Assembly (NCBI RefSeq): GCF_005233845.1
Contig: NZ_SZQL01000010.1
Coordinates: 124,001-188,000, forward strand
DNA length: 64,000 bases
DNA from: Ilyomonas limi
GTDB lineage: Bacteria > Bacteroidota > Bacteroidia > Chitinophagales > Chitinophagaceae
Direction: 5' to 3'
In this document: piece after piece, positions 1-64,000 of the stretch
Layout: the number at the start of each line of letters is the position of its first letter
Numbering within the stretch: the first letter of the stretch is position 1
Notes under the pieces: model-generated
Told to the model about the DNA's origin: nothing
Seen by the model: only the letters and a program-made list of their open reading frames with translations
Database searches by the model: none
Translations under genes and position numbers: made by a program

Positions 1-392
1 CAGGCTTCACTTTTGTATTGTTCAAAATAAAAAATAACCGGCTTTTCTATCTCCTGCAGCAAGCCATAACGCCTGGCGATTCTGTACTGCACAGAATCTC
101 TGTTTAACGAAGTAATAAAGCCGCTTACCAGCTTTCTAAAGTCTTCAATAGATAGGCTGTGTTTATTTATATTGCAGCTTGCACATGCCGGAAAATAATT
201 ATCCGCACATTCCCTTTTCGGATGACGACATTCGCCGTTGTGCACCAATTTTTGCTTGCTTTTATCGTACTTAAATTTTCTCCTGATAGGTTTTACATGG
301 TCGGCATGCCAGCCTTTTTGCAACACGCAACCGCAATACGCACAATGCCCGCCAAACTTATCAAAAATGGCTTGTCTTTCTTTTTTAGTCAT
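1..392 (-). CDS. HNH endonuclease, C-terminus beyond window edge
   Basis: The reading frame opens at 392 and stays open to the window edge, giving 130 residues. Seen: Cys pairs C17/C20 (HCAYC) and C70/C73 (CASC), a DH pair at 31-32 (ADHVKP), N65 and a closing NKH at 76-78. This is the layout of an HNH nuclease with a structural zinc held by four cysteines; H32 would be the general base. Members of the family cut DNA in restriction, mobile or housekeeping settings, and nothing here says which. It is divergent from murB. A near-consensus -7 box (CATATTTG on the minus strand) lies just upstream. The C-terminus is outside the window, so length and any extra domain are unknown. Confidence 0.8.
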   Translation of the reverse strand, partial: MTKKERQAIFDKFGGHCAYCGCVLQKGWHADHVKPIRRKFKYDKSKQKLVHNGECRHPKRECADNYFPACASCNINKHSLSIEDFRKLVSGFITSLNRDSVQYRIARRYGLLQEIEKPVIFYFEQYKSEA

Positions 393-529
393 ATTTTACC
401 CGGCTCAAAGCACGCAAATATGATATAAAAAGGTGCAATTGCGAAATGGTGAAGGTAGCTCGCAGTACCATACTCAAAGATGATGCATGATGAAAGACAG
501 CTTCTACGCTTCATCCACTCATAATGCAC

Positions 530-537
530 TACGTTTG
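530..537 (+). promoter_or_regulatory. -7 promoter box of murB
   Basis: TACGTTTG matches the Bacteroidota -7 consensus TAnnTTTG and ends 21 nt before the murB start codon. No Shine-Dalgarno sequence follows. Confidence 0.5.
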
Positions 538-558
538 CAGCTAAAAATTTGGTAACGT

Positions 559-1590
559 ATGCAACTGCAGCAAAACGTATCATTATATCCTTACAACACT
601 TTTCATATACATGCAACGGCAAAATATTTTGCTGCATTTACTACATTGGATGAACTGCAGGAAGCACTTGATTTTTTTTATAAGCAACAATCAACCAGCA
701 CACCACAAGACCTGCTCGTGCTCGGTGGCGGAAGCAATATTTTATTTACCAAAGATATAGATGGATTGGTTTTGAAAAACGAAATGCACGGCATTGAAGT
801 CGTGGATGAAAGCGAAGAGTTTTATTATGTACAATCTGCTGCCGGCGAAAACTGGCATCAACTGGTAATGTACTGTGTAGCACACAACTATGCAGGCATG
901 GAAAATTTAAGCTTAATTCCCGGCAGCGTTGGTGCCAGTCCTATGCAAAATATTGGTGCGTATGGAGTAGAAATAAAAGACATTTTTCACCAGCTGCAAG
1001 CATACGATTTATTGGAAAAAACTATCGTAAACTTTGACTCAGGTGAATGTCATTTCGGCTATCGCGAAAGTGTTTTTAAGCATCAATATAAAGGGCGTTT
1101 TGTAATACTCAATGTTACGTTTAAACTGCGTAAAACGCCTGTATTCAATATTGCTTATGGTGCCATAAAAGAGGAGCTGGAAAAAACAGGAGTGCAGGAA
1201 TTATCTATTCGTGCTATTTCACAAGCGGTCATCAACATCCGCAAAAGCAAATTGCCCGATCCGGCAGTCATAGGCAATGCCGGCTCCTTCTTCAAAAACC
1301 CGGTGATTGACAATGCACATTTTTACCGGTTAAAAGAAACATTTCCAACTATTGCAGGTTATGCAGCCGGCAGGCAACAAACAAAGGTAGCTGCAGGCTG
1401 GCTGATAGAGCAATGTGGCTGGAAAGGATACCGAAACGGGGATGCAGGCTGTTATAATAAACAAGCTTTGGTGCTGGTCAATTATGGCAATGCAACCGGC
1501 GGAGACATTTACAATTTATCAACTGCGATCATTCGCAGCGTGCAGGATAAATTTGGAATTACATTAGAGCGGGAAGTAAATATATTATAA
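559..1590 (+). CDS. murB: UDP-N-acetylenolpyruvoylglucosamine reductase (MurB)
   Basis: Cytoplasmic FAD enzyme that reduces UDP-GlcNAc-enolpyruvate with NADPH to UDP-MurNAc, the second committed step of peptidoglycan precursor synthesis. Seen: FAD-binding loop with GGGSN at 56-60, PGSVGASPMQN at 121-131, the YRES substrate loop around 168-171, GNAGSFFKNP with the catalytic Ser at 243, and a C-terminal LEREV with the conserved Glu at 338. The 343-residue length and the YRE loop fit type I MurB as in E. coli. The start at 559 is supported by a -7 box 21 nt upstream. It stands alone: the HNH gene is divergent and an efflux operon follows. Confidence 0.95.
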   Translation: MQLQQNVSLYPYNTFHIHATAKYFAAFTTLDELQEALDFFYKQQSTSTPQDLLVLGGGSNILFTKDIDGLVLKNEMHGIEVVDESEEFYYVQSAAGENWHQLVMYCVAHNYAGMENLSLIPGSVGASPMQNIGAYGVEIKDIFHQLQAYDLLEKTIVNFDSGECHFGYRESVFKHQYKGRFVILNVTFKLRKTPVFNIAYGAIKEELEKTGVQELSIRAISQAVINIRKSKLPDPAVIGNAGSFFKNPVIDNAHFYRLKETFPTIAGYAAGRQQTKVAAGWLIEQCGWKGYRNGDAGCYNKQALVLVNYGNATGGDIYNLSTAIIRSVQDKFGITLEREVNIL

Positions 1591-1677
1591 TTATTCTCAT
1601 ACCCTTTACCTCACAATTACTAATACTAACTGTATTCACAAGCACGTATTTCGGGAAGAAATTATTTTGATAAAAAA

Positions 1678-1719
1678 TTAAACAAGTGTTTAATTAATTC
1701 AAACAATTGTTTAATTTTG
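1678..1719 (+). promoter_or_regulatory. Efflux operon promoter with two TetR-type operator palindromes
   Basis: Site 1 is TTAAACAAGTGTTTAA (1678-1693), with 7-bp arms around a 2-bp centre. Site 2 has a perfect 12-bp palindrome AAACAATTGTTT (1701-1712). A -7 box TAATTTTG (1712-1719) begins on the last base of site 2, so a bound repressor would block RNA polymerase. The same two motifs recur upstream of the TetR gene at 7039-7072, where TTAAACAATTGTTTGAA is the exact reverse complement of the extended site 2. Seen: the palindromes. Inferred: that the adjacent TetR protein binds them. Confidence 0.75.
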
Positions 1720-1856
1720 CGCCCGGAATTCGCCTGCATATTGTACTGTTTAAAAAACATATTCACCTCTTTTCAAGGCAATCAAGGCTTGAATATTGTA
1801 TGGAAAATATCGCAACCGGCGGTTGTTCCAAAAGTCAATATCGGTTTCAAATTTTG

Positions 1857-3209
1857 ATGTTTATGAATGTAACCTTATTTAAAAAAATTACCCTTTCCCT
1901 CCTTTTTCTGGCGGCAGGTACGGCGCTTTTTGCCCAGAACACACAGGTGCTTTCTTTGGATAGTGCCATTACGCTAAGCCTGCAAAACAGCAATCAATTA
2001 AAGGGCAGCCGCGCACGCATTGAAGAAGCTACTGCTGCCACCAGAGAAGCTACAGAGCGGCAATTGCCCGATGTGAGTGTATCTGGTTCTTACCTGCGGG
2101 TAAATAGCCCCACTTTTGATTTGAAACTCAAACAACCTGGCAGTTCGGGCGGCATAGATAGCACCGGCAGCTCTGCTAAAGTATCGCAAGCCGTTTATGG
2201 TATAGTGAATGCTTCGTTGCCGCTTTATTCTGGATTGCGTATAAAATACGGAATAGAATCTTCCAAATACCTCGAAAAGGCTGCTTCGCTAGATGCTGAT
2301 AACGACCGCGAAGAAGTAATAATGAATACCATTGATGCTTTTAATAACCTGTATAAAGCCAAAGCACAGGTGCGCCTGATTAATGAAAGTCTGGAGCAGG
2401 CAAGGCAACGTGTAAAAGATTTCACCAATCTGGAGAAAAACGGTTTGCTGGCGCGCAACGATTTATTAAAAGCACAACTGCAGGCTTCCAACATTGAATT
2501 ATCGCTGGTAGATGCCGAGAACAATGCAAAGCTTTCCAACATCAACATGAACCTGATGCTGGGCTTGCCCGATAGCACCAATTTGATGCCCGACAGCAGC
2601 AGCTTGCAACGAGGTGGTAGTTTGATGAATGCCGAAGATTATTTGCAGCTTGCCGTACAAAACCGTAAAGATTACGAGGCTTTGGGCTATCGCAAACAAG
2701 CAGCCAGCGTGGGGATAAAAGCAGCAAGGGGCGAAAAATATCCGTCTGTTGCACTCACCGGTGGTTATATAGCCGCAGATATACCGCACGTTCTTGCATT
2801 GTACAATGCAGTAAACATAGGTATTGGGTTGAATTACAGCTTAAGCTCGCTGTGGAAAACCGATGCCAAAGTGCAGCAGGCGAAGGCAAGAGAAAAAGAA
2901 CTGGAAGCCAGCCAGGACCAGCTTTCGGATGCTATAAAGCTGCAAGTGGGAAAGGCTTATCTCAACTACATTTCGAGCGTTAAAAAAATTGATGTGTACA
3001 CAGTCGCAATCGAGCAGGCAGAAGAAAACTACAAGATTGTAAAAAATAAATTCGACAACAGCCTTGCTACTACAACCGATTTGCTGGAAGCAGAAGTTGC
3101 GCAATTGCAGGCAAGATTGAACTATTCGTTCGCAAAATCCGATGCAGCGGTTGCGTATAAGCGTTTGCTGCAGGCAACTGGAACGTTAAATACTACAACC
3201 AACAAATAA
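1857..3209 (+). CDS. TolC-family outer membrane efflux protein
   Basis: Outer membrane channel of a tripartite efflux pump, 450 residues from the ATG at 1857 (or 448 from 1863). The reading frame is open back to 1707, but that ATG lies inside the operator and -7 region, so it cannot be the start. Seen: a signal peptide (LLFLAAGTALFAQ), then two copies of the helical TolC/OEP repeat rich in Ala, Leu and Gln, with the typical LSLDSAITLSLQNS opening and EAEVAQLQARLNY near the end. It is first in an operon with an EmrA-like adaptor (33 nt gap) and an EmrB-like MFS pump. Probably repressed by the TetR protein at 6387-7022. The substrate is unknown. Confidence 0.9.
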   Translation: MFMNVTLFKKITLSLLFLAAGTALFAQNTQVLSLDSAITLSLQNSNQLKGSRARIEEATAATREATERQLPDVSVSGSYLRVNSPTFDLKLKQPGSSGGIDSTGSSAKVSQAVYGIVNASLPLYSGLRIKYGIESSKYLEKAASLDADNDREEVIMNTIDAFNNLYKAKAQVRLINESLEQARQRVKDFTNLEKNGLLARNDLLKAQLQASNIELSLVDAENNAKLSNINMNLMLGLPDSTNLMPDSSSLQRGGSLMNAEDYLQLAVQNRKDYEALGYRKQAASVGIKAARGEKYPSVALTGGYIAADIPHVLALYNAVNIGIGLNYSLSSLWKTDAKVQQAKAREKELEASQDQLSDAIKLQVGKAYLNYISSVKKIDVYTVAIEQAEENYKIVKNKFDNSLATTTDLLEAEVAQLQARLNYSFAKSDAAVAYKRLLQATGTLNTTTNK

Positions 3210-3242
3210 CTTATTACTACTAATCAATTATTATAAAAAATT

Positions 3243-4370
3243 ATGGCAACAGCAACAGCAGGTACACCAGCCGATATATCGGTACAACCTCAGGAACCCC
3301 CTAAAAAGAAAAGCAAGGTTTTTCCAATTATTCTCATTTTGCTGATAGTTGCAGGTGCATGGTTTGGCATCAGCCACTATATTTATAGTCAGCACCATGA
3401 GACAACGGATGATGCACAAATAACATCCAACATCAGCCCGGTAATTCCGCGTATCTCCGGCTATGTAACCGATGTGCGCGTAACAGATAACCAGCGTGTG
3501 AAAAAGGGCGATACGTTGATTGTGCTTGATGACCGCGATTTAAAAATAAAACTGGAACAGGCTGAAGCGGCATTGGCAACAGCTAAGGCTAACCTCAATG
3601 CTGCACAGGCATCTTCTACGGCAGCCAACTCCAACATTGGTACTACAAGAGCTGCTGTAGGTACTATAGATGCGCAGATAGAGCAGGCTAAAGTAAACGT
3701 GTGGCGTGCTACGCAGGATTATAACCGTTATGCCAATTTGATTAAAGATCATTCTATTACCCAACAGCAATATGAACAGGCACTGGCAGCCAAACAAACT
3801 GCCGAGCGCCAATTGGATGTGCTGGAAGGGCAACGGAGGCAAGCCGCCAGCGAGGTAAGTGCCACTGCCACGCAAAGCGGTGCTACTTCCCAGCAGATTG
3901 GAGTGGCAAGTTCGATGATAAAGCAACGGGAAGCTGATGTAGACAACGCAAAATTGGAATTGTCGTATGCTGTGATTACAGCACCTGCAGATGGCTTGGT
4001 ATCAAAGGTAAATATCCAGCCAGGGCAGTTTATAACAGCCGGACAATCGCTCTTTAGCATTGTGCTCGATCAGAATGTATGGGTAGTCGCTAACTTTAAA
4101 GAAACGCAATTGACCAGGATGCGCGTAGGGCAAGATGTGGAAGTACATGTAGATGCATACCCTGACCATGAATTTAAAGCTAAAATAACTTCGTTTGCTC
4201 CGGCAACAGGCGCTTCTTTTGCTTTGCTGCCGCCCGATAATGCATCCGGCAATTTTGTAAAAGTAGTACAGCGTGTACCTGTTAAAATTGAATTTACCGA
4301 TAAGAATGATCCCGATATTAAGCAGTTGCGTGCAGGTATGAACGTAGATGTGGAAGTAGAGCTGGATTAA
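3243..4370 (+). CDS. HlyD/EmrA-family membrane fusion protein
   Basis: Periplasmic adaptor linking the inner-membrane MFS pump to the TolC-like channel. Seen: a basic cytoplasmic N-terminus (KKKSK), one membrane segment at about 26-44, a lipoyl-like half motif (VKKGDTLIVLDD), a long Ala/Gln-rich coiled-coil hairpin at about 95-230, the second lipoyl half (APADGLVSKVNIQPGQ), and a beta-barrel domain with VWVVANFKETQLTRMRVGQ, typical of EmrA. At 375 residues it has the usual family length. It lies 33 nt after the TolC-like gene and 143 nt before the EmrB-like gene; that gap holds a degenerate 7-nt repeat. Confidence 0.92.
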   Translation: MATATAGTPADISVQPQEPPKKKSKVFPIILILLIVAGAWFGISHYIYSQHHETTDDAQITSNISPVIPRISGYVTDVRVTDNQRVKKGDTLIVLDDRDLKIKLEQAEAALATAKANLNAAQASSTAANSNIGTTRAAVGTIDAQIEQAKVNVWRATQDYNRYANLIKDHSITQQQYEQALAAKQTAERQLDVLEGQRRQAASEVSATATQSGATSQQIGVASSMIKQREADVDNAKLELSYAVITAPADGLVSKVNIQPGQFITAGQSLFSIVLDQNVWVVANFKETQLTRMRVGQDVEVHVDAYPDHEFKAKITSFAPATGASFALLPPDNASGNFVKVVQRVPVKIEFTDKNDPDIKQLRAGMNVDVEVELD

Positions 4371-4383
4371 TTAATAATGGATG

Positions 4384-4505
4384 AGGAGGTGTGAATGGTG
4401 AATATATGAGTGATGGGTGGTTAGTTGTGAGTAGAGAACCGCCTTCATTCATCGTTCACGATTGACAATTCACATTTGATACTCACCACTCTCAACACAC
4501 AGTAT
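4384..4505. repeat. Degenerate heptanucleotide-period repeat inside the efflux operon
   Basis: The left half reads roughly GTGAATG, GTGAATAT, ATGAGTG, ATGGGTG; the right half reads ATCGTTC, ACGATTG, ACAATTC, ACATTTG. The two halves are roughly complementary in sense (GTGAAT versus ATTCAC), so the block can fold into a long imperfect hairpin between the adaptor and pump genes. Confidence 0.5.
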
Positions 4506-4513
4506 TTATTTTT

Positions 4514-6091
4514 ATGCAACAACAATCATTGGTAGAGTATGGCAGCCGACGCGTAATTATTACGATTACCGCCATTGTTTGCGCCCTGCTCGAAATTGTG
4601 GATACCACTATCGTAAACGTTGCACTCAATGATATGCGGGGCAATCTGGGCGCTACTATGACCGAAGTGGGCTGGGTAGTGACAGCGTATGCCATTGGCA
4701 ACGTGATTATCGTTCCCATGACAAGCTGGCTGTCGCAGCAGTTTGGACGGCGCAATTATTTTGCGTTCTCCATTATGCTCTTTACTGTATTTTCTTTTTT
4801 GTGCGGTAATGCCACCAGTATTTGGGAACTGGTAGCTTTCCGTTTCTTCCAGGGATGCGGCGGTGGTGCATTGCTCGTTACTTCCCAAACCATTATCACC
4901 GAAAGTTATCCACCCGAAAAGCGCAGTACGGCACAGGCTATTTACGGTTTAGGGGTAATTGTAGGCCCTACATTAGGACCTCCGTTGGGAGGATATATTG
5001 TTGACCATAATTCGTGGCCTTACATTTTTTATATCAATATTCCTTTAGGTATCATTGCTACTTTGCTTACGCTGGCATTTGTACGCAGCCCTAAATATGG
5101 CGAAAAAACTGCGGCATCCGATGTAGATTGGCTGGGCATTGTTTTACTGGCTGTTTCGGTTGGCTCGCTGCAATATGTGTTGGAGCGGGGTCAGGACGAA
5201 GACTGGTTTAATGACATCTGGATAACCACTTTTGCTGTAACAGCGGTCTTTGGATTTTTCTTTTTTATATGGCGGGAACTTACATATCGCAACCCTATTG
5301 TGGAGCTGCGTGTGCTTAAAAACGGCAACCTGCGTATAGGTACTATCATGTCGTTTATACTGGGTTTTGGCTTGTATGGCTCCACGTATATTATTCCATT
5401 ATATACACAGGCAACACTTGGCTGGACGGCGCAGCAATCGGGTATGCTCATGATTCCATCATCACTTACGACCGCCTTTATGATGCCTATTATAGGGCAG
5501 TTATTGCAACGCGGCGTAAAGCAGCAATACCTCGTATCGCTGGGTATGTTACTGTTTTTTGTATATAGTTTATGGGGATACAAGATACTTACGCCTGATA
5601 CCAGTCAGGATGCATTCTTCTGGATGCTGATTGTACGTGGTGTGGGTATGGGTATGTTGTTTATTCCAATTACTACATTGGCTTTATCTACACTCAAAGG
5701 CAAGCAGATAGGGCAGGGAGCATCCTTTACGGGTATGATGCGACAGTTGGGCGGCTCATTTGGCATAGCCAGTATTACTACCTTTATGGCACGCCGGCAG
5801 GAGTTGCACCGCAGCGATCTGGTAAGTCAGTTAAACACTAATTATCAGAGCGTGCAAAATTATATAACTGGTCTGCAACATAGTTTTATGGCAAAAGGTG
5901 CCTCGTTCGATGTGGCTTTAAAACGCGCTTACGCTGTATTGGAAGGCATGATATACAAGCAGGCTTCAGTGCTGTCTTATATGGATGTGTTTTTATATTT
6001 AGGTGTCATGTTTTTAATTTGTATTCCCTTCATTTTATTTGTAAGAAATGAAAAAGGTACTAAAATTGACGTGTCTGAAGCGATGCACTAA
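4514..6091 (+). CDS. DHA2-family MFS multidrug transporter (EmrB-like)
   Basis: Inner-membrane proton-driven drug exporter with 14 predicted membrane segments, 525 residues, the usual DHA2 size. Seen: the TM1 motif VDTTIVNVALNDM, motif A region WLSQQFGRRN after TM2, and the antiporter motif C in TM5 (GLGVIVGPTLGPPLGG), which marks drug/H+ antiporters. A large loop near 435-480 lies before the last segment. It is the third gene of the operon with the TolC-like and EmrA-like proteins, so the three should form one pump across both membranes. The TetR gene is convergent, with a shared terminator between them. Confidence 0.92.
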   Translation: MQQQSLVEYGSRRVIITITAIVCALLEIVDTTIVNVALNDMRGNLGATMTEVGWVVTAYAIGNVIIVPMTSWLSQQFGRRNYFAFSIMLFTVFSFLCGNATSIWELVAFRFFQGCGGGALLVTSQTIITESYPPEKRSTAQAIYGLGVIVGPTLGPPLGGYIVDHNSWPYIFYINIPLGIIATLLTLAFVRSPKYGEKTAASDVDWLGIVLLAVSVGSLQYVLERGQDEDWFNDIWITTFAVTAVFGFFFFIWRELTYRNPIVELRVLKNGNLRIGTIMSFILGFGLYGSTYIIPLYTQATLGWTAQQSGMLMIPSSLTTAFMMPIIGQLLQRGVKQQYLVSLGMLLFFVYSLWGYKILTPDTSQDAFFWMLIVRGVGMGMLFIPITTLALSTLKGKQIGQGASFTGMMRQLGGSFGIASITTFMARRQELHRSDLVSQLNTNYQSVQNYITGLQHSFMAKGASFDVALKRAYAVLEGMIYKQASVLSYMDVFLYLGVMFLICIPFILFVRNEKGTKIDVSEAMH

Positions 6092-6114
6092 TACCAGCTT
6101 CAAACAGGTAAACT

Positions 6115-6150
6115 TGCATAAGCCATAAGCAACAAGCTGCAGGCAAAAAA
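6115..6150. repeat. Short heptad repeat (CATAAGC type)
   Basis: Consecutive 7-mers CATAAGC, CATAAGC, AACAAGC and TGCAGGC follow the efflux operon. They belong to the AGC-type heptad family also seen near 38.4, 49.3, 51.7, 56.5 and 60.9 kb. Confidence 0.45.
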
Positions 6151-6220
6151 CTGAGATTTTGAACTAAGCGTATATGGTACTACTTCATTGAAAATAGTAT
6201 AAGCTGATTGTATATGAATA

Positions 6221-6258
6221 AAAAAGCCGGCGATACTCGTAAGTATCACCGGCTTTTT
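6221..6258. terminator. Bidirectional terminator between emrB-like and tetR genes
   Basis: AAAAAGCCGG (6221-6230) pairs with CCGGCTTTTT (6249-6258), and an inner GATACT/AGTATC pair extends the stem. The A-tract on one side and T-tract on the other let it serve both convergent genes. Confidence 0.85.
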
Positions 6259-6386
6259 ATGTGTAGTTGTAAATATAAGTGTTGAAAACCAGACTGTAAT
6301 AGTATTCATCCAATTCATAGCAAAAATAAAGCCCGGTTCAAAATGCTTTCATCCTGTTCAGCTCAATAAATCAGCCCAAATCTCCG

Positions 6387-7022
6387 TTAGTCATTTTTCA
6401 GTAGGTGCGCCCGCATCATTTGCTTTACATGCTCTGCCACTCTCTTCCTGAACTTTTCGTCATCATAAGGCAGTTCTTCCGAGTCTTTACACATCAGAAG
6501 CTTACCAACCTTTTTAGATAAAACCAGGGAGTTGAAAGTGCCGGTCATAGTTGCAATAGTAAGTGGCACATCCACTTTTCTAAACTCTTTTTTACGAATA
6601 CCAGCTTCAATAATGCTTTTAATAATCTGGTAATTTTTACCAATCACGTTAGAGATGGCTTTACCTAATTCCGGGCGCTGGTTCAACTGTACTTCGTGGT
6701 GCAACACCTTATGAAACTCGCGGTTGCTAAAAATACGATTGACATAGATGTCAATGATTTTATCTATCTTTTCTATTTCAGCCAGTGAACTATCGTTCGA
6801 AATTTCATCGTATGCGCCGCGCGTATAAGCCACATTGTGCTCCACCATGCTTTCAAACAGCTTCTCTTTTGAGCCAAAATAATAATTCACCATGGCTACA
6901 TTCACATCGGCGGCAGCGGCCAAATCGCGTATCGAAGTACCTTCAAATCCTTTAGTAGCAAACAATTTTATTGCTGTATTAATAATATGCTCCCGTTTAT
7001 CCACGCTCATTACGCTCTCCAT
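6387..7022 (-). CDS. TetR/AcrR-family transcriptional repressor
   Basis: DNA-binding repressor of 211 residues. Seen: an N-terminal TetR helix-turn-helix at about 13-60 (ALKLFATKGFEGT-like opening, then AAAADVNVAMVNYYFGSKE), followed by an all-helical ligand domain of ordinary length. The start may be 7022 or the second Met at 7010. The gene is convergent with the efflux operon and its promoter carries the same palindromes as the operon promoter, so I infer that it represses both itself and the pump, with a pump substrate as inducer. The -7 box lies 11 nt before the ATG, giving a very short leader. Confidence 0.9.
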   Translation of the reverse strand: MESVMSVDKREHIINTAIKLFATKGFEGTSIRDLAAAADVNVAMVNYYFGSKEKLFESMVEHNVAYTRGAYDEISNDSSLAEIEKIDKIIDIYVNRIFSNREFHKVLHHEVQLNQRPELGKAISNVIGKNYQIIKSIIEAGIRKKEFRKVDVPLTIATMTGTFNSLVLSKKVGKLLMCKDSEELPYDDEKFRKRVAEHVKQMMRAHLLKND

Positions 7023-7033
7023 TAAGATTCATT

Positions 7034-7072
7034 CAAAGTTAAACAATTGTTTGAATTTAAACAAATGTTTAA
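7034..7072 (-). promoter_or_regulatory. tetR promoter with two operator palindromes
   Basis: The minus-strand -7 box TAACTTTG (7034-7041) overlaps operator TTAAACAATTGTTTGAA (7039-7055). A second site, TTAAACAAATGTTTAA, lies at 7057-7072. Palindrome centres are about 18 nt apart here and about 21 nt apart at the efflux promoter. The layout implies autorepression. Confidence 0.75.
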
Positions 7073-7225
7073 TCTCTTTTTAAACCATTAAAAACTGCTT
7101 TATTTGTTCTCAGCGATAAAATCCTGAATAATGAGTGTGTATCGAATACAAATGGATGCCTGCGCCAGTGGAAGATTCCCGTGAATAGATAGCGTATTTG
7201 CCGGTGAAGAGTATCAGAAGATGTG

Positions 7226-7263
7226 AAAAGAGAACAATGGCTTTATTGCTATTGTTCTCTTTT
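7226..7263 (-). terminator. Terminator of lepA
   Basis: AAAAGAGAACAAT (7226-7238) pairs with ATTGTTCTCTTTT (7251-7263), a 13-bp stem with a 12-nt loop, 29 nt past the lepA stop. Confidence 0.8.
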
Positions 7264-7291
7264 GTAAAACTTGTTTATTGTTTGAATATAA

Positions 7292-9076
7292 TTAGTCCAG
7301 TTTCAACACTGCCAAAAAAGCCTCCTGCGGCACTTCTACGTTACCAATCTGGCGCATGCGTTTTTTACCTTCTTTCTGCTTTTCCAGCAGTTTGCGCTTA
7401 CGGCTGATGTCGCCACCGTAACATTTAGCAGTTACATCTTTGCGCATGGCGCTGATGTTTTCGCGGGCAATTACTTTAGCGCCGATAGCTGCCTGTATCG
7501 CAATCTGAAATTGCTGTCGTGGCAATAATTCCTTTAATTTCTCGCACAATTTCCTGCCAAAATCCTGCGCACGGCTGCGGTGGATGAGTGCGCTTAACGC
7601 ATCTACTTTTTCACTGTTTAGTAAAATATCCATCTTCACAATATCACTTTCACGGTAGTCAATCGGCGTATAATCAAAAGAAGCATAACCGCGTGTCTGA
7701 CTTTTTAGTTTATCGTAAAAATCAAACACTATTTCGGTCAGCGGCATTTCAAATATCAGCTCTACGCGCGTGGTAGTAAGATAGCTTTGATTTAATAAAA
7801 TACCGCGTTTGCCCAGGCACAATGTCATAATGTTGCCAATGTATTCGGGCAGGGAGATTATCTGCGCTCTGATATACGGTTCTTCAATGCGGTCGAGCTT
7901 TGTTAATTCGGGCATTTGCGCCGGATTGTTCACTATTATTTTTTCGCCACGCGTAGTATAAGCATGAAAGCTAACGTTGGGAACCGTGGTAATTACCGTT
8001 TGGTTAAACTCGCGCTCCAACCGCTCCTGAATAATTTCCATGTGCAGCAGGCCAAGGAAGCCGCAGCGGAAGCCAAAACCTAATGCCTGTGAAGTTTCCA
8101 ATTCGTAAGTAAGCGAAGCATCATTCAGTTGCAGCTTATCCATGCTGTCGCGCAGCTCTTCAAAATCTTCTGTTACCACCGGGAAAATACCGGCAAATAC
8201 CATCGGTTTTACTTCTTCAAAACCTTTAATCATTTCGCCGGGATTGGAAGCCAAAGTAATGGTGTCGCCTACCTTTACCTCTTTTGCATTTTTAATGCCG
8301 GTGATAATATAACCTACATTGCCGGCGCTAATTTCATTCACAGGCTGCATACCTAACTTCAATACACCCACTTCATCTGCAAAATATTCTTCGCCGGTAG
8401 CTACAAATTTTATTTTATCGCCTTTCTTCAGCGTGCCGTTAAACACCCGGAAATAAGCAATAATACCACGGAAGCTATTGAATACACTGTCAAACATAAG
8501 GGCTTGCAAAGGTGCTTCTGTATTGCCGGTAGGTGCAGGAATGCGCTTCACAATAGCTTCCAGAATGGCTTCTATGCCTATGCCGGTTTTACCGCTGGCG
8601 AGTAAAATTTCGTCTTCTTTACAACCAATTAAATCTATAATCTGGTCTTGCACTTCCGGTATTTTAGCGCCATCCATGTCTATCTTGTTAATGATAGGGA
8701 TAATTTCCAGGTCATTATCAATGGCTAAGTACAAGTTGCTAATCGTTTGCGCCTGGATGCCTTGAGTGGCGTCAACCAACAGCAATGCGCCTTCGCACGC
8801 TGCCAAAGCACGGCTTACTTCGTAGCTAAAGTCAACATGGCCAGGTGTATCTATGAGGTTGAAAATATAGGTAGTGCCATTGTGCAGGTACTGCATTTGA
8901 ATAGCGTGGCTTTTAATGGTAATACCTTTCTCACGTTCCAGGTCCATATCATCCAACACCTGGTTCATCATGTCGCGCTCGCCAATGGTTTTAGTATGCT
9001 CCAGCAGGCGGTCGGCAAGCGTACTTTTACCGTGATCAATATGTGCGATGATACAGAAATTGCGGATTTGCTTCAT
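7292..9076 (-). CDS. lepA: Elongation factor 4 (LepA)
   Basis: Translational GTPase that acts on stalled or mistranslocated ribosomes (EF-4). Seen: G1 AHIDHGKST at about 10-18, G2 around [10 protein letters not shown]3 DTPGH, G4 NKIDMDGA, then EF-G-like domains and the LepA-specific C-terminal domain with [16 protein letters not shown]. At 594 residues it has the usual length. The -7 box TATCTTTG (9084-9091) ends 7 nt before the ATG, so the mRNA leader should be only a few nucleotides long. It appears monocistronic. Confidence 0.97.
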
Positions 9077-9083
9077 AAGAAAG

Positions 9084-9091
9084 CAAAGATA
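9084..9091 (-). promoter_or_regulatory. -7 box of lepA, nearly leaderless
   Basis: TATCTTTG on the minus strand with only 7 nt to the ATG. It fixes the lepA start and implies a near-leaderless transcript. Confidence 0.55.
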
Positions 9092-9220
9092 ATCGGCTTA
9101 AGCATACCTCCGTTAGCATTACTTTTAAGGTATGCTAAAACCTGTGGTACAAAAAAGATTCTATATTGTAAAAAACGTATTGGCAAATACAACACGCACT
9201 TTTCTTCTCAACACTTGTGG

Positions 9221-9275
9221 CGTTCTTCATCAACAAGCAACTTTTGCCGGTGAAGAACACCGCAAGGGTGAAAAT
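9221..9275. repeat. Copy A of a dispersed about 55-nt palindromic repeat
   Basis: Contains TTTGCCGGTGAAGAACACCG at 9243-9262, preceded by GTTCTTCA (pairing with TGAAGAAC) and followed by CAAGGGTGAAAA. A second, better preserved copy lies at 11902-11955, and a fragment TTTGCCGGTGAAGA lies at 7197-7210. All three copies are intergenic. Confidence 0.6.
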
Positions 9276-9297
9276 CCCTGTTTTATCCAATTTATCT

Positions 9298-9320
9298 ATT
9301 CACCATTTACTATTCTCAAC
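9298..9320. repeat. Short ATTCACC-type heptad repeat
   Basis: ATTCACC, ATTTACT and ATTCTCA run in 7-nt register just past, and slightly outside, the sugar transferase 3' end. Same family as the block in the efflux operon. Confidence 0.35.
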
Positions 9321-9322
9321 AA

Positions 9323-10756
9323 TTATTTCCCTTTACCCAACATAATTATTCTTATAGTATAAACCATAATCTTCAAATCCAGCAACAACGAAATGTTTTT
9401 GATATAGAGCAAATCATATTGCATGCGCTCCAGCATTTCCTGTATGTTGGAGGCATAGCCAAACTGCACCATGCCCCACGAGGTGAGCCCGGGCTTTACT
9501 TTCAATAAATACTTATAATACGGATTGTACCGGACGATTTGATCTATGTAATATTTGCGTTCCGGCCGCGGGCCAACGAGGCTCATATCGCCCACCAAAA
9601 TATTAAAGAGTTGCGGCAACTCATCTAACCGCCATTTACGCATAAACTTTCCCCAGGGTGTAATGCGTGGGTCGTTATCGGCAGAAAGCTGCGGTATGCC
9701 ATTTTGCTCCGCATTCATATACATGGACCGGAATTTATAGATTTTGAAAGGCTTGCCTTTGTACCCTATTCTTTCCTGTACGTACAATATGGAGCCGGGC
9801 GAGGATAATTTAGTGCGCAATGCTACGAACAGCAACAACGGACTTAAGGTAATTAAACCCACCATGCTGGTCAAAGCATCCATGGCACGCTTTATATTTT
9901 CCTGCCATGCAGGCATAATGTTGGTGCTGATGTCTATGAGTGTGGCGCCTATCACATTACCTGTTTTTACAGAACCAGCGAGTATATCAAAATTATCAGG
10001 AGCAATTTTTATCAATACATCCTTTTCACTCAATCGTGCCAGCATGTTTTGCTGCTGTTGTAGTTCACTTTTGTCCAGCGAGACAATTACTTGCTTTACC
10101 TGCTCTTTATCTATAATGTGCTCTACCTGTGCAAGGCTGCCAAGCCGTGGCAGATATGCCGATAGTCCATTGCCAGAAAAGGCGTCGGCTGATACAAAAC
10201 CAATAGACGTAAAGTAGGACGGGTGACGGCGATTATAAATTTCGCGATAGATTTCGAGTGCCTTGCGGCTGTTGCCTATGAACAGTGTTGTAAGGCTGTA
10301 CAAGCCTTTGGACAAATGAGCTTTTACAATACTTAAAATGAGCAATCTTCCTGCAAATACAACCGTTATCTGGCAAATTAAAAAGGTAAAAAAAATGTTG
10401 TAATAATAGTGGTAATTATCCTTTGCGTCGTTCAGAAAAATACAAAAGAAAATAACAATGCAGCCAATGAGCGATTCAATAATGGTGTTGGTTAGCTCGC
10501 TTAGCCGCGACTTTACATACAACGATTCTTTGTACGAACCCACGGCTGTAAAAAACAATATCCAAAACAGCGGAAGGAATAAAAAAGATTTTAAAAAAAA
10601 ATGATTATTATAGGTTAATAATTGTTTGATTGACCAAGCAGGCTGATATAAGAACGATTGCCGGTACAGCGAAATGCAAATCCACACCACACCCGATGTT
10701 ATAAAATCCATCAGTACATACCATTTGACAGAAAGGGGTGGTTTGAAGAGCCGCAT
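9323..10756 (-). CDS. Polyprenyl-phosphate sugar phosphotransferase (exopolysaccharide priming)
   Basis: Membrane enzyme of the WbaP/WcaJ class that transfers a sugar-1-phosphate from a UDP-sugar to undecaprenyl phosphate, starting a surface polysaccharide repeat unit. Seen: about four N-terminal membrane segments, a central CoA-binding-like/Rossmann region, a fifth hydrophobic segment near 290-315, and the catalytic C-terminal domain with KIYKFRSM, the WRLDELPQLFNIL helix and GPRPE. The 477-residue length is typical. It starts 12 nt after the Gfo/Idh/MocA oxidoreductase, so the two are probably co-transcribed. The sugar is not readable from sequence. No other polysaccharide genes are nearby. 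Confidence 0.88.
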   Translation of the reverse strand: MRLFKPPLSVKWYVLMDFITSGVVWICISLYRQSFLYQPAWSIKQLLTYNNHFFLKSFLFLPLFWILFFTAVGSYKESLYVKSRLSELTNTIIESLIGCIVIFFCIFLNDAKDNYHYYYNIFFTFLICQITVVFAGRLLILSIVKAHLSKGLYSLTTLFIGNSRKALEIYREIYNRRHPSYFTSIGFVSADAFSGNGLSAYLPRLGSLAQVEHIIDKEQVKQVIVSLDKSELQQQQNMLARLSEKDVLIKIAPDNFDILAGSVKTGNVIGATLIDISTNIMPAWQENIKRAMDALTSMVGLITLSPLLLFVALRTKLSSPGSILYVQERIGYKGKPFKIYKFRSMYMNAEQNGIPQLSADNDPRITPWGKFMRKWRLDELPQLFNILVGDMSLVGPRPERKYYIDQIVRYNPYYKYLLKVKPGLTSWGMVQFGYASNIQEMLERMQYDLLYIKNISLLLDLKIMVYTIRIIMLGKGK

Positions 10757-10768
10757 GTCATTTAAATA

Positions 10769-11743
10769 TCAAGCAACGATAGCTGTTGCGCCAATTTTAT
10801 CTAATATTTTATGCGCCACTTCCATTGCCAGGTACCCATCTATTTCGCTTACCACTACCGGCGTATTGTTGATGATGGCATTGGTAAAAGATTGCAGCTC
10901 GGCTTTGATAGCATTTACCGCAGGAATAGAAGGCATGTCCACCGCAATTTTTTTAATGCCGTTGGGCGTTTCTAAATCAAAACCAAAGCCGGTAGGTTCC
11001 TGTCCGTTTTGCAGGCGAATAATTTCTGCTTTTTTATCTAAGAAATCAATACCGATATAAGCATCTTTCTGGAACAAACGCATCTTACGCATTTTTTTCA
11101 TACTAATGCGGCTGCTGGTAAGGTTAGCTACACAACCATTATTAAATTCTATGCGTACATTGGCAATATCGGGTGTATCGGTAAGTACGGCAACGCCACT
11201 TGCAGATATGTGCTTTACATCACTTTTTGCGATACTTAATATAATATCAATATCATGGATCATTAAATCAAGAATCACACTCACTTCGGTGCCGCGCGGG
11301 TTGAACTGCGCCAGGCGGTGTACTTCTATAAACATGGGTTTTAGCTCCATATCTTTCAATGCAAGGTAAGCAGGGTTGAAGCGTTCTACATGACCAACCT
11401 GCAGCTTAATATCTGCTTCGCGCACCATCTTTACTATTTGTTTGCCTTCGGCAATGGTATTTACCAGCGGCTTCTCTACAAACACATGCTTACCAGCACG
11501 TATGGCGGCTTCGCATAATTCATAATGGTAAGTGGTAGGCGCTACAATATCAGCAGCATCAATGTCTGCAAGTAATGCGCTTACATCAGTATATCTTTTT
11601 AAGCCATAATCCTGCGCTACTTTAGCAGCGTTCTCATCATTTGGGTCGTAAAAGCCCACCAATGCTGCGCTTTCAATTTCCTTCCAGTTGTTCAAATGAA
11701 ATTTGCCCAAATGACCTACGCCAAATACTCCAACTCTCAACAT
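10769..11743 (-). CDS. Gfo/Idh/MocA-family oxidoreductase
   Basis: NAD(P)-dependent sugar oxidoreductase, 324 residues. Seen: an N-terminal Rossmann fold (GVFGVGHLGKFH), the family EKP motif (VEKPLVNT) whose Lys is catalytic, and a C-terminal substrate domain with DLMIHDIDIILS. Relatives next to sugar transferases often oxidise UDP-GlcNAc-type sugars at C3 for capsule or LPS sugars; that assignment is inferred from context only. It is the first gene of a two-gene unit with the sugar transferase. A -7 box TATCTTTG (11763-11770) ends 19 nt before the ATG. Confidence 0.85.
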   Translation of the reverse strand: MLRVGVFGVGHLGKFHLNNWKEIESAALVGFYDPNDENAAKVAQDYGLKRYTDVSALLADIDAADIVAPTTYHYELCEAAIRAGKHVFVEKPLVNTIAEGKQIVKMVREADIKLQVGHVERFNPAYLALKDMELKPMFIEVHRLAQFNPRGTEVSVILDLMIHDIDIILSIAKSDVKHISASGVAVLTDTPDIANVRIEFNNGCVANLTSSRISMKKMRKMRLFQKDAYIGIDFLDKKAEIIRLQNGQEPTGFGFDLETPNGIKKIAVDMPSIPAVNAIKAELQSFTNAIINNTPVVVSEIDGYLAMEVAHKILDKIGATAIVA

Positions 11744-11901
11744 AAAACATGATTTAAAGACTCAAAGATATATAAATTGAAAAGTTTGATAATTGAATGT
11801 ATAGGAAGTGACCGGAAGAGTACTGCTGTTTTTCCTGTTAAGTATAAGTACAGCATTCAGTTCGAATTGTGGTTATTGGATAATTCGTCTCTATTGATAT
11901 T

Positions 11902-11955
11902 CTTCGCCAACAGATAATTCTTTGCCGGTGAAGAACACCGGCAAAGGCGAAAAAT
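11902..11955. repeat. Copy B of the dispersed palindromic repeat
   Basis: Shares TTTGCCGGTGAAGAACACCG and flanks (TTCTTC..CAACA upstream, CAA.GG.GAAAA downstream) with copy A at 9221-9275. Here the core is extended to a perfect 10-bp stem with a 5-nt loop. Confidence 0.6.
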
Positions 11956-12020
11956 GACATTGAGCTGAAGCCTTGTTTTATATACTGCATTATAGTAACA
12001 ATCCTAACCACTTCAATAAC

Positions 12021-12053
12021 AAAAAACAGCCGTCCATTTAAGGAACAGCTGTT
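12021..12053 (-). terminator. Terminator of the TonB-dependent receptor gene
   Basis: On the minus strand AACAGCTGTTC pairs with GGACGGCTGTT (with G-U pairs) and is followed by a run of six T. Confidence 0.65.
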
Positions 12054-12076
12054 CAACAATAATGAAAATATATGAA

Positions 12077-15000
12077 TTAAAAACTATAACGCACGCCCAA
12101 CTGCATACTCCAGCGGGATAGATAATCGGCATATTGCCAGGGGCGGTGTGTATATTGGTTTAAGCCAAACGTGGGGTTGAAATAATAATAGGGTTTTACA
12201 CTGCCATCGGCCTGTAGTTCAAAATGATCTACGTTTAATGGCTGCACTTCCTGGTTGCTTACATAATACGATTTACCCCAATTTTTGCTTATTAAATTAC
12301 CAACATTAAAAATATTTGCAACCACAGAAATAGTGTGTGTTTTATAAAAAGCAAACGCCTGCTCTACTTTCAAATCAAAGTGGTTTTCCCAGGGAAGCCG
12401 ATCGCCATTTCTTTTAGTGTTTTCGCCAGTATGCGAGCGCATATACGCATCTGAGTTTATGTATTGCTGGAAAGCAGCAAACTGGTCGGCAGCCGTTAAG
12501 CCACCATGGTCTGCAAACTGGGAGGCGTCTGTGGGCATATAAATAAGATCGTTACCGCCCGAAGTACTTGGCTTAGTTAGGACAGATCCATCATCGCCAT
12601 TCAGATCTCCAAAATAAACATAAGAAAAAGGTTGGCCAGACTGACCGCTGTACACCAAGCCTATATTAGTATAGCATTTACCATACGTGAATTTTTTACC
12701 AATATAACCTACTATGCGCGATCCCTGGTCGTAATTGCTTCTTGCCAGTTCAACATTGTTGGAGCCATTAACAGCATACACAAACCGGTATTGCGAAGCC
12801 GCCGTAGAAGAGGTACCGTCATTCATAGTGTAGGAATGCCCTAAACTATAAGCCAGGCTTCCAGACCAGCCATTGCGGGTACTCTTTGAAAGTGAAACAG
12901 TAATGTTGTAAGAATAGCCTTTGTTCGTATTTCCTAAGGAATAAACATTGGAATAAAGGCTATCCACTTTTTTGCCATAGAACGGCCGGGTGCTGTTGCC
13001 AAGTATTAAATCGGTAGCAGAAGGAGCAAGGTTTAAATCCTGATACAGGATATCCTGCAACGTTTTGGTATATAATCCTTCAATAGTACCTGTAAAACCA
13101 AAAGGCAATCTTTGGTCAAGTGCAAGATTTGCCCGCAGCGTTCTTGGATATTTAAAATCAGGATCGGTTACATTAATGCCCGGGCCAGAACCTACACTCG
13201 GCTGATATGGATTATTGGGGTCGAAGTGTATATTGTTTCCTGCGATATCAGCGCCAAAAAGATTGCTTGAAATAGTGCCGATACCCGTATTGGTATATTG
13301 GTTAGATACCCATACAAAAGGTATGCGGCCGGTAAAGAGACCTGCGCCGCCACGAATCTGTGTTCTTCTGTCGCCATGCACATCCCAGTTAAAACCTACG
13401 CGCGGCGATAGCAACAGTTTGGTAGTAGGTATTTTGTTGGTAGCTACATCGTTGTTTTTGGCAATGTTAGAACTGTTAAACGCTTCGTTTACGGCTGGCT
13501 TGCTGGTGAAAATCGGAATATCCATACGCACGCCGTACGTTAATTTAAAGTTGCTCCTAATACTATAAGCGTCCTGTGCATAAAAGGCAAGCTGGGTAAA
13601 ATGCACATTAGCTATTGGTTTGGGATTTTTTGGATCGGTGGAGTAAACAGTCCGGTAATTGGTTGCATAGGCGGTATCTACACCGGAAGCGTCATCATAA
13701 AAACTTTGCAGGCTGCCGTATGTGTAACCGCCTACTAAACCCTGTAAAAAAACGTTTTTAGAATTGTAGATGGTGTTATCGGTACCAAGTGTAATATTAT
13801 GTTTACCGGCATAAATATTAAAGTTGTCGGTGATGGTAAATGTATTTTGGTCTAATGAATTTGCCTGAGAACTGTATTCTGTTCCAAAATTATACGTAGC
13901 ACCATTATCGGTTATGGCAACAGATGGAAACAACTCGCCGGGCGTACCTCTTTTATCGCGGGCAGCGGTGTAGGTGAGCCGCAGCATATTTGCAAACTTA
14001 TTGCTGAAGTTGGAGTTTAATTCTGCAACGGTTGAATTGGTGGTAGAATAGAAATTGTAGCCATTGTTGTAAAAGCTCATGGAACTGGTGCCATCGCTAA
14101 AAACAAAATTGTTTCCTTTTACGTAGTTATGCCTAAGTGTGAGCTTGTTTTTATTATTGATATTCCAGTCTATACGTGCAAAAAAAGCATCAGATTTTTT
14201 ATCCTTATTAAAACCATTATAAGCCCCGGGATTATAGCTCCAGCCTGGATGTTTGCTTTCATCTTTTAGAAAATCAGCTAAGCTATCCAGTGTGGAAGTG
14301 CGTATTTTGGAATTTGCAGAGCCAGGCATATTATCTATTGGCTGAGAGCGTGTTTCTCCTTCATAATTAATAAAAAAGAACAGTTTGTTTTTAATAATCG
14401 GACCACCTAACCGCACACCGTAGATATTGTCTTTAAAATCACCATATTTACTTCTGTCGGTAGGACTTTTGCCTACTAAATTTTGATTTTGATTATATCC
14501 ATACAGAGAGCCGTGAAACTGATTGCTCCCCGATTTGGTAACGGCGTTGATGCCACCGCCAGTGAAGCCGCTCAATGTAACATCGTAAGGCGAAAGCACT
14601 ACCTGTACCTGATCTATGGCATCAAATGGAATGGGATTTAATGCAGCCTGACCACCGTTGGTACCGCTGGCAGCTAATCCAAATACGTCTGTTGCATTAG
14701 CACCATCTATTGTAAACCGGTTGTACCTGTTACTTTGCCCGGCAAAAGAAACGCCTAACGTACTCCCGTCCGAATTGCTGCGTCGTACCTGCGCCTGAGG
14801 CGTCAATCGGGTATAATCGTCAATATTACGGGTAATGGTAGGCAAGGTTTGCAACTGTAACTGGGTAATTTGTGTAGCGGTTCCCTGCGTACTTCTGCCT
14901 ACATTCCGGTTGGCGGATACTACTACTTCTGCGAGTGTTTGCGAAGTGCTTTGCAGTACGAGCGTTAATTTCGTATCTACCCCCAACTCCAGATAAATAC

Positions 15001-15271
15001 TGTCAAGTGTTTGGGGTTCATATCCAACATAACTGATGTCTATCCTGTAAGGTCCGCCAACGCGCATATTGGAAATAGCAAAGGTTCCGCCCTTCCTGGA
15101 CATAGCAACATACTGCGTACCGGATGGTACATGCACCGCAGTAACAGAAGCGCCTTCCAAGCCGGCGCCCGCCGCGTTTTTAATGGTTCCCGAAATACTA
15201 CTTGTGGTTACCTGTGCCGTCACCAAAAAAGGTACAAACAGTACAAACATTAATCGTAAAGCTTTCTTCAT
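12077..15271 (-). CDS. Oar-like TonB-dependent outer membrane receptor
   Basis: Large outer membrane beta-barrel, 1064 residues from the Met at 15271; the reading frame extends 8 codons further, but only the later start gives a clean signal peptide (LMFVLFVPFLVTAQ). Seen: an N-terminal carboxypeptidase-regulatory-like Ig domain (about 25-105, SISGTIKNAAGAGLEGASV), a plug domain with EVVVSANRNVG and the IDGANATDVFG region, then a long barrel ending in an aromatic YSF. Oar-type receptors import large substrates or take part in adhesion. There is no SusD partner or regulator beside it, so the substrate is open. Monocistronic, with its own terminator. Confidence 0.88.
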   Translation of the reverse strand: MKKALRLMFVLFVPFLVTAQVTTSSISGTIKNAAGAGLEGASVTAVHVPSGTQYVAMSRKGGTFAISNMRVGGPYRIDISYVGYEPQTLDSIYLELGVDTKLTLVLQSTSQTLAEVVVSANRNVGRSTQGTATQITQLQLQTLPTITRNIDDYTRLTPQAQVRRSNSDGSTLGVSFAGQSNRYNRFTIDGANATDVFGLAASGTNGGQAALNPIPFDAIDQVQVVLSPYDVTLSGFTGGGINAVTKSGSNQFHGSLYGYNQNQNLVGKSPTDRSKYGDFKDNIYGVRLGGPIIKNKLFFFINYEGETRSQPIDNMPGSANSKIRTSTLDSLADFLKDESKHPGWSYNPGAYNGFNKDKKSDAFFARIDWNINNKNKLTLRHNYVKGNNFVFSDGTSSMSFYNNGYNFYSTTNSTVAELNSNFSNKFANMLRLTYTAARDKRGTPGELFPSVAITDNGATYNFGTEYSSQANSLDQNTFTITDNFNIYAGKHNITLGTDNTIYNSKNVFLQGLVGGYTYGSLQSFYDDASGVDTAYATNYRTVYSTDPKNPKPIANVHFTQLAFYAQDAYSIRSNFKLTYGVRMDIPIFTSKPAVNEAFNSSNIAKNNDVATNKIPTTKLLLSPRVGFNWDVHGDRRTQIRGGAGLFTGRIPFVWVSNQYTNTGIGTISSNLFGADIAGNNIHFDPNNPYQPSVGSGPGINVTDPDFKYPRTLRANLALDQRLPFGFTGTIEGLYTKTLQDILYQDLNLAPSATDLILGNSTRPFYGKKVDSLYSNVYSLGNTNKGYSYNITVSLSKSTRNGWSGSLAYSLGHSYTMNDGTSSTAASQYRFVYAVNGSNNVELARSNYDQGSRIVGYIGKKFTYGKCYTNIGLVYSGQSGQPFSYVYFGDLNGDDGSVLTKPSTSGGNDLIYMPTDASQFADHGGLTAADQFAAFQQYINSDAYMRSHTGENTKRNGDRLPWENHFDLKVEQAFAFYKTHTISVVANIFNVGNLISKNWGKSYYVSNQEVQPLNVDHFELQADGSVKPYYYFNPTFGLNQYTHRPWQYADYLSRWSMQLGVRYSF

Positions 15272-15671
15272 TTTAAAAAATATTTCAGTGTGCAAAGTAA
15301 AAGCAATAAAATGTTAAAAGGATGGATTTTGTATTATTAAAATATTAACAATCAGCTACTTTATAAATTATTTTATTACATTATATATAATAAAAAGGTT
15401 GTTGGAGAAAGCCGTGTTTTCCAAAAAAATGGCAGCCAGGGAGTTCTTTGTAAGACAACAAAAGAACAATATTTGTTGCACAAAAATATTCCATGCCATG
15501 CAATAAATGGTAAAACGGTTTTTAGCAGCAATCGTCATGCCTCACTAACTATCTTAATTTTCTGTTCGCAGCCTGTTGAAGGGAGCGCTTAATCGTCAAT
15601 TGTTTGCAATCATTTGCAACAACAAGCTGCAAAGTATATTAGTGTTGTACCTTTGCGGCACAATTGAATGT
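15272..15671. other. Intergenic region upstream of ribBA
   Basis: AT-rich, about 400 nt, between the divergent TonB receptor and ribBA. I see the ribBA -7 box near its right end but no FMN riboswitch and no credible small gene. The reading frame open from 15576 runs through the promoter and is not taken as coding. Confidence 0.5.
15649..15656 (+). promoter_or_regulatory. -7 box of ribBA
   Basis: TACCTTTG ends 15 nt before the ATG at 15672, which excludes the upstream ATG at 15576 as the start. Confidence 0.55.
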
Positions 15672-16889
15672 ATGTTAGATAGTATTGAGAGCGCCATAGA
15701 TGATATTCGCAATGGCAAGCTGGTGATTGCAGTAGATGATGAAGACCGTGAAAATGAAGGGGATTTTATTGCGGCTGCGCGCAATGTAACGCCTGAGGTC
15801 ATCAATTTTATGAGTAAAGTAGGTCGTGGTTTGATTTGTGCCCCCATTACCGAGCAACGGGCCGACGAACTGGATTTGCAACTAATGGTAAATACCAATA
15901 CCGCGCTGCACGAAACCCCGTTTACAGTAAGCATAGATTTATTAGGTCATGGTTGCACAACCGGCATCAGTGCGCACGACCGCGCCAAAACGGTACAGGC
16001 ATTAATTAATCCTGCTACCAAACCTTCTGATTTAGGTAGGCCGGGACACATTTTTCCGCTACGTGCCAAAAACGGCGGTGTACTGCGCCGTACCGGTCAT
16101 ACCGAAGCTACCATTGATCTTGCGCGGCTCGCGGGTTTTGAACCTGCTGGTGTGCTGGTAGAAATTATGAATGAAGACGGCAGCATGGCGCGATTACCGG
16201 AGCTAATTGCGTTGGCCGAAAAGTTTAATTTGAAAATTATCTCTATAAAAGATCTTATTGCGTACCGGATGCAGCACGACTCACTGATTGAGGAAGTGGT
16301 ACGTGTGGATATGCCAACCAAATATGGTCAGTTTAAACTGGTAGCTTTTAAAGAAAAAACCACTGGTGCCGAGCATCTGGCGCTTATCAAAGGTGAGTGG
16401 CAAAGGGGTGAGCCGGTGCTTACGCGTGTGCACTCCAGTTGTTTTACCGGCGATATATTGGGCAGTATGCGCTGTGATTGTGGCGAGCAACTGCACAAAG
16501 CTATGCAAATGGTAGAAAAAGAAGGTAAAGGCATTGTATTGTACATGAACCAGGAAGGGCGTGGCATAGGACTGATGAACAAACTGCGTGCTTACAAGCT
16601 GCAGGAAGAAGGTATGGATACCGTAGAGGCAAATTTGAAACTGGGTTTTGGCATGGATGAACGGGATTATGGTATTGGTGCACAAATTTTAAATTACCTG
16701 GGTGTAACCAGGCTGAAACTAATGAGCAATAATCCGCGCAAGCGTGCTGGCCTCAAAGGTTATGGACTGGAAATAGTGGAATTTGTACCCATAGAAGTAC
16801 CACCCAACCGCCACAATCATCGCTATTTGCAAACAAAGCGTGATAAGCTGGGACACGAGATAATGACTGAAAAGAATGAAGCACTGTAA
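15672..16889 (+). CDS. ribBA: Bifunctional DHBP synthase / GTP cyclohydrolase II (RibBA)
   Basis: Supplies both riboflavin precursors. The N-terminal half (about 1-200) makes 3,4-dihydroxy-2-butanone 4-phosphate from ribulose 5-phosphate ([11 protein letters not shown], and the GHTEATIDL region). The C-terminal half opens the GTP imidazole ring (GTP cyclohydrolase II; zinc Cys cluster seen as [17 protein letters not shown], then EGRGIG). It is 405 residues from 15672, the normal size for the fusion; that start matches family N-termini ([13 protein letters not shown]) and lies just downstream of the -7 box. The stop codon overlaps the terminator stem. Stands alone; other rib genes are not in the window. 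Confidence 0.96.
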
Positions 16890-16905
16890 AGAACAGTGCT
16901 TTTTT
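16879..16905 (+). terminator. Terminator overlapping the ribBA stop codon
   Basis: AAGCACTGT (16879-16887) pairs with ACAGTGCTT (16893-16901), 5-nt loop, followed by T residues. The stop TAA is at 16887-16889. Confidence 0.8.
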
Positions 16906-16998
16906 ATTTTAAAACAAAATCCTGTTGAAGGCATATTATTTTTCTATAGCCTGGAAGCAAAAAGCTTACTCATTGTTTAAAGCCAAAACTTCTTTCCA

Positions 16999-17006
16999 TA
17001 CATTTG
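16999..17006 (+). promoter_or_regulatory. Possible -7 box of the glutaryl-CoA dehydrogenase gene
   Basis: TACATTTG matches TAnnTTTG but sits 73 nt before the ATG, further than other boxes in this window, so it is less certain. Confidence 0.35.
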
Positions 17007-17079
17007 TTTCTATTGCAAAAGCTTCTACAAAAACCTTATAGATAACGATTACCTTCTTTTTGCTATTTAAACAAAACAC

Positions 17080-18264
17080 ATGGCTGCAAAAACTGATACT
17101 TTTCAATCACCCGACTATTATCTGGTAGATGAATTGCTTACCGGAGAGCAAAAGCTCATTCGCGAAGTAGTCCGTAATTATGTAAAAAAGGAAATTACGC
17201 CTATCATTGAAGACTATGCACAACGTGCTGAGTTTCCGCAACAGATTGTACAGCAAATGGGCGAGTTGGGCTGCTTTGGTCCAACTATTCCGGTGGAGTA
17301 CGGCGGTGGCGGCTTGGATTATATTAGCTATGGACTGATGATGCAGGAACTGGAACGTGGCGATAGCGGCGTGCGTTCTACCGCCAGTGTGCAAGGCAGC
17401 CTGGTGATGTTTCCTATTTACCAATATGGCAGCGAAGCCCAACGCAACAAATATTTACCCAGATTAGCTAATGGCGAATGGCTTGGCTGTTTCGGACTGA
17501 CGGAGCCTGATTTTGGAAGCGATCCATCCGGCATGCTTACATCCTTTACTGATGCAGGCGACCATGTAATATTAAATGGTGCGAAGATGTGGATAAGCAA
17601 TGCGCCGTATGCGGCTATTGCAGTAGTTTGGGCAAAAAATGAGCAGGGCGAAATACAAGGTTTAATTGTAGAAAGAGGTATGCAAGGCTTTAGTACGCCT
17701 ACCACGCACAACAAATGGAGCCTTCGTGCCAGTGCTACCGGCGAGCTGGTTTTCGATCATGTAAAAGTGCCAAAGGAGAATATTTTGCCTAATGTAAAAG
17801 GCTTAAAAGGTCCACTGGGTTGTTTAACCAAAGCCCGCTACGGCATAGCCTGGGGTGCATTAGGTGCAGCAATGGACTGCTACGACACGGCATTGCAATA
17901 CAGCAAGGAAAGAATCCAGTTTGACCGCCCGATTGCCGGCTTTCAGTTGCAGCAAAAAAAGCTGGCGGAAATGATAACTGAAATTACTAAGGCACAATTG
18001 CTGGTATGGCGCCTGGGCGCGCTGATGAACGAAGGCAAAGCCACACCACAACAGGTAAGCATGGCAAAACGCAACAATTGCGAAATAGCCATTACCATTG
18101 CCCGTGAAGCCCGGCAAATGCTTGGCGGTACCGGCATTACCGGCGAGTACAGCATTATGCGCCACCTGATGAATTTGGAAAGTGTGATTACCTACGAAGG
18201 CACACACGATATACATTTATTAATTACCGGCATGGATGTTACAGGAATAAATGCGTTTAAGTAA
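17080..18264 (+). CDS. gcdH: Glutaryl-CoA dehydrogenase-type acyl-CoA dehydrogenase
   Basis: FAD flavoenzyme that oxidises and decarboxylates glutaryl-CoA to crotonyl-CoA in lysine and tryptophan breakdown. Seen: the acyl-CoA dehydrogenase fold over 394 residues, the GcdH-like segment RGDSGVRSTASVQGSLVM, the flavin region GLTEPDFGSDPSG, a C-terminal QMLGGTGITGEYSIMRHLM, and YEGTHDIH carrying the catalytic Glu; this tail, with THDIH rather than SEIQR, separates GcdH from short-chain acyl-CoA dehydrogenases. Substrate is assigned by motif only. It lies between ribBA and the shikimate kinase gene with no clear operon. Confidence 0.85.
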   Translation: MAAKTDTFQSPDYYLVDELLTGEQKLIREVVRNYVKKEITPIIEDYAQRAEFPQQIVQQMGELGCFGPTIPVEYGGGGLDYISYGLMMQELERGDSGVRSTASVQGSLVMFPIYQYGSEAQRNKYLPRLANGEWLGCFGLTEPDFGSDPSGMLTSFTDAGDHVILNGAKMWISNAPYAAIAVVWAKNEQGEIQGLIVERGMQGFSTPTTHNKWSLRASATGELVFDHVKVPKENILPNVKGLKGPLGCLTKARYGIAWGALGAAMDCYDTALQYSKERIQFDRPIAGFQLQQKKLAEMITEITKAQLLVWRLGALMNEGKATPQQVSMAKRNNCEIAITIAREARQMLGGTGITGEYSIMRHLMNLESVITYEGTHDIHLLITGMDVTGINAFK

Positions 18265-18373
18265 AGTGCAGTCCTTTACCTTTGGCGGCTGGTGCTGTAC
18301 CTTAAATAAAACAATAAAAAGAAGCTGAAACGAATAGAAAAAGTGCATAATTAAAGTGACAAATTTCTCCAAC

Positions 18374-18952
18374 ATGAACAATGATAACTCCTATTCGGGC
18401 TTAGGAGCTACAAGCTCCCCTTCAGGGCAGGGGAAGCATGGAGGTACCAAAATCTTCCTCATTGGTATTATGGGTTCCGGCAAAACGCATTGGGCACAGC
18501 GATTGGCTGATCAATTGAATATGGATTGGATAGATCTCGACCAGCAGATAGAAAAAGCAACCGACATGCCGGTGCACGATATATTTGCTACCGAAGGAGA
18601 GGAATACTTCAGGCTAAAGGAGCGCGATACATTGCGCCAGTTTGCCGGTATTGAGAACATCATCATTTCAACCGGCGGCGGAACCCCTTGTTTTCATAAT
18701 AATATGGAGTGGATGAATGATAACGGCATTACTATTTGGCTGAATGTGAATAGCGCTACATTAGCCGAACGGCTTAAACGCAAAAAGTACAAGCGCCCGT
18801 TAATCAGCCATTTGAATGATGAGGAAATGCAAGATTTTATTCAGGCTAAAATAAAAGAACGCGAGCCATACTATGCACAGGCTAAACATCATATTAGCGG
18901 TTCGCAGATAACTATAGAAGACTTCACTAAAATATTAACTTATGCTCAATAG
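18374..18952 (+). CDS. aroK: Shikimate kinase with a low-complexity N-terminal extension
   Basis: Phosphorylates shikimate with ATP in the chorismate pathway. Seen: P-loop GIMGSGKT at about 31-38, DLDQQIEKAT and the FRLKERD shikimate-binding Arg region, STGGGTP, and a lid with KRPLI. The core begins at about residue 26; the first 25 residues are Ser/Gly-rich (NDNSYSGLGATSSPSGQGKH) and not part of the kinase fold. The DNA encoding them holds an inverted repeat, CTCCCCT/AGGGGAAG, like intergenic palindromes. An upstream GTG at 18356 is a possible alternative start; no Met lies closer to the kinase core. Its 3' end overlaps the next gene by 11 nt. Confidence 0.88.
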   Translation: MNNDNSYSGLGATSSPSGQGKHGGTKIFLIGIMGSGKTHWAQRLADQLNMDWIDLDQQIEKATDMPVHDIFATEGEEYFRLKERDTLRQFAGIENIIISTGGGTPCFHNNMEWMNDNGITIWLNVNSATLAERLKRKKYKRPLISHLNDEEMQDFIQAKIKEREPYYAQAKHHISGSQITIEDFTKILTYAQ

Positions 18953-19322
18953 CTTTTTACGAATCGCTGGATATTTGGGGGCTTTATCAGTAATACTTGG
19001 TGCTTTTGGTGCCCACGCGCTTAAAAGCATGGTGCCGCCAAAAGCCCTGGAGATTTTTGAAACCGGTGTTCGCTACCAGTTTTATCATGTTTTTGCGCTG
19101 GCGCTGGCAGGCATTTTATATCAATTCTTTCCCAATAAATTGATGTATTGGAGTGGCAATTGCTTTATTATTGGTATTATTTTATTCAGCGGCTCATTGT
19201 ATCTGCTCACTTATGCTTCTGCAACAGATAGTGCTGCGTTTCGCTGGGTAGGTCCTATTACGCCGCTTGGCGGCTTGCTGTTGATAGCTGGCTGGATTTT
19301 GTTAGCTTTGGGTATCCGGTAA
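18942..19322 (+). CDS. DUF423 family membrane protein (YgdD-like)
   Basis: Small inner-membrane protein of 126 residues with about four membrane segments. Seen: the family N-terminus GALSVILGAFGAHALK and the VRYQFYHVFALA segment, both hallmarks of DUF423. Its role is not established. It overlaps the end of the shikimate kinase gene by 11 nt, so translation is likely coupled. The next small membrane gene follows 11 nt later, making a three-gene run. Confidence 0.85.
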   Translation: MLNSFLRIAGYLGALSVILGAFGAHALKSMVPPKALEIFETGVRYQFYHVFALALAGILYQFFPNKLMYWSGNCFIIGIILFSGSLYLLTYASATDSAAFRWVGPITPLGGLLLIAGWILLALGIR

Positions 19323-19333
19323 TATTATTCATT

Positions 19334-19561
19334 ATGCTAATAGATATATCCTCTGTTTTGCTCAATATTATTGTAGCTATTGCTTTGCTTTGGCTTGTTG
19401 TCTTATTTATTGCCATCGTTACGCTCAGCAGGCGGCGCGATATGGCGACTCCTGTAAAAATATTCTGGGCAGCCATTATCTTTTTTGCCCCGGTAGCCGG
19501 ACTAATTTTATACTTTGTTTTTGGCTTTAGAAAAAAAGACCATCGCATCAAACGCTATTAA
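19334..19561 (+). CDS. Small PLDc_N-like membrane protein
   Basis: A 75-residue protein with two membrane segments (about 5-30 and 43-64) separated by a short basic loop (SRRRD), ending in a basic tail. The FFAPVAGLILYFVFG stretch resembles the cardiolipin synthase N-terminal (PLDc_N) domain found alone in many Bacteroidota. No catalytic HKD motif is present, so it is not an enzyme by itself. It follows the DUF423 gene by 11 nt. Confidence 0.7.
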   Translation: MLIDISSVLLNIIVAIALLWLVVLFIAIVTLSRRRDMATPVKIFWAAIIFFAPVAGLILYFVFGFRKKDHRIKRY

Positions 19562-19586
19562 CCTGAAAGTAATGAGAAATGCTTTT

Positions 19587-19652
19587 TTACCGCAGAGAAC
19601 AGGAGTTTGGAGCAGCTTCGCAGCGTTTGTTTTCTGGCTACGGTGAAAGAAA
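19587..19652. repeat. Copy of the ACCGCAGAGA-type intergenic repeat
   Basis: TTACCGCAGAGAACAGGA, then GCAGCGTTTG and TACGGTGAAAG, matches the family seen as an inverted pair at 62912-62948 and 63146-63182. Confidence 0.4.
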
Positions 19653-19699
19653 AAGCGGCATAAGAAAGTACTTCACCATTACTATTCAATTCTGCTTAT

Positions 19700-20212
19700 A
19701 TGATCCATTTTACTGCAACCATTAAAAAGTTTGGCATTCAGGGTGAAAAAACCGGCTGGAGCTATATTGAAATTCCGGCTGCTATTGCGCAGCAATTAAA
19801 ACCCGATTGCCGGCAGTCTTTTAGGGTGAAAGGGAAAATGGATGATTACCATTTTACGCAAACAAGCTTGTTACCAATGGGAGAGGGTAATTTCATCATC
19901 CCCTTAAATGCAACCATACGAAAGAATATTCGCAAAGGTATAGGTGCTACACTTGCTATCTCTATAGATGAAGACACGAGCCCTTTTGAATACAATGCTG
20001 ATTTTATGGAATGTTTGCAGGATGAGCCGGCGGCTATAGCTTATTTTAAAAGTCTGCCCGGATCACATCAAAAATACTTCAGCAAATGGATTGATAGTGC
20101 CAAAACCGCGCCCACCAAAGCCAAACGTATTGCGCAGGCAGTGACTGCTTTGGCGCACAGGCAAGGCTATGCACAAATGATTAGAAGTTTGAAAGGGCAA
20201 AAAGAATTATAA
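19700..20212 (+). CDS. DUF1905 / YdeI-OmdA family protein
   Basis: Cytoplasmic protein of 170 residues. Seen: an N-terminal DUF1905 beta-barrel (about 1-95, opening with HFTATIKKFG and including GKMDDYHFTQTSLLP) and a C-terminal YdeI/OmpD-associated helical domain (about 110-165, SHQKYFSKWIDSAKT with TKAKRIAQAV). The combination is common in Bacteroidota; its role is unknown. A second protein with the C-terminal domain lies at 51068-51682. It appears monocistronic. Confidence 0.78.
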   Translation: MIHFTATIKKFGIQGEKTGWSYIEIPAAIAQQLKPDCRQSFRVKGKMDDYHFTQTSLLPMGEGNFIIPLNATIRKNIRKGIGATLAISIDEDTSPFEYNADFMECLQDEPAAIAYFKSLPGSHQKYFSKWIDSAKTAPTKAKRIAQAVTALAHRQGYAQMIRSLKGQKEL

Positions 20213-20589
20213 GGTTGTTTTGCTGCATCAAAACGGGTGAATTTATAAGCTTAAAAAGCTGCATGACGTTCATCAAAATGAGTAAAATAATAAATGGACG
20301 TAATAACTTGCCGGCTAAACGTGTTTTTTATTGAAGTATCCTATTCCTTAGCTTATTGTTCCGGCGAAGCCGGAGTAATTGCCAGGCTTATAGCGAAGCG
20401 TTGAAATGAAAGTATAAAATGAAAAGAGTATTTTTATAACTGGCAGCTGCTTCTATTTCAATTAATAGCGAATGGCTTACCCACATTTCGGCATAGCAGT
20501 TCACCGGCTTCACAAACCAGTTGAAGGCGGTGAACATTCAAGACTTATTAATAGTTCTTCAGTCTCATAAGGTCAAATCCCTGATAATA
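20213..20589. other. Intergenic region, possible decayed gene start
   Basis: No intact gene. A small hairpin TCCGGCGAAGCCGGA lies near 20361-20375. Around 20418 the string ATGAAAAGAGTATTTTTA is followed at once by TAA and then by codons reading LAAASISIN, like a broken signal peptide; this is only a hint of a relic. Confidence 0.3.
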
Positions 20590-21147
20590 TCAGCTTTTTA
20601 GCTTTATAAATTTAACTATTTTACTCAGGTTGGGATTATAACCATCTGTTGTATCAACCTGCAGTATAGGAACCGGTAGGATAGGAGCTTCATAAGATGC
20701 TATTGGCACTCCGACTAATTCATTTGCTGAATTTAGTGATAGATCTCCATGAAATCTTTCCCGGTCCTGATCATTCAAAGCTCTATTGATAAATCTTGTT
20801 TTTGCTAATAGAGGCGGAAGTTCACATACTACAATCCTAACCTGAGCTTTGCCAAGGTAGTTTGATAGTTTAGGCTCCCACAATTTATGCTGAAAAGCAG
20901 CCTCGATGATAAGTGATATATTAGCTGAAATTAGTAAATCAACTGCTTTAAAGAATGTTTCATAAATGTCTCTCGTAACTGTTTTATCTAATTGATTATG
21001 ACAACATTCAGCAGTATTAATATATCCTTCTTTAAATTCGTCTCTCGAGAGAAGCGGATACTTTATTTCTCTTGCCAAAAGATGCGCTAAAGTAGTTTTT
21101 CCAGACGCGGGCCTTCCTGTAATCACTATTAATAAAGGCTTCTTCAT
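20590..21147 (-). CDS. P-loop kinase-like ATPase (AAA_33 type)
   Basis: Predicted small-molecule or nucleotide kinase-like protein of 185 residues. Seen: Walker A GRPASGKT at 11-18, a following SRDEFKEG segment like the base-binding region of related kinases, and a hydrophobic beta strand with SLIIEAAF as a possible Walker B. The C-terminal part has a lid-like Arg-rich stretch (RALNDQDRERFHGD). The substrate is unknown; such stand-alone proteins can act on antibiotics, nucleosides or sugars. It lies 58 nt downstream of guaB's 3' side on the same strand but shows no functional tie to it. Confidence 0.7.
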   Translation of the reverse strand: MKKPLLIVITGRPASGKTTLAHLLAREIKYPLLSRDEFKEGYINTAECCHNQLDKTVTRDIYETFFKAVDLLISANISLIIEAAFQHKLWEPKLSNYLGKAQVRIVVCELPPLLAKTRFINRALNDQDRERFHGDLSLNSANELVGVPIASYEAPILPVPILQVDTTDGYNPNLSKIVKFIKLKS

Positions 21148-21204
21148 ATTTCTTTACAAAACTTGCTTTTGCAGAACTCAAATTGCCATTAATTAATCAG
21201 CAGC

Positions 21205-22701
21205 CTACCGCTTGCTATAATTTGGTGATTCTTTGGTGATTTCCACATCATGTGCATGGCTCTCGCGCATACCGGCATTGGTGATTTTTACAAAGGTAGC
21301 CTGCTGCAAAGCTGCAATATCTTTTGCCCCGCAATAACCCATGCCTGCCCGTAATCCACCTACATACTGTGCTACTACTTCGGCCAAATTGCCTTTATAT
21401 GCCACGCGGCCTTCAATACCTTCGGGCACCAGCTTTTTAATGCCATCTTCCACATCCTGAAAATAGCGGTCACCGCTGCCTTGCTGCATTGCACCAATAC
21501 TACCCATGCCCCGGTATTCTTTAAATTTTCTGCCTTCGTAAATAATAGTTTCGCCAGGGCTTTCTTCCACACCGCCAAACACACTACCCATCATTACCAC
21601 ACTGGCACCGGCAGCGAGTGCTTTTACCATATCGCCGGTATAACGAATGCCGCCATCAGCAATCAGCGGAATACCCAATTCCTTCAATACAGAAGCTGCT
21701 TCCATAACAGCAGTAAGTTGTGGTATGCCAGCACCTGCTACAATACGCGTGGTGCAAATAGAGCCTGGGCCAATACCCACTTTTACAGCATCGGCACCTG
21801 CTTCCGCTAACGCCCTGGCGCCACTTGCCGTACCTACATTACCCGCAATAACACTTAAATCTTTAAAGTTTTGTTTTAAAGATTTTAAAGCATCTATTAC
21901 GCCTTTGGTGTGCCCGTGCGCACTGTCAAGCGCTACTACATCTACCCCTACCTGTTGTAGTGCGTAGGCTCTATCGGCTAAGTCTTTGGTGATGCCTAAA
22001 GCAGCGCCAACGAGCAAGCGCCCAAATTTATCTTTTACTGCATTGGGGTAATGCCTTACCTGGATAATATCGCGGTAGGTAATCAAACCCATCAATGTAC
22101 CACTGCTATTTACCACCGGCAGTTTTTCTATTTTATATTTATTCAAAATAGTTTCTGCCTTTTTTAAATCGGTACCTTCCGGTGCGGTAATAAGATTTTC
22201 ACTCGTCATTACTTCACTTACTTTCTTCTTACGGTCTTGTTCAAAACGTAAGTCGCGGTTGGTAAGAATACCTACCAGTTTATTTTGGTGGTCAACAATT
22301 GGAATGCCGCCAATCCTGTTTTCTCTCATGAGTGTGAGTGCATCGCCAAGGGTAGCATCAACATGCAGCGTAATCGGGTCTATGATTAAGCCACTTTCGC
22401 TGCGTTTTACTTTGCGCACCTGCTCGGCTTGTTCCTCAATACTCATGTTTTTGTGCAAAATGCCCAGCCCTCCTTCGCGTGCCAATGCCATTGCCAGTCC
22501 GGCTTCAGTTACGGTATCCATTGCTGCAGAAAGCATAGGAACATTCAGTGTAATAGAATTAGTAAGTTTTGACTGGATATTTACATCGCGTGGTAATACC
22601 TCGCTATAAGCGGGCATGAGTAAAACATCATCGAACGTTAAGCCATCACCAAAAAAACGGGAAGAGGAATCCTGATCAGGAAGAGAAAAGTTGTTTGCCA
22701 T
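21205..22701 (-). CDS. guaB: Inosine 5'-monophosphate dehydrogenase
   Basis: Oxidises IMP to XMP with NAD+, the first step committed to GMP. Seen: an N-terminal [11 protein letters not shown], two CBS domains at about 95-215, the catalytic loop GPGSICTTR with the active Cys, DGGIRYTGD, and the GGVEESPG and YRGMGS flaps. The frame is open 47 codons further upstream, but the Met at 22701 gives the family N-terminus and lies 3 nt after a -7 box TATCTTTG (22705-22712), so the mRNA is probably leaderless. At 498 residues it has the usual length. Confidence 0.97.
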
Positions 22702-22704
22702 GTG

Positions 22705-22712
22705 CAAAGATA
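22705..22712 (-). promoter_or_regulatory. -7 box of guaB, leaderless arrangement
   Basis: TATCTTTG ends 3 nt before the ATG. A TTTG lies about 21 nt upstream as a possible -33 element. Transcription should begin at or very near the start codon. Confidence 0.6.
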
Positions 22713-22811
22713 TAAGCTGCAATAAATACGAGACAAACAAATTTTTCAAACAAATTGTTAGATAAAAAGAACAGCAGGTATGCAAGAAAAAGGAAAATAC
22801 TGTGCAACAGA

Positions 22812-24110
22812 TTATTGTAAATGAATTTTTTTCAATACCCATTCACCCACCTGTGCGCCTTCGGTTTGCCCGTTTTGTATAGAAGGTAAATAGTGAATAC
22901 CACCGTATAAGCGGCTAATAGCAGCTTCGTTGCAGGCATTGGTAAAAGAGATAAAATGCCTTACGGGCAAGCCATAGTTTACTTCCGTATCATCATCAAA
23001 AGCAATATCGCCAAACAAAGCAGTTAAAATTTTGGCAGAAGCTGTTGAAACAACGCTGTGCCCGCTGGTGTATTCAGGAAAAGGTGGTGTTTGCAAAAGT
23101 GGCCGCCAATTTTCATCAATTATAGCATTGATGTATGTTTCGGGGCGAATAACATTGCTGCGATACTTTTCATCCCAGCAACTGATGAATGCATCGAACA
23201 AGCCAATAGAAACCATTGTGTAAGCCGCAGCCGATTTTATAATATCAGCACCGGTTTGTTTGCAAACAATGCTTGTGATACACATCCAGTGTCCGCCGGG
23301 CGAAATTTTTTTGATAGCAAAATTCAAATGGCCCTCGGTATTTATTGCAAACGGGTTACAATCCCAAAAGGATGCAATAAACTTTTGCTCATTGCTGAGA
23401 TGGTTGGTAGTAGTGTACACTTCGTAAGCCTGCTTATAAAAATCACTTTCCTTTCCTTTGCCATAAGGTGTTGATGGTAATGGTGGAAATTGGTTGCAGG
23501 AGTCGAGTGCTATAGTGCGTATTTTACTCCAGTATGGCTCTACTGCAGCCATGTATGCCGGCGGCGTAGGTATCCATTTACCTTCTTCCTTTAAGAAGTT
23601 ATACCTGCGTAACTTGCGTGTTTCTCTATATTGGTCTTTATTTATCCAATTGGTAATGCTGTCTGCTACCTGCTGTCCATATGCCAGTGAGTTGTTGTAT
23701 AACTCTTTATTTAGTTTTTTGCTCTTAAACCAGTCAAGTATATTATTTAAAGAATCCTGCAGAATAGGTTCTGAAAAGACAAGGTGTTTGCCAATGAGCA
23801 AGTACGCATACACGGCTGCTAAAGAGGTCGCCACATTTTGTGCAGGTGGCGGAATATTGGGAAAATCTTTTACCTGACTGTATAAAGAATGATAATGATT
23901 ATCCATTTTGCAGGCTGCCTCATAAGCAGCAATACTGGTATAAGCATAAATGCGGGCTGCTACCGGCGGAGCAAAAATATCATGTACAATTACATCGGTT
24001 AAAGCCTGCTGCGCGCGATGCAGCGGGTAAGCATCATTTTGCCAGGACTGTGCAGCAGCCTGCGTGAAAAAGGCAAAAAGTATAATTATATAAAGTAATA
24101 TCTTTTTCAT
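22812..24110 (-). CDS. Secreted vanadium-dependent haloperoxidase
   Basis: Member of the PAP2/vanadium haloperoxidase superfamily, 432 residues, with an N-terminal signal peptide (LFAFFTQAAAQ). Haloperoxidases use H2O2 and halide to make hypohalous acid. Seen: the full vanadate/phosphate site, K315-x6-R322-P323, TSGH with S349-G350-H351, and SR-x5-H with R400 and H406; K-to-R and R-to-H spacings equal those of fungal chloroperoxidase. The frame extends 4 codons further, but the Met at 24110 overlaps the stop of the preceding FG-GAP gene as ATGA, so translation is coupled. Last gene of a four-gene operon. It could be an acid phosphatase instead; the halide is not predictable. Confidence 0.85.
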   Translation of the reverse strand: MKKILLYIIILFAFFTQAAAQSWQNDAYPLHRAQQALTDVIVHDIFAPPVAARIYAYTSIAAYEAACKMDNHYHSLYSQVKDFPNIPPPAQNVATSLAAVYAYLLIGKHLVFSEPILQDSLNNILDWFKSKKLNKELYNNSLAYGQQVADSITNWINKDQYRETRKLRRYNFLKEEGKWIPTPPAYMAAVEPYWSKIRTIALDSCNQFPPLPSTPYGKGKESDFYKQAYEVYTTTNHLSNEQKFIASFWDCNPFAINTEGHLNFAIKKISPGGHWMCITSIVCKQTGADIIKSAAAYTMVSIGLFDAFISCWDEKYRSNVIRPETYINAIIDENWRPLLQTPPFPEYTSGHSVVSTASAKILTALFGDIAFDDDTEVNYGLPVRHFISFTNACNEAAISRLYGGIHYLPSIQNGQTEGAQVGEWVLKKIHLQ

Positions 24111-27100
24111 TCTGAAACACACTTTAAAACCTGTACTGCACTATTATTTTTTGCAACAACGATAAGTTTTTCTCCTGTTGCATTTTTCAACATTACCATA
24201 TTCCTCACATCACCATCCATATAGCAGCCACTCTGTGCCGGATCAATGGGAGTGAAGTTGTTGCTGTTATTTCCCTTTAATAATAAACCCAAGCTCGCAT
24301 CACTCTGCCCAAGCTGTACCCGATAAGCATTAAAATTGCCACTCACTAAAACATCTTTTTTCCCATCGCCATCAAAATCATTAACAATAGCAGATGACAC
24401 TCTTGAGAACTGCGCCTGTAGCGGTAAAGGTTCAAATGTAAAGTGCATTTTTCCATTGTTGTATAAAATACCGGAAGCCAACTGATTGCAAGAATAAATA
24501 GTGGCGTCGTCTATTTTATTTTTTGGAAAAATGTCATTGATAGTAGCATCTGCATAATCTTTATAATGGATATACTTCTTTTTCAGTGAAGTAATTTCAT
24601 CCAGCAGTTCATCTCTGGAAGCCATTGGATAACTTTTGCCTTGTATGTAATAGCAAATGATAGGGTCAATTACACCATTATCATCAAAGTCTGCTACATA
24701 CATTGTCATAGGTTTTTCTTCGTTGGCGCTAAACTGGTTGTTGTAGCCACAGTTGCCCAATACAAAGTCTGTGTCGCCATCGCCATCTACATCAGCCGGT
24801 GTAACGGAAGCCCACATACCGCTGCTATTTTGAAGTCCTGCATTTGCAGATATATCCTGCAATAATCCCTTATTGTTTTGAAATAATAGCACCGGCATCC
24901 AGTCGCCGGCAATTATTAATTCAGGATACTGATCGCCATTTAAATCAGTAAATGCAGCGGCCGTTATCATGCCGGCTTTTCGTAAAGCAGGGCAAACTCC
25001 TTCAGTAACATCGGTAAAATGAACAATGCCGTTCTGACTGTCGTTGCGCAGTAAATAACTATTGGATGGCAAAGGAAAAGAGCCGGGTACACCGCGTCCG
25101 CCAATAAACAAATCTATATCTCCATCGTTATCAAAATCGCCGGAAGCAATTGCCAGCTTACTGCTAAGCATTGCGGGTAGTGCATTCAATGCTTTGGTAA
25201 AATTCCCTTTGCCATCATTAATGTATACATTGTCTCCATATTCCGGCGATCCATCGTCATATTCGTTACCGCCACTTACAACATATAAATCATTGTCGCC
25301 ATCTTTATCCGCATCAAAAAAAAGTGCATTTACCTGCTCGCTGGCAGAATCGGCAGCCCAGGGTTGCAAAGGTGCAAGGGAGAATGTGTTGTTTTTATTT
25401 TGAAAGTATAAAACACCTGGCTCACCAATAGCACCACCAATATAGACATCTTCCAAACCATCACCATTTACATCTGCTTTTGCCAATGCCGGACCCAACT
25501 TAGAAAGTTGATAGGGCAGGAGTACTTCTGCTTTGAAGTCTATAAAATCATTCTCTTTATGAGTAAAATGAATACCGGATGAAGCTGAAACATCGGTGAA
25601 AAGATGTTTGTTATTCATTGCAGGTAAAGGCGGCTTGCCAGTATCTTCCTGCTTAATGGTAACAGTTGTATCTGCTGCTATATTTTGTAGTTGTGTTAGG
25701 CTGCCATCGGGCCAGGTTATAGTAATGTGTGCTGCTGCTTTGTTTTTACCTATGCCGAATAAAAGCTCTTCACTTACACTACTTTCGTAACCGCGAACAG
25801 GAAATGATTCCTGGTATTGAAGACTGCTGTCTGCTGTAATTAAAGTAACTTTTGCACCTATTGCCTTGGTGTTTAAACCTGCACCATATAGAAGAAGCTT
25901 TATGTAATGGTTGCCGGTTAACTCATTCGCATTGTTCTGGTAAATAAGTGCAGGTTCGTTGTTGTTGCAAACAATTAAATCGAGGTCGCCGTCATTATCC
26001 AAATCGGCATAAGCTGCGGCATTGGAAACGGTCAGTTTATTCAAACCCCAGTCTGCTGTTTTGTTTTTAAAAGTAATGTTGTGTGCATTTTGAAAGATGT
26101 AATTGCTTAGTTTGTTGGATGGCATTTGCTTTACCAAATCAAGCGTTTGAAAATTGAAATTGCCTTTTTTGAGAGCGGCTGCCTGTGCATCGGCAACAGT
26201 ATATTTCAAAAAATCCATGTCGGTATAATCGCGCAGGTAGCCATTGGAAATAAACAAGTCTTTCCAGCCATCGTTATCAAAATCAGCCAGTAAACCAGCC
26301 CAGCTCCAGTCGGTATTCGATACACCAGCTAATTGCCCGATCTCGCTAAAGCGAATATTCCCTTGCTCATCTACGCCTTCGTTTAGCTGTAGCATATTAC
26401 GCATCTGCTGATGATAATAACCACTATCGAGCAGCAGATGATATTGGTCGTATTCATCAGGACCTTTTAGCAGTTTTTGCCGGTGGTTATCTTCAGGCAG
26501 CATATCGAGTGTAAAGACGTCCGGGCGGCCATCATTGTTATAATCTGCAACGTCGGCACCCATTGCATACTTAGAAATGTGCGTAAAAGATTTTTCGAGC
26601 GATTCGGTAAAAGTGCCATTGTGGTTATTGAGGTAAAAGCAATCCCGCTCGGTATAATCGCTGGTGGTATAAATATCCGGCCAGCCATCTTTATTTATAT
26701 CACTAATGGTTACACTCAACCCAAAGTTTAATGCATTGTTGATGATACCTGCCTGTAAGGTAACATCGGTAAAATGTATGTTGCCTTGTGCATCTCTGTC
26801 GTTGCGAAACAGGCGATTGCCAAAATGAAAATCGGGCGTGGCTCTTATTTTTTTAGTATTTAAAAACGGGTTGTAGGTGTGGTTGGAATGGTTGAGTAAA
26901 AACATATCCAGGTCGCCATCCTTATCGTAGTCAAAAAAAGCTGCCTGTGTACTTTGCGTACCCGGTGCATCCAACCCGTACTGCTTTGCTACATTTTTAA
27001 AATGGGGCACACCATCTTGCACGCCTTCATTAATGTACAGTTCGTTGCAAAGCCGGTTGCTATCCTTAAATTTGCCCGAATGGCAAACATAAATATCCGG

Positions 27101-27469
27101 TAGTCGGTCTCCATTTACATCGGCAATACTTACGCCGGTGCTCCAGGTGCCATTACCTTCAACACCAGATTTTTTGGTAATATCTTCAAAAGAAAAATGC
27201 CCTTTATTGAGATATAGTTTATTAGATGAGGTATTACTAGCGAAGAAAATATCAGTTAATCCATCGCTATTAAAATCTCCTACGCCAACGCCCGCCCCAT
27301 TGTATAAATACTCGTACCGAAATACGTTCAAAGAATCGTCTTCTTTGATGGTATTAGTAAAATTGATGCCTGTTTGCTTACTGTTAAGCAAACTAAATAA
27401 AGGCTTTGGCTGTGCATGCGCAACAACGATTGCAATTAAAAAAATAATATGTAAAAACAGCTTACGCAT
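24107..27469 (-). CDS. Secreted FG-GAP/VCBS repeat protein with ASPIC/UnbV domain (CRTAC1-like)
   Basis: Very large exported protein, 1120 residues from the Met at 27469, where the signal peptide begins (LHIIFLIAIVVAHAQ). Seen: about 14 calcium-binding-type repeats of the form D-x-[DN]-x-DG-x-x-D (for example DFNSDGLTDIF, DYDKDGDLDMF, DFDNDGDIDLF), expected to form one or two beta-propellers, and between them at about 538-608 an ASPIC/UnbV domain (VRGYESSVSEELLFGIG, then ITWPDGS). Such proteins are usually extracellular and bind calcium, ligands or partners. No enzyme motif is seen. It overlaps the haloperoxidase gene by 4 nt and follows the copper/heme protein by 65 nt. Confidence 0.88.
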   Translation of the reverse strand: MRKLFLHIIFLIAIVVAHAQPKPLFSLLNSKQTGINFTNTIKEDDSLNVFRYEYLYNGAGVGVGDFNSDGLTDIFFASNTSSNKLYLNKGHFSFEDITKKSGVEGNGTWSTGVSIADVNGDRLPDIYVCHSGKFKDSNRLCNELYINEGVQDGVPHFKNVAKQYGLDAPGTQSTQAAFFDYDKDGDLDMFLLNHSNHTYNPFLNTKKIRATPDFHFGNRLFRNDRDAQGNIHFTDVTLQAGIINNALNFGLSVTISDINKDGWPDIYTTSDYTERDCFYLNNHNGTFTESLEKSFTHISKYAMGADVADYNNDGRPDVFTLDMLPEDNHRQKLLKGPDEYDQYHLLLDSGYYHQQMRNMLQLNEGVDEQGNIRFSEIGQLAGVSNTDWSWAGLLADFDNDGWKDLFISNGYLRDYTDMDFLKYTVADAQAAALKKGNFNFQTLDLVKQMPSNKLSNYIFQNAHNITFKNKTADWGLNKLTVSNAAAYADLDNDGDLDLIVCNNNEPALIYQNNANELTGNHYIKLLLYGAGLNTKAIGAKVTLITADSSLQYQESFPVRGYESSVSEELLFGIGKNKAAAHITITWPDGSLTQLQNIAADTTVTIKQEDTGKPPLPAMNNKHLFTDVSASSGIHFTHKENDFIDFKAEVLLPYQLSKLGPALAKADVNGDGLEDVYIGGAIGEPGVLYFQNKNNTFSLAPLQPWAADSASEQVNALFFDADKDGDNDLYVVSGGNEYDDGSPEYGDNVYINDGKGNFTKALNALPAMLSSKLAIASGDFDNDGDIDLFIGGRGVPGSFPLPSNSYLLRNDSQNGIVHFTDVTEGVCPALRKAGMITAAAFTDLNGDQYPELIIAGDWMPVLLFQNNKGLLQDISANAGLQNSSGMWASVTPADVDGDGDTDFVLGNCGYNNQFSANEEKPMTMYVADFDDNGVIDPIICYYIQGKSYPMASRDELLDEITSLKKKYIHYKDYADATINDIFPKNKIDDATIYSCNQLASGILYNNGKMHFTFEPLPLQAQFSRVSSAIVNDFDGDGKKDVLVSGNFNAYRVQLGQSDASLGLLLKGNNSNNFTPIDPAQSGCYMDGDVRNMVMLKNATGEKLIVVAKNNSAVQVLKCVSE

Positions 27470-27534
27470 GTGTGATTGTTGAATATACATTTGGCAATCG
27501 CAGCAGTAATGCAATAGGCTCCATAAAACAAAGT

Positions 27535-28851
27535 TTAATATTGAAGCACCATGTTTTCATCGCCGGGCTTGTATGTTAAAAATACCATCATCAGTGTCAT
27601 CATTTCATCGGTTGAGCGCATATCGCCATACGACATCACCGGCTGCGGCGGGTCGCGCGGATTAAATGGATTTTGCGCAGTATTATCGTAAGTGCCTTCT
27701 ATATGTATCACCGAGCCTTTTGGTATTTTAACCAGTTTATTAAAGCGGTAAATTTCCTGCCAGCGAAAATCCCAATCGGGAATATGAACGAGTTTTATTG
27801 TATCCCCACCTGGCTTAATAGCATATGCTTTAAATGCTTTGCCTAAATAATGCATGTGTGGCCAAACATATAATATTGAGAAATCTTCGGCGGGATTGGT
27901 AATATCCAGCTTAAATGTTTTTTGCTCATTGGCTGGAATGTAAAACATGGGTGTAATATCTTTCTCGCCAATACCACCCGAACCAAAACTGATGACCTTT
28001 ACCGGCCGTGTAACAGGTGTTTTTTTGAAAAATAAGTTGATGCCATCAATACTGCCGGCATCTTTGGAAGTGGGTGCAAAATGAACCGTCATTAGTATCA
28101 CGCCTCTTTTAGGCATTACCCAACCCATGTTTTTTGGATAAGTTTCAAAAGTAGCGCCGGGTATCCAGCCGCCGTAATAGGTGATGGTTTTGCGGTAAGG
28201 TTTGTACTGATCGTACTTTGTGCGGTCATCTTCGGTAAGATTAATAAAGGCGTCTGTTTTATAAATATCAATGGAAGTATCTTCAATTGCATGCACTTCA
28301 TAGTTAGCGTGATGAATGAGCTTGCGGTTGTTGCTGTAAAATTCAATGGCTTCTACATTTTGTGGCTGCTGTAACTCAAAAGGAATTTTAAAAACAATAA
28401 AGCGTTCGAGGTTATCGCCTTTTACCAAAAAGCTGTCTTTTGTTTTCAAAGTAAGGTCAGGCTTGCGCTTGTACATAGTGCCGGTAAGTGTATCTTGTTT
28501 TACCACTTTTCCCGGTACCGGCGTGCCTTCGGGTGCTTTATCTTTTATCCATTGCAGCAGTGCATCTTTCTCCCTTTGGGTAAGCGAGCGGTCATTTGCA
28601 AAGTGCACGTATTTGTTGTCAGCTTTCCAGGGAGGCATATAATTAGCCTCTATCACATCTTTAATGAATGATGCTCTTTTGGCTACATCTTCGTAAGAGG
28701 TAAGTGTAAATGGCGCCGCTTCGCCGGGTCGGTGGCAAGGCGTACATTTAGTTTGAATAATAGTTTGAACAGTATTGTAGTAAGTAATTTGCTGTGCCTT
28801 AAGATTTGCAGCCATCAGCACAATTGCTATCATTCCTATCCATCTCCACAT
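27535..28851 (-). CDS. Heme c domain fused to PHM/DBH-type dicopper monooxygenase-like protein
   Basis: Exported protein of 438 residues with a signal peptide (about 1-20). Seen: a heme c site C36-x2-C39-H40 (CTPCH) at the N-terminus, then a two-domain copper monooxygenase-like region with all six ligands of the peptidylglycine monooxygenase/dopamine hydroxylase family: HH at 180-181, H257 (TVHF), H332-x-H334 in PHMHYLGK, and M417 in DEMM. Family members hydroxylate C-H bonds with O2 and an electron donor such as ascorbate; here the heme domain may feed electrons (inference). It starts 3 nt after the redoxin gene and belongs to the four-gene operon. Confidence 0.82.
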   Translation of the reverse strand: MWRWIGMIAIVLMAANLKAQQITYYNTVQTIIQTKCTPCHRPGEAAPFTLTSYEDVAKRASFIKDVIEANYMPPWKADNKYVHFANDRSLTQREKDALLQWIKDKAPEGTPVPGKVVKQDTLTGTMYKRKPDLTLKTKDSFLVKGDNLERFIVFKIPFELQQPQNVEAIEFYSNNRKLIHHANYEVHAIEDTSIDIYKTDAFINLTEDDRTKYDQYKPYRKTITYYGGWIPGATFETYPKNMGWVMPKRGVILMTVHFAPTSKDAGSIDGINLFFKKTPVTRPVKVISFGSGGIGEKDITPMFYIPANEQKTFKLDITNPAEDFSILYVWPHMHYLGKAFKAYAIKPGGDTIKLVHIPDWDFRWQEIYRFNKLVKIPKGSVIHIEGTYDNTAQNPFNPRDPPQPVMSYGDMRSTDEMMTLMMVFLTYKPGDENMVLQY

Positions 28852-28853
28852 AA

Positions 28854-29447
28854 TTAGTAGTCGTTTATTTTACAGCCAACAGCTTTGGTTCTTTTTATGG
28901 CAATTAGTTCGTTTTGTAAACTTTCTTCAATAGCATCTTTAAGGTAGAACTGAGTTGGTTTTACACGTTGCTTTCCCAAACTTACAGCCCAATTATCTAT
29001 AGCTCCTTTATATAAAAGATGATGCTTTTCATCGAGTAAAATTACCTGAGGGGTTATGGATGCCTGCAGGTAATTACTTACTATTTTATTGCTATCAATG
29101 AATAATGGAAAGCTGATTTGGTAATTTGAGCTAAATGCTTTTATCTCCTGAGAGCTATATGCCTTGCCTGGGATAATACCGTAGAAAGCAACCCTATTCT
29201 TGAATTGTTGATAAAGCGTATTTAACGTAGAAGAATAATTTTTGCAGAGCGGACATTCAGGCGAAAGAAAAATAAATACGCTGGGTTTTTCTGAGGTAGG
29301 ATTTAAAAAATAGCCCGATTGATTATTGTTTGCATTTAAGAGCATTATAGCAGATAAGGTAGTGACAGAAAAAACAGAATCGTTTGTTTGCGCATTAACA
29401 TGTAAACAATTCATTACAATAATCAACAAATAAAGTTTTCTCAGCAT
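28854..29447 (-). CDS. Exported thioredoxin-like redoxin
   Basis: Thioredoxin-fold protein of 197 residues with an N-terminal signal or anchor segment. Seen: FIFLSPECPLCKNYSS with a C65-x2-C68 pair (CPLC), a cis-Pro region SITPQVILLDE, and a C-terminal GCKI whose Cys is typical of redoxins paired with periplasmic heme c proteins. It probably reduces or loads metal/heme sites of an exported partner (inference). The frame opens 3 codons earlier at 29456. It is first in the operon; the heme c/copper protein starts 3 nt later, which suggests the pair works together. Confidence 0.75.
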   Translation of the reverse strand: MLRKLYLLIIVMNCLHVNAQTNDSVFSVTTLSAIMLLNANNNQSGYFLNPTSEKPSVFIFLSPECPLCKNYSSTLNTLYQQFKNRVAFYGIIPGKAYSSQEIKAFSSNYQISFPLFIDSNKIVSNYLQASITPQVILLDEKHHLLYKGAIDNWAVSLGKQRVKPTQFYLKDAIEESLQNELIAIKRTKAVGCKINDY

Positions 29448-29542
29448 AAGCCACACCCCGGTTAACAGCCTGAAAGTAATTAATTCTAAAAAGTGAATTT
29501 ATTAGCTAATTACCAAAATTATATTTGAATTAAAAACCTTTA

Positions 29543-29593
29543 TAATAAAAATAACTTTCAGAAGTAGAGATTTTCTGAAAGTTATTTTTATTA
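29543..29593. terminator. Strong terminator after susD
   Basis: A 21-bp perfect stem: TAATAAAAATAACTTTCAGA at the left from 29543, mirrored at 29573-29593, with a 9-nt loop. It separates the SusC/SusD unit from the redoxin operon on the same strand. Confidence 0.88.
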
Positions 29594-29610
29594 AATCATA
29601 AGTTTATATT

Positions 29611-31290
29611 TTATTGTGCATCCCACCAAACACGACCAAATACATCAGAAGGACCACTTCCAAATCCAGGGTCTTGTTGCATCTGCTGAATGGCGGCTTC
29701 TTTATTAGCATAGTTAGGATCGTTGGAAGCTGGTAGCGAAATGGCAGCGCGACGCGGTATTGCTTTTACAGTACCATCTATTACAATGTTTTCCAGCGCA
29801 AGTGCAGTATTGCTGTTAGGCATACCTGTACGTTTCCACAATGCCCAGGCTTCGTTGGGCTGCTTTTCAAAGTTAATGTAAGATTGTACAGCAATTTGCT
29901 CCAATGCTTTTGATGCGTCAAATTGTACATCAGGTGCCATTAAATAAGCTGTAATTTCTGCATCAGTAACTGCAGTATAGTCTTCTGTTTGTGCTTTATT
30001 TGCCGCATCATCCCAAAAGCGGATAGATGCTTCTACACCTTTATTATACCATTCTTCAGCAGTACCACCAGTGGTTACAAAGCCCCTTGCCTCAATTTCA
30101 GCACGCATAAAACAGTAATCTGCATAAGTTATTACGGGCGTAGTTACAATGCCGGTTCCTCCACTATAGTCGGCATTCCATAACCTTCTTTTTAAAAACG
30201 AAATTGTATCTAAAATGAGGCTGCCATTAACAAATTTTGGAGTAAACCAGCTTTTATATTTTCCCTGGGCAGAATCGGGGCTGATAGGAGCACCAACATA
30301 TCTATTTGGTTTTTCAACTGTTCCGGGTGCAAGAATGTTACTGTCAATGGCAACATTAATATTTGCTTGGGTATAGTTGTTTTTTTCGTAGTAATCACGT
30401 ATGCGTGGATCACTATTCTCAATCATAAAATTAACCGTGGGTCTGGGTGCTTTAAAAGAACTTATATCCCAGTCTCCGTTTGATCTATATATATCATATA
30501 ACGCAGGACTTGCATAAAAAGCCCAGCTATCATCATTGCTTGCCATTTGATTGTTATCAGATAAGACGTCAGCGAAAATGGCTTTTGCGGCAGCTTCATC
30601 TCTTTTTGATAAACGAAAAGCAATTCTTAACCTTAATGCATTTGCAACTTTACTCCATTTAGTTACATCTCCCTGGAAATACAGATCGTTTGCACCCAAT
30701 GATACCTGGGCTGTTGGCTGAGTTGTTTCTAAGGTAGTTGCGATTGCATGCAAACTGGAATCCCAAAGCGCAAATAGTTCCTGTTGGGGTTCATAAACGG
30801 GCGTAACCGTTCCGCCATACCGCCCCTGGAATGCTTCACGATAAGGAATGCTGCCATAAATATCTGATACGTAAAAAGCATAATAAATCTTAAGTATATC
30901 TGCTATGTTAGACATATAAACATAGCTTGCCTTTTCGTCCTCCGGCATGGTATTGATGATGTAATGCAAATCTTCAATTTCGGCTCCTAAGGTTGGATAA
31001 AATATACCATAGCGGGTACCAAAATTACCAATGTCCGTAACTAAGGTTTTACTGTTGCCGGTTTGTGCCACATCCATTTGCATCCATGGCATAATGCGCC
31101 TGTAATAATCATAATATGCCTCAAAACGCTGGTTATGCATTTGAAGCGTGGCGTTTAAAAATTCCTTTGCCGGATCGATAGTAGTAAGAATTTCAGGATT
31201 AGTATTTTCTTTTACGAAATTCTCTTTTTTACAACCCGCTATCGTTATAACAGATAGTAAAAGGAAAATGACTGATTTATATTTACTCAT
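29611..31290 (-). CDS. SusD-like outer membrane lipoprotein (SusD-like_2/RagB family)
   Basis: Surface nutrient-binding lipoprotein, 559 residues, that caps a SusC-type transporter. Seen: a lipoprotein signal with the lipobox Cys at 20 (LLSVITIAGC), then NTNPEILTTIDPAKEFLNAT and helical TPR-like segments (YVYMSNIADILKIYYAF, DIYGSIPYREAFQG), and C-terminal NFEKQPNEAWALWKRTG, all typical of the SusD-like_2 group, which is more often linked with peptides or non-starch substrates. The SusC partner starts 27 nt upstream. A strong terminator follows. Confidence 0.9.
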   Translation of the reverse strand: MSKYKSVIFLLLSVITIAGCKKENFVKENTNPEILTTIDPAKEFLNATLQMHNQRFEAYYDYYRRIMPWMQMDVAQTGNSKTLVTDIGNFGTRYGIFYPTLGAEIEDLHYIINTMPEDEKASYVYMSNIADILKIYYAFYVSDIYGSIPYREAFQGRYGGTVTPVYEPQQELFALWDSSLHAIATTLETTQPTAQVSLGANDLYFQGDVTKWSKVANALRLRIAFRLSKRDEAAAKAIFADVLSDNNQMASNDDSWAFYASPALYDIYRSNGDWDISSFKAPRPTVNFMIENSDPRIRDYYEKNNYTQANINVAIDSNILAPGTVEKPNRYVGAPISPDSAQGKYKSWFTPKFVNGSLILDTISFLKRRLWNADYSGGTGIVTTPVITYADYCFMRAEIEARGFVTTGGTAEEWYNKGVEASIRFWDDAANKAQTEDYTAVTDAEITAYLMAPDVQFDASKALEQIAVQSYINFEKQPNEAWALWKRTGMPNSNTALALENIVIDGTVKAIPRRAAISLPASNDPNYANKEAAIQQMQQDPGFGSGPSDVFGRVWWDAQ

Positions 31291-31316
31291 TGTTATTTCT
31301 TTTGGAATTAGTTGAA

Positions 31317-34300
31317 TTAGAAGCTTGCATTTACTAAGAAGCCATAGGTTCTGATTAAAGGAAGTCCGCCGTACTCTGCAAAAGCTCCAGGGCGGCTTGA
31401 AAAGATGCTTTCGGGATTGATATGGTCTTTAGCCGAATTGTACAGGTAAATAAAGTTGCGGGCAACCAAACTCAATCTTAAGCTTTGAAATTTTATTTTT
31501 TGAGTAAAACTTTTTGGAATGTTATAGCCTATAGATACTTCGCGAAGCGAAACCCATGAGTTTTCGAAAACAGAATATTCGCGAATGCCTGTGCCCCAGC
31601 TTGCTATTCCTTCGTAATACTGCCATGCAGCCATTGGCTTGGTTAAACCTGCATCTACAGCCTGCTGGTAGGTCATACCGCTTACATCGGTGCCACCAAT
31701 AATGGTTCCGCTTGCATATACGCCTTCTGGTATCACACCATCGTTGCGTGTTACGCCATTATCATCGGTCCAGGTTACACCGCCATGTGCTGCATCACGT
31801 CCGTACAAAGTGCTTTCAAAACTTCCGAATTCAGAACCGTACTGGTGCGTAGCAGAGGCCATTAAGCCACCCACTTTTGCATCAACCTGAACAAAAAGAT
31901 TAAACCCTTTGTAGTTTACTTCATTAATGTTGCTCAGGAGGAATTTCTCCATCATGGTACCAAGATCTTTTGAGCCTTGACCATAGTCGCCGGAGCGCCA
32001 ATAGGTGCCATCTTGCTTAAGCAGTTTTTGTCCATACGTTTTTGAACCTTTATCTAAATCATAAGCATAAGCATAGCCGGTTGTGATAGTACCATATTGT
32101 TTACCTACTTCTGCTACAGAGGCAACATCGGCTCCAAAGGCAAGATCAAGGCTGTAAGAATTTACGCCATCTTTAGCATCAATGTCAATAACCTTATTTA
32201 CGTTTCTTGTAAAGTTAAAAGTGGTATTCCATTGCAGGTTTCTCGATTTAATTGGCGTGCCGGTAAGTGATATTTCAATACCCTGATTTTGAATATTACC
32301 TGCATTAATTATTCTACCACCTAAACCAGTTTCCGGCGCTGCATTGATAGTAACAACTTCGTTCTTGGTATTTTTTCTATACCATGTTGCATCAATACCT
32401 AACCTGTTATTAAAAAACCTCAACTCAGTACCAAATTCCCATTCGCGAGCCAATAAGTTTTTTAAATTTTGATTGTTTAATGTGAGACTATTCAACCCAT
32501 ATAGCGGTATTAATGAGCCATTATAATCGGTATAATTACCATTAAGTATATACCCGGTTCCTTTAGAAGTAGCGTAAATATCTGTTCCGCCACCGGTGTA
32601 CCCTAAGCTTGCTCTTAGCTTGCCGAATGATAGAAATTTTAATGCATTATTATCGTTCAACAACTCGCTAAATATCCATGATGCGCCAATGGAAGGATAG
32701 AAGTAAGTGTAGTTTCCATGACCGTCAGGGTAAGTTAAAGTAGAGCTCCAGTCGTTTCTTCCGCTAAAATTAACTGTAAGCATGTTTTTATAGGTAATAT
32801 CTCCATATAAATACATTGCATCTAAGCGTTCGTGACCAACTGTCCTAAAATCTGTACTTAAGGCATTAACTGAATTAGATAAAGTAAAAATATCAGCATT
32901 TTTGAATCCGCCGGAAGTGGACAGGTAGTTATAAGCGCCGCCCAAACCTCGTTGTGTTTCACCACCAACAGTTACATTTAAATCTAAATTTTCATTTAAT
33001 TGCTTAGCCGCAGTTAGTAATGCCTGCACACGGAAATCCTGATTGGTTGTTATACCGCGGCTATACTGCGCGCTCGAACCTAAGAAGCCAGGTCCGTCAC
33101 CACGGTTTTTAGTTGTGTTGGTTGTGGTAAGACTATTAAAGTTACCTCTGATTAATAAGGTTAACCACGGACGGATTGTACCTGTTATATCAATACCCGC
33201 ACGCAGGTTATCTTCTACCTGTTTTACCCTGTTTTGGTAGTAGTTCCAGAATACGCTGGTCATGGAGCCGCGCGTGTACGGATTGCCGGTTGGGTTGCCA
33301 TTGCCACCAATGCTACCGCCATGTAAGGTATCTATGTAATGGTTTTTATAATAATCTACATCGTAATTGCGGGCATTGGAGTAAGCAAAGCGGAATAAGG
33401 GATTTGAATTGCCGCCTTGTAATATCGGATTTAAAGTATTGGATGTTACATACGTTGCATTCGCATCAATATTGATAAACTTACCTAATTTTTGCGTAGC
33501 TCTCAGTGTAAAGGTATTTCTTTTAAAATAGTTATTTTCCATTACACTGTTGTTCATCAGGTTACTGTACGAAAAGCGGAAAGTAGTTCTTTCTGTACCA
33601 CCTTCCAGCGCTACGTTTGTATTAACGTTTGTACCTGTTCTGAAAAGGTCTAACAGGTTATTCCCTTTAAACGGAACAAGCCTGCCATCGGCATCATGTA
33701 CTATGTGCCCGTCCAGCTTAGGTCCAAAGCTGTAATATGGACCATTATCCGGGTCAACCACATCATACCCTTGTGCGTCCTTCGAAAGAAAATAAGGATC
33801 TATACCACCGCCATATACATTTTGAAAATCGGGTAATTTATATGCTTGATCAAAATTGGTGGCATTAGATACGCTCACGCCCAATCCGTTTCTTACCCTG
33901 CCTTTTTTAGTGGTTATTAATATAACGCCGTTAATACCCTGAGAACCGTATAAAGCACTTGCAGCAGAGCCTTTCAGCACACTAACGCTTTCATAATCAT
34001 CCGGGTTCAGATTTTTAAGAATATTACCAAAGTCTCTGGCATCACCCCACGAATCTGCACCGGTTGCATTTGGCTGTATCAATACACCATCTACAACAAA
34101 CAAGGGCATGGTAGAGCCAGAAAGATTAGAATTGCCTCTTATTCTTATTCTTGAACTGGAGGATGGACCACCGGCACCCTGGTTAATCATAACTCCGGCA
34201 ACTTTGCCTTGTAAGGAATTAACAATGTTTGTAGCACCAGCCCTGTCCACTTCGGCACCACTCACCTGGGCTACCGAGTAAGACAATTTTCTTGTATTAG

Positions 34301-34646
34301 CCCGTGTGCCAAAACCCGTTACTACTACTTCATTCAGGGCATTACTTTGCACATCTAATGAAACAGATATAAAGTTGTCTGTGCCTACTGTCACTTCCTT
34401 GGAAGTGTAGCCCACACTGCTAAAAACAAGTGTGCCACCCTCTGGTGCCGAAATTCTAAAATTACCTTTGTCATCCGATATGCCGGATGTAGTTGTGCCT
34501 TTCACGGTTATAGTTACACCTGGCAAGCCATTACCAGTACTATCTTTTACTATACCTGTAATCACTTTGCGGTCTTGCGAGAACGCCGTGAAACAATACA
34601 TGCACAGCAACAGAGTAACTAATCGATAAACGATTTTTTTGTTCAT
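31317..34646 (-). CDS. SusC/RagA-type TonB-dependent transporter
   Basis: Outer membrane barrel of 1109 residues that imports large ligands with its SusD lid, powered by TonB. Seen: a signal peptide (LLLCMYCFTAFSQ), a carboxypeptidase-D regulatory-like domain (about 28-105, GIVKDSTGNGLPGVTITVKG), the plug with NEVVVTGFGTR and PLFVVDGV, and a beta-barrel ending in VNASF. It is the first gene of the SusC/SusD operon, divergent from an AraC regulator that likely controls it. No glycoside hydrolase lies nearby; the nearest partners are the redox operon genes downstream. Confidence 0.93.
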   Translation of the reverse strand: MNKKIVYRLVTLLLCMYCFTAFSQDRKVITGIVKDSTGNGLPGVTITVKGTTTSGISDDKGNFRISAPEGGTLVFSSVGYTSKEVTVGTDNFISVSLDVQSNALNEVVVTGFGTRANTRKLSYSVAQVSGAEVDRAGATNIVNSLQGKVAGVMINQGAGGPSSSSRIRIRGNSNLSGSTMPLFVVDGVLIQPNATGADSWGDARDFGNILKNLNPDDYESVSVLKGSAASALYGSQGINGVILITTKKGRVRNGLGVSVSNATNFDQAYKLPDFQNVYGGGIDPYFLSKDAQGYDVVDPDNGPYYSFGPKLDGHIVHDADGRLVPFKGNNLLDLFRTGTNVNTNVALEGGTERTTFRFSYSNLMNNSVMENNYFKRNTFTLRATQKLGKFINIDANATYVTSNTLNPILQGGNSNPLFRFAYSNARNYDVDYYKNHYIDTLHGGSIGGNGNPTGNPYTRGSMTSVFWNYYQNRVKQVEDNLRAGIDITGTIRPWLTLLIRGNFNSLTTTNTTKNRGDGPGFLGSSAQYSRGITTNQDFRVQALLTAAKQLNENLDLNVTVGGETQRGLGGAYNYLSTSGGFKNADIFTLSNSVNALSTDFRTVGHERLDAMYLYGDITYKNMLTVNFSGRNDWSSTLTYPDGHGNYTYFYPSIGASWIFSELLNDNNALKFLSFGKLRASLGYTGGGTDIYATSKGTGYILNGNYTDYNGSLIPLYGLNSLTLNNQNLKNLLAREWEFGTELRFFNNRLGIDATWYRKNTKNEVVTINAAPETGLGGRIINAGNIQNQGIEISLTGTPIKSRNLQWNTTFNFTRNVNKVIDIDAKDGVNSYSLDLAFGADVASVAEVGKQYGTITTGYAYAYDLDKGSKTYGQKLLKQDGTYWRSGDYGQGSKDLGTMMEKFLLSNINEVNYKGFNLFVQVDAKVGGLMASATHQYGSEFGSFESTLYGRDAAHGGVTWTDDNGVTRNDGVIPEGVYASGTIIGGTDVSGMTYQQAVDAGLTKPMAAWQYYEGIASWGTGIREYSVFENSWVSLREVSIGYNIPKSFTQKIKFQSLRLSLVARNFIYLYNSAKDHINPESIFSSRPGAFAEYGGLPLIRTYGFLVNASF

Positions 34647-34794
34647 AGCAGTTGTTTTAATTAATAGGAGTTTTTAAATTTTTTAAAAAGTACGGGGAAG
34701 TTTTAAAATATAAAATTAGACAGATGTATTTCGCCGGGCTTGTCCTGTATTACCCATTTCTTACAATAGATTACCATATCTTTTTATACTTACA

Positions 34795-34804
34795 CAAACG
34801 TTTG
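34795..34804. promoter_or_regulatory. Palindrome in the susC-araC divergent promoter region
   Basis: CAAACGTTTG, a perfect 10-bp palindrome, extended imperfectly to CACAAACGTTTGCGTG. It is the most symmetric site between the divergent SusC and AraC genes and a candidate operator, though AraC proteins more often bind direct repeats. Confidence 0.4.
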
Positions 34805-34907
34805 CGTGCGTATATAAAGCACAATTTTGCCACCAATGTGCTTGAATTATCTTTTTTTTCCCTAAAATTGTCTTTTATACTTCTTAACGGCTGCTTAACC
34901 TGATACT

Positions 34908-35771
34908 ATGAAAATTTTACAAACTGAAATAACACCGGCACATAACAGCTACATTTCTGTTATTGAGCGCAACGAACCTTTTTTTAAATCTCCCTTCCAC
35001 TATCATCCGGAAGTAGAATTGGTGTATATCAAAGAAAGTTATGGCAAGCGTGTAATCGGCGATAAAATTGAACCTTTTTATGCCGGCGATTTGGTGTTGG
35101 TGGGCTCCAACCTGCCGCATGTATGGCTGAGTGATGAGAACTTTCACCAGGGATTGGAGAGTACGCGCGCAAAGTCTGTAGTTACTTATTTTAATAAGGA
35201 TATATTCGGTGATGGTTTTTATAATTTGCGGGAAGTGGAAAAAATAAATGTGCTTTTTAGAAACGCGCAACGCGGGCTAAAAATAGAAGGCGCTACCCGC
35301 ATTAAGATAATTGATATAATAGAGCGCCTGGTATATAAAACAGGCTTTGATCGTGTATTGGGTTTGCTGGAAATTCTACATATTCTTTCTACTTCCGAGG
35401 ATATTCAATTCATCAACAGCGAAACGTACTCCGGTGTTGTGTATAATAAAGATACCGATAGACTGGCAGAAGTTTTTAAGTACATTAAGACTTCTTTTGG
35501 TACCGATATTACGCTGAATGATGTGGCTAAAAAAGCTAATCTTACACCGCAATCATTCTGTCGTTTATTCAAGAAAAGAATGAACAAGCACTTTATGGAA
35601 TACCTCAATGAAGTGCGCATCTCGCATGCCTGCCGCTACCTGATGGATACCGATTGCAGCATATCGGAAATAGCTTATATGAGCGGTTTTAAAACAGTAT
35701 CTAATTTTAATAAAGTATTCAAGGAAAATACCGGCTATTGCCCAACAAGCTATCGGCTGAAGGCATCCTGA
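34908..35771 (+). CDS. AraC-family regulator with cupin sensor domain
   Basis: Transcription regulator of 287 residues. Seen: an N-terminal cupin-like ligand domain (about 10-100, FHYHPEVELVYI and YAGDLVLVGSNLPHVW) and a C-terminal AraC double helix-turn-helix (about 190-285, LNDVAKKANLTPQSFCRLFKK, then ISEIAYMSGFKTVSNFNKVF). This type usually senses a small molecule and activates a neighbouring uptake or catabolic operon. Divergent from SusC, so the SusC/SusD operon is the likely target; control of the downstream redox operon is a further guess. Confidence 0.9.
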   Translation: MKILQTEITPAHNSYISVIERNEPFFKSPFHYHPEVELVYIKESYGKRVIGDKIEPFYAGDLVLVGSNLPHVWLSDENFHQGLESTRAKSVVTYFNKDIFGDGFYNLREVEKINVLFRNAQRGLKIEGATRIKIIDIIERLVYKTGFDRVLGLLEILHILSTSEDIQFINSETYSGVVYNKDTDRLAEVFKYIKTSFGTDITLNDVAKKANLTPQSFCRLFKKRMNKHFMEYLNEVRISHACRYLMDTDCSISEIAYMSGFKTVSNFNKVFKENTGYCPTSYRLKAS

Positions 35772-35850
35772 GATGTATGATGTACGATAAAGGCGTTTAA
35801 GTTATAGATTTATAGACACTCATTCAACATTCACTGCTTGATATTGATGC

Positions 35851-35889
35851 TAAAAGGCTGCTTCAGAGAGTATCTGAACCAGCCTTTTA
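35851..35889. terminator. Bidirectional terminator between araC-type and cysG-type genes
   Basis: TAAAAGGCTG pairs with CAGCCTTTTA; an inner TTCAGA/TCTGAA stem with a 5-nt loop continues it. Lies between two convergent genes. Confidence 0.85.
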
Positions 35890-35907
35890 TTTTATAGAAT
35901 TACAGCT

Positions 35908-36531
35908 TTATAAGAACCAATACTGCTCATATTTCTCTGCCTCGCTTAAAGGCTTTTCTACCAGCTTTTGAGTAATTTTATTTAGCTCGTCCACTTTGTT
36001 TTTAAAATCGCCTTGTAAACTATTGCGTACTACTTGCAGGTTGTTGATAATATCATCCAGTTCGTCGGGCAACAGTTCATTAAACACTTCCCGCAGGCGT
36101 TTAGACATAGTAGGCGATTTACCGTTGGTAGAAATAGCAAGCTTAAGATTGCCTTTGGTTACTATGGAGCCTAAATAAAAATCGCACAGGTAAGGCTTGT
36201 CTGCCACATTAATCAGCTTGCCTCTTACTTTGGCATCGTTGCGGATGGTAGTGCTCAGGGCAATATCGTTAACGGCTGCAATTACAATATCGCAATCATT
36301 TAGGTATTCGGCATTATATTCAGTTTGTCTGATGTGTACATTAGGATGCAGCGCAGCGAGTTCGTGAAATTCATCATTGATTTCTTTTGCAATTACCAGC
36401 ACTTGCGTAGCTGGGGCATTGTTTACTATCGCATTCAGCTTTTCTACGCCTACATTACCTGCACCAATAAGCAGCACGCGCAGATCTTCGAGCTTTAAAA
36501 AAACAGGAAATAAGTTGTTGGTTTCTTTCAT
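35908..36531 (-). CDS. Siroheme synthase N-terminal-type: precorrin-2 dehydrogenase/ferrochelatase
   Basis: Converts precorrin-2 to sirohydrochlorin with NAD+ and likely inserts iron, completing siroheme. 207 residues, the size of Met8p/CysG-N proteins. Seen: FPVFLKLEDLRVLLIGAG (Rossmann NAD site), IVIAAVNDIALSTTIRNDAK with the family Asp region, and NGKSPTMSKRLRE. It lies 173 nt downstream of the sulfite reductase hemoprotein on the same strand; together with the CobA methyltransferase upstream it supplies the siroheme cofactor that sulfite reductase needs. Confidence 0.9.
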   Translation of the reverse strand: MKETNNLFPVFLKLEDLRVLLIGAGNVGVEKLNAIVNNAPATQVLVIAKEINDEFHELAALHPNVHIRQTEYNAEYLNDCDIVIAAVNDIALSTTIRNDAKVRGKLINVADKPYLCDFYLGSIVTKGNLKLAISTNGKSPTMSKRLREVFNELLPDELDDIINNLQVVRNSLQGDFKNKVDELNKITQKLVEKPLSEAEKYEQYWFL

Positions 36532-36589
36532 CGTATTAGTTAATGATAAGGATTATACTGATGGCGGTTTAGGATAATATTTTAAGATG

Positions 36590-36640
36590 ATGATTAACCT
36601 GATGTTTTACTGATAGTACCTGATGATTAAGTGGAAATAC
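36590..36640. repeat. CTGATG-type short repeat between siroheme and sulfite reductase genes
   Basis: Units CTGATGTTTTA, CTGATAGTAC and CTGATGATTAA recur at 10-11 nt spacing. Related units (CTGATAAGTAA, CTGATTTAA, CTGATAGTAAA) lie at 60825-60860. Confidence 0.35.
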
Positions 36641-36704
36641 CTTTTTCCGCGTCTGTATCATCAACAAAACATCAGATTAATCTGCAATCTAAAAAGTCCT
36701 CGAT

Positions 36705-38363
36705 TTAACCTGTGACCGAGAAAATTGTTCGCACAATAAAATCACCAAATGGTTCGCCCGCCATCCTTCCGGTAGCATATTTTCCAAACAAATCATCCAG
36801 CTCACTTACTATAGCTTCTTCGTCGAGGTTTTCTTTGTACAGTTTATTTAGCCTCATACCCTCCACATCGCCACCAAGCATCAGGTTGTAGTGTCCGTAA
36901 GAGATACCAATAAAACCAATTTCAGCCATGTATGGTCTCGCACAACCATTGGGACAGCCCGTCATGCGTATTACAATGCTTTCTTCGCCAATACCGTGCT
37001 TATCCATCAAACTTTCAATGCGCGTCATCAGGTGTGGCATATAGCGCTGCGATTCTGCCAGTGCCAGCGGACAAGTATTCAATGCTACACATGCCACCGA
37101 TTGCTTACGCGCGTTGGATGCGTTTGCAGTATGCGCAATGACGCCATATTTGTCTAAAATCTGGTGTACAAATGGCTTATCTTCCTCTGTTACATCGCTT
37201 ACAATCAGGTTTTGATTGCAGGTAAAACGGATATTGGCTTTGCGTGCCTTTGTAATTTCTAAAAAGGCAGTCTTAAGGAATAAATTATTTTCATCCAGTA
37301 CCCGGCCGTTCTCTATAAAAGCCGTGTAATACCAGTTGCCCTTATGGTTTTGTTTCCAGCCGTAATCGTCGCTGCGGTCTTTGAAATGAAAAGGTCTGGC
37401 AGGCTGAAGAGAAAATCCAATACGCTTTTCAACTTCTTCTTTAAAAACATCCACACCCATGCGGTCCATGGTATATTTCAGGCGCGCTAATTTTCGATCA
37501 CTGCGGTTGCCAAAATCGCGCTGAACAGTTATAATTTTATACACAACATCTTCTATATCGGCTTTATCCACATAACCCAGTACCGTACCAAGGCGGGGAT
37601 AGGTGTCTGGGTTGCCGTGTGTTGCGCCCATGCCACCGCCGGGAGCTAAATTAAACCCAACCAATTCGCCGTTTTCTATAATAGCAATCAAACCCAGATC
37701 GTTGGCAAAAACATCTATATCGTTGTACGGCGGTATAGCAATGCCTATCTTAAATTTGCGGGGCAAATACCTGTCCTGGTACAGCGGATCTTCTTCTGTT
37801 GTTTCTACCAGCTTTTCTTCATCCAGCCATATTTCATAAAAGGCCCTTGTTTTTGGTTTGAATAATAAGCTGAATTTGGTTGCATATCCAAACACTTCTT
37901 CATGCACAGGCGATGCGTTTGGATGTGCCGTAGCAATCACATTGCGGTTTACATCGCCACAGGCAGCAATGCTATCCAGGTGCACCGAATTAAATGCTTT
38001 GAGCGTAGGTTTTACATGATTTTTTAAAACGCCATGTAATTGTATCGTTTGCCGTGTAGTAATTTTTATGGTGCCCGTTGTATGCTCGCCCGCAATATGG
38101 TGCAGCATTTCCCACTGTTCTGCCGTCATAAAACCGCCGGGCAGCCGCAGGCGTATCATAAAAGAATACAGGCGATCCAGCTTTTTTGCTGCACGTTCTT
38201 CGCGGCGGTCACGGTCGTCCTGCAGGTACATGCCATGGAATTTTACCAGTGCCTGGTCGTCTTCGCGTATAGCACCGGTATGCTCATCCAGCATACTTTC
38301 TTTTAAAGTACCACGCAAGCCAAGACTCCCCTTTTTAATTCGTTCGGTAGATGATTCGTTCAT
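36705..38363 (-). CDS. cysI: Sulfite reductase hemoprotein subunit
   Basis: Siroheme/[4Fe-4S] subunit that reduces sulfite to sulfide with six electrons for cysteine synthesis. 552 residues. Seen: two ferredoxin-like halves typical of sulfite/nitrite reductases, an Arg/Lys-rich siroheme pocket (TTRQTIQLHG, and FGNRSDRKLARLKY), and the cluster ligands CVALNTC plus CPNGC in the C-terminal part. The flavoprotein partner is encoded 170 nt upstream on the same strand. Assimilatory sulfite reduction is the natural reading; sulfate activation genes are not in the window. Confidence 0.93.
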   Translation of the reverse strand: MNESSTERIKKGSLGLRGTLKESMLDEHTGAIREDDQALVKFHGMYLQDDRDRREERAAKKLDRLYSFMIRLRLPGGFMTAEQWEMLHHIAGEHTTGTIKITTRQTIQLHGVLKNHVKPTLKAFNSVHLDSIAACGDVNRNVIATAHPNASPVHEEVFGYATKFSLLFKPKTRAFYEIWLDEEKLVETTEEDPLYQDRYLPRKFKIGIAIPPYNDIDVFANDLGLIAIIENGELVGFNLAPGGGMGATHGNPDTYPRLGTVLGYVDKADIEDVVYKIITVQRDFGNRSDRKLARLKYTMDRMGVDVFKEEVEKRIGFSLQPARPFHFKDRSDDYGWKQNHKGNWYYTAFIENGRVLDENNLFLKTAFLEITKARKANIRFTCNQNLIVSDVTEEDKPFVHQILDKYGVIAHTANASNARKQSVACVALNTCPLALAESQRYMPHLMTRIESLMDKHGIGEESIVIRMTGCPNGCARPYMAEIGFIGISYGHYNLMLGGDVEGMRLNKLYKENLDEEAIVSELDDLFGKYATGRMAGEPFGDFIVRTIFSVTG

Positions 38364-38419
38364 ATTTTTAAGTGTTTGCTTCCAGCTATAAACTGTAAGC
38401 TTTTGATAAATTGGTTTAT

Positions 38420-38530
38420 TGTAAAATAAGCTGTGAGCGCTTAGCCGTGAGCTTCGAGCTGTATGTTAGTGCTTGCAGCTTGTTGCCTGAGGATGGTGGC
38501 TTACAACTCGTGGCTCACCGCTCGCAGCGC
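38420..38530. repeat. AGC-type heptad repeat between cysJ and cysI
   Basis: Seven-mers AGCTGTG, AGCGCTT, AGCCGTG, AGCTTCG, AGCTGTA, later AGCTTGT, GGCTCAC and CGCTCGC run in register inside the sulfite reductase operon, filling the gap between flavoprotein and hemoprotein genes. Confidence 0.55.
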
Positions 38531-38533
38531 CCG

Positions 38534-40252
38534 TTAATACACATCTTTATGGTACTTGCCGTGCTCGCTCAACTCATTTAAAAAGTGCATTGCCTCCTCT
38601 TCGTTCATGTTGCCTTTTGTTTGGATGATCTGCAACAAAGTATTTTCTACATCGGTGCTCATGGGATATTTGGCGCCACAAACATAAATGCTTGCACCAT
38701 TTTTTATCCATTCAAACAGTTCAGTAGCCTGTTGCAACATACGGTGCTGCACATATATTTTCTCTTGCTGGTCTCTGGAGAAAGCGGTATTGAAGCGTGT
38801 AAGCGTTCCCGTTTCAAACAAAGTAAGTAACTCTGTTTGATATAAGAAATCGGAAGTAAAATGCTGATCGCCAAAGAACAGCCAGTTACGTCCCTGTGCG
38901 CCGGTTGCATCTCTCTCAAACAAAAAAGAACGGAACGGTGCGATGCCCGTGCCCGGCCCAATCATAATGATATCGGTATCTGCATGTGGCAGCTTGAACG
39001 AGCTGTTGCGTTGCACATAAATCTCCAATATGTCATTCACATTCATGCACGACAGGTAATCGCTGCACAAGCCAAAACGCTTTTGGCTATCTACTTCAAA
39101 ACTGCTTCTGCCCACGGTAATATGCACTTCGTTTTCGCCATGTGCTGCCGGTGAAGAAGCAATGGAATACAACCTTGGTGCAACCGGATCCAGTATATCC
39201 ACCAACTGCTGCACACTTACAACTTGGTCAAAAGGATAAATACGCAACAGGTCAATCAAATCCATGCGGATGGCTGGTATTTCCTTTTGCGCCAAAGCTG
39301 CATATTTTTGAATAATACGCTCCGGTAAGTATTGTATGTTTATTTTATGCTTAAATAGATCAAACAGCTTGTAACTTTCATTTTTAAACGCTACTGTTTG
39401 CTCCGGTGGTGATGCGTCCAGCAATTCCAGTATTTTCATCACCGCCGCATCGCTGTTTTTTGCAATAATGCCAATAGAATCGCCCGGCTCATAAATGATG
39501 GGCTCTTCGGTAGCAATTTCTATATGGTACGTTTCTTTATTGCTGTCAATATCGTTAAGGTTTACGCTTGTAACAATTTTTCCCGGCTGTATTTTCTTGC
39601 CCGCAGATGCCGGCTTTACGGTAGCTTTTGCCGGTTGTGCTGCAGGTGCAGCCTTTAAGGTAGTGTTGATGAGTTCATCAATCCAGGCATGTGCTTCCGG
39701 CTCGAAATCGGTATCACATTTACACAAAGGAATAATGCGTTCTGCGCCTAATCTTTCCAGGCGTTCATCCACATCTTCTCCGGCTTTACAAAACAGCGGG
39801 TAAGAGGAATCGCCCAGTGCCAGCACACCAAATTTTAACTGGCCCAGTTGTACATCGTTCTGCTGTATATAATCGTAAAACTTTTTGGCAGCGGCAGGTG
39901 GTTCGCCATCGCCTTGCGTACTCATTACCACAAGCAAGCAATTTTCCTTTGGCAAATCCGCCACTCTATATTGGTCAAGGCTTTTTGTTTTTACCTGCAC
40001 GCCTTGCTTTTTCAGCTTCGAAGTCATTTCTACCGCAACTTTTTTAGAGTTACCACTTTCGGTGCCATACACCACGGTACAGACTGCCAGCGTGCTTTGC
40101 GGTGCAGCATCCGGCAGTACATTTGCTGCATGACCGTTGCTCTCCATTAACGCACTTACATACCCATTTATCCAAATGAGTTCTTCTTTTGAGACGCCTG
40201 TTATCAGTTCACGAAACAATTTCAGCTTAGGCTCTGCTAACATTATTGCCAT
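38534..40252 (-). CDS. cysJ: Sulfite reductase flavoprotein subunit
   Basis: Passes electrons from NADPH through FAD and FMN to the hemoprotein. 572 residues. Seen in order: an N-terminal helix segment, a flavodoxin FMN domain (about 57-195, VVYGTESGNSKKVA, STQGDGEPP, LGDSSYPLFC), a connecting domain, FAD-binding RLYSIASSP, and an NADPH domain with GPGTGIAPFRSFL and a C-terminal aromatic (KDVY). The start may be 40252 or the Met at 40243; either overlaps the cobA 3' end, so the two are translationally coupled. E. coli CysJ is similar in layout at about 600 residues. Confidence 0.93.
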   Translation of the reverse strand: MAIMLAEPKLKLFRELITGVSKEELIWINGYVSALMESNGHAANVLPDAAPQSTLAVCTVVYGTESGNSKKVAVEMTSKLKKQGVQVKTKSLDQYRVADLPKENCLLVVMSTQGDGEPPAAAKKFYDYIQQNDVQLGQLKFGVLALGDSSYPLFCKAGEDVDERLERLGAERIIPLCKCDTDFEPEAHAWIDELINTTLKAAPAAQPAKATVKPASAGKKIQPGKIVTSVNLNDIDSNKETYHIEIATEEPIIYEPGDSIGIIAKNSDAAVMKILELLDASPPEQTVAFKNESYKLFDLFKHKINIQYLPERIIQKYAALAQKEIPAIRMDLIDLLRIYPFDQVVSVQQLVDILDPVAPRLYSIASSPAAHGENEVHITVGRSSFEVDSQKRFGLCSDYLSCMNVNDILEIYVQRNSSFKLPHADTDIIMIGPGTGIAPFRSFLFERDATGAQGRNWLFFGDQHFTSDFLYQTELLTLFETGTLTRFNTAFSRDQQEKIYVQHRMLQQATELFEWIKNGASIYVCGAKYPMSTDVENTLLQIIQTKGNMNEEEAMHFLNELSEHGKYHKDVY

Positions 40253-41069
40253 TTTTTATATCGTTGAATAATTCTGTTAAAGTATCTAAAGGTGCAAAGT
40301 AAGGTACACGTTCCTCCTTGTTGGGCAGCCATGCAAACTGCTTGTACAACCCTGCCACCTTACCAATAATTACCAGCGACGGGCTGATGAATGCGGTAGC
40401 AGGCGGCTGATTTTTATACTGTTGCAATGTAGCGCTATATACATATTGATTGGGCGTAGTGGCCTGCTCTACTACTACAAACGGGGTAGCCACGCTGGCA
40501 TCATGCTCCAGCAATTTATCTACTACTTCGGGTAGCGAAGCGCCAGACATATACAATACCAGGGTGTCTTTCATTGTTGCCAGTTCGCGCCAGGCATCCG
40601 GCGCAATAGCCGTGTGTTTGTAATACGTGAGGATTCTTACACCTGCAGCATGTTCCCGTGCTGTAAGTGGAATACCGGTATAAGCAGCAGCACCGGAGAG
40701 CGCAGTAATACCAGGAATAATTTCATAAACGATACCCACAGCATTGAGCGCCAGCAATTCATCTAATATATTGGAGAAAATGCTGGTATCGCCACCTTTG
40801 AGGCGTACTACGGTGGGGTATAACCCTGCTTTCTCTACTAGTAATTCGTTAATTTCCTTTTGCGAAGCAGAAGCGCTGCTGCCACCTTGCTTGCCCACAG
40901 CAATTATTTGTGCAGAACATGGAACATATTCCTGCAAAATGTCTTCGCTTACCAGTCGGTCGGTAATTACCACGTCTGCGCGCTGCAATATTTTGGCGGC
41001 TTTCACAGTCATTAAACCTGGATCGCCGGGACCGGCGCCAATAAAATACACTTTGTGCGGTTGCTGCAT
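40227..41069 (-). CDS. cobA: Uroporphyrinogen-III C-methyltransferase (CobA/SUMT)
   Basis: Adds two SAM-derived methyl groups to uroporphyrinogen III to give precorrin-2, the branch to siroheme. 280 residues. Seen: VYFIGAGPGDPGLMTVKA at the N-terminus, the RLKGGDTSIF motif, GIPLTARE, and a C-terminal SPSLVIIGKVAG, all standard SUMT signatures. First gene of the sulfite reductase unit, overlapping cysJ by up to 26 nt. With the cysG-type gene downstream it forms a full siroheme route, so no full-length fused CysG is needed. Confidence 0.93.
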   Translation of the reverse strand: MQQPHKVYFIGAGPGDPGLMTVKAAKILQRADVVITDRLVSEDILQEYVPCSAQIIAVGKQGGSSASASQKEINELLVEKAGLYPTVVRLKGGDTSIFSNILDELLALNAVGIVYEIIPGITALSGAAAYTGIPLTAREHAAGVRILTYYKHTAIAPDAWRELATMKDTLVLYMSGASLPEVVDKLLEHDASVATPFVVVEQATTPNQYVYSATLQQYKNQPPATAFISPSLVIIGKVAGLYKQFAWLPNKEERVPYFAPLDTLTELFNDIKNGNNVSRA

Positions 41070-41086
41070 TTTTTACTTACATTAGT

Positions 41087-41101
41087 CCACCATTTTGGTA
41101 G
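41087..41101 (-). promoter_or_regulatory. Inverted repeat upstream of cobA-cysJ-cysI
   Basis: CTACCAAAATGGTGG on the minus strand: 6-bp arms with one mismatch and a 3-nt centre, 17 nt before the cobA ATG. Position and symmetry suggest an operator for a sulfur-responsive regulator; the protein is unknown. Confidence 0.45.
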
Positions 41102-41331
41102 ATTATTGTGTAAAAGTAAAACAGAAAAAAGTTTGAGCCAAAGTTTTATCATTAATCGTGTTTTACTTAATGATTCTTTAGCATGTTATGAGTAATGATG
41201 CAGCTTAATATGAAGGTAATAAAGGGTAAATTGTTAATTATGGATAGTGGGTGTTGAATTTAAAAATTCCGGTGGAAAGTTCTTCACTCACTACGCGCAG
41301 AGAGGATAATTTAGCAGATATTTTTTGATGA

Positions 41332-41703
41332 TCAGGCCACCACGGCTGATAACAGGGTGATATACGGAGTGAGGCTTGAAATAGTAGCCGGCTTTTCCAT
41401 AAACCCAATTACGTTCTTATATTTTGCAGCCTTTGTGCGGTCCATAGCGTTTACAGATGAAGTAAGAATAACCACTTTATAGTCTGTTGCATCAACTTGC
41501 ATTTTATCTAAAAAGTCCCAGCCATTCATCATCGGCATATTAATGTCCAGCAATATCAGATCAGGTTTTATAAAGTGCAACTTGCCGAAAGCTTCTACGG
41601 CATCGTTAAATGCAATGGTATGTATAGCAGCATCAATGTTTTCTATCAATTTTTTGTTGATAAAATTGCTGATATACTCATCATCAACTAACAATACATT
41701 CAT
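41332..41703 (-). CDS. Stand-alone response regulator receiver protein
   Basis: CheY-like single-domain protein of 123 residues with no output domain. Seen: acidic pair D7/D8 (VDDE), phosphoacceptor D53 (LLDINMP), T81 (ILTSS) and K104 (EKP), a complete receiver active site. It should be phosphorylated by a histidine kinase encoded elsewhere and act through protein contacts. No kinase is adjacent; both flanks are long intergenic gaps. Confidence 0.88.
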   Translation of the reverse strand: MNVLLVDDEYISNFINKKLIENIDAAIHTIAFNDAVEAFGKLHFIKPDLILLDINMPMMNGWDFLDKMQVDATDYKVVILTSSVNAMDRTKAAKYKNVIGFMEKPATISSLTPYITLLSAVVA

Positions 41704-42192
41704 ACTTCACTTATTAGCGGTTCTTATTTTTTGCATCTGCAATTGCCTTATTATCACATCCATAGGGCAATTCATTATATCATAATGCAGGCAGCATTAA
41801 TATTCTACAATCTTGGGTACAATATTCACAATTACACAACTACAAATCTTTTAATAAACCTAATACCTTTATCGGCCTAAGGACATTAATAAATGAAACC
41901 GGTGCCGGATGTTTTTCTTAATAGCATCAAATGTTACAAAATATTGTGATACAAAATACCTATAAAAATAGGGAAGCATGATAACGGAACAACACTTTTA
42001 AGCACATATTAATATAAAACAGGTATATGAAGGCTGAAACTGTTGAACTTAGTTATACCTGGTAAAACTGTTTTTGAGTAAGACGGGGTTGTTACACAAC
42101 AATATATATGGCTTGAAAAATACTGCTTTTAACAACAGCTATCATAATATTCTCATACTATTTGACAGTTGCGCCGTTAATTTGTACCGAAA
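41704..42192. other. AT-rich intergenic region before hisF
   Basis: About 490 nt with no convincing gene, riboswitch or terminator. There is a short CCTATAAAAATAGG hairpin near 41959 and several short AT-rich repeats (TACAAAATA twice near 41935-41960). No his leader peptide is visible here, unlike upstream of hisG. Confidence 0.45.
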
Positions 42193-42951
42193 ATGCTGAC
42201 AAAGAGAATTATCCCATGCCTTGATATTAAAAACGGCAGAACCGTAAAAGGCATCAATTTCGAAAACCTGCGCGATGCCGGTGACCCGGTGGAACTCGGT
42301 GCTTTTTATGCCCGGCAAGGTGCTGATGAACTGGTATTTCTCGATATTACTGCCACCAATGAAAAGCGCAAAACACTAAGCGAGTTGGTGAATAAAATTG
42401 CGCACCGCATTAATATTCCATTTACGGTGGGCGGTGGCATTAGCAGCGTAGCCGATGTGCAGGTATTGTTGCAAAATGGTGCTGATAAAATTTCGGTAAA
42501 TACGGCGGCTTATAAAAATCCGCAGTTGATTAATGATTTAAGCAAAGAATTTGGCAGTCAGTGCGTAGTGCTGGCAATAGATACAAGAAAGGAAGAAGAT
42601 GGCGAGTGGTATGTATATCTCAACGGCGGCAGGGTAAAGACAAACACAAAATGTTTAGATTGGGCTAAGGAAGGCGTGGAGCGGGGTGCCGGTGAAATAT
42701 TGCTCACTTCTATGAACAACGATGGCACAAAACAAGGTTTTGCTTTAGATATAACGCAACAGTTAGCCGCTACGTTACCAGTGCCGGTTATTGCATCGGG
42801 CGGTGGCGGTACGGTACAACATTTTGCCGATGTTTTTGAAGAAGGGCAAGCCGATGCGGCACTGGCAGCCAGCATTTTTCATTTTAAGGAAGTAGATATT
42901 TCGCAGTTGAAAGCTTTTTTGAAAGACAAGGATATTAGTGTCAGGCTTTAG
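42193..42951 (+). CDS. hisF: Imidazole glycerol phosphate synthase cyclase subunit
   Basis: Closes the imidazole ring of histidine using ammonia from HisH, giving IGP and AICAR. 252 residues, a TIM barrel. Seen: [16 protein letters not shown] with the catalytic Asp11, [22 protein letters not shown] with the second catalytic Asp near 130, and ASGGGG near the C-terminus. Followed by hisIE with a 38-nt gap. The glutaminase partner hisH is not in the window. Confidence 0.96.
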
Positions 42952-42989
42952 CGTATTATCGCTTACATAAAAAGCAGTTAATTATTTAC

Positions 42990-43586
42990 ATGGATATTGA
43001 TTTTAAGAAATATGCAGACGGATTAGCACCGGCGATTGTGCAGGATTACACCACCAATCGTGTGCTGATGCTAGGCTTTATGAATGCCGATGCTTTGGAA
43101 GTAACCGGGCGCACCGGCATGGTTACATTTTATAGCCGTAGCAAAAAACGACTTTGGACAAAAGGTGAAGAAAGTGGCAATCATTTGCTGGTAAAACAAA
43201 TAATGGCGGATTGCGATAAAGACACTTTGCTTATAAAAGCTACGCCGGTTGGTCCGGTTTGCCATACCGGCGCTGATACTTGCTTTAGCGAAAAAAATCA
43301 CCGGCAGGACTTTTTGCAGTATCTGGAAGAAATTATACAACTCCGGCAACAGGCAAGCCCCGAAGATTCGTATGTATCGCGCCTGCTGCACAAAGGCATA
43401 AATAAGGTGGCACAAAAAGTGGGCGAGGAAGCGGTAGAACTGGTAATTGAAGCAAAGGATAACAATGAAGGTCTGTTTTTAAACGAAGCGGCTGATTTGC
43501 TGTTTCACTATTTGATTTTGCTCAATGCAAAAGGGTATAATTTACAACATGTAACAGACGTTTTACAAAAACGTCATTCAAAATAA
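42990..43586 (+). CDS. hisIE: Bifunctional phosphoribosyl-AMP cyclohydrolase / phosphoribosyl-ATP pyrophosphatase
   Basis: Does steps 2 and 3 of histidine synthesis. 198 residues: the HisI cyclohydrolase domain at about 1-105 (GFMNADALEVTGRTGMVTFYSRS, zinc ligands in DCDKDT and CHTGADTCF) and the HisE pyrophosphatase domain at about 110-198 (SYVSRLLHKGINKVAQKVGE, then EEAVELVIEAK with the acidic metal site). The fusion is common in Bacteroidota and enteric bacteria. It follows hisF and precedes a TlpA-like gene by 4 nt. Confidence 0.96.
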   Translation: MDIDFKKYADGLAPAIVQDYTTNRVLMLGFMNADALEVTGRTGMVTFYSRSKKRLWTKGEESGNHLLVKQIMADCDKDTLLIKATPVGPVCHTGADTCFSEKNHRQDFLQYLEEIIQLRQQASPEDSYVSRLLHKGINKVAQKVGEEAVELVIEAKDNNEGLFLNEAADLLFHYLILLNAKGYNLQHVTDVLQKRHSK

Positions 43587-43590
43587 AACT

Positions 43591-44730
43591 ATGAAGCGAT
43601 TATTGATTGTGCTGCTGGTGGTACCGGTGCTGTTGCCTGCACAAAAGGGAAATAAAAACAGTGTGGCGCCGGCAAACGATGCTGCAAGTACCACCATAAA
43701 TGAAGGCTTTGAAATTAATGGTCATCTCAAAGGAGTACCCGATAACAGTGTTGTATTTTTAGCAGGCTTTAGCGGTACTGATACATTGGCTAAAACCACT
43801 GCGCAAAACGGTCATTTTGTGTTGACAGGAAAATTGGATAACACCGATGCGCGCATCTTGAATATACCTTCGCTCAATCGCAGGATGGTGTTGTTTATGG
43901 GTAATGATCATATTACTATTAAAGGCGACAGCACCGATTTTAGCGATATAAACATCAGCGGCTCCGATGCTAACCACGATTACGAAGAATTTATTTACCA
44001 CATCAAACCACTGAATGATTATGTGGAGTATTACCGTGGTATGTTGCAGGCAGCACCCACGCAAGCTGCTAAAGACAGTGTAATAATTTCACTCAATACG
44101 GCTTACAATATTTACCAGGAAAGTATTGACCGCTTTATTAACCGTAAAAAGAATTCGCCGGTGGCTTCGCTCGTACTGGCATACAGCTACGATACCGACC
44201 CAAATAAAGATGTTGCTTTAGTTCAAAAGCGCTACAACCTGCTCACCGGCGCGGCATTGGAAAGCCAGTTTGCCAAAAATTTAAATCTTGCCATTACAAG
44301 GGATAAAGTAGGTGCAATTGGCAGCCCCGCAATTGATTTTACCCAAACCGATACTGCCGGCAACAATGTATCGCTTTCGCAATTCAAGGGCAAGTATGTG
44401 CTGCTCGATTTTTGGGCAAGCTGGTGCCGTCCCTGCCGCATGGAAAACCCAAATGTGGTGGCGGCTTACAATACATTTAAAGACAAAAACTTCACGGTAT
44501 TGAGTGTTTCATTAGATGAAAGGCGTGAGTCGTGGCTGAATACTATTAAGGTGGATAAACTTAACTGGACACACGTAAGTGACCTTAAATACTGGAGCAA
44601 TGAGGCAGCGCGTCAATATAATATTCAGTCTATTCCGCAAAACTATTTGATAGATCCTAATGGTATCATCATAGGAAAAAACCTGCGTGGTGAAGCGTTA
44701 ATTGCAAAGCTGAAAGAAGTGTTGAAATAA
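43591..44730 (+). CDS. TlpA/ResA-like thiol-disulfide oxidoreductase with DUF4369-type N-terminus
   Basis: Exported protein of 379 residues. Seen: a signal peptide (LLIVLLVVPVLLPAQ), an N-terminal DUF4369-like beta domain (about 38-135, FEINGHLKGVPDNSVVFLAG), a helical linker, and a C-terminal thioredoxin fold with WASWCRPCR (C279, C282) and a cis-Pro region SIPQNYLID. Such proteins keep periplasmic thiols or heme c apo-proteins reduced. It starts 4 nt after hisIE, so it is co-transcribed with histidine genes, without an obvious link in function. A strong terminator follows. Confidence 0.85.
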   Translation: MKRLLIVLLVVPVLLPAQKGNKNSVAPANDAASTTINEGFEINGHLKGVPDNSVVFLAGFSGTDTLAKTTAQNGHFVLTGKLDNTDARILNIPSLNRRMVLFMGNDHITIKGDSTDFSDINISGSDANHDYEEFIYHIKPLNDYVEYYRGMLQAAPTQAAKDSVIISLNTAYNIYQESIDRFINRKKNSPVASLVLAYSYDTDPNKDVALVQKRYNLLTGAALESQFAKNLNLAITRDKVGAIGSPAIDFTQTDTAGNNVSLSQFKGKYVLLDFWASWCRPCRMENPNVVAAYNTFKDKNFTVLSVSLDERRESWLNTIKVDKLNWTHVSDLKYWSNEAARQYNIQSIPQNYLIDPNGIIIGKNLRGEALIAKLKEVLK

Positions 44731-44777
44731 CATAACGCAATATTTCACCTTGGTATTAATACTTATTAAAAATAAGC

Positions 44778-44819
44778 AACCGGCTTTAGTGAAAGTGAAT
44801 GCTTTCACTAAAGCCGGTT
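44778..44819. terminator. Bidirectional terminator between tlpA-like and NUDIX genes
   Basis: AACCGGCTTTAGTGAAAG (44778-44795) pairs perfectly with its complement at 44802-44819 (18 bp, 6-nt loop), with T residues following. Serves convergent genes. Confidence 0.9.
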
Positions 44820-44865
44820 TTATTGTGTACTAACTTCAGGGGTAAAGTTTTAGAGTAGAGTATAG

Positions 44866-45369
44866 TTACTGAAAGCTTCGCACCAGCATCGTATTATCAT
44901 GGGGTATGTCGCCGGGTTTGTCTTTTAAAATATTCACCACAATTTTATCTAATGGCAGCGACACTGTTTCAACTGTAAGATCGTCCCATTCTATCCAGCG
45001 AAACACCTCGCATTGAGCCGTTTTATCAGCAACCTGTTCGGGCAAAAAGTCGAATATTTTGGTCTTTGTTTCCAATGCAACCGGCTCTGCAGCATGTACA
45101 AAATAATAGATGGAAATAATTTGATGTTCTTTATTAAAAGCAGAAAGCTGGAAAATATCAGTAGTATAAATGTGATCGCCAATTGTTACAGCCAACCCTG
45201 TTTCCTCCATAAACTCACGTGCCAGGCAATCGCGCGTACCTTCTCCAAACTCCAATCCGCCACCCGGAAATTTTGTATAATATTCGCCCCTTATAAACTC
45301 ATCACTCACCAGCACGCGGTTGTTGCTATCTCTTAAAATACCATATACCCTGATATTAAAATTAAACAT
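44866..45369 (-). CDS. NUDIX hydrolase
   Basis: Hydrolyses a nucleoside diphosphate linked to some moiety X. 167 residues. Seen: a complete Nudix box at about 37-59 (G-x5-E-x7-REFMEETGL) that binds the catalytic divalent metals, in a fold opening with VYGILRDSNNRVLVSDE. The substrate cannot be told. It is divergent from the hisG leader region and convergent with the TlpA-like gene. Confidence 0.88.
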   Translation of the reverse strand: MFNFNIRVYGILRDSNNRVLVSDEFIRGEYYTKFPGGGLEFGEGTRDCLAREFMEETGLAVTIGDHIYTTDIFQLSAFNKEHQIISIYYFVHAAEPVALETKTKIFDFLPEQVADKTAQCEVFRWIEWDDLTVETVSLPLDKIVVNILKDKPGDIPHDNTMLVRSFQ

Positions 45370-45440
45370 ACTTTTCCCTTTATACTTTTACAATGTTCGT
45401 TAATAAATTGTTTCCATTAGCCGTATTACCGGTAAATAAA

Positions 45441-45471
45441 TTTGCTTAAACAAAATCACGCTTTATTTTTG
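45441..45471 (+). promoter_or_regulatory. hisG-hisD promoter (-33 and -7 boxes)
   Basis: TTTG at 45441-45444 and TATTTTTG at 45464-45471 are separated by 19 nt, the best match in the window to the Bacteroidota -33/-7 promoter. The -7 box ends 5 nt before the leader peptide start codon, so the transcript begins almost at that AUG. Confidence 0.7.
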
Positions 45472-45476
45472 CCGGC

Positions 45477-45524
45477 ATGAACAGCAATACGCATACACAT
45501 CATCATATCTTACTGTACCGGTAG
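45477..45524 (+). CDS. hisL: his operon leader peptide (15 codons, four His)
   Basis: Reads MNSNTHTHHHILLYR then TAG. Four of fifteen codons are His, three of them in a row (45498-45506), plus one at 45492. It starts 5 nt after a -7 box and ends 35 nt before a Rho-independent terminator that precedes hisG. This is the layout of a ribosome-stalling attenuator: low His-tRNA stalls translation at the His run and lets hisG-hisD be read. There is no Shine-Dalgarno; near-leaderless initiation is expected. The peptide itself likely has no other role. The symbol hisL is given by analogy with enteric his leaders. Confidence 0.82.
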   Translation: MNSNTHTHHHILLYR

Positions 45525-45586
45525 GCTGGTGTGTTTGTTGTATCTGCAAAAAAACATTGGGCTTACTTGTACGGTAAGCCTTTTTT
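45520..45586 (+). terminator. his attenuator: terminator hairpin with candidate antiterminator
   Basis: Terminator: GGCTTAC (45560-45566) pairs with GTAAGCC (45574-45580), 7-nt loop, then TTTTTT (45581-45586), ending 20 nt before hisG. Antiterminator candidate: GGTAGGCT (45520-45527), overlapping the leader stop codon, can pair with GGCTTACT (45560-45567) using five Watson-Crick and three G-U pairs, which would remove the terminator 5' arm. A ribosome at the leader stop covers 45520-45527; one stalled at the His codons does not. Confidence 0.75.
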
Positions 45587-45606
45587 ATTGTATTTAAATA
45601 AACAAA

Positions 45607-46476
45607 ATGATAAACGCTAATACCGTTCTTAAGCTGGCGGTGCAAAAATCGGGTCGCCTGCACGACGATTCTATGAAGCTCTTAAAAGAGTGCGGAATTG
45701 ACATTACCAACGGGGTGAATAAACTAAAAAGTGAAGCTTCCAACTTTCCGCTGGAAGTATTCTTTTTGCGTGATGATGATATTCCGCAGTACATAGAAGA
45801 TGCTGTTGCCGACATTGGTTTTGTGGGTGAGAATGTAGTGTATGAAAAAAATAAAAATGTACAGGTAGAACATAAACTGGGTTTTGGCAAATGCCGTTTA
45901 AGTATCGCTGTTGATAAAAACGAAACATACGATGGCGTGCAGTACTTGCAAGGCAAACGCATCGCTACCAGTTATCCGTTAATCCTTAATGATTTCTTGC
46001 AAAAAAATAATGTAACTGCCGAGATTCACGAAATTAGCGGCAGTGTGGAGATAGCACCTGGTATTGGGCTGGCACATGCTATCTGCGATTTGGTAAGCAG
46101 CGGTTCTACCTTATTTATGAATGGCTTGAAAGAAGCTGAAACCATTCTGCAATCGCAGGCAGTGCTTATTAGAAATAAAGATCTGGATGAAGCACAACAG
46201 ACAATTCTGGACAAACTACTCTTTCGTATACAAGCGGTAAAAAAGGCAAAAAACAACAAGTATATTTTACTGAATGCGCCCGAAGAAAAACTGGGTGAAA
46301 TTATTGCTTTATTGCCGGGCATGAAAAGTCCGACTGTTACACCACTGGCCGAAAAAGGCTGGCACAGTGTACACAGTGTATTGAGCGAAGATACTTTTTG
46401 GGATATTATAGAAAAGCTCAAAAATGCAGGCGCACAAGGCATTCTGGTGATACCGATTGAGAAGATGATTATCTGA
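45607..46476 (+). CDS. hisG: ATP phosphoribosyltransferase, long form
   Basis: First and flux-controlling step of histidine synthesis: joins ATP and PRPP. 289 residues, so the long, self-sufficient type with a C-terminal ACT-like regulatory domain that binds histidine; no HisZ is needed. Seen: LKLAVQKSGRLHDDSMKLL at the N-terminus, the PRPP loop region EIAPGIGLAHAICDLVSSG, and the regulatory-domain start LLPGMKSPTVTPL at about 230-245. Controlled by the leader peptide attenuator just upstream and, by family, by histidine feedback. hisD follows 21 nt later. Confidence 0.95.
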   Translation: MINANTVLKLAVQKSGRLHDDSMKLLKECGIDITNGVNKLKSEASNFPLEVFFLRDDDIPQYIEDAVADIGFVGENVVYEKNKNVQVEHKLGFGKCRLSIAVDKNETYDGVQYLQGKRIATSYPLILNDFLQKNNVTAEIHEISGSVEIAPGIGLAHAICDLVSSGSTLFMNGLKEAETILQSQAVLIRNKDLDEAQQTILDKLLFRIQAVKKAKNNKYILLNAPEEKLGEIIALLPGMKSPTVTPLAEKGWHSVHSVLSEDTFWDIIEKLKNAGAQGILVIPIEKMII

Positions 46477-46497
46477 TTTATTGAAACAAAACATACT

Positions 46498-47778
46498 ATG
46501 ATTGTCGTTAAAAATCCTCCCCGGGAAGCATGGCAGGGACTACTGCAACGTCCTGCTTTTGACGCGGTTTCGTTGCAGGAAAAGGTAGCTGCCATATTGA
46601 ATGATATAAAAACAAATGGCGACGAAGCTGTGTTGAAATACACAGCTTTATACGATGGTGTACAATTAGATAATTTTATTGTAACTAAAGAAGAAATTGC
46701 TGCTGCACATCAACAAATAAGCAACGAGTTGAAGGCGGCAATTGTACTTGCTGCAAACAACATCAAGACTTTTCATGCAAAGCAATTAACTGCAAAAAAG
46801 GAAGTGATAGAAACAATGCCCGGCATTGCCTGCTGGCGCAAACCGGTAGCAATCGAGAAAGTAGGTTTGTATGTTCCCGGCGGCAGCGCACCGCTTTTTT
46901 CTACAGTATTGATGTTGGCTATTCCGGCACAATTAGCTGGCTGCAAAGAGATTGTATTGTGCACCCCACCGGCAAAAAATGGTACAATCCATCCAGCTAT
47001 TTTGTTTGCAGCAGCGCTTACGGGCGTTACTACCATCATTAAGGCAGGTGGCGTACAGGCAATTGGGGCAATGGCGTATGGCACTGAAAGCGTATCAAAA
47101 GTGTATAAAATTTTAGGACCAGGCAATCAGTATGTAACCTGCGCCAAGCAGTTGGTACAGCAGGAGGGCATTGCTATAGATATGCCTGCCGGCCCCAGCG
47201 AAGTATGTGTGCTGGCTGATGAAAGCGCCAATGCAGCTTTTGTTGCAGCAGATTTATTATCGCAGGCAGAGCATGGGGTAGATAGCCAGGTATTACTCGT
47301 AACTACAAGCGCAAGGCTGATAGAAGAAACAACTAAAGAAATAGGCAAACAGTTGGAAAATTTGCCACGGCAGGAAATTGCTGTGAGAGCATTGGAGAAT
47401 AGCAAAATGATTTTGCTGGATAATATGGAAGATATGATTGCGATGGTCAATGAATATGCTGCCGAGCACTTAATTCTCGCCTGCAACAATGCCGATGCAG
47501 TTGCAGAAAGAATAGTGAATGCAGGTTCTGTATTTATTGGCAATTTTTCGCCGGAAAGTGTGGGCGATTATGCCAGTGGTACCAATCATACACTGCCGAC
47601 ACATGGGTTTGCAAAAGCCTACAGCGGTGTAAGCGTAGATAGCTTTGTAAAAAAGATAACCTATCAAAAGCTTACACAAAACGGCTTGAATGCAATTGCT
47701 TCTTCGGTAATAACAATGGCAGAAGCAGAGGGCTTGCGGGCACATGCAGAGGCGGTGAAAATAAGGGTAAAAGGATAA
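46498..47778 (+). CDS. hisD: Histidinol dehydrogenase
   Basis: Last two steps of histidine synthesis: histidinol to histidine with two NAD+. 426 residues, the usual size. Seen: VGLYVPGGSAPLFSTVLM, GPGNQYVTCAKQL, the signature around IDMPAGPSEVCVLAD, SQAEHGVDSQ with the Glu-His catalytic/zinc region, and a C-terminal NHTLPTHGFAKAYSG. It ends in a terminator shared with the convergent pseudouridine synthase gene; hisC, hisB, hisH and hisA are not beside it. Confidence 0.96.
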   Translation: MIVVKNPPREAWQGLLQRPAFDAVSLQEKVAAILNDIKTNGDEAVLKYTALYDGVQLDNFIVTKEEIAAAHQQISNELKAAIVLAANNIKTFHAKQLTAKKEVIETMPGIACWRKPVAIEKVGLYVPGGSAPLFSTVLMLAIPAQLAGCKEIVLCTPPAKNGTIHPAILFAAALTGVTTIIKAGGVQAIGAMAYGTESVSKVYKILGPGNQYVTCAKQLVQQEGIAIDMPAGPSEVCVLADESANAAFVAADLLSQAEHGVDSQVLLVTTSARLIEETTKEIGKQLENLPRQEIAVRALENSKMILLDNMEDMIAMVNEYAAEHLILACNNADAVAERIVNAGSVFIGNFSPESVGDYASGTNHTLPTHGFAKAYSGVSVDSFVKKITYQKLTQNGLNAIASSVITMAEAEGLRAHAEAVKIRVKG

Positions 47779-47820
47779 AAGTAAAAAACTACAGCTATGC
47801 ACTATAGTTTTTTACTTTTA
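47776..47820. terminator. Bidirectional terminator between hisD and the pseudouridine synthase gene
   Basis: TAAAAGTAAAAAACTA (47776-47791, including the hisD stop) pairs perfectly with 47805-47820; 13-nt loop. 16-bp stem, A/T-rich on both sides. Confidence 0.85.
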
Positions 47821-47823
47821 TAA

Positions 47824-49089
47824 TTATTCGCTTCTCTTGCTTCGTACAAAAGACTGGTTCATGTATTTGAGCAGGCGTATTTCTTTCTCGGTAAGTAAGC
47901 GCCATTTACCGCGGTCCACATTCTTCTTGGTGAGGTTGGCAAACATCACTCTGTCCAGATTTTTTACATCATACCCCAAAAACTCAAACAAACGTCGCAC
48001 AATCCGGTTTCGTCCACTATGTATTTCAATGCCAATTACGCTTTTATCTTTTACATCGGCGTAGCCAACCGCATCAGCTTGTATAAAGCCATCTTCCAGC
48101 GTAACGCCCTGCAGAATGGCGTCTGCATCTTTTTTAGTCAAAGGCTTATCTAATCGTACTTCATACACCTTTTTTATTTCAAAAGAAGGATGTGTAAGCT
48201 TTTGCGCCAGCTCGCCATCATTGGTCAGCAAGAGCACACCGGTAGTGTTCCGGTCGAGGCGGCCTACAGGATAAATGCGCTCTTTGGTAGCGTTGGCAAC
48301 CAAATCAAACACCGTTTTTCTGCCTTCCGGGTCTTTAGCAGTGGTGATATAATCTTTAGGCTTATTGAGTAAGATGTACACGAGATTTTTTTGCAGGAAA
48401 ACAGGCTTGCCTTTTACTTCTATTTTGTCTTTGGCAGATACTTTATAGCCCGGCTCATACACGATATCTCCGTTTACTTTTACATGCCCTTCTTTTACCA
48501 GGTTGGCTGCTTCGCGGCGGGCGCAAACACCAGCATGTGCAACAAATTTATTGAGTGGCATTTGCTCGTCTGTAACAGGTGCAGCAGTGTAAGAATAGTT
48601 TGCTTTTTCGATGCCTTTTGTCCCTGTTCCCGTTGTTTCATGGCCATGTTTTACAAAGCGCGATTGGGGTGATTCTTTTGTTCCTCTTCGTTGTGCAGAA
48701 CGGTCAAATGTTTTCTCTTCTTTATTATCCCTTTTGAATCTTGAATCTTGTGCCTTGTTTCTTGTGCCCTGAATTTTTCCGTTTGTATCCTGGTTCTTTT
48801 CTCCCCAATGGTTGGCACCACGGGCTGTGTTTTGCCTGTTGCTTGCTCCCTGAACCCTGCTCTTTGCTCCTTCTTTCCCGAATCTTGTTTCTTGAAATTT
48901 GTTACCTGCGGATTGCGCTTTATTTTCCTTTGTCACTAAGCCGTATTTGGCTGCGTTTTGTTGACGTTCCTCATCAGCTTTAGCACGTATTTCAGCTTTT
49001 ACTTTCTTTTTTTCCTGCTTAATAGCTTCCTTTTTTTTGCCGCCGCTAGGTTTGGGGTTGATGAATTTGTCGAATGCTTGCTTGCTCAT
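47824..49089 (-). CDS. RluB/RsuA-type pseudouridine synthase with repeat-derived N-terminal extension
   Basis: Makes pseudouridine in ribosomal RNA. 421 residues, of which only about 178-415 are the enzyme. Seen: an S4 RNA-binding domain at about 178-225 (NKFVAHAGVCARREA), then the catalytic domain with VGRLDRNTTGVLLLTNDG (D279 catalytic), KVYEVRLDKPL and GRNRIVRRLFE. The first 175 residues are charged and disordered; residues about 61-90 and 100-120 are encoded by a degenerate 7-nt repeat also found in intergenic DNA here. The 23S rRNA uridine 2605 family (RluB) is the best match, but the exact target is not certain. Confidence 0.88.
   Translation of the reverse strand: MSKQAFDKFINPKPSGGKKKEAIKQEKKKVKAEIRAKADEERQQNAAKYGLVTKENKAQSAGNKFQETRFGKEGAKSRVQGASNRQNTARGANHWGEKNQDTNGKIQGTRNKAQDSRFKRDNKEEKTFDRSAQRRGTKESPQSRFVKHGHETTGTGTKGIEKANYSYTAAPVTDEQMPLNKFVAHAGVCARREAANLVKEGHVKVNGDIVYEPGYKVSAKDKIEVKGKPVFLQKNLVYILLNKPKDYITTAKDPEGRKTVFDLVANATKERIYPVGRLDRNTTGVLLLTNDGELAQKLTHPSFEIKKVYEVRLDKPLTKKDADAILQGVTLEDGFIQADAVGYADVKDKSVIGIEIHSGRNRIVRRLFEFLGYDVKNLDRVMFANLTKKNVDRGKWRLLTEKEIRLLKYMNQSFVRSKRSE
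48727..48910. repeat. Heptad repeat inside the pseudouridine synthase coding region
   Basis: On the plus strand TTGAATC, TTGTGCC, TTGTTTC and TTGTGCC follow one another at 48734-48770, and a second run (TGCTCCC, TGAACCC, TGCTCTT, TGCTCCT, then AATCTTG, TTTCTTG) covers about 48828-48905. The same 7-mer style occurs between genes at 51680-51868. It is read through in frame. Confidence 0.65.
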
Positions 49090-49257
49090 GATGTAATAGT
49101 TTGCTGTTTTTCAACAGGATGAAAAAATGTTTTTGAACCAAAAAGGCATAGAGAACACAAAGTAGCCCGAAGAATAAGTAAAGATACCTGCTGATGCTTA
49201 TTCACTTTACGTTTTAGCTGTACGTATTCTTACAAACGTAAATAATATATAAGTTTA

Positions 49258-49300
49258 AAATTAATGCTTATTACTTGCTGTTTGTAGCATGCAGCTTAAT
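49258..49300. repeat. AGC-type heptad repeat after rlmN
   Basis: TTAATGC, TTATTAC, TTGCTGT, TTGTAGC, ATGCAGC and TTAATTT in 7-nt register, reaching into the last codons of rlmN. Confidence 0.45.
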
Positions 49301-50336
49301 TTTTATTCGCCAACTGCCCGCAAGCCGCATCTATGTCTTTTCCGCGGCTGCGGCGCAATCTTGCATTTACCTTATTCATATCAAGATAATGCATAAACTG
49401 CTCCACTGTGTCCTCATCGGGCTTTGCAAAGGCTGCATTTTCTATGGGGTTATATTCAATGAGGTTGATTAAATCTGCGGGAATCTGGCGGTAAACTTTT
49501 ACCAGTTCTTCTGCATCTTTCAAAGAATCGTTGAAGTTGCGAAATAGAATATATTCCAGCGTAATTTCGTTTTTCGTTTGCCTGTAAAAATAATTCAGGG
49601 CTTCTATTAAAGCCTTGATGTTATTTGTTTCATTAATCGGCATGATTTCGTTACGCTTCTTATCATTAGCTGCATGCAGCGATAAAGCCAGTTTAAAACG
49701 TACTTTATCATCGCCCAGTTTCTTAATCATTTTTGCCACGCCGGCAGTAGAAACAGTAATGCGGCGCGGGCTCATACCCAACCCATCCTCAGCACTAATG
49801 CGCTCAATAGCTTTCAGCACATTGCTGTAGTTGAGCAGCGGCTCGCCCATACCCATGAACACAATATTCGACAGCTTTTTGCCATATACTTTTTCCGACT
49901 GTTGGTTGATGAGCACCACTTCATCATAAATTTCATCAAAGTTTAAATTCCGCTTTCGCTCCATGTAGCCGGTTGCGCAAAACTTACAGCTCAGGCTACA
50001 GCCAATCTGCGAGGAAACACAGGCGGTTTTTCGTTCTTCGGTAGGAATTAAAACGCCTTCTACAAAATGCCCGTCGCTGGTTTTAAAACGGCTTTTTACC
50101 GTGCCATCGGCACTGTATTGGGTAGCATCTATGGTTAAGGCTGGCAAAGTAAAATCTGCTGCCAGTCTGGTGCGCAAATCCTTGCTCAGATTGGTCATTG
50201 CCTCAAAACTTTGCGCTCCCTTCAGCCAAATCCATTCATACACCTGTTTTGCTCTGAATTTTTTATCACCAATATGTATAAAGTATTCTTCCAGAGCAGG
50301 CAGGCTTAGCTCCCGGATATTTTTGCTTGTTGACAT
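49296..50336 (-). CDS. rlmN: Dual-specificity 23S rRNA/tRNA adenine C2-methyltransferase
   Basis: Radical SAM enzyme that methylates A2503 of 23S rRNA and A37 of some tRNAs. 346 residues from the Met at 50336. Seen: the radical SAM cluster motif C-x3-C-x2-C in GCSLSCKFCATGY, GMGEPLLNY, SLHAAND, and a C-terminal GKDIDAACGQL with the methyl-carrying Cys. The frame extends six codons further to 50354, but the -7 box TATCTTTG (50344-50351) overlaps those codons, so the later start is right, 7 nt after the box. Confidence 0.95.
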   Translation of the reverse strand: MSTSKNIRELSLPALEEYFIHIGDKKFRAKQVYEWIWLKGAQSFEAMTNLSKDLRTRLAADFTLPALTIDATQYSADGTVKSRFKTSDGHFVEGVLIPTEERKTACVSSQIGCSLSCKFCATGYMERKRNLNFDEIYDEVVLINQQSEKVYGKKLSNIVFMGMGEPLLNYSNVLKAIERISAEDGLGMSPRRITVSTAGVAKMIKKLGDDKVRFKLALSLHAANDKKRNEIMPINETNNIKALIEALNYFYRQTKNEITLEYILFRNFNDSLKDAEELVKVYRQIPADLINLIEYNPIENAAFAKPDEDTVEQFMHYLDMNKVNARLRRSRGKDIDAACGQLANKN

Positions 50337-50343
50337 GAGATGG

Positions 50344-50351
50344 CAAAGATA
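50344..50351 (-). promoter_or_regulatory. -7 box of rlmN, nearly leaderless
   Basis: TATCTTTG, same spacing to the ATG (7 nt) as at lepA. Decides the rlmN start codon. Confidence 0.55.
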
Positions 50352-50429
50352 CAACAGCAGCGGGGCTTTGCAGCAATTTTAACGGCTTGTTGCGAGGGGA
50401 ATAAAGTTGAATATTAGAAGCTATTTGCA

Positions 50430-50437
50430 TACATTTG
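50430..50437 (+). promoter_or_regulatory. -7 box of the VapBC-like pair
   Basis: TACATTTG, ending 22 nt before the antitoxin ATG. Confidence 0.45.
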
Positions 50438-50459
50438 ATTGTATAAAATTGGGGCATGA

Positions 50460-50684
50460 ATGATACGGACAACAATCACACCCATCGATACAAATATCAC
50501 TTTATCGGTTCCTGAAAGCTATGTAGGAAAAAAGGTAGAGGTACTGATGTTTGATACTGATGAGGTTAAAAATAAGGTGGAGCCAATAATGAAGCCTTCC
50601 GCATTAAGAGGAGGATTGTCAAAAGAGACTGCTGAAAAAATGCAGCAATATATACAACAAAGCCGGGATGAATGGAATACTTAA
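50460..50684 (+). CDS. Putative antitoxin of a VapBC-like pair
   Basis: Small protein of 74 residues. Seen: an N-terminal beta-type segment (TTITPIDTNITLSVPESYVG) like the start of AbrB/DUF2281-type antitoxins, and a C-terminal acidic/Gln-rich helix (LSKETAEKMQQYIQQSRDEW) that would wrap the toxin. The call rests mainly on its 13-nt overlap with a PIN-domain toxin gene. It probably binds its own promoter, as such antitoxins do. Confidence 0.7.
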   Translation: MIRTTITPIDTNITLSVPESYVGKKVEVLMFDTDEVKNKVEPIMKPSALRGGLSKETAEKMQQYIQQSRDEWNT

Positions 50685-51052
50685 TTGATAGTAACGTCTT
50701 GATAAATTATGCAGCAGAACGGTTTTCTGAAAAACAGATTCAGCTCCTTGATAGTATTTTTGATGTAGCATTAAATTTATCTGTTATTAGCAAAATTGAA
50801 GTGTTAGGATATAATATGACGACTGCCGAAAATCAGTATTTTTCCAAATTGTTTTTAACAGTTAAAGTTTTTCAGATGAATGAGAATATTGTAGAAAAGA
50901 CAATCGAATTAAGAAAGACTTTAAAAATCAAAATTCCGGATGCACTGATTGCCGCCACTGCCTTAACAAATGATTATACGCTATTAACCAGAAACAAAAC
51001 TGATTTTTCCAAAGTACCGGGATTACAGATTATGAATCCACATGAATGGTAA
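50672..51052 (+). CDS. PIN-domain ribonuclease toxin (VapC-like)
   Basis: Predicted metal-dependent ribonuclease of 126 residues. Seen: the acidic PIN site D6 (LIDSNVLINY), E43 (ISKIEVLGY), D90 (IPDALIAATA) and D111 (NKTDF), all four acidic positions in place, so likely active. VapC toxins cut tRNA or rRNA when freed from their antitoxin. It overlaps the antitoxin by 13 nt, which couples translation. A DUF1801 gene follows 15 nt later but is probably unrelated. Confidence 0.85.
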   Translation: MEYLIDSNVLINYAAERFSEKQIQLLDSIFDVALNLSVISKIEVLGYNMTTAENQYFSKLFLTVKVFQMNENIVEKTIELRKTLKIKIPDALIAATALTNDYTLLTRNKTDFSKVPGLQIMNPHEW

Positions 51053-51067
51053 TTTAATCAAACCAAT

Positions 51068-51682
51068 ATGCAACCAGAAACAGACACTCGCATTGATGCT
51101 TATATAAACAAATCGGCACCTTTTGCCCAACCCATTTTGCAACACATCAGAGCTTTGGTGCACCAAGCCTGCCCTGATGCAACAGAAACCATCAAATGGG
51201 GGATGCCTTTTTTTGAATACAAGGGTATTGTCTGCAACATGGCGGCTTTTAAAAATCACTGTTCGTTGGGCTTTTTCAAAGCGGGGCAAATGCAAAGCGC
51301 TGCTGAACTGCAAGCCAATAATGAAGAAGGAATGGGGCATTTGGGTAGGATTACTTCGCTGGAAGATTTGCCCGCTGATGAGGTATTAATAAGTTATATA
51401 AAAGAAGCCGCTGCACTGAATGAAGCTGGTGTAAAAAAAGCTACACCTAAGAAAACTACCGAAAAAAAGGAATTGATTATTCCAGATGAAATAACAAAAG
51501 CCTTAAAAACGAATGAAGCTGCTAAAACCACGTTTACCAATTTTCCCTACAGCCACAAAAAAGAGTATGTGGAATGGATAACTGAAGCTAAAACAGAAAC
51601 CACCCGCAACAAGCGTCTCGAAACTATGTTGGAATGGTTGCAAGAAGGCAAAAGCCGTAACTGGAAATACGAGCGAAAGTAA
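51068..51682 (+). CDS. DUF1801 / YdeI-OmdA two-domain protein
   Basis: Cytoplasmic protein of 204 residues. Seen: an N-terminal DUF1801 (YdhG-like) domain at about 5-115 (VHQACPDATETIKWGMPFF, KNHCSLGFFKA), a Lys/Thr/Glu-rich linker, and a C-terminal YdeI/OmdA domain at about 145-200 (FTNFPYSHKKEYVEWITEAK, TTRNKRLETMLEWL). Its role is not known. The C-terminal domain is shared with the protein at 19700-20212. It sits 15 nt after the toxin gene. Confidence 0.8.
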   Translation: MQPETDTRIDAYINKSAPFAQPILQHIRALVHQACPDATETIKWGMPFFEYKGIVCNMAAFKNHCSLGFFKAGQMQSAAELQANNEEGMGHLGRITSLEDLPADEVLISYIKEAAALNEAGVKKATPKKTTEKKELIIPDEITKALKTNEAAKTTFTNFPYSHKKEYVEWITEAKTETTRNKRLETMLEWLQEGKSRNWKYERK

Positions 51683-51868
51683 CAAGGTATAAGATAAAAG
51701 AAACAAGATAAAAGATTCAAAATGCAAGGAATAAGCTGCAAGCCTTGAGCTATGGGCAACGAGCTGCAGGCAATAAGCTTCAGATTTTGAATCACTGGCT
51801 TGTAGTTTTAATCTTACCTACTTGTCTCTTGAACCTTGTTCCTTGTCCCCTTATTCGCTTATCTTGCC
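51683..51868. repeat. Three adjoining heptad-repeat blocks
   Basis: Block 1 (51683-51728, read on the minus strand): TTTTATC, TTGTTTC, TTTTATC, TTATACC. Block 2 (51729-51785): ATAAGCT, GCAAGCC, TTGAGCT, ATGGGCA, ACGAGCT, GCAGGCA, ATAAGCT. Block 3 (51822-51860): TTGTCTC, TTGAACC, TTGTTCC, TTGTCCC. Blocks 1 and 3 are inverted relative to one another. Confidence 0.65.
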
Positions 51869-51886
51869 TTCCTTTTTACACCTATA

Positions 51887-53089
51887 ATGAATACAGCTTA
51901 TATAATTGATGCCGTGCGTACACCCATTGGTAAATATGGCGGTAAACTTGCCTATATGCGTGCCGATGATATGCTGGCTTATGTTATTAATGCGTTATTA
52001 CAACGCAATGACCATATAGATTTGCATGCCATAGAGCAGGTAATTGCCGGAGACGCCAACCAGGCAGGTGAAGATTGCAGGAATGTAGCAAGAATGGCTG
52101 CCCTGCTTACCGGATTGCCGGCGGGCATTGGTGGCACTACCATCAACAGCCTTTGCGCTTCGGGAATGGAAGCCATTATGCAGGCTGCACGTGGCATTAT
52201 ATGCGGCGATGGATTGCTCTACATTGCCGGTGGTGTGGAAAGCATGACACGCGCCCCGTTTATTATGCCTAAAAAAGAGGGCGACTGGAACACGCCATCT
52301 AACGGCGAGGTTTATAACAGCACTATTGGCTGGCGCTTTACCAACAGCAAACTTGCTGCTATGTATCCGCCATACCCGATGGGCGAAACAGCAGAACACA
52401 TTGCCCAGCAATGGAATATCAGTCGCGAAGCACAGGATGCTTTTGCGCAGCAATCGCACCAAAAATATTTTGCAGCGCTGGAACAGGGTAAGTGGGACGA
52501 TGAAATAGTGCCGGTGGAAATGAACAATGAAGACCAGCTAATTAGTTGGTTTACAATGGATGAAGCACCGCGTAAGTTGTCTGCCGAAACTTTGGCTGCA
52601 CTGAAGCCTGCCTTTGTACCTAACGGGACGGTAACAGCCGGCAATTCATCGGGACTGAATGATGGTGCGGCGATGCTCCTGCTGGCAAGCGAGGAAGCAG
52701 TACGTATGTACGACCTGCAGCCGATGGCAAAAATAGTAAGCATGGGCGTAGCAGGAGTGGACCCTGCCATTATGGGTATGGCACCCGTGCCTGCTACCTT
52801 CAAAGCACTGCACCGCGCAAAGCTGAAGATGTCAGATATGGACTTGATTGAACTGAATGAAAGTTTTGCTGCGCAAGCATTAGCCTGTATAAAGGAGTTG
52901 GAAACAGATGAACAGAAAGTAAATGTAAATGGTGGCTCTCTCGCTATTGGTCATCCAATGGGTTGCAGCGGCGCAAGAATAACTACTACGCTGGTGCATG
53001 AGATGCTGCGGAGTAATGCGAAATACGGATTGGCGACAACTTGTGCCGGTATGGGGCAAGGCGCTGCATTGGTGCTGGAGAGGATATAA
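51887..53089 (+). CDS. Thiolase, 3-oxoadipyl-CoA thiolase-like
   Basis: Thiolytic cleavage of a 3-ketoacyl-CoA. 400 residues from the Met at 51887; the frame extends 17 codons upstream through repeat DNA, while the later start gives the family N-terminus (AYIIDAVRTPIGKYGG). Seen: acylated Cys in NSLCASGMEA, GGVESMTRAPF, the TTIGWRF-like segment (STIGWRF) characteristic of PcaF/PaaJ, GHPMGCSGAR and TTCAGMGQG with the second active Cys. 3-Oxoadipyl-CoA thiolase is favoured over plain acetyl-CoA acetyltransferase, but no aromatic-degradation genes are near. Confidence 0.82.
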   Translation: MNTAYIIDAVRTPIGKYGGKLAYMRADDMLAYVINALLQRNDHIDLHAIEQVIAGDANQAGEDCRNVARMAALLTGLPAGIGGTTINSLCASGMEAIMQAARGIICGDGLLYIAGGVESMTRAPFIMPKKEGDWNTPSNGEVYNSTIGWRFTNSKLAAMYPPYPMGETAEHIAQQWNISREAQDAFAQQSHQKYFAALEQGKWDDEIVPVEMNNEDQLISWFTMDEAPRKLSAETLAALKPAFVPNGTVTAGNSSGLNDGAAMLLLASEEAVRMYDLQPMAKIVSMGVAGVDPAIMGMAPVPATFKALHRAKLKMSDMDLIELNESFAAQALACIKELETDEQKVNVNGGSLAIGHPMGCSGARITTTLVHEMLRSNAKYGLATTCAGMGQGAALVLERI

Positions 53090-53160
53090 TACCCGACTGT
53101 CGGCTGTTGTGTTATATCGAGTTGTAGGAAGATTTCAAATTATGGAGGTGAATGGAAATT

Positions 53161-53423
53161 TTATTCTTTTACTTCCATTGTTTTTCGATTGTGCTGTCTT
53201 TTAAAGAGGGATTTGAACTTTATCCAGTTGAAAAAAATAGTCATAAAAAAGCCATCCAAGTCGCATAAAAAATATGAGATGCCATCGAATGCTTTTCGTT
53301 ATAAAATACCCGGTCCCTTGCTAATGATGCGATAAACCAAATAATCCAGTTTGTTATAAATGCAACACTAAGTTGTTTTAGCGGGGTTAGATTTTTAAAC
53401 CAAACAGGTATTCGCTTTAGCAT
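53161..53423 (-). pseudogene. Small membrane protein gene with a frameshift at a T-run
   Basis: The frame from 53423 encodes MLKRIPVWFKNLTPLKQLS, a membrane segment (TNWIIWFIASLA) and HIFYATWMAFL, then stops at 53241. At that point lies a run of six T; with one more T the frame continues as FMTIFFNWIKFKSLFKRQHN and ends at 53161, giving about 88 residues with a second membrane segment. The -NW- and aromatic-rich style resembles a small family of Bacteroidota membrane proteins I have seen but cannot name. Either a recent pseudogene, a sequencing slip, or slippage during expression. Confidence 0.6.
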
Positions 53424-53540
53424 ATTTTATCCTATGATAATTTTAATGTAACAGACCAAAAATAAGATTATTGTACCGATTATTAATGCGATTTTATTAG
53501 CTTGCTCTTTCCAAACAAGTACTTACCAGGAGAATGAATT

Positions 53541-54158
53541 TCAACTCCTGTGCTGATTATTTTTCATGTATTCTGCAATTAATTGTTCGTTTGTGGGCTC
53601 GCTCTTTGAAAGTGCATTGATAATTTTCTTCCGTTCGTTTTCAGTCTTGTTTTGACTTAACTTTTTCTTTCCCTGTAATTCTGTTACCACCATGTCAAAC
53701 GCAACAATTCCTTTTGAAAGCCCGGCCTTATAATAATCTGGCAAATTGTTCCATTGGTGTTTATATTCAATCTCGTAGTTATCGATAGTTCTTTCAAGTA
53801 TTTCAAAGACTTTGCTGGTTTCTGTTATTAGTTCCCCTCGTCCATAAGCGTGTACCGAAATGTAGTTCCAGGTTGGTACATTTAATTCTTTGTCATAATG
53901 TTTGGGAGAAATGTAAGCGTGAGGTTCACTAAAAATTACTAGAATTTTATTATTCTCAATATCTTTCCACTGATCATTTGCTTTTGCAAAGTGTGAAGTC
54001 AGCACGATATTATCGTCCTGAATAGTTACGAGAAAAGGCAAGTGTGTTGCTATTGGTAAACTATTTTTTGCGGTAATAATTGTTGCAAAACTAAACCTCT
54101 TCATAAACGCAACAGCCTCTGTTTTATCCGTCAATAAATTGCTGTTTGGAATATACAT
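53541..54158 (-). CDS. PaiB-family FMN-binding protein
   Basis: FMN-binding split-barrel protein of 205 residues. Seen: MYIPNSNLLTDKTEAVAFM at the start, FATIITAKNSLPIATHLPF, the flavin-binding region GPHAYISP-like (SEPHAYISPKHY), VPTWNYISVHAYG, and a C-terminal GIVAFDMVVTELQGKKKLSQNK, all typical of PaiB, first described in Bacillus as a negative regulator of sporulation and protease genes. Here only flavin binding is a safe inference. Ends next to the frameshifted gene on the same strand. Confidence 0.88.
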   Translation of the reverse strand: MYIPNSNLLTDKTEAVAFMKRFSFATIITAKNSLPIATHLPFLVTIQDDNIVLTSHFAKANDQWKDIENNKILVIFSEPHAYISPKHYDKELNVPTWNYISVHAYGRGELITETSKVFEILERTIDNYEIEYKHQWNNLPDYYKAGLSKGIVAFDMVVTELQGKKKLSQNKTENERKKIINALSKSEPTNEQLIAEYMKNNQHRS

Positions 54159-54267
54159 GACTTTTCTTCCTGCTATTTTGGTTATTACGGTCGCTCACAA
54201 AATTACCAAACCCGTTTCCATTTCTGCTAACCAGAAACGCAAATGAAATTATACGTATGCAGCCATC

Positions 54268-54879
54268 TCACTTTATATAGGTATAAAACATTTTTTCACC
54301 TTCCAGATAACCCGTTAATTCATCTCCTACGGAACATTCGCCAACGCCTTCGGGTGTGCCGGTAAAAATAAGATCGCCAATATTAAGCGAGAAAAACCGG
54401 GATATATAAGTGATTAATTTAGGTATTGTGTACAACATATTGGCAGTATTGCCACGTTGTACTACTTCGCCATTACGCTCCAGGCTAAAATGAATTGGTC
54501 TGTTCAATGCTTCGGGTTTTATTTTTATAAATTCACCCGTTAATGCCGAGTTGTCCCATGCCTTGGCAATTTCCCATGGCAGCCCTTTCTTCTTCAGTTC
54601 GCGTTGCAGGTCGCGGGCTGTGAAATCTATACCCACCGTAATCGCATCCACATATTGCAGGGCATGATGCGGCTCAATATATTTACCATTTTTGCATACG
54701 CGCAGCACCAGCTCTGCCTCATAGTGCAGCTCGTTGGTAAACTCGGGATATATAAATGTAGGCGGCTGCGGGGTATATGCCGTTTTGGGTTTCATAAAAA
54801 TGACTGGCTCTTCCGGAATTTCGTTGTTTAATTCTTTGGCGTGTTCTGCATAGTTGCGCCCAACACAAAAAATTTTCAT
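54268..54879 (-). CDS. Fumarylacetoacetate hydrolase-family protein
   Basis: Metal-dependent hydrolase/isomerase/decarboxylase fold, 203 residues, the size of the compact FAHD1-like type. Seen: FCVGRNYAEHAKELNN at the N-terminus, EPVIFMKP, the metal-site Glu pair in NELHYEAELVLR, TVGIDFTARDLQ, and LIFTGTPEGVG near the end. FAHD1 relatives act on acylpyruvates or oxaloacetate; the substrate here is not clear. It begins 26 nt downstream of pth on the same strand, so the two are likely co-transcribed. Confidence 0.88.
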   Translation of the reverse strand: MKIFCVGRNYAEHAKELNNEIPEEPVIFMKPKTAYTPQPPTFIYPEFTNELHYEAELVLRVCKNGKYIEPHHALQYVDAITVGIDFTARDLQRELKKKGLPWEIAKAWDNSALTGEFIKIKPEALNRPIHFSLERNGEVVQRGNTANMLYTIPKLITYISRFFSLNIGDLIFTGTPEGVGECSVGDELTGYLEGEKMFYTYIK

Positions 54880-54904
54880 ATAAGGGTGGTTTCGGTTTTA
54901 AGGT

Positions 54905-55480
54905 TCAAGCAATCTCCATATTGTTGTACATATTCATCGTGCGTTCGATACCAATGGCAGCAAAGCTTTCAATGGCTTCCACTGCAACTTCAGTCTTTTT
55001 ATTCACTATCGGCAGTTCTTCTTTAAGCCATTTGCCCAGAACATATTCCACTTGCATTCCCTTTGGAAAATGGTTGCCAATTCCAAAGCGCAACCGTGGA
55101 TATTTATCGGTACCTAATGTTTGCTCAATATCCCGCAGGCCATTGTGTCCTGCCGCGCTTCCGGATGGACGGATGCGCATTTTGGTAAGTGGCAATGCAA
55201 TTTCATCTACAATGGTTAAGGTATGTTCGAGCAAAATCTTCTCTTTATCCATCCAGTATTTAAAAGCTTTTCCGCTGAGATTCATGTAGGTAGTTGGCTT
55301 AATGCAAATAAATGTTTTTCCTTTCCACTTTACTTCCGCTACCTCGGCCAGCCGGTCTGTTTTAAACATACCACTGTGCTTCAAAGCAAAGCTATTAACC
55401 ACATCAAAGCCAATATTGTGTCGTGTATGGGCGTATTCTGTTCCGATATTTCCTAAACCAACAATCAAAATTTTCGACAT
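54905..55480 (-). CDS. pth: Peptidyl-tRNA hydrolase
   Basis: Frees tRNA from peptidyl-tRNA that falls off the ribosome. 191 residues. Seen: VGLGNIGTEYAHTRHNIGFD with the catalytic His, KPTTYMNLSGKA, and GSAAGHNGLRDIEQTLGTD, RLRFGIG. Standard length and complete. Separated from rplY upstream by a 391-nt structured gap, although both genes lie on the same strand and are often neighbours. Confidence 0.95.
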   Translation of the reverse strand: MSKILIVGLGNIGTEYAHTRHNIGFDVVNSFALKHSGMFKTDRLAEVAEVKWKGKTFICIKPTTYMNLSGKAFKYWMDKEKILLEHTLTIVDEIALPLTKMRIRPSGSAAGHNGLRDIEQTLGTDKYPRLRFGIGNHFPKGMQVEYVLGKWLKEELPIVNKKTEVAVEAIESFAAIGIERTMNMYNNMEIA

Positions 55481-55580
55481 ATAAATTTACGTTTAAACAG
55501 CATTGCACAAAATGTTTTGTCTCACTTTGATAAAATAAATTCAAAGTGGAACAATAAGTTGTTTTATTATTTGAGCATGC

Positions 55581-55648
55581 CCCGCAGCGGTTCACAGTTT
55601 GGCAACTTTCTACTGTAAGCAGCAGGTTGTAAACTTTTCCGCCGCGGG
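55581..55648. repeat. Long nested GC-rich stem-loop
   Basis: Outer arms CCCGCAGCGG (55581-55590) and CCGCCGCGGG (55639-55648) pair at 9 of 10 positions; middle arms AGTTTGGCAAC and GTTGTAAACT pair with one bulge; inner CTACTG/CAGCAG closes a TAAG loop. Either a palindromic REP-like element or a structured RNA; strand unknown. Confidence 0.6.
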
Positions 55649-55806
55649 CCGGCTTTCCGCTACTATTCGGGCACAAACTCCGCTGCTACGGCGTTATATC
55701 TTCCCATACATCATTACATCATACACAAACATCCCATCTCATCCGTACATGAATATACGTGCCACCTCTGTCTGCCAGCAGGCAGGCATGTGTTATAAAT
55801 CCATAC

Positions 55807-55842
55807 AAAACAAAGCCCCGCATACAAGCAGGGCTTTGTTTT
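55807..55842 (-). terminator. Terminator of rplY
   Basis: AAAACAAAGCCC (55807-55818) pairs with GGGCTTTGTTTT (55831-55842), 12-nt loop, 30 nt past the rplY stop. Confidence 0.85.
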
Positions 55843-55871
55843 TTTGAAAACGTTGAATACAATAATAAATA

Positions 55872-56462
55872 CTATTTTTTCTTTTCTTCTTTTGCTGCAG
55901 CAGATTCTTCCTGCTTCAACTGGCGGGTAAGCACAACCGATGCAATAGGAATACGTGGAGAGTTTAAGATTTCCAGGTTTGGTTCTTTTACATCTTCCAC
56001 ACGGATGTTCCCATTTAAATCCAGGTTGGTAATATCCACTTCAATGTGCTCTTTCAGGTCTTTTGGCAAAGCCTTTACTTTTAAAGCATTCATCTTTGTA
56101 ATAAGCTTACCACCAGCCTTTACACCCACCGATACACCCGTAAACTTAAGAGGCAAAGTAGCAACCACTTTTTTATCTTCTACCAGTTCCAGCAGGTCTA
56201 TGTGGTTCAGCTTATCGCTTACTTTGTCAAACTGCAGATCCTTCATAATGCAGGTGTAGCTGCTGCCATCTACATTTACCTGTGCTAACTGAAACTCGCC
56301 TGTGTAAACCAAAGGTTTTAACGCTTTGGCAGAAGTGTAGAAGTTAACTTCATTGGCACCCCCGTAAATTACACCTGGCACGTTATCCTGAGAGCGGAGC
56401 TGGCGGGTGGCTTTTTTGCCGCTTTCGGTCCTCAGGTGACCTTCGATTGTAATTGTCTTCAT
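55872..56462 (-). CDS. rplY: 50S ribosomal protein L25 (CTC type)
   Basis: 5S rRNA-binding ribosomal protein, 196 residues, the long CTC form with an added C-terminal beta domain. Seen: the N-terminal L25 domain (ITIEGHLRTESGKKATRQLR, NVPGVIYGG, HIDLLEL) at about 1-95, then the TL5/CTC-type C-terminal domain (PLKFTGVSVGVKAGGKL, DLKEHIEVDI), and a Lys/Glu-rich tail. It follows prs by 77 nt on the same strand; prs-rplY-pth order is common in bacteria. Confidence 0.94.
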   Translation of the reverse strand: MKTITIEGHLRTESGKKATRQLRSQDNVPGVIYGGANEVNFYTSAKALKPLVYTGEFQLAQVNVDGSSYTCIMKDLQFDKVSDKLNHIDLLELVEDKKVVATLPLKFTGVSVGVKAGGKLITKMNALKVKALPKDLKEHIEVDITNLDLNGNIRVEDVKEPNLEILNSPRIPIASVVLTRQLKQEESAAAKEEKKK

Positions 56463-56489
56463 TGTTATAATTGATTAAAAAATTAATAC

Positions 56490-56553
56490 TTTTTGTTTGC
56501 TGCTTACAGCTTCTGCTTGCTTCTTGTCTCTCGTACCTCCTACCTGATTCCCC
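56490..56553. repeat. Heptad repeat running into the 3' end of prs
   Basis: TTTGCTG, CTTACAG, CTTCTGC, TTGCTTC, TTGTCTC, TCGTACC, TCCTACC and TGATTCC follow in strict 7-nt register. The right end (56540-56553) encodes the last residues and stop of prs. Confidence 0.6.
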
Positions 56554-57493
56554 TCAACTGAGAATGAATAAACAGGCTGGTGATACTTTTATTTTCGTAT
56601 GCATTGCGGATGGCAATGGCAAATAAATCGGCTACCGAAATCACTTTTATCTTTTGGCTTTCTCTCTTCAATGGTATCGTATCACAAACCACCAATTCTT
56701 CCAACACACTGTTTTCTATTGTTTGATAAGCGTTACCGCTGAGTATTGGGTGCGTACATAATGCGCGTACGCTGGTTGCACCTTTATCTTTCAATAGTTT
56801 TGCCGCTTTTGCCAGTGTGCCGCCGGTATCGCAAATATCATCTATCAGTATAATGTCCTTGCCAGCTACTTCACCTATTACCACCATGCTTGCTATTTCA
56901 TTTGCCCGCTTGCGATGCTTATCGCAAATCACCATATCGGCACTGAAATAAGAGGCAATTTCCCTTACCCGATTGGTACTTCCTACGTCGGGGGCGGCAA
57001 AGGTAAGGTTTTCCAACTTTAATTGTTCAATATAAGGGATAAATATGGCAGAACTGTCCAGATGGTCAACCGGGATATCGAAGAACGCCTGAATTTGTGC
57101 GGCATGTAAATCCATAGTTATTACGCGGTTGGCGCCAGCAGCTTCCACCAGTGTGGCTACCAGTTTTGCACCTATAGCTACCCGCGGCTTATCTTTTCTG
57201 TCCTGCCGCGAAAAGCCGTAATACGGCATCACCGCTATAATTTTATACGCACTTGCCCGCTTGGCTGCATCTATCATCAGCAGGAGCTCCATCAGGTTAT
57301 CTGTTGGGGCAAACGTGCTTTGTATCAGAAATACATAATCACCGCGTATGCTTTCTAAAAAAACAGGCTGAAACTCGCCATCGCTAAACTTTTGAATATT
57401 AATCTTGCCGAGCGGCGCACCAAAGCGCAGCGCTATCTTCTTTGCAAGCTCCTCAGAGCCAGTGCCTGAAAAAATTTTTACCGAAGGATTCAT
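56540..57493 (-). CDS. prs: Ribose-phosphate pyrophosphokinase
   Basis: Makes PRPP from ribose 5-phosphate and ATP for purine, pyrimidine, NAD and histidine synthesis. 317 residues. Seen: FSDGEFQP, the catalytic flexible loop region YGFSRQDRKDKPR, DLHAAQIQAFFDIPVDHL, KHRKRAN, and the PRPP loop DDICDTGGTLAKAA. The family usually ends near SVSSLF; here ITSLF is followed by about nine residues (IHSQLRGIR), the last of which come from the adjoining heptad repeat. Confidence 0.95.
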   Translation of the reverse strand: MNPSVKIFSGTGSEELAKKIALRFGAPLGKINIQKFSDGEFQPVFLESIRGDYVFLIQSTFAPTDNLMELLLMIDAAKRASAYKIIAVMPYYGFSRQDRKDKPRVAIGAKLVATLVEAAGANRVITMDLHAAQIQAFFDIPVDHLDSSAIFIPYIEQLKLENLTFAAPDVGSTNRVREIASYFSADMVICDKHRKRANEIASMVVIGEVAGKDIILIDDICDTGGTLAKAAKLLKDKGATSVRALCTHPILSGNAYQTIENSVLEELVVCDTIPLKRESQKIKVISVADLFAIAIRNAYENKSITSLFIHSQLRGIR

Positions 57494-57561
57494 AGCTGGA
57501 TATAAGCGGCGAAGATAATTACAAAAGGAATTTGTATTTTGATGCCGTTTTATTTTTTACC

Positions 57562-58251
57562 ATGACTAACGCAACAATAAAAAACTGGGCGGAAGATGAC
57601 CGTCCGCGCGAGAAAATGATGCTGAAAGGCGCTGAAGCCCTGAGTAATGCAGAACTTTTAGCTATATTAATTAACAATGGCACGCGCGACCAAAGTGCTG
57701 TGGATGTATGCAAAAGCTTGTTAAATAAAGTTGACAACGATTTAAACCGCCTTGGCCGACTTTCTATAAAAGAACTATTAAAATTAAAAATAAAAGGTAT
57801 TGGCGAAGCTAAAGCAATAAGCATTGCCGCTGCTTTGGAGTTGGGCATTCGCCGCGATGCTGCCGAGAAGAAAAGAGATACCATTACGCACAGCCGTGAT
57901 GTAGCTGCATTTTTAAAAGCCAAACTGCAATACAAAAAGCACGAAGTATTTGCGGTGTTGTTTCTTAACCAGGCAAATAAAATTATGCATTACGAAGTGC
58001 TGAGCGAAGGCGGCATTACCGGCACGGTAGCTGACCCGAGAATTATATTGAAGAAAGCACTTTCGCACGATGCGGTAAATATCATCCTTTGCCACAATCA
58101 TCCCAGCGGCTCTTTTAAGCCCAGCCGTGCCGACCGCGATCTGACTGCCAAAATAAAAGATGCAGCAGCCATGCTGGATATGACCGTGCTCGACCACATT
58201 ATTGTAAGCGAAGACGGACATTACAGCTTTGCCGATGAAGGTATTTTGTAA
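57562..58251 (+). CDS. radC: RadC/UPF0758 family JAB-domain protein
   Basis: 229 residues from the Met at 57562; ten more codons are open upstream, but they lie in the divergent promoter region. Seen: an N-terminal helix-hairpin-helix (LSNAELLAILINNG, KIKGIGEAKAISIAAALELG) and a C-terminal JAB/MPN metalloprotein domain with HNHPSGSFKPSRAD, a full metal-binding motif. Despite the name, a DNA-repair role has not been upheld; the function is unknown. Divergent from prs. Confidence 0.9.
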   Translation: MTNATIKNWAEDDRPREKMMLKGAEALSNAELLAILINNGTRDQSAVDVCKSLLNKVDNDLNRLGRLSIKELLKLKIKGIGEAKAISIAAALELGIRRDAAEKKRDTITHSRDVAAFLKAKLQYKKHEVFAVLFLNQANKIMHYEVLSEGGITGTVADPRIILKKALSHDAVNIILCHNHPSGSFKPSRADRDLTAKIKDAAAMLDMTVLDHIIVSEDGHYSFADEGIL

Positions 58252-58400
58252 AATAAGAGTTGTTGAATTACAGCGATATAGAAGTTAATGCACTCACGAA
58301 GCCCTCTTACCAGCTATAGAACACTGCATTATTAAGTACTGTTATTAATCCGGTAGATCATAAAATCTTTCCAAATCTCCATCTGAATGCTAACAATCAT

Positions 58401-58408
58401 TAGTTTTG
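58401..58408 (+). promoter_or_regulatory. -7 box of the acyl-CoA dehydrogenase gene
   Basis: TAGTTTTG ends 18 nt before the ATG at 58427 and overlaps an upstream TTG (58406), ruling that start out. Confidence 0.5.
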
Positions 58409-58426
58409 ATTTTTATAGATGAAATT

Positions 58427-59581
58427 ATGAACCTGCAACTGACTGAAGAACAATTAATGATTAAGCAAGCGGCGCACTATTTTGCCGTAAATGAATGTTT
58501 GCCCGGCGTAATAGCAAGAGACGAACAACAACGTTTCCCGTACGAACAAATAAAAATGCTGGCACAGCTTGGCTTTATGGGTATGATGATTAAGCCGGAA
58601 TATGGTGGTGCGGGTTTGAACACAGTAAGCTATGTGCTGGCAATGGAAGAAATTTGTAAAATAGACGCCAGTACAGGCGTGGTAATGAGTGTAAATAATA
58701 GCCTGGTCTGTTCTGGTTTGCAGGAGTTTGGCACCGAAGCACAAAAAGAACAATACTTAGCGCCACTGGCGCAAGGAATAAAAGATGATAAATTATATAT
58801 CGGCGCTTTTTTATTAAGCGAACCCGAAGCAGGCAGCGATGCAACGCATCAAAAAACAACTGCCGAAGATAAGGGTGATTTTTACTTATTAAACGGTACT
58901 AAAAACTGGATAACCAACGGCTCTACGGCAAGCGTGTATCTGGTAATGGCGCAAACAGATAGTAGCAAAGGTGCACATGGTATCAGTGCTTTTATTGTAG
59001 AAAAGCATTGGAAAGGGATAACCGTAGCTGCTAAAGAAAATAAGATGGGCATTCGTGCCAGCGATACCTGCAGCATTTTGTTTAATGATGTAGCAGTGCC
59101 AAAACAAAACCGTATAGGAGCGGAGGGTTTTGGGTTTACATTCGCCATGAAAGTATTAGCCGGAGGCCGCATTGGTATTGCATCGCAGGCAATGGGCATT
59201 GCTGCCGGTGCTTATGAGTTATCATTAAAATATGCCAATACACGTAAAGCTTTTGGTGGTGAATTAAGCAAGCACCAGGCTATACAATTTAAGCTTGCAG
59301 ATATGGCTACACGTGTAGAGGCTGCACGCATGCTGTGTTTGAAAGCGGCTTGGGAAAAAGATAGTAATTTGGATTACTCACTTAGCTCCTCCATGGCAAA
59401 AGTATATGCCAGCGAAACAGCAATGTGGGTAACTACTGAGGCTGTGCAGATACATGGTGGTTATGGCTATGTAAAAGAATATCATGTGGAGCGCATGATG
59501 CGCGATGCCAAAATAACACAGATATACGAAGGTACCAGCGAAGTGCAGCGTATTGTTATCAGCCGGAAAATTTTACGATAA
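58427..59581 (+). CDS. Short/medium-chain acyl-CoA dehydrogenase
   Basis: FAD enzyme for the first step of beta-oxidation, 384 residues. Seen: MNLQLTEEQLMIKQ at the start, GMMIKPEYGGAGLNT, flavin motif FLLSEPEAGSDA, NWITNGSTAS, QAMGIAAGAYELSLKYA, HGGYGYVKEYHVERMMRD and the YEGTSEVQRIVISRK tail, whose Glu is the likely catalytic base. This matches butyryl-CoA/short-chain enzymes rather than the glutaryl-CoA enzyme at 17080. Monocistronic. Confidence 0.9.
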   Translation: MNLQLTEEQLMIKQAAHYFAVNECLPGVIARDEQQRFPYEQIKMLAQLGFMGMMIKPEYGGAGLNTVSYVLAMEEICKIDASTGVVMSVNNSLVCSGLQEFGTEAQKEQYLAPLAQGIKDDKLYIGAFLLSEPEAGSDATHQKTTAEDKGDFYLLNGTKNWITNGSTASVYLVMAQTDSSKGAHGISAFIVEKHWKGITVAAKENKMGIRASDTCSILFNDVAVPKQNRIGAEGFGFTFAMKVLAGGRIGIASQAMGIAAGAYELSLKYANTRKAFGGELSKHQAIQFKLADMATRVEAARMLCLKAAWEKDSNLDYSLSSSMAKVYASETAMWVTTEAVQIHGGYGYVKEYHVERMMRDAKITQIYEGTSEVQRIVISRKILR

Positions 59582-59649
59582 GTATTTTCTTTCATAAACT
59601 CGTATTCTCATTCGTGTAATAATGTTTTATTTGTGCATTCGTCTTTATC

Positions 59650-60798
59650 ATGCGCAAGTATTTTTTCTTCATCTTTTTGCTCCTTATTTCGCTGCATTCA
59701 TCTGCGCAGGATAGTGCATTGATGAGTGAATTAATGAAAAGGATTGCTGCACATCAGGTAAATAATAATAGCTTTTTTGTTAATGGTATTTTTCCTTCGT
59801 ATATCTCTAATCAACTTCATTTTAGTGAGCGTAAAAAAGACAATAATATTTTCTTTACTGCATTGATTGATTATACACTCCGCAACCTTCGTTCAAAACA
59901 CCTAATTAATCCTACTCCGTACGATAGCATTCATGTACAAGCTTCAACTGCTTATACTTATTTTAAGAATAAAAAAGGGCGCACTACCTACAACTTTTGG
60001 CGTACAGATAGCGCGTATATTTTCCCTTATACTAACTGGATTCATAAGATGAAAAAGAATACGGCTTTGCCCGATGACATGGATGATACCGTATTGAGTT
60101 TGCTGGCGCAAAATGCAGACAGTGCAAGGGCCTCAGCGGTGCACAAGGAGATGCAGTATTACATTAATAAGAATAAGGAGAACGCAAAAGCTATTAATAA
60201 AAACTATCGAAAATATGCAGCTTATTCGGTGTGGTACGGCAAAGATTTTCCAGTTGTTTTTGATGTATGTGTATTGAGCAATGTTTTACATTTTGTGCAG
60301 TATTACAACTTGCAGTGGACTGCTGCCGATAGTGCCAGCCTGCAGATAATTATACAATCAATTACCAGTGGCGATTATATTAAAAAGCCAGTTTCCATCT
60401 CGCCTTATTATGGTAATACATCCATCATATTGTATCATCTTTCAAGGCTGATGAGCAATAAGCCTATACCGCAATTGGAAGTGTTGAAAATTGCATTAAT
60501 AACAACTGCTGTACGTCAATTTGCACAAACAAATAATCCGTTGGAAAAGGCTATTCTCTGCACGGCTATTATGCGTTGGGGCTATGTTCCGCCGGCATTT
60601 AAGATACCCAACATTGATGCCATCGAGCAAAACGATTTACCCTTTTTTATCGGTAATATTCCTTCTTATTTTCCGCTGCCAATAAGGAAAATTTTTACGC
60701 GCAAAGGCTGGGGCTTGTTCTATCATTATTGTCCTGCTTACAACGATGCTTTGTTTGTAGAATACTTAGCATTAAGAAGATATTTAATCGCTAATTAA
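59650..60798 (+). CDS. Secreted protein of unknown function with a PDDMDDT motif
   Basis: 382 residues with a signal peptide (FFFIFLLLISLHSSAQ). I do not recognise a named family. Seen: mostly helical sequence, a TYNFWRTD segment, LPDDMDDTVLSLLA at about 140-153, a Lys/Asn-rich helix, and YYGNTSIILYHLSRL later. The D-D-x-D-D-T motif followed by helices recalls helical-toroid proteins of the terpene-cyclase/prenyltransferase fold, where Asp-rich motifs bind substrate, but this is only a resemblance. Monocistronic, between an acyl-CoA dehydrogenase gene and convergent lysC. Confidence 0.6.
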   Translation: MRKYFFFIFLLLISLHSSAQDSALMSELMKRIAAHQVNNNSFFVNGIFPSYISNQLHFSERKKDNNIFFTALIDYTLRNLRSKHLINPTPYDSIHVQASTAYTYFKNKKGRTTYNFWRTDSAYIFPYTNWIHKMKKNTALPDDMDDTVLSLLAQNADSARASAVHKEMQYYINKNKENAKAINKNYRKYAAYSVWYGKDFPVVFDVCVLSNVLHFVQYYNLQWTAADSASLQIIIQSITSGDYIKKPVSISPYYGNTSIILYHLSRLMSNKPIPQLEVLKIALITTAVRQFAQTNNPLEKAILCTAIMRWGYVPPAFKIPNIDAIEQNDLPFFIGNIPSYFPLPIRKIFTRKGWGLFYHYCPAYNDALFVEYLALRRYLIAN

Positions 60799-60824
60799 AC
60801 TGACGAATTCCGGATTGCAGATTA

Positions 60825-60955
60825 TGCTGATAAGTAACTGATTTAACTGATAGTAAATTATAATGGCAGCTTTATAAACCATACATATTCTATTCTTATG
60901 CTTGTAGTTTACATCTGGCTAATAGCTTGTGGCTTATAGCTCATGGTTCACAACT
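60825..60955. repeat. CTGATA-type and AGC-type repeats
   Basis: CTGATAAGTAA, CTGATTTAA and CTGATAGTAAA at 60828-60858, then heptads TGTAGTT, GGCTAAT, AGCTTGT, GGCTTAT, AGCTCAT and GGTTCAC at about 60904-60952, filling the gap between two convergent genes. Confidence 0.5.
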
Positions 60956-60958
60956 TCT

Positions 60959-62221
60959 CTACACATACAACACCTGCACCGTTTCTTTTGTTTGCTGTTG
61001 CAGCAAAATATTTTTTCCCGATAGCATAGTATTCATCAGGTCTTTGGTGAAATGCCGGATGGTGAGCAAGGTTAAATTTTTTACCACCTGTACGTCAAAC
61101 AATTGAGACGCTTCTGCAGCCAACTGATCTGTTTTATCGCTTTTATCATCCATGCACAATTGCACATTGATGGCGCCGGTTTGAATGAGGTTGGGTTTAA
61201 TTTTTAATTGTCCAAAAAGGTTGTATAAGCGGCTCATAGGCGCTTCGCCAACAAACGAAAAATCCTGCGTGCTCAGGTGTAGCAAAGCCTGATTATTTTT
61301 TAGAATAATAATGGGCGGTAAGTTTTTTACCTGCTTATTATAAATGATAGTGCCGGGCAACCGAATGTCCAAGAAACATTTTACATGCAATGGTATGCTT
61401 TTGTTTTGCAAAGGCTTAATGGTTTTTGGATGAATAACCTGTGCACCATAATAAGCCATTTCAATCACTTCGGCAAAGCTTAATTCTTTAATCAGTTGTG
61501 CATCGCTAAAAATTTTTGGATCGGCATTCATCACACCTTCCACATCTTTCCAGATAGTAAGGCTTTCTGCATCTAAAATATTAGCAAAAATAGCAGCCGT
61601 AAAATCACTGCCTTCGCGCCCCAGTGTAGTACTTTCGTTTTCATCGGTGCTGCCTACAAAGCCTTGCGTGATAGCGATATTGTTCTCCCTAAAAAGCGGC
61701 TGCACCCATTCTTTTGTTTTTGCTTCCGTTACTGTCCAGTCTATCGTTGCATCACGAAAATTATCATCGGTGCGTATCACATCGCGCACATCTATCCATT
61801 TATTAGCTATGCCTGTCTCCCGCAAATAATGACTTACAATGCAGGTGCTCAGCATTTCGCCCACACATACTACCTGATCGTAATAATAATCGTATGGCTT
61901 GGAAGGTTTATCGTGCAGGAGCCACTCAACCTCTGTAAAAAAATCGGTAAGTTTTGCTAAACACGCATTGTAATGTGTAACCAGTAAATACTTGGCGGTT
62001 GTAATGTGTTGTTGCTTAATCACATCAAACAGGCGCAGGCTTTCCACTGTGTTGCCGGCATAAAAAGCTTCCGCTACTTTTTCCAATGCGTTGGTGGTTT
62101 TACCCATTGCCGAAATAATCACCATCAGCTGTTCGCCGTTATATTCCTGTAGTATATTGCCTACATTATGAATCCGATCCACCGTGCTTACGCTCGCACC
62201 ACCAAATTTGAAAACTTTCAT
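60959..62221 (-). CDS. lysC: Aspartate kinase
   Basis: Phosphorylates aspartate, the entry to lysine, threonine, methionine and diaminopimelate. 420 residues, monofunctional, with no homoserine dehydrogenase domain. Seen: MKVFKFGGASVST, ISAMGKTTNAL, the GREGSDFTAAIFA ATP/aspartate site, WKDVEGVMNADPKI, and a shortened C-terminal ACT region (about 300-420). Feedback by an end product is likely from the ACT region. A -7 box (TATCTTTG, 62256-62263) lies 34 nt upstream of the ATG. Confidence 0.93.
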   Translation of the reverse strand: MKVFKFGGASVSTVDRIHNVGNILQEYNGEQLMVIISAMGKTTNALEKVAEAFYAGNTVESLRLFDVIKQQHITTAKYLLVTHYNACLAKLTDFFTEVEWLLHDKPSKPYDYYYDQVVCVGEMLSTCIVSHYLRETGIANKWIDVRDVIRTDDNFRDATIDWTVTEAKTKEWVQPLFRENNIAITQGFVGSTDENESTTLGREGSDFTAAIFANILDAESLTIWKDVEGVMNADPKIFSDAQLIKELSFAEVIEMAYYGAQVIHPKTIKPLQNKSIPLHVKCFLDIRLPGTIIYNKQVKNLPPIIILKNNQALLHLSTQDFSFVGEAPMSRLYNLFGQLKIKPNLIQTGAINVQLCMDDKSDKTDQLAAEASQLFDVQVVKNLTLLTIRHFTKDLMNTMLSGKNILLQQQTKETVQVLYV

Positions 62222-62255
62222 CTATACTAATTAATGCTTTGAATGCAAAGAGCAG

Positions 62256-62263
62256 CAAAGATA
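62256..62263 (-). promoter_or_regulatory. -7 box of lysC
   Basis: TATCTTTG on the minus strand, 34 nt before the lysC ATG. I see no lysine riboswitch or leader peptide. Confidence 0.45.
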
Positions 62264-62415
62264 GCAGTTGCGTGAAGAAGAAATATTCAGGCTTTAATTG
62301 ACTAATAGATGTGTTGCTGGCTGAATAGTTGCACCTGTTAACAGAAGCTTATTTTAAACTTTCTTACAATTTGCAGGTTTCAATAATCGTTATTAACATC
62401 AATCGTTTTTAAAGC

Positions 62416-62907
62416 ATGAGAAACATAGTAACAATATTGTTGGCATTTTTATTCCTCACCAATTTTTCTGCCTGTGCACAGGCAAAAGACTTGCATACAA
62501 GAGTGACTAATTATAATAAAATCAATCTTGCAACGCTTAATACAGATATTCTTACACTCATCAACCAACATCGTAAAGAGATGGGTTTGAATGAACTGCA
62601 AATGCTGAATGTAGCCAATACAGAAGCGCAGCATCACAGCGTAGATATGGTGAAAGGTACTACACCTTTCGGTCACGATGGTTTTGAAAGTAGGATTGCT
62701 GACATTCGTAAAGTAACCGGCTTTATCAGCGGCGCTGCCGAGAATGTGGCGTATGGCAATTTAACTGCTGCTGAGGTAGTGGATGGCTGGCTGCATAGTC
62801 CGGGGCATAAGAAAAACATTGAAGGTAATTACAATCTTACCGGCATTGGCACTGTGCAACGTGCAGATGGCGTTATCTTTTTTACACAAATTTTTATTAA
62901 GAAATAA
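62416..62907 (+). CDS. Secreted CAP/SCP-domain protein
   Basis: 163 residues. Seen: an N-terminal signal, possibly of lipoprotein type (LFLTNFSACAQA), then a CAP domain: LINQHRKEMGLNELQ, NTEAQHHSVDM with a conserved His, HDGFESRI, SGAAENVAYGN with the conserved Glu, and WLHSPGHKKNIEGNYNLTGIG with the second His. This is the bacterial YkwD-like type; function of these exported proteins is unsettled. Divergent from lysC. Confidence 0.88.
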   Translation: MRNIVTILLAFLFLTNFSACAQAKDLHTRVTNYNKINLATLNTDILTLINQHRKEMGLNELQMLNVANTEAQHHSVDMVKGTTPFGHDGFESRIADIRKVTGFISGAAENVAYGNLTAAEVVDGWLHSPGHKKNIEGNYNLTGIGTVQRADGVIFFTQIFIKK

Positions 62908-62911
62908 TTTC

Positions 62912-63182
62912 CTTTCACCGCAGAAAAGAGAAGTAAGCAGCGTTTATGAATAGGAAATTGGAAGGCGTTTAATTGTAAATTTTGCTTTTGAAAAGTATAA
63001 TAAACCTCGTCATTACAAGCATTGCTAAGCAATCTATACTATGCTAATAAATTATTACTGATAGTTATTTTGATTACACTACAACGTACAGATGCTTCGC
63101 TATGTTTGCAGTGACAAATACATCTGTATTAAAACAAACGCTCTGCGTAAACGCTATTTACTCCTCTTCTCTGCGGTGAAAG
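62912..63182. repeat. Nested inverted-repeat element before the ABC ATPase gene
   Basis: Outer arms: 62912-62948 and 63146-63182 are inverted copies of a 37-nt sequence (about five mismatches) that contains CTTTCACCGCAGA. Inner arms: 63009-63034 and 63091-63115 are inverted copies of about 25 nt (GTCATTACAAGCATT type). The whole 271-nt block is noncoding and fills most of the 326-nt gap between the two genes. Confidence 0.65.
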
Positions 63183-63233
63183 CAAAAATCACTTTTAAAA
63201 CTTCATTCCAAAACGAAGCACTAACTTGCCGCC

Positions 63234-63995
63234 ATGAACAGGACCATTATTTCTGTAAAGAATTTGGTAAAAAATTACGGGGATTTTCAGGCAGTAAAAG
63301 GTATCAGTTTCGATGTGCAGGAAGGCGAAATATTTGGTTTACTTGGGCCAAACGGTGCTGGTAAATCTACCACGCTGGAAATTATAGAAACGCTGCGCGA
63401 AAAAACCAGCGGCGAAGTAATAGTAGATGCTTTTAACTTAGATAAACAGCCTAATGAAATAAAGAAGATTATTGGTGTACAGTTACAATCTTCGGGTTAT
63501 TATCCGGGTTTAAATTTAGTAGAACTGATGCAACTTTTTGCAGGTTTATACAACAAAAACATCGACCCGATGACTTTACTGGATTCTGTAAACCTGCGAG
63601 ATAAAGCAAAGAATAAATACAAGGAATTAAGCGGTGGGCAAAAACAACGGTTTTCTATAGCTACAACGCTTATCAACACACCAAAAATTATTTTTCTGGA
63701 TGAACCTACAACCGGGCTCGATCCACAAGCGCGACGTAATCTTTGGGATTTGATTATTGAAATCCGTAATCGCGGCACCACTGTTATTATTACCACGCAT
63801 TACATGGATGAAGCGGAAGTGTTGTGCGACCGCGTTGCCATTATAGATTCCGGAAAAATTATTTCTTTAGCTTCTCCCGACCAACTGATTGATGATTTGT
63901 TAGCATCGGGTTTTGAGCGGACAAAACAAGTGAAGCTGGCAAATCTGGAGGATGTGTTTATCAATCTCACCGGCAAACATTTGCGTGAAGAATAA
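63234..63995 (+). CDS. ABC transporter ATP-binding protein (ABC-2 type)
   Basis: 253 residues, one ATPase domain. Seen: Walker A GPNGAGKST at about 39-47, Q-loop in VQLQSSGYYPGL, signature LSGGQKQR, Walker B IIFLDEPTTGLD and the H-loop TTHYMDEAE. The ending with LEDVFINLTGKHLR is typical of ABC-2/DrrA-type exporters or gliding-type systems, whose permease normally follows; that gene would lie beyond the window. Start taken at the ATG at 63234, since the DNA before it is repeat. Confidence 0.92.
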   Translation: MNRTIISVKNLVKNYGDFQAVKGISFDVQEGEIFGLLGPNGAGKSTTLEIIETLREKTSGEVIVDAFNLDKQPNEIKKIIGVQLQSSGYYPGLNLVELMQLFAGLYNKNIDPMTLLDSVNLRDKAKNKYKELSGGQKQRFSIATTLINTPKIIFLDEPTTGLDPQARRNLWDLIIEIRNRGTTVIITTHYMDEAEVLCDRVAIIDSGKIISLASPDQLIDDLLASGFERTKQVKLANLEDVFINLTGKHLREE

Positions 63996-64000
63996 AATTT

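Follow-up and report, generated by a model that had tools for sequence, protein, structure and literature searches.

A ribosome-mediated transcription attenuator very probably controls hisG and the genes behind it in Ilyomonas limi. The initial annotation had proposed an enteric-type logic for this locus, and the proposal is supported by the conservation of the leader, the terminator and the alternative pairing, as well as by the geometry between the His codon run and the second pairing segment; the transcription start site, the translation of the leader, the stalling of the ribosome and the response to histidine are inferred. The mechanism of attenuation is already known, and what is new is its spread in Bacteroidota, together with a putative version for lysine. 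The elements identified in the window, that is, the whole stretch of 64,000 nucleotides that was analysed, were the following:

45441–45444, forward strand: −33 promoter element TTTG, read directly, with a 19-nt spacer to the −7 box
45464–45471, forward strand: −7 promoter element TATTTTTG, of the TAnnTTTG type, read directly
45476, forward strand: predicted transcription start (±1 nt), from published box positions and spacing
45477–45524, forward strand: leader ORF MNSNTHTHHHILLYR, 15 codons with His at codons 6, 8, 9 and 10, stop TAG at 45522–45524, read directly
45479–45510, forward strand: segment 1 (approximate limits), leader-coding strand predicted to pair with segment 2 as anti-antiterminator, duplex of −21.9 kcal/mol
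45520–45541, forward strand: segment 2, putative 5′ strand of the antiterminator, with the core GGTAGGCT at 45520–45527 over the leader stop, followed by more of the stem
45552–45567, forward strand: segment 3, putative 3′ strand of the antiterminator, containing the terminator 5′ arm
45559–45566, forward strand: terminator 5′ arm GGGCTTAC, part of segment 3, read directly
45574–45586, forward strand: segment 4, comprising the 3′ arm of the terminator, GTAAGCCT, and the T tract, from direct reading and covariation
45607–46476, forward strand: hisG (ATP phosphoribosyltransferase; PF01634, E 5.7e-51), start ATG at 45607, presumed regulated gene
46498–47778, forward strand: ORF after hisG in the ORF list, which we take to be hisD-like, presumed to belong to the same operon

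Upstream of hisG by 2–3.4 kb, and on the same strand, the window also carries two ORFs (42193–43586) that are presumably hisF-like and hisIE-like; as they lie apart from hisG, with other ORFs between, the his genes seem to be split into at least two groups. Close relatives of the HisG protein by name, among the best 80 of 323 relatives, were those of Deminuibacter soli, Foetidibacter luteolus, Hydrotalea flava, Sediminibacterium and Chitinophaga.

Searches for HisG gave a match in 22 of 39 relatives and in 181 of 244 family, 50 of 119 order and 171 of 198 phylum genomes, these sets being partly overlapping. A total of 237 upstream regions were read, with a recognisable HisG start in 233 of them. 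They corresponded to 126 of the 181 family matches, to 38 of 39 same-order genomes (37 usable), to all 34 same-class matches from the phylum search, and to 37 of 126 matches from other classes (34 usable), these last being the best HisG matches plus our own picks and not a random draw. Dropped from the analysis were four loci with no recognisable HisG start motif (L022, L222, L228, L233) and two duplicates (L147, L151). A His-rich leader was defined as a short ORF upstream of hisG with at least three His codons in seven, and dinucleotide shuffles served as null. Such an ORF was found in 118/126 family (5.7 expected from shuffles), 27/37 order (0.6), 34/34 class (0.9) and 27/34 other-class loci (2.3), leaving eight of the 126 family loci without a His-rich leader by this rule. 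A separate scan of genome contigs, covering the best 80 of 323 relatives and overlapping partly with the first set of hisG regions, found a His-rich ORF in all 80 loci, 73 of which also match a simple arm-copy pattern. The 15-codon peptide with His at positions 6, 8, 9 and 10 was correctly placed by the initial annotation, and a His-rich leader, whose conservation in relatives had been suggested as a check, is kept in nearly all family loci and in most of those read from the rest of the phylum.

The promoter proposed for this leader, TTTG followed after 19 nt by TATTTTTG, lies at the coordinates claimed. Of the 118 family leaders, 105 have a TAnnTTTG box that is followed by a start codon in frame, against 4.5 in shuffled sequences. 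In 70 of these 105, TTTG is found 17–20 nt ahead of the −7 box, and five of them start with GTG. Only 5 nt (CCGGC) separate the −7 box from the leader ATG at 45477 in the window. These 5 nt had been read as the length of the untranslated leader; counted as they are from the −7 box, and given that the box sits at −12 to −5 in Flavobacterium psychrophilum (PMC9723704) and that promoters of F. johnsoniae were accepted at 4–5 nt from box to start site (PMC6847099), they translate into a predicted 5′UTR of 0–1 nt. Transcription of the window leader is therefore predicted to begin at or within about 1 nt of its AUG.

Box-to-start distances among the 105 family leaders were of 4 nt in 23, 5 nt in seven, up to 8 nt in 48, up to 13 nt in 79, and 14–20 nt in 26; in the separate scan (n = 66) they were of 4 nt in 14, up to 13 nt in 56, and 16–21 nt in 10. 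From these distances, many family leaders are predicted to be leaderless or nearly so, and about a quarter to have a 5′UTR of 10–16 nt. The box was rarer outside the family (13/27 order, 19/34 class and 11/27 other-class leaders), and the distance was 13 nt or less in only four of the 19 class leaders. A start this close to the box is not a peculiarity of the his leader, since in 464 kb of the I. limi genome 16 of 299 long ORFs also showed a TAnnTTTG box 4–9 nt ahead of their first ATG. Boxes are clearly denser in this range than farther away, and a second group of 21 of the same ORFs has them at 16–26 nt. A control demanding TTTG plus TAnnTTTG retrieved only three sites before the 299 genes, a rule too strict to be used. 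Predicted leaderless mRNAs are perhaps commoner in I. limi than in Flavobacterium and Bacteroides, for which published values are low: a leaderless fraction of 5.5% in F. psychrophilum (PMC9723704), and about 3.7% of 5′UTRs with a length below 10 nt in B. thetaiotaomicron (PMC7366714).

The terminator before hisG could be read directly as GGGCTTAC (45559–45566), a loop TTGTACG, GTAAGCCT (45574–45581) and six T (45581–45586). A strict rule (stem of at least 6, energy of −7 kcal/mol or lower, eight or more T in 12) recognised a terminator behind 91 of 118 leaders in the family, 16 of 27 in the order, 21 of 34 in the class and 11 of 27 in other classes, for null expectations of 0.6, 0, 0.2 and 0.2, respectively; the other 27 family leaders failed it. 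For the analysis of compensatory changes, 68 family sequences were aligned, with four of the 72 selected (L019, L028, L087 and L114) omitted as off-type, an omission that favours the counts for terminator, antiterminator and segment 1:2 pairing alike. In this alignment, 98.5% of the terminator cells were paired, 8 of 10 pairs showed two-sided changes, and two-sided cells amounted to 55 against 6.5 in shuffles, with the proviso, for all counts of this kind, that common descent can lift sequences above such shuffles even when there is no structure. An unbiased covariation ranking on 107 of 111 non-redundant rows (L003, L022, L052 and L075 removed) placed terminator pairs near the top and one segment 1:2 pair lower, many of the top pairs being neighbouring columns. 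The terminator claimed by the initial annotation is confirmed, and the covariation that it had asked to look for in relatives was found in the terminator stem.

Regarding the antiterminator, the initial annotation had described a very compact pairing of 8 bp with three G-U pairs. The pairing itself, GGTAGGCT with GGCTTACT, with its three G-U and with GGTAGGCT spanning the leader stop, stands as described, but not its compactness, as in the fold of the window the stem goes on with GTGTTT (45531–45536) paired to AAACAT (45552–45557). Duplexes between segments 2 and 3 with z ≤ −2 were detected in 74/91 loci of the family, 9/16 of the order, 10/21 of the class and 2/11 of other classes, and the best stem between them ranked fifth or better against 100 shuffles in 83/91, 6/16, 14/21 and 4/11, respectively, so that support for the predicted antiterminator is weaker outside the family. 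The whole stretch from leader to terminator folds at z ≤ −2 in 66 of 91 family loci. Over the 68 aligned family sequences, 78.0% of the antiterminator cells were paired (74.4 in shuffles), with 59 two-sided cells against 35.3. The number of its pairs with two-sided changes showed no excess (10 against a shuffled mean of 9.4; 253/500), because the core is almost invariant within the family, and this near-invariant core was absent from the top of the 107-row ranking. One of the pairs proposed for it, columns 75:136, fails in 62 of the 68 sequences. For the pairing of the leader-coding strand with segment 2, 78.4% of cells were paired against 74.6 in shuffles, above 500 of 500 shuffles, and two-sided cells were 52 against 31.7 in the same 68 sequences. 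Chance as the origin of leader, terminator, box and pairing was ruled out by the shuffles.

The clearest case for the putative antiterminator is the replacement of its arms with the pairing kept. Seventeen class loci, which we take to be flavobacteria, together with L087 and L188, carry TCA[AG]GCG or TCGAGCG in segment 2 and CGTTTGA in segment 3 (for example, TCAAGCG with CGTTTGA). Another three loci (L135, L140 and L141) show TGGCAGGCT in segment 2 and either GGCCTGCCA or AGCCTGCCA in segment 3, and L218 and L219 combine AGACGG with CCGTCT, the pairing being preserved in all five.

The position of segment 2 is also narrowly defined: counted from the first base of the final His codon, it starts at 14–20 nt in 84 of 91 family loci. 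The front edge of a ribosome is expected about 12 nt beyond the codon in the A site, which would leave segment 2 just beyond the edge of a ribosome stalled on the His run. The putative antiterminator uses the 5′ arm of the terminator, the two structures being mutually exclusive, and it is so placed that it would be exposed by a stall and covered by a ribosome at the stop.

Folds of the window RNA favoured the antiterminator when nascent and stalled (−16.8 kcal/mol), when finished with the ribosome stalled at codon 10 (A site; −21.9 kcal/mol), and also when free of ribosomes (−33.7 kcal/mol), this last result arguing against termination by default of an untranslated leader. Across the family, the nascent stalled RNA of all 91 loci has half or more of the terminator 5′ arm paired with upstream sequence (53.4 in shuffles), and that of 52 loci has at least 70% of it so paired (19.6 in shuffles). 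A ribosome placed at the stop gave the terminator fold in 91/91 family loci, and the RNA free of ribosomes gave it in 90/91. The minimum-energy fold of the finished stalled RNA was the terminator in 81 of 91 loci and the antiterminator in the other 10, so that equilibrium folding fails as a proof of the switch, which must be a kinetic one that depends on the order of synthesis. Reliance on this order is also a property of textbook attenuators.

According to this model, RNA polymerase would start at or within about 1 nt of the leader AUG, and a ribosome would load on the (nearly) leaderless 5′ end and follow it. With ample His-tRNA, the ribosome would reach the stop and cover segments 1 and 2, segments 3 and 4 would form the terminator, and transcription would end. 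When His-tRNA is scarce, it would stall on the His run with its front edge just short of segment 2, and pairing of segments 2 and 3 before segment 4 is made would pre-empt the terminator and allow the transcription of hisG. In a leader that is not translated, segment 1 would pair with segment 2, letting the terminator form.

A covariance model built from the family his leader was searched in 78 family genomes, giving a match at E ≤ 0.01 in 74 of them, 59 of these at E ≤ 2.4e-8. In the I. limi genome, the hisG leader was the only match below E 0.01. The weaker matches were not all at hisG. Sixteen of them were read, 15 from the search of the family genomes and one from that of the I. limi genome, and the genes behind were named by us from their sequence, except for the trpE and thrA genes of I. 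limi itself, identified by PF04715 and PF00742, respectively. Seven of the 16 lie before asd (aspartate-semialdehyde dehydrogenase; L281, L279, L283, L286, L287, L288 and L291) and present a Lys-rich leader ORF of the MKHTKRTKKQ type and a terminator, with the same arm-copy layout as the his leader. In relatives too, Lys-containing leader ORFs with terminators precede an aminotransferase plus aspartokinase in three cases (L276, L277 and L278) and a lysA-like gene in one (L285). Another match precedes the trpE of a relative (L292), with the Trp leader MNNFFSNKYWWLSRWQLVNS and then a terminator, and the remaining four (L280, L282, L284 and L289) were chance-like.

Of 88 family genomes, 87 yielded an asd gene, and 51 of these loci were read. 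A first rule of five Lys codons in 12 turned out to be too strict, with 20 loci unplaced, and it was loosened after this first look to at least four Lys codons in nine, in a fixed orientation. Under the latter rule, 31 of the 51 loci had a Lys-rich ORF (5.6 in shuffles) and 23 had both leader and terminator (0.0 in shuffles); among 20 loci picked as mostly divergent, the ORF appeared in only three and leader with terminator in two. The asd leader of I. limi, MRTALYTTKRIKKPLS (L251, about 14178–14310 of contig G000:C1), has three Lys codons, with a terminator behind it, and falls below the rule. Including it, 22 of 24 Lys leaders have the start of segment 2 at 12–19 nt from the second Lys of the KK pair, and 22 of 24 have a stem that ranks fifth or better against 100 shuffles; the promoter box, where present, is located 7–9 nt before the start in 18 of 20. 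The codons follow the gene: only 1 of 51 asd loci satisfied the His rule, and 4 of 125 hisG loci the Lys rule. Lysine would be, to our knowledge, a new specificity for leader-peptide attenuation, lysine sensing being better known from lysine riboswitches.

Upstream of its own trpE (L238, about 1181–1310), I. limi carries the Trp leader MKKRVLNNNWWWHANLGRGL followed by a terminator, and for both its trp and its lys leaders the fold of the complete stalled RNA is the terminator. Its thrA gene (L290, contig G000:C4) is preceded by a short ORF rich in Thr and Ile, MLSPFNHIITSNTVALTATTITIITTL, presumably reminiscent of thrL, with no recognisable terminator behind it in the upstream region, and no clear leader was seen upstream of the two copies of ilvD and of one homoserine dehydrogenase of the same genome. 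The Bacteroid-trp RNA (RF01692), which we take to be a Trp leader attenuator, gave no match at E ≤ 1 in seven loci scanned, that of I. limi trpE included. This RNA is listed as a candidate motif for Bacteroidetes (PMC2864571).

On balance, we rather favour the view that Bacteroidota use a modular platform of leader-peptide attenuation fitted to initiation without Shine-Dalgarno sequences, with a leader AUG at or close to the RNA 5′ end, a run of regulatory codons, and, at or close to the leader stop, an arm of the antiterminator that copies the 3′ arm of the terminator. In this platform, the codons would be swapped according to the pathway: His for hisG, Trp for trpE, perhaps Thr/Ile for thrA, and Lys for asd, the aminotransferase–aspartokinase pair and lysA.

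Both this change of codons with the regulated pathway and the narrow spacing between the His run and segment 2 bear on the possibility that the unit from promoter to terminator mainly yields a small RNA or a His-rich peptide acting in trans, with hisG under its own control. There is a precedent in the trpL of Sinorhizobium meliloti, for which trans roles of the attenuator-derived RNA and of the leader peptide have been reported (PMC7298713), but neither of those two features, nor the pairing of segments 2 and 3, is predicted by such a role, which we regard as improbable as the main one. Trans and cis roles of a leader are nevertheless compatible and do not exclude each other. Even less probable would be an attenuation exerted on the initiation of hisG translation or through Rho, with the stem as a merely structural element. 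Action at the level of translation is known for some attenuators (PMC9413887); however, the stem in the window has a T tract and ends ahead of the hisG start, and the terminator rule satisfied by 91 of 118 family leaders demands T-rich sequence. Finally, direct sensing of histidine or of uncharged tRNA by a riboswitch or T-box, with the short ORF being incidental, is hardly credible even though T-boxes regulate his genes in Firmicutes and Actinobacteria (PMC9413887), as no Rfam family matched the window at gathering level or positions 45300–45720 at E ≤ 5, and the conserved feature is the His codons.

Attenuation by the leader peptide being the preferred reading, the I. limi system can be compared with those already described. 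Enteric his operons are preceded by an attenuator of the same kind (RF00514; PMC9413887), in which a short ORF with clustered His codons is combined with alternative pairings and a terminator ahead of the operon. In the window, by contrast, the leader AUG is predicted to lie at the very 5′ end of the RNA, with segment 2 spanning the leader stop. The Rfam searches above include RF00514 His_leader, of which neither the window at the gathering threshold nor 45300–45720 at E ≤ 5 gave a match. Leader peptides for his genes have been described in gamma-proteobacteria and some Firmicutes (PMC9413887, PMC2965389). The Firmicutes attenuators, found by comparison, share the histidine leader peptide upstream of his-related genes (PMC9413887, PMC2965389) and the terminator and antiterminator hairpins (PMC9413887), but belong to another phylum; "Bacteroidetes" is absent from the main text of PMC9413887, and words beginning with "Bacteroid" from that of PMC2965389. 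In the same phylum as I. limi, "strong clues" of leader peptide attenuation upstream of amino acid biosynthesis operons were reported for F. psychrophilum (PMC9723704), with no his leader named and the word "histidine" absent from the main text, although its Table S7 may list one; for B. thetaiotaomicron, short ORFs reminiscent of leader peptides were mentioned (PMC7366714). Our searches of open-licence papers listed none on a Bacteroidota his attenuator. A leader ORF at the RNA 5′ end, which is predicted for the window, has been described for trpL of S. meliloti (PMC7298713) and ilvBNC of Corynebacterium glutamicum (PMC11857589); in the latter, a hairpin was argued both to prevent leaderless initiation and to serve as anti-antiterminator (PMC11857589). 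These two belong to other phyla and respond to other amino acids.

Messenger RNAs of Bacteroidota have been reported to lack Shine-Dalgarno sequences (PMC6847099, PMC3155529). If a his attenuator does operate across such a phylum, close coupling of the leading ribosome to RNA polymerase would have to work there, and the his leader would offer a ready reporter for ribosome loading in Bacteroidota. Of most interest to specialists is the lysine version, followed by the leaderless start predicted here. The Lys leaders, if real, may extend the list of amino acids known to be sensed by leader-peptide attenuation.

In addition to this, one of the class hisG leaders (L192, positions 291–399) showed a match to RF00514 of 33.7 bits, below the gathering threshold of 49.
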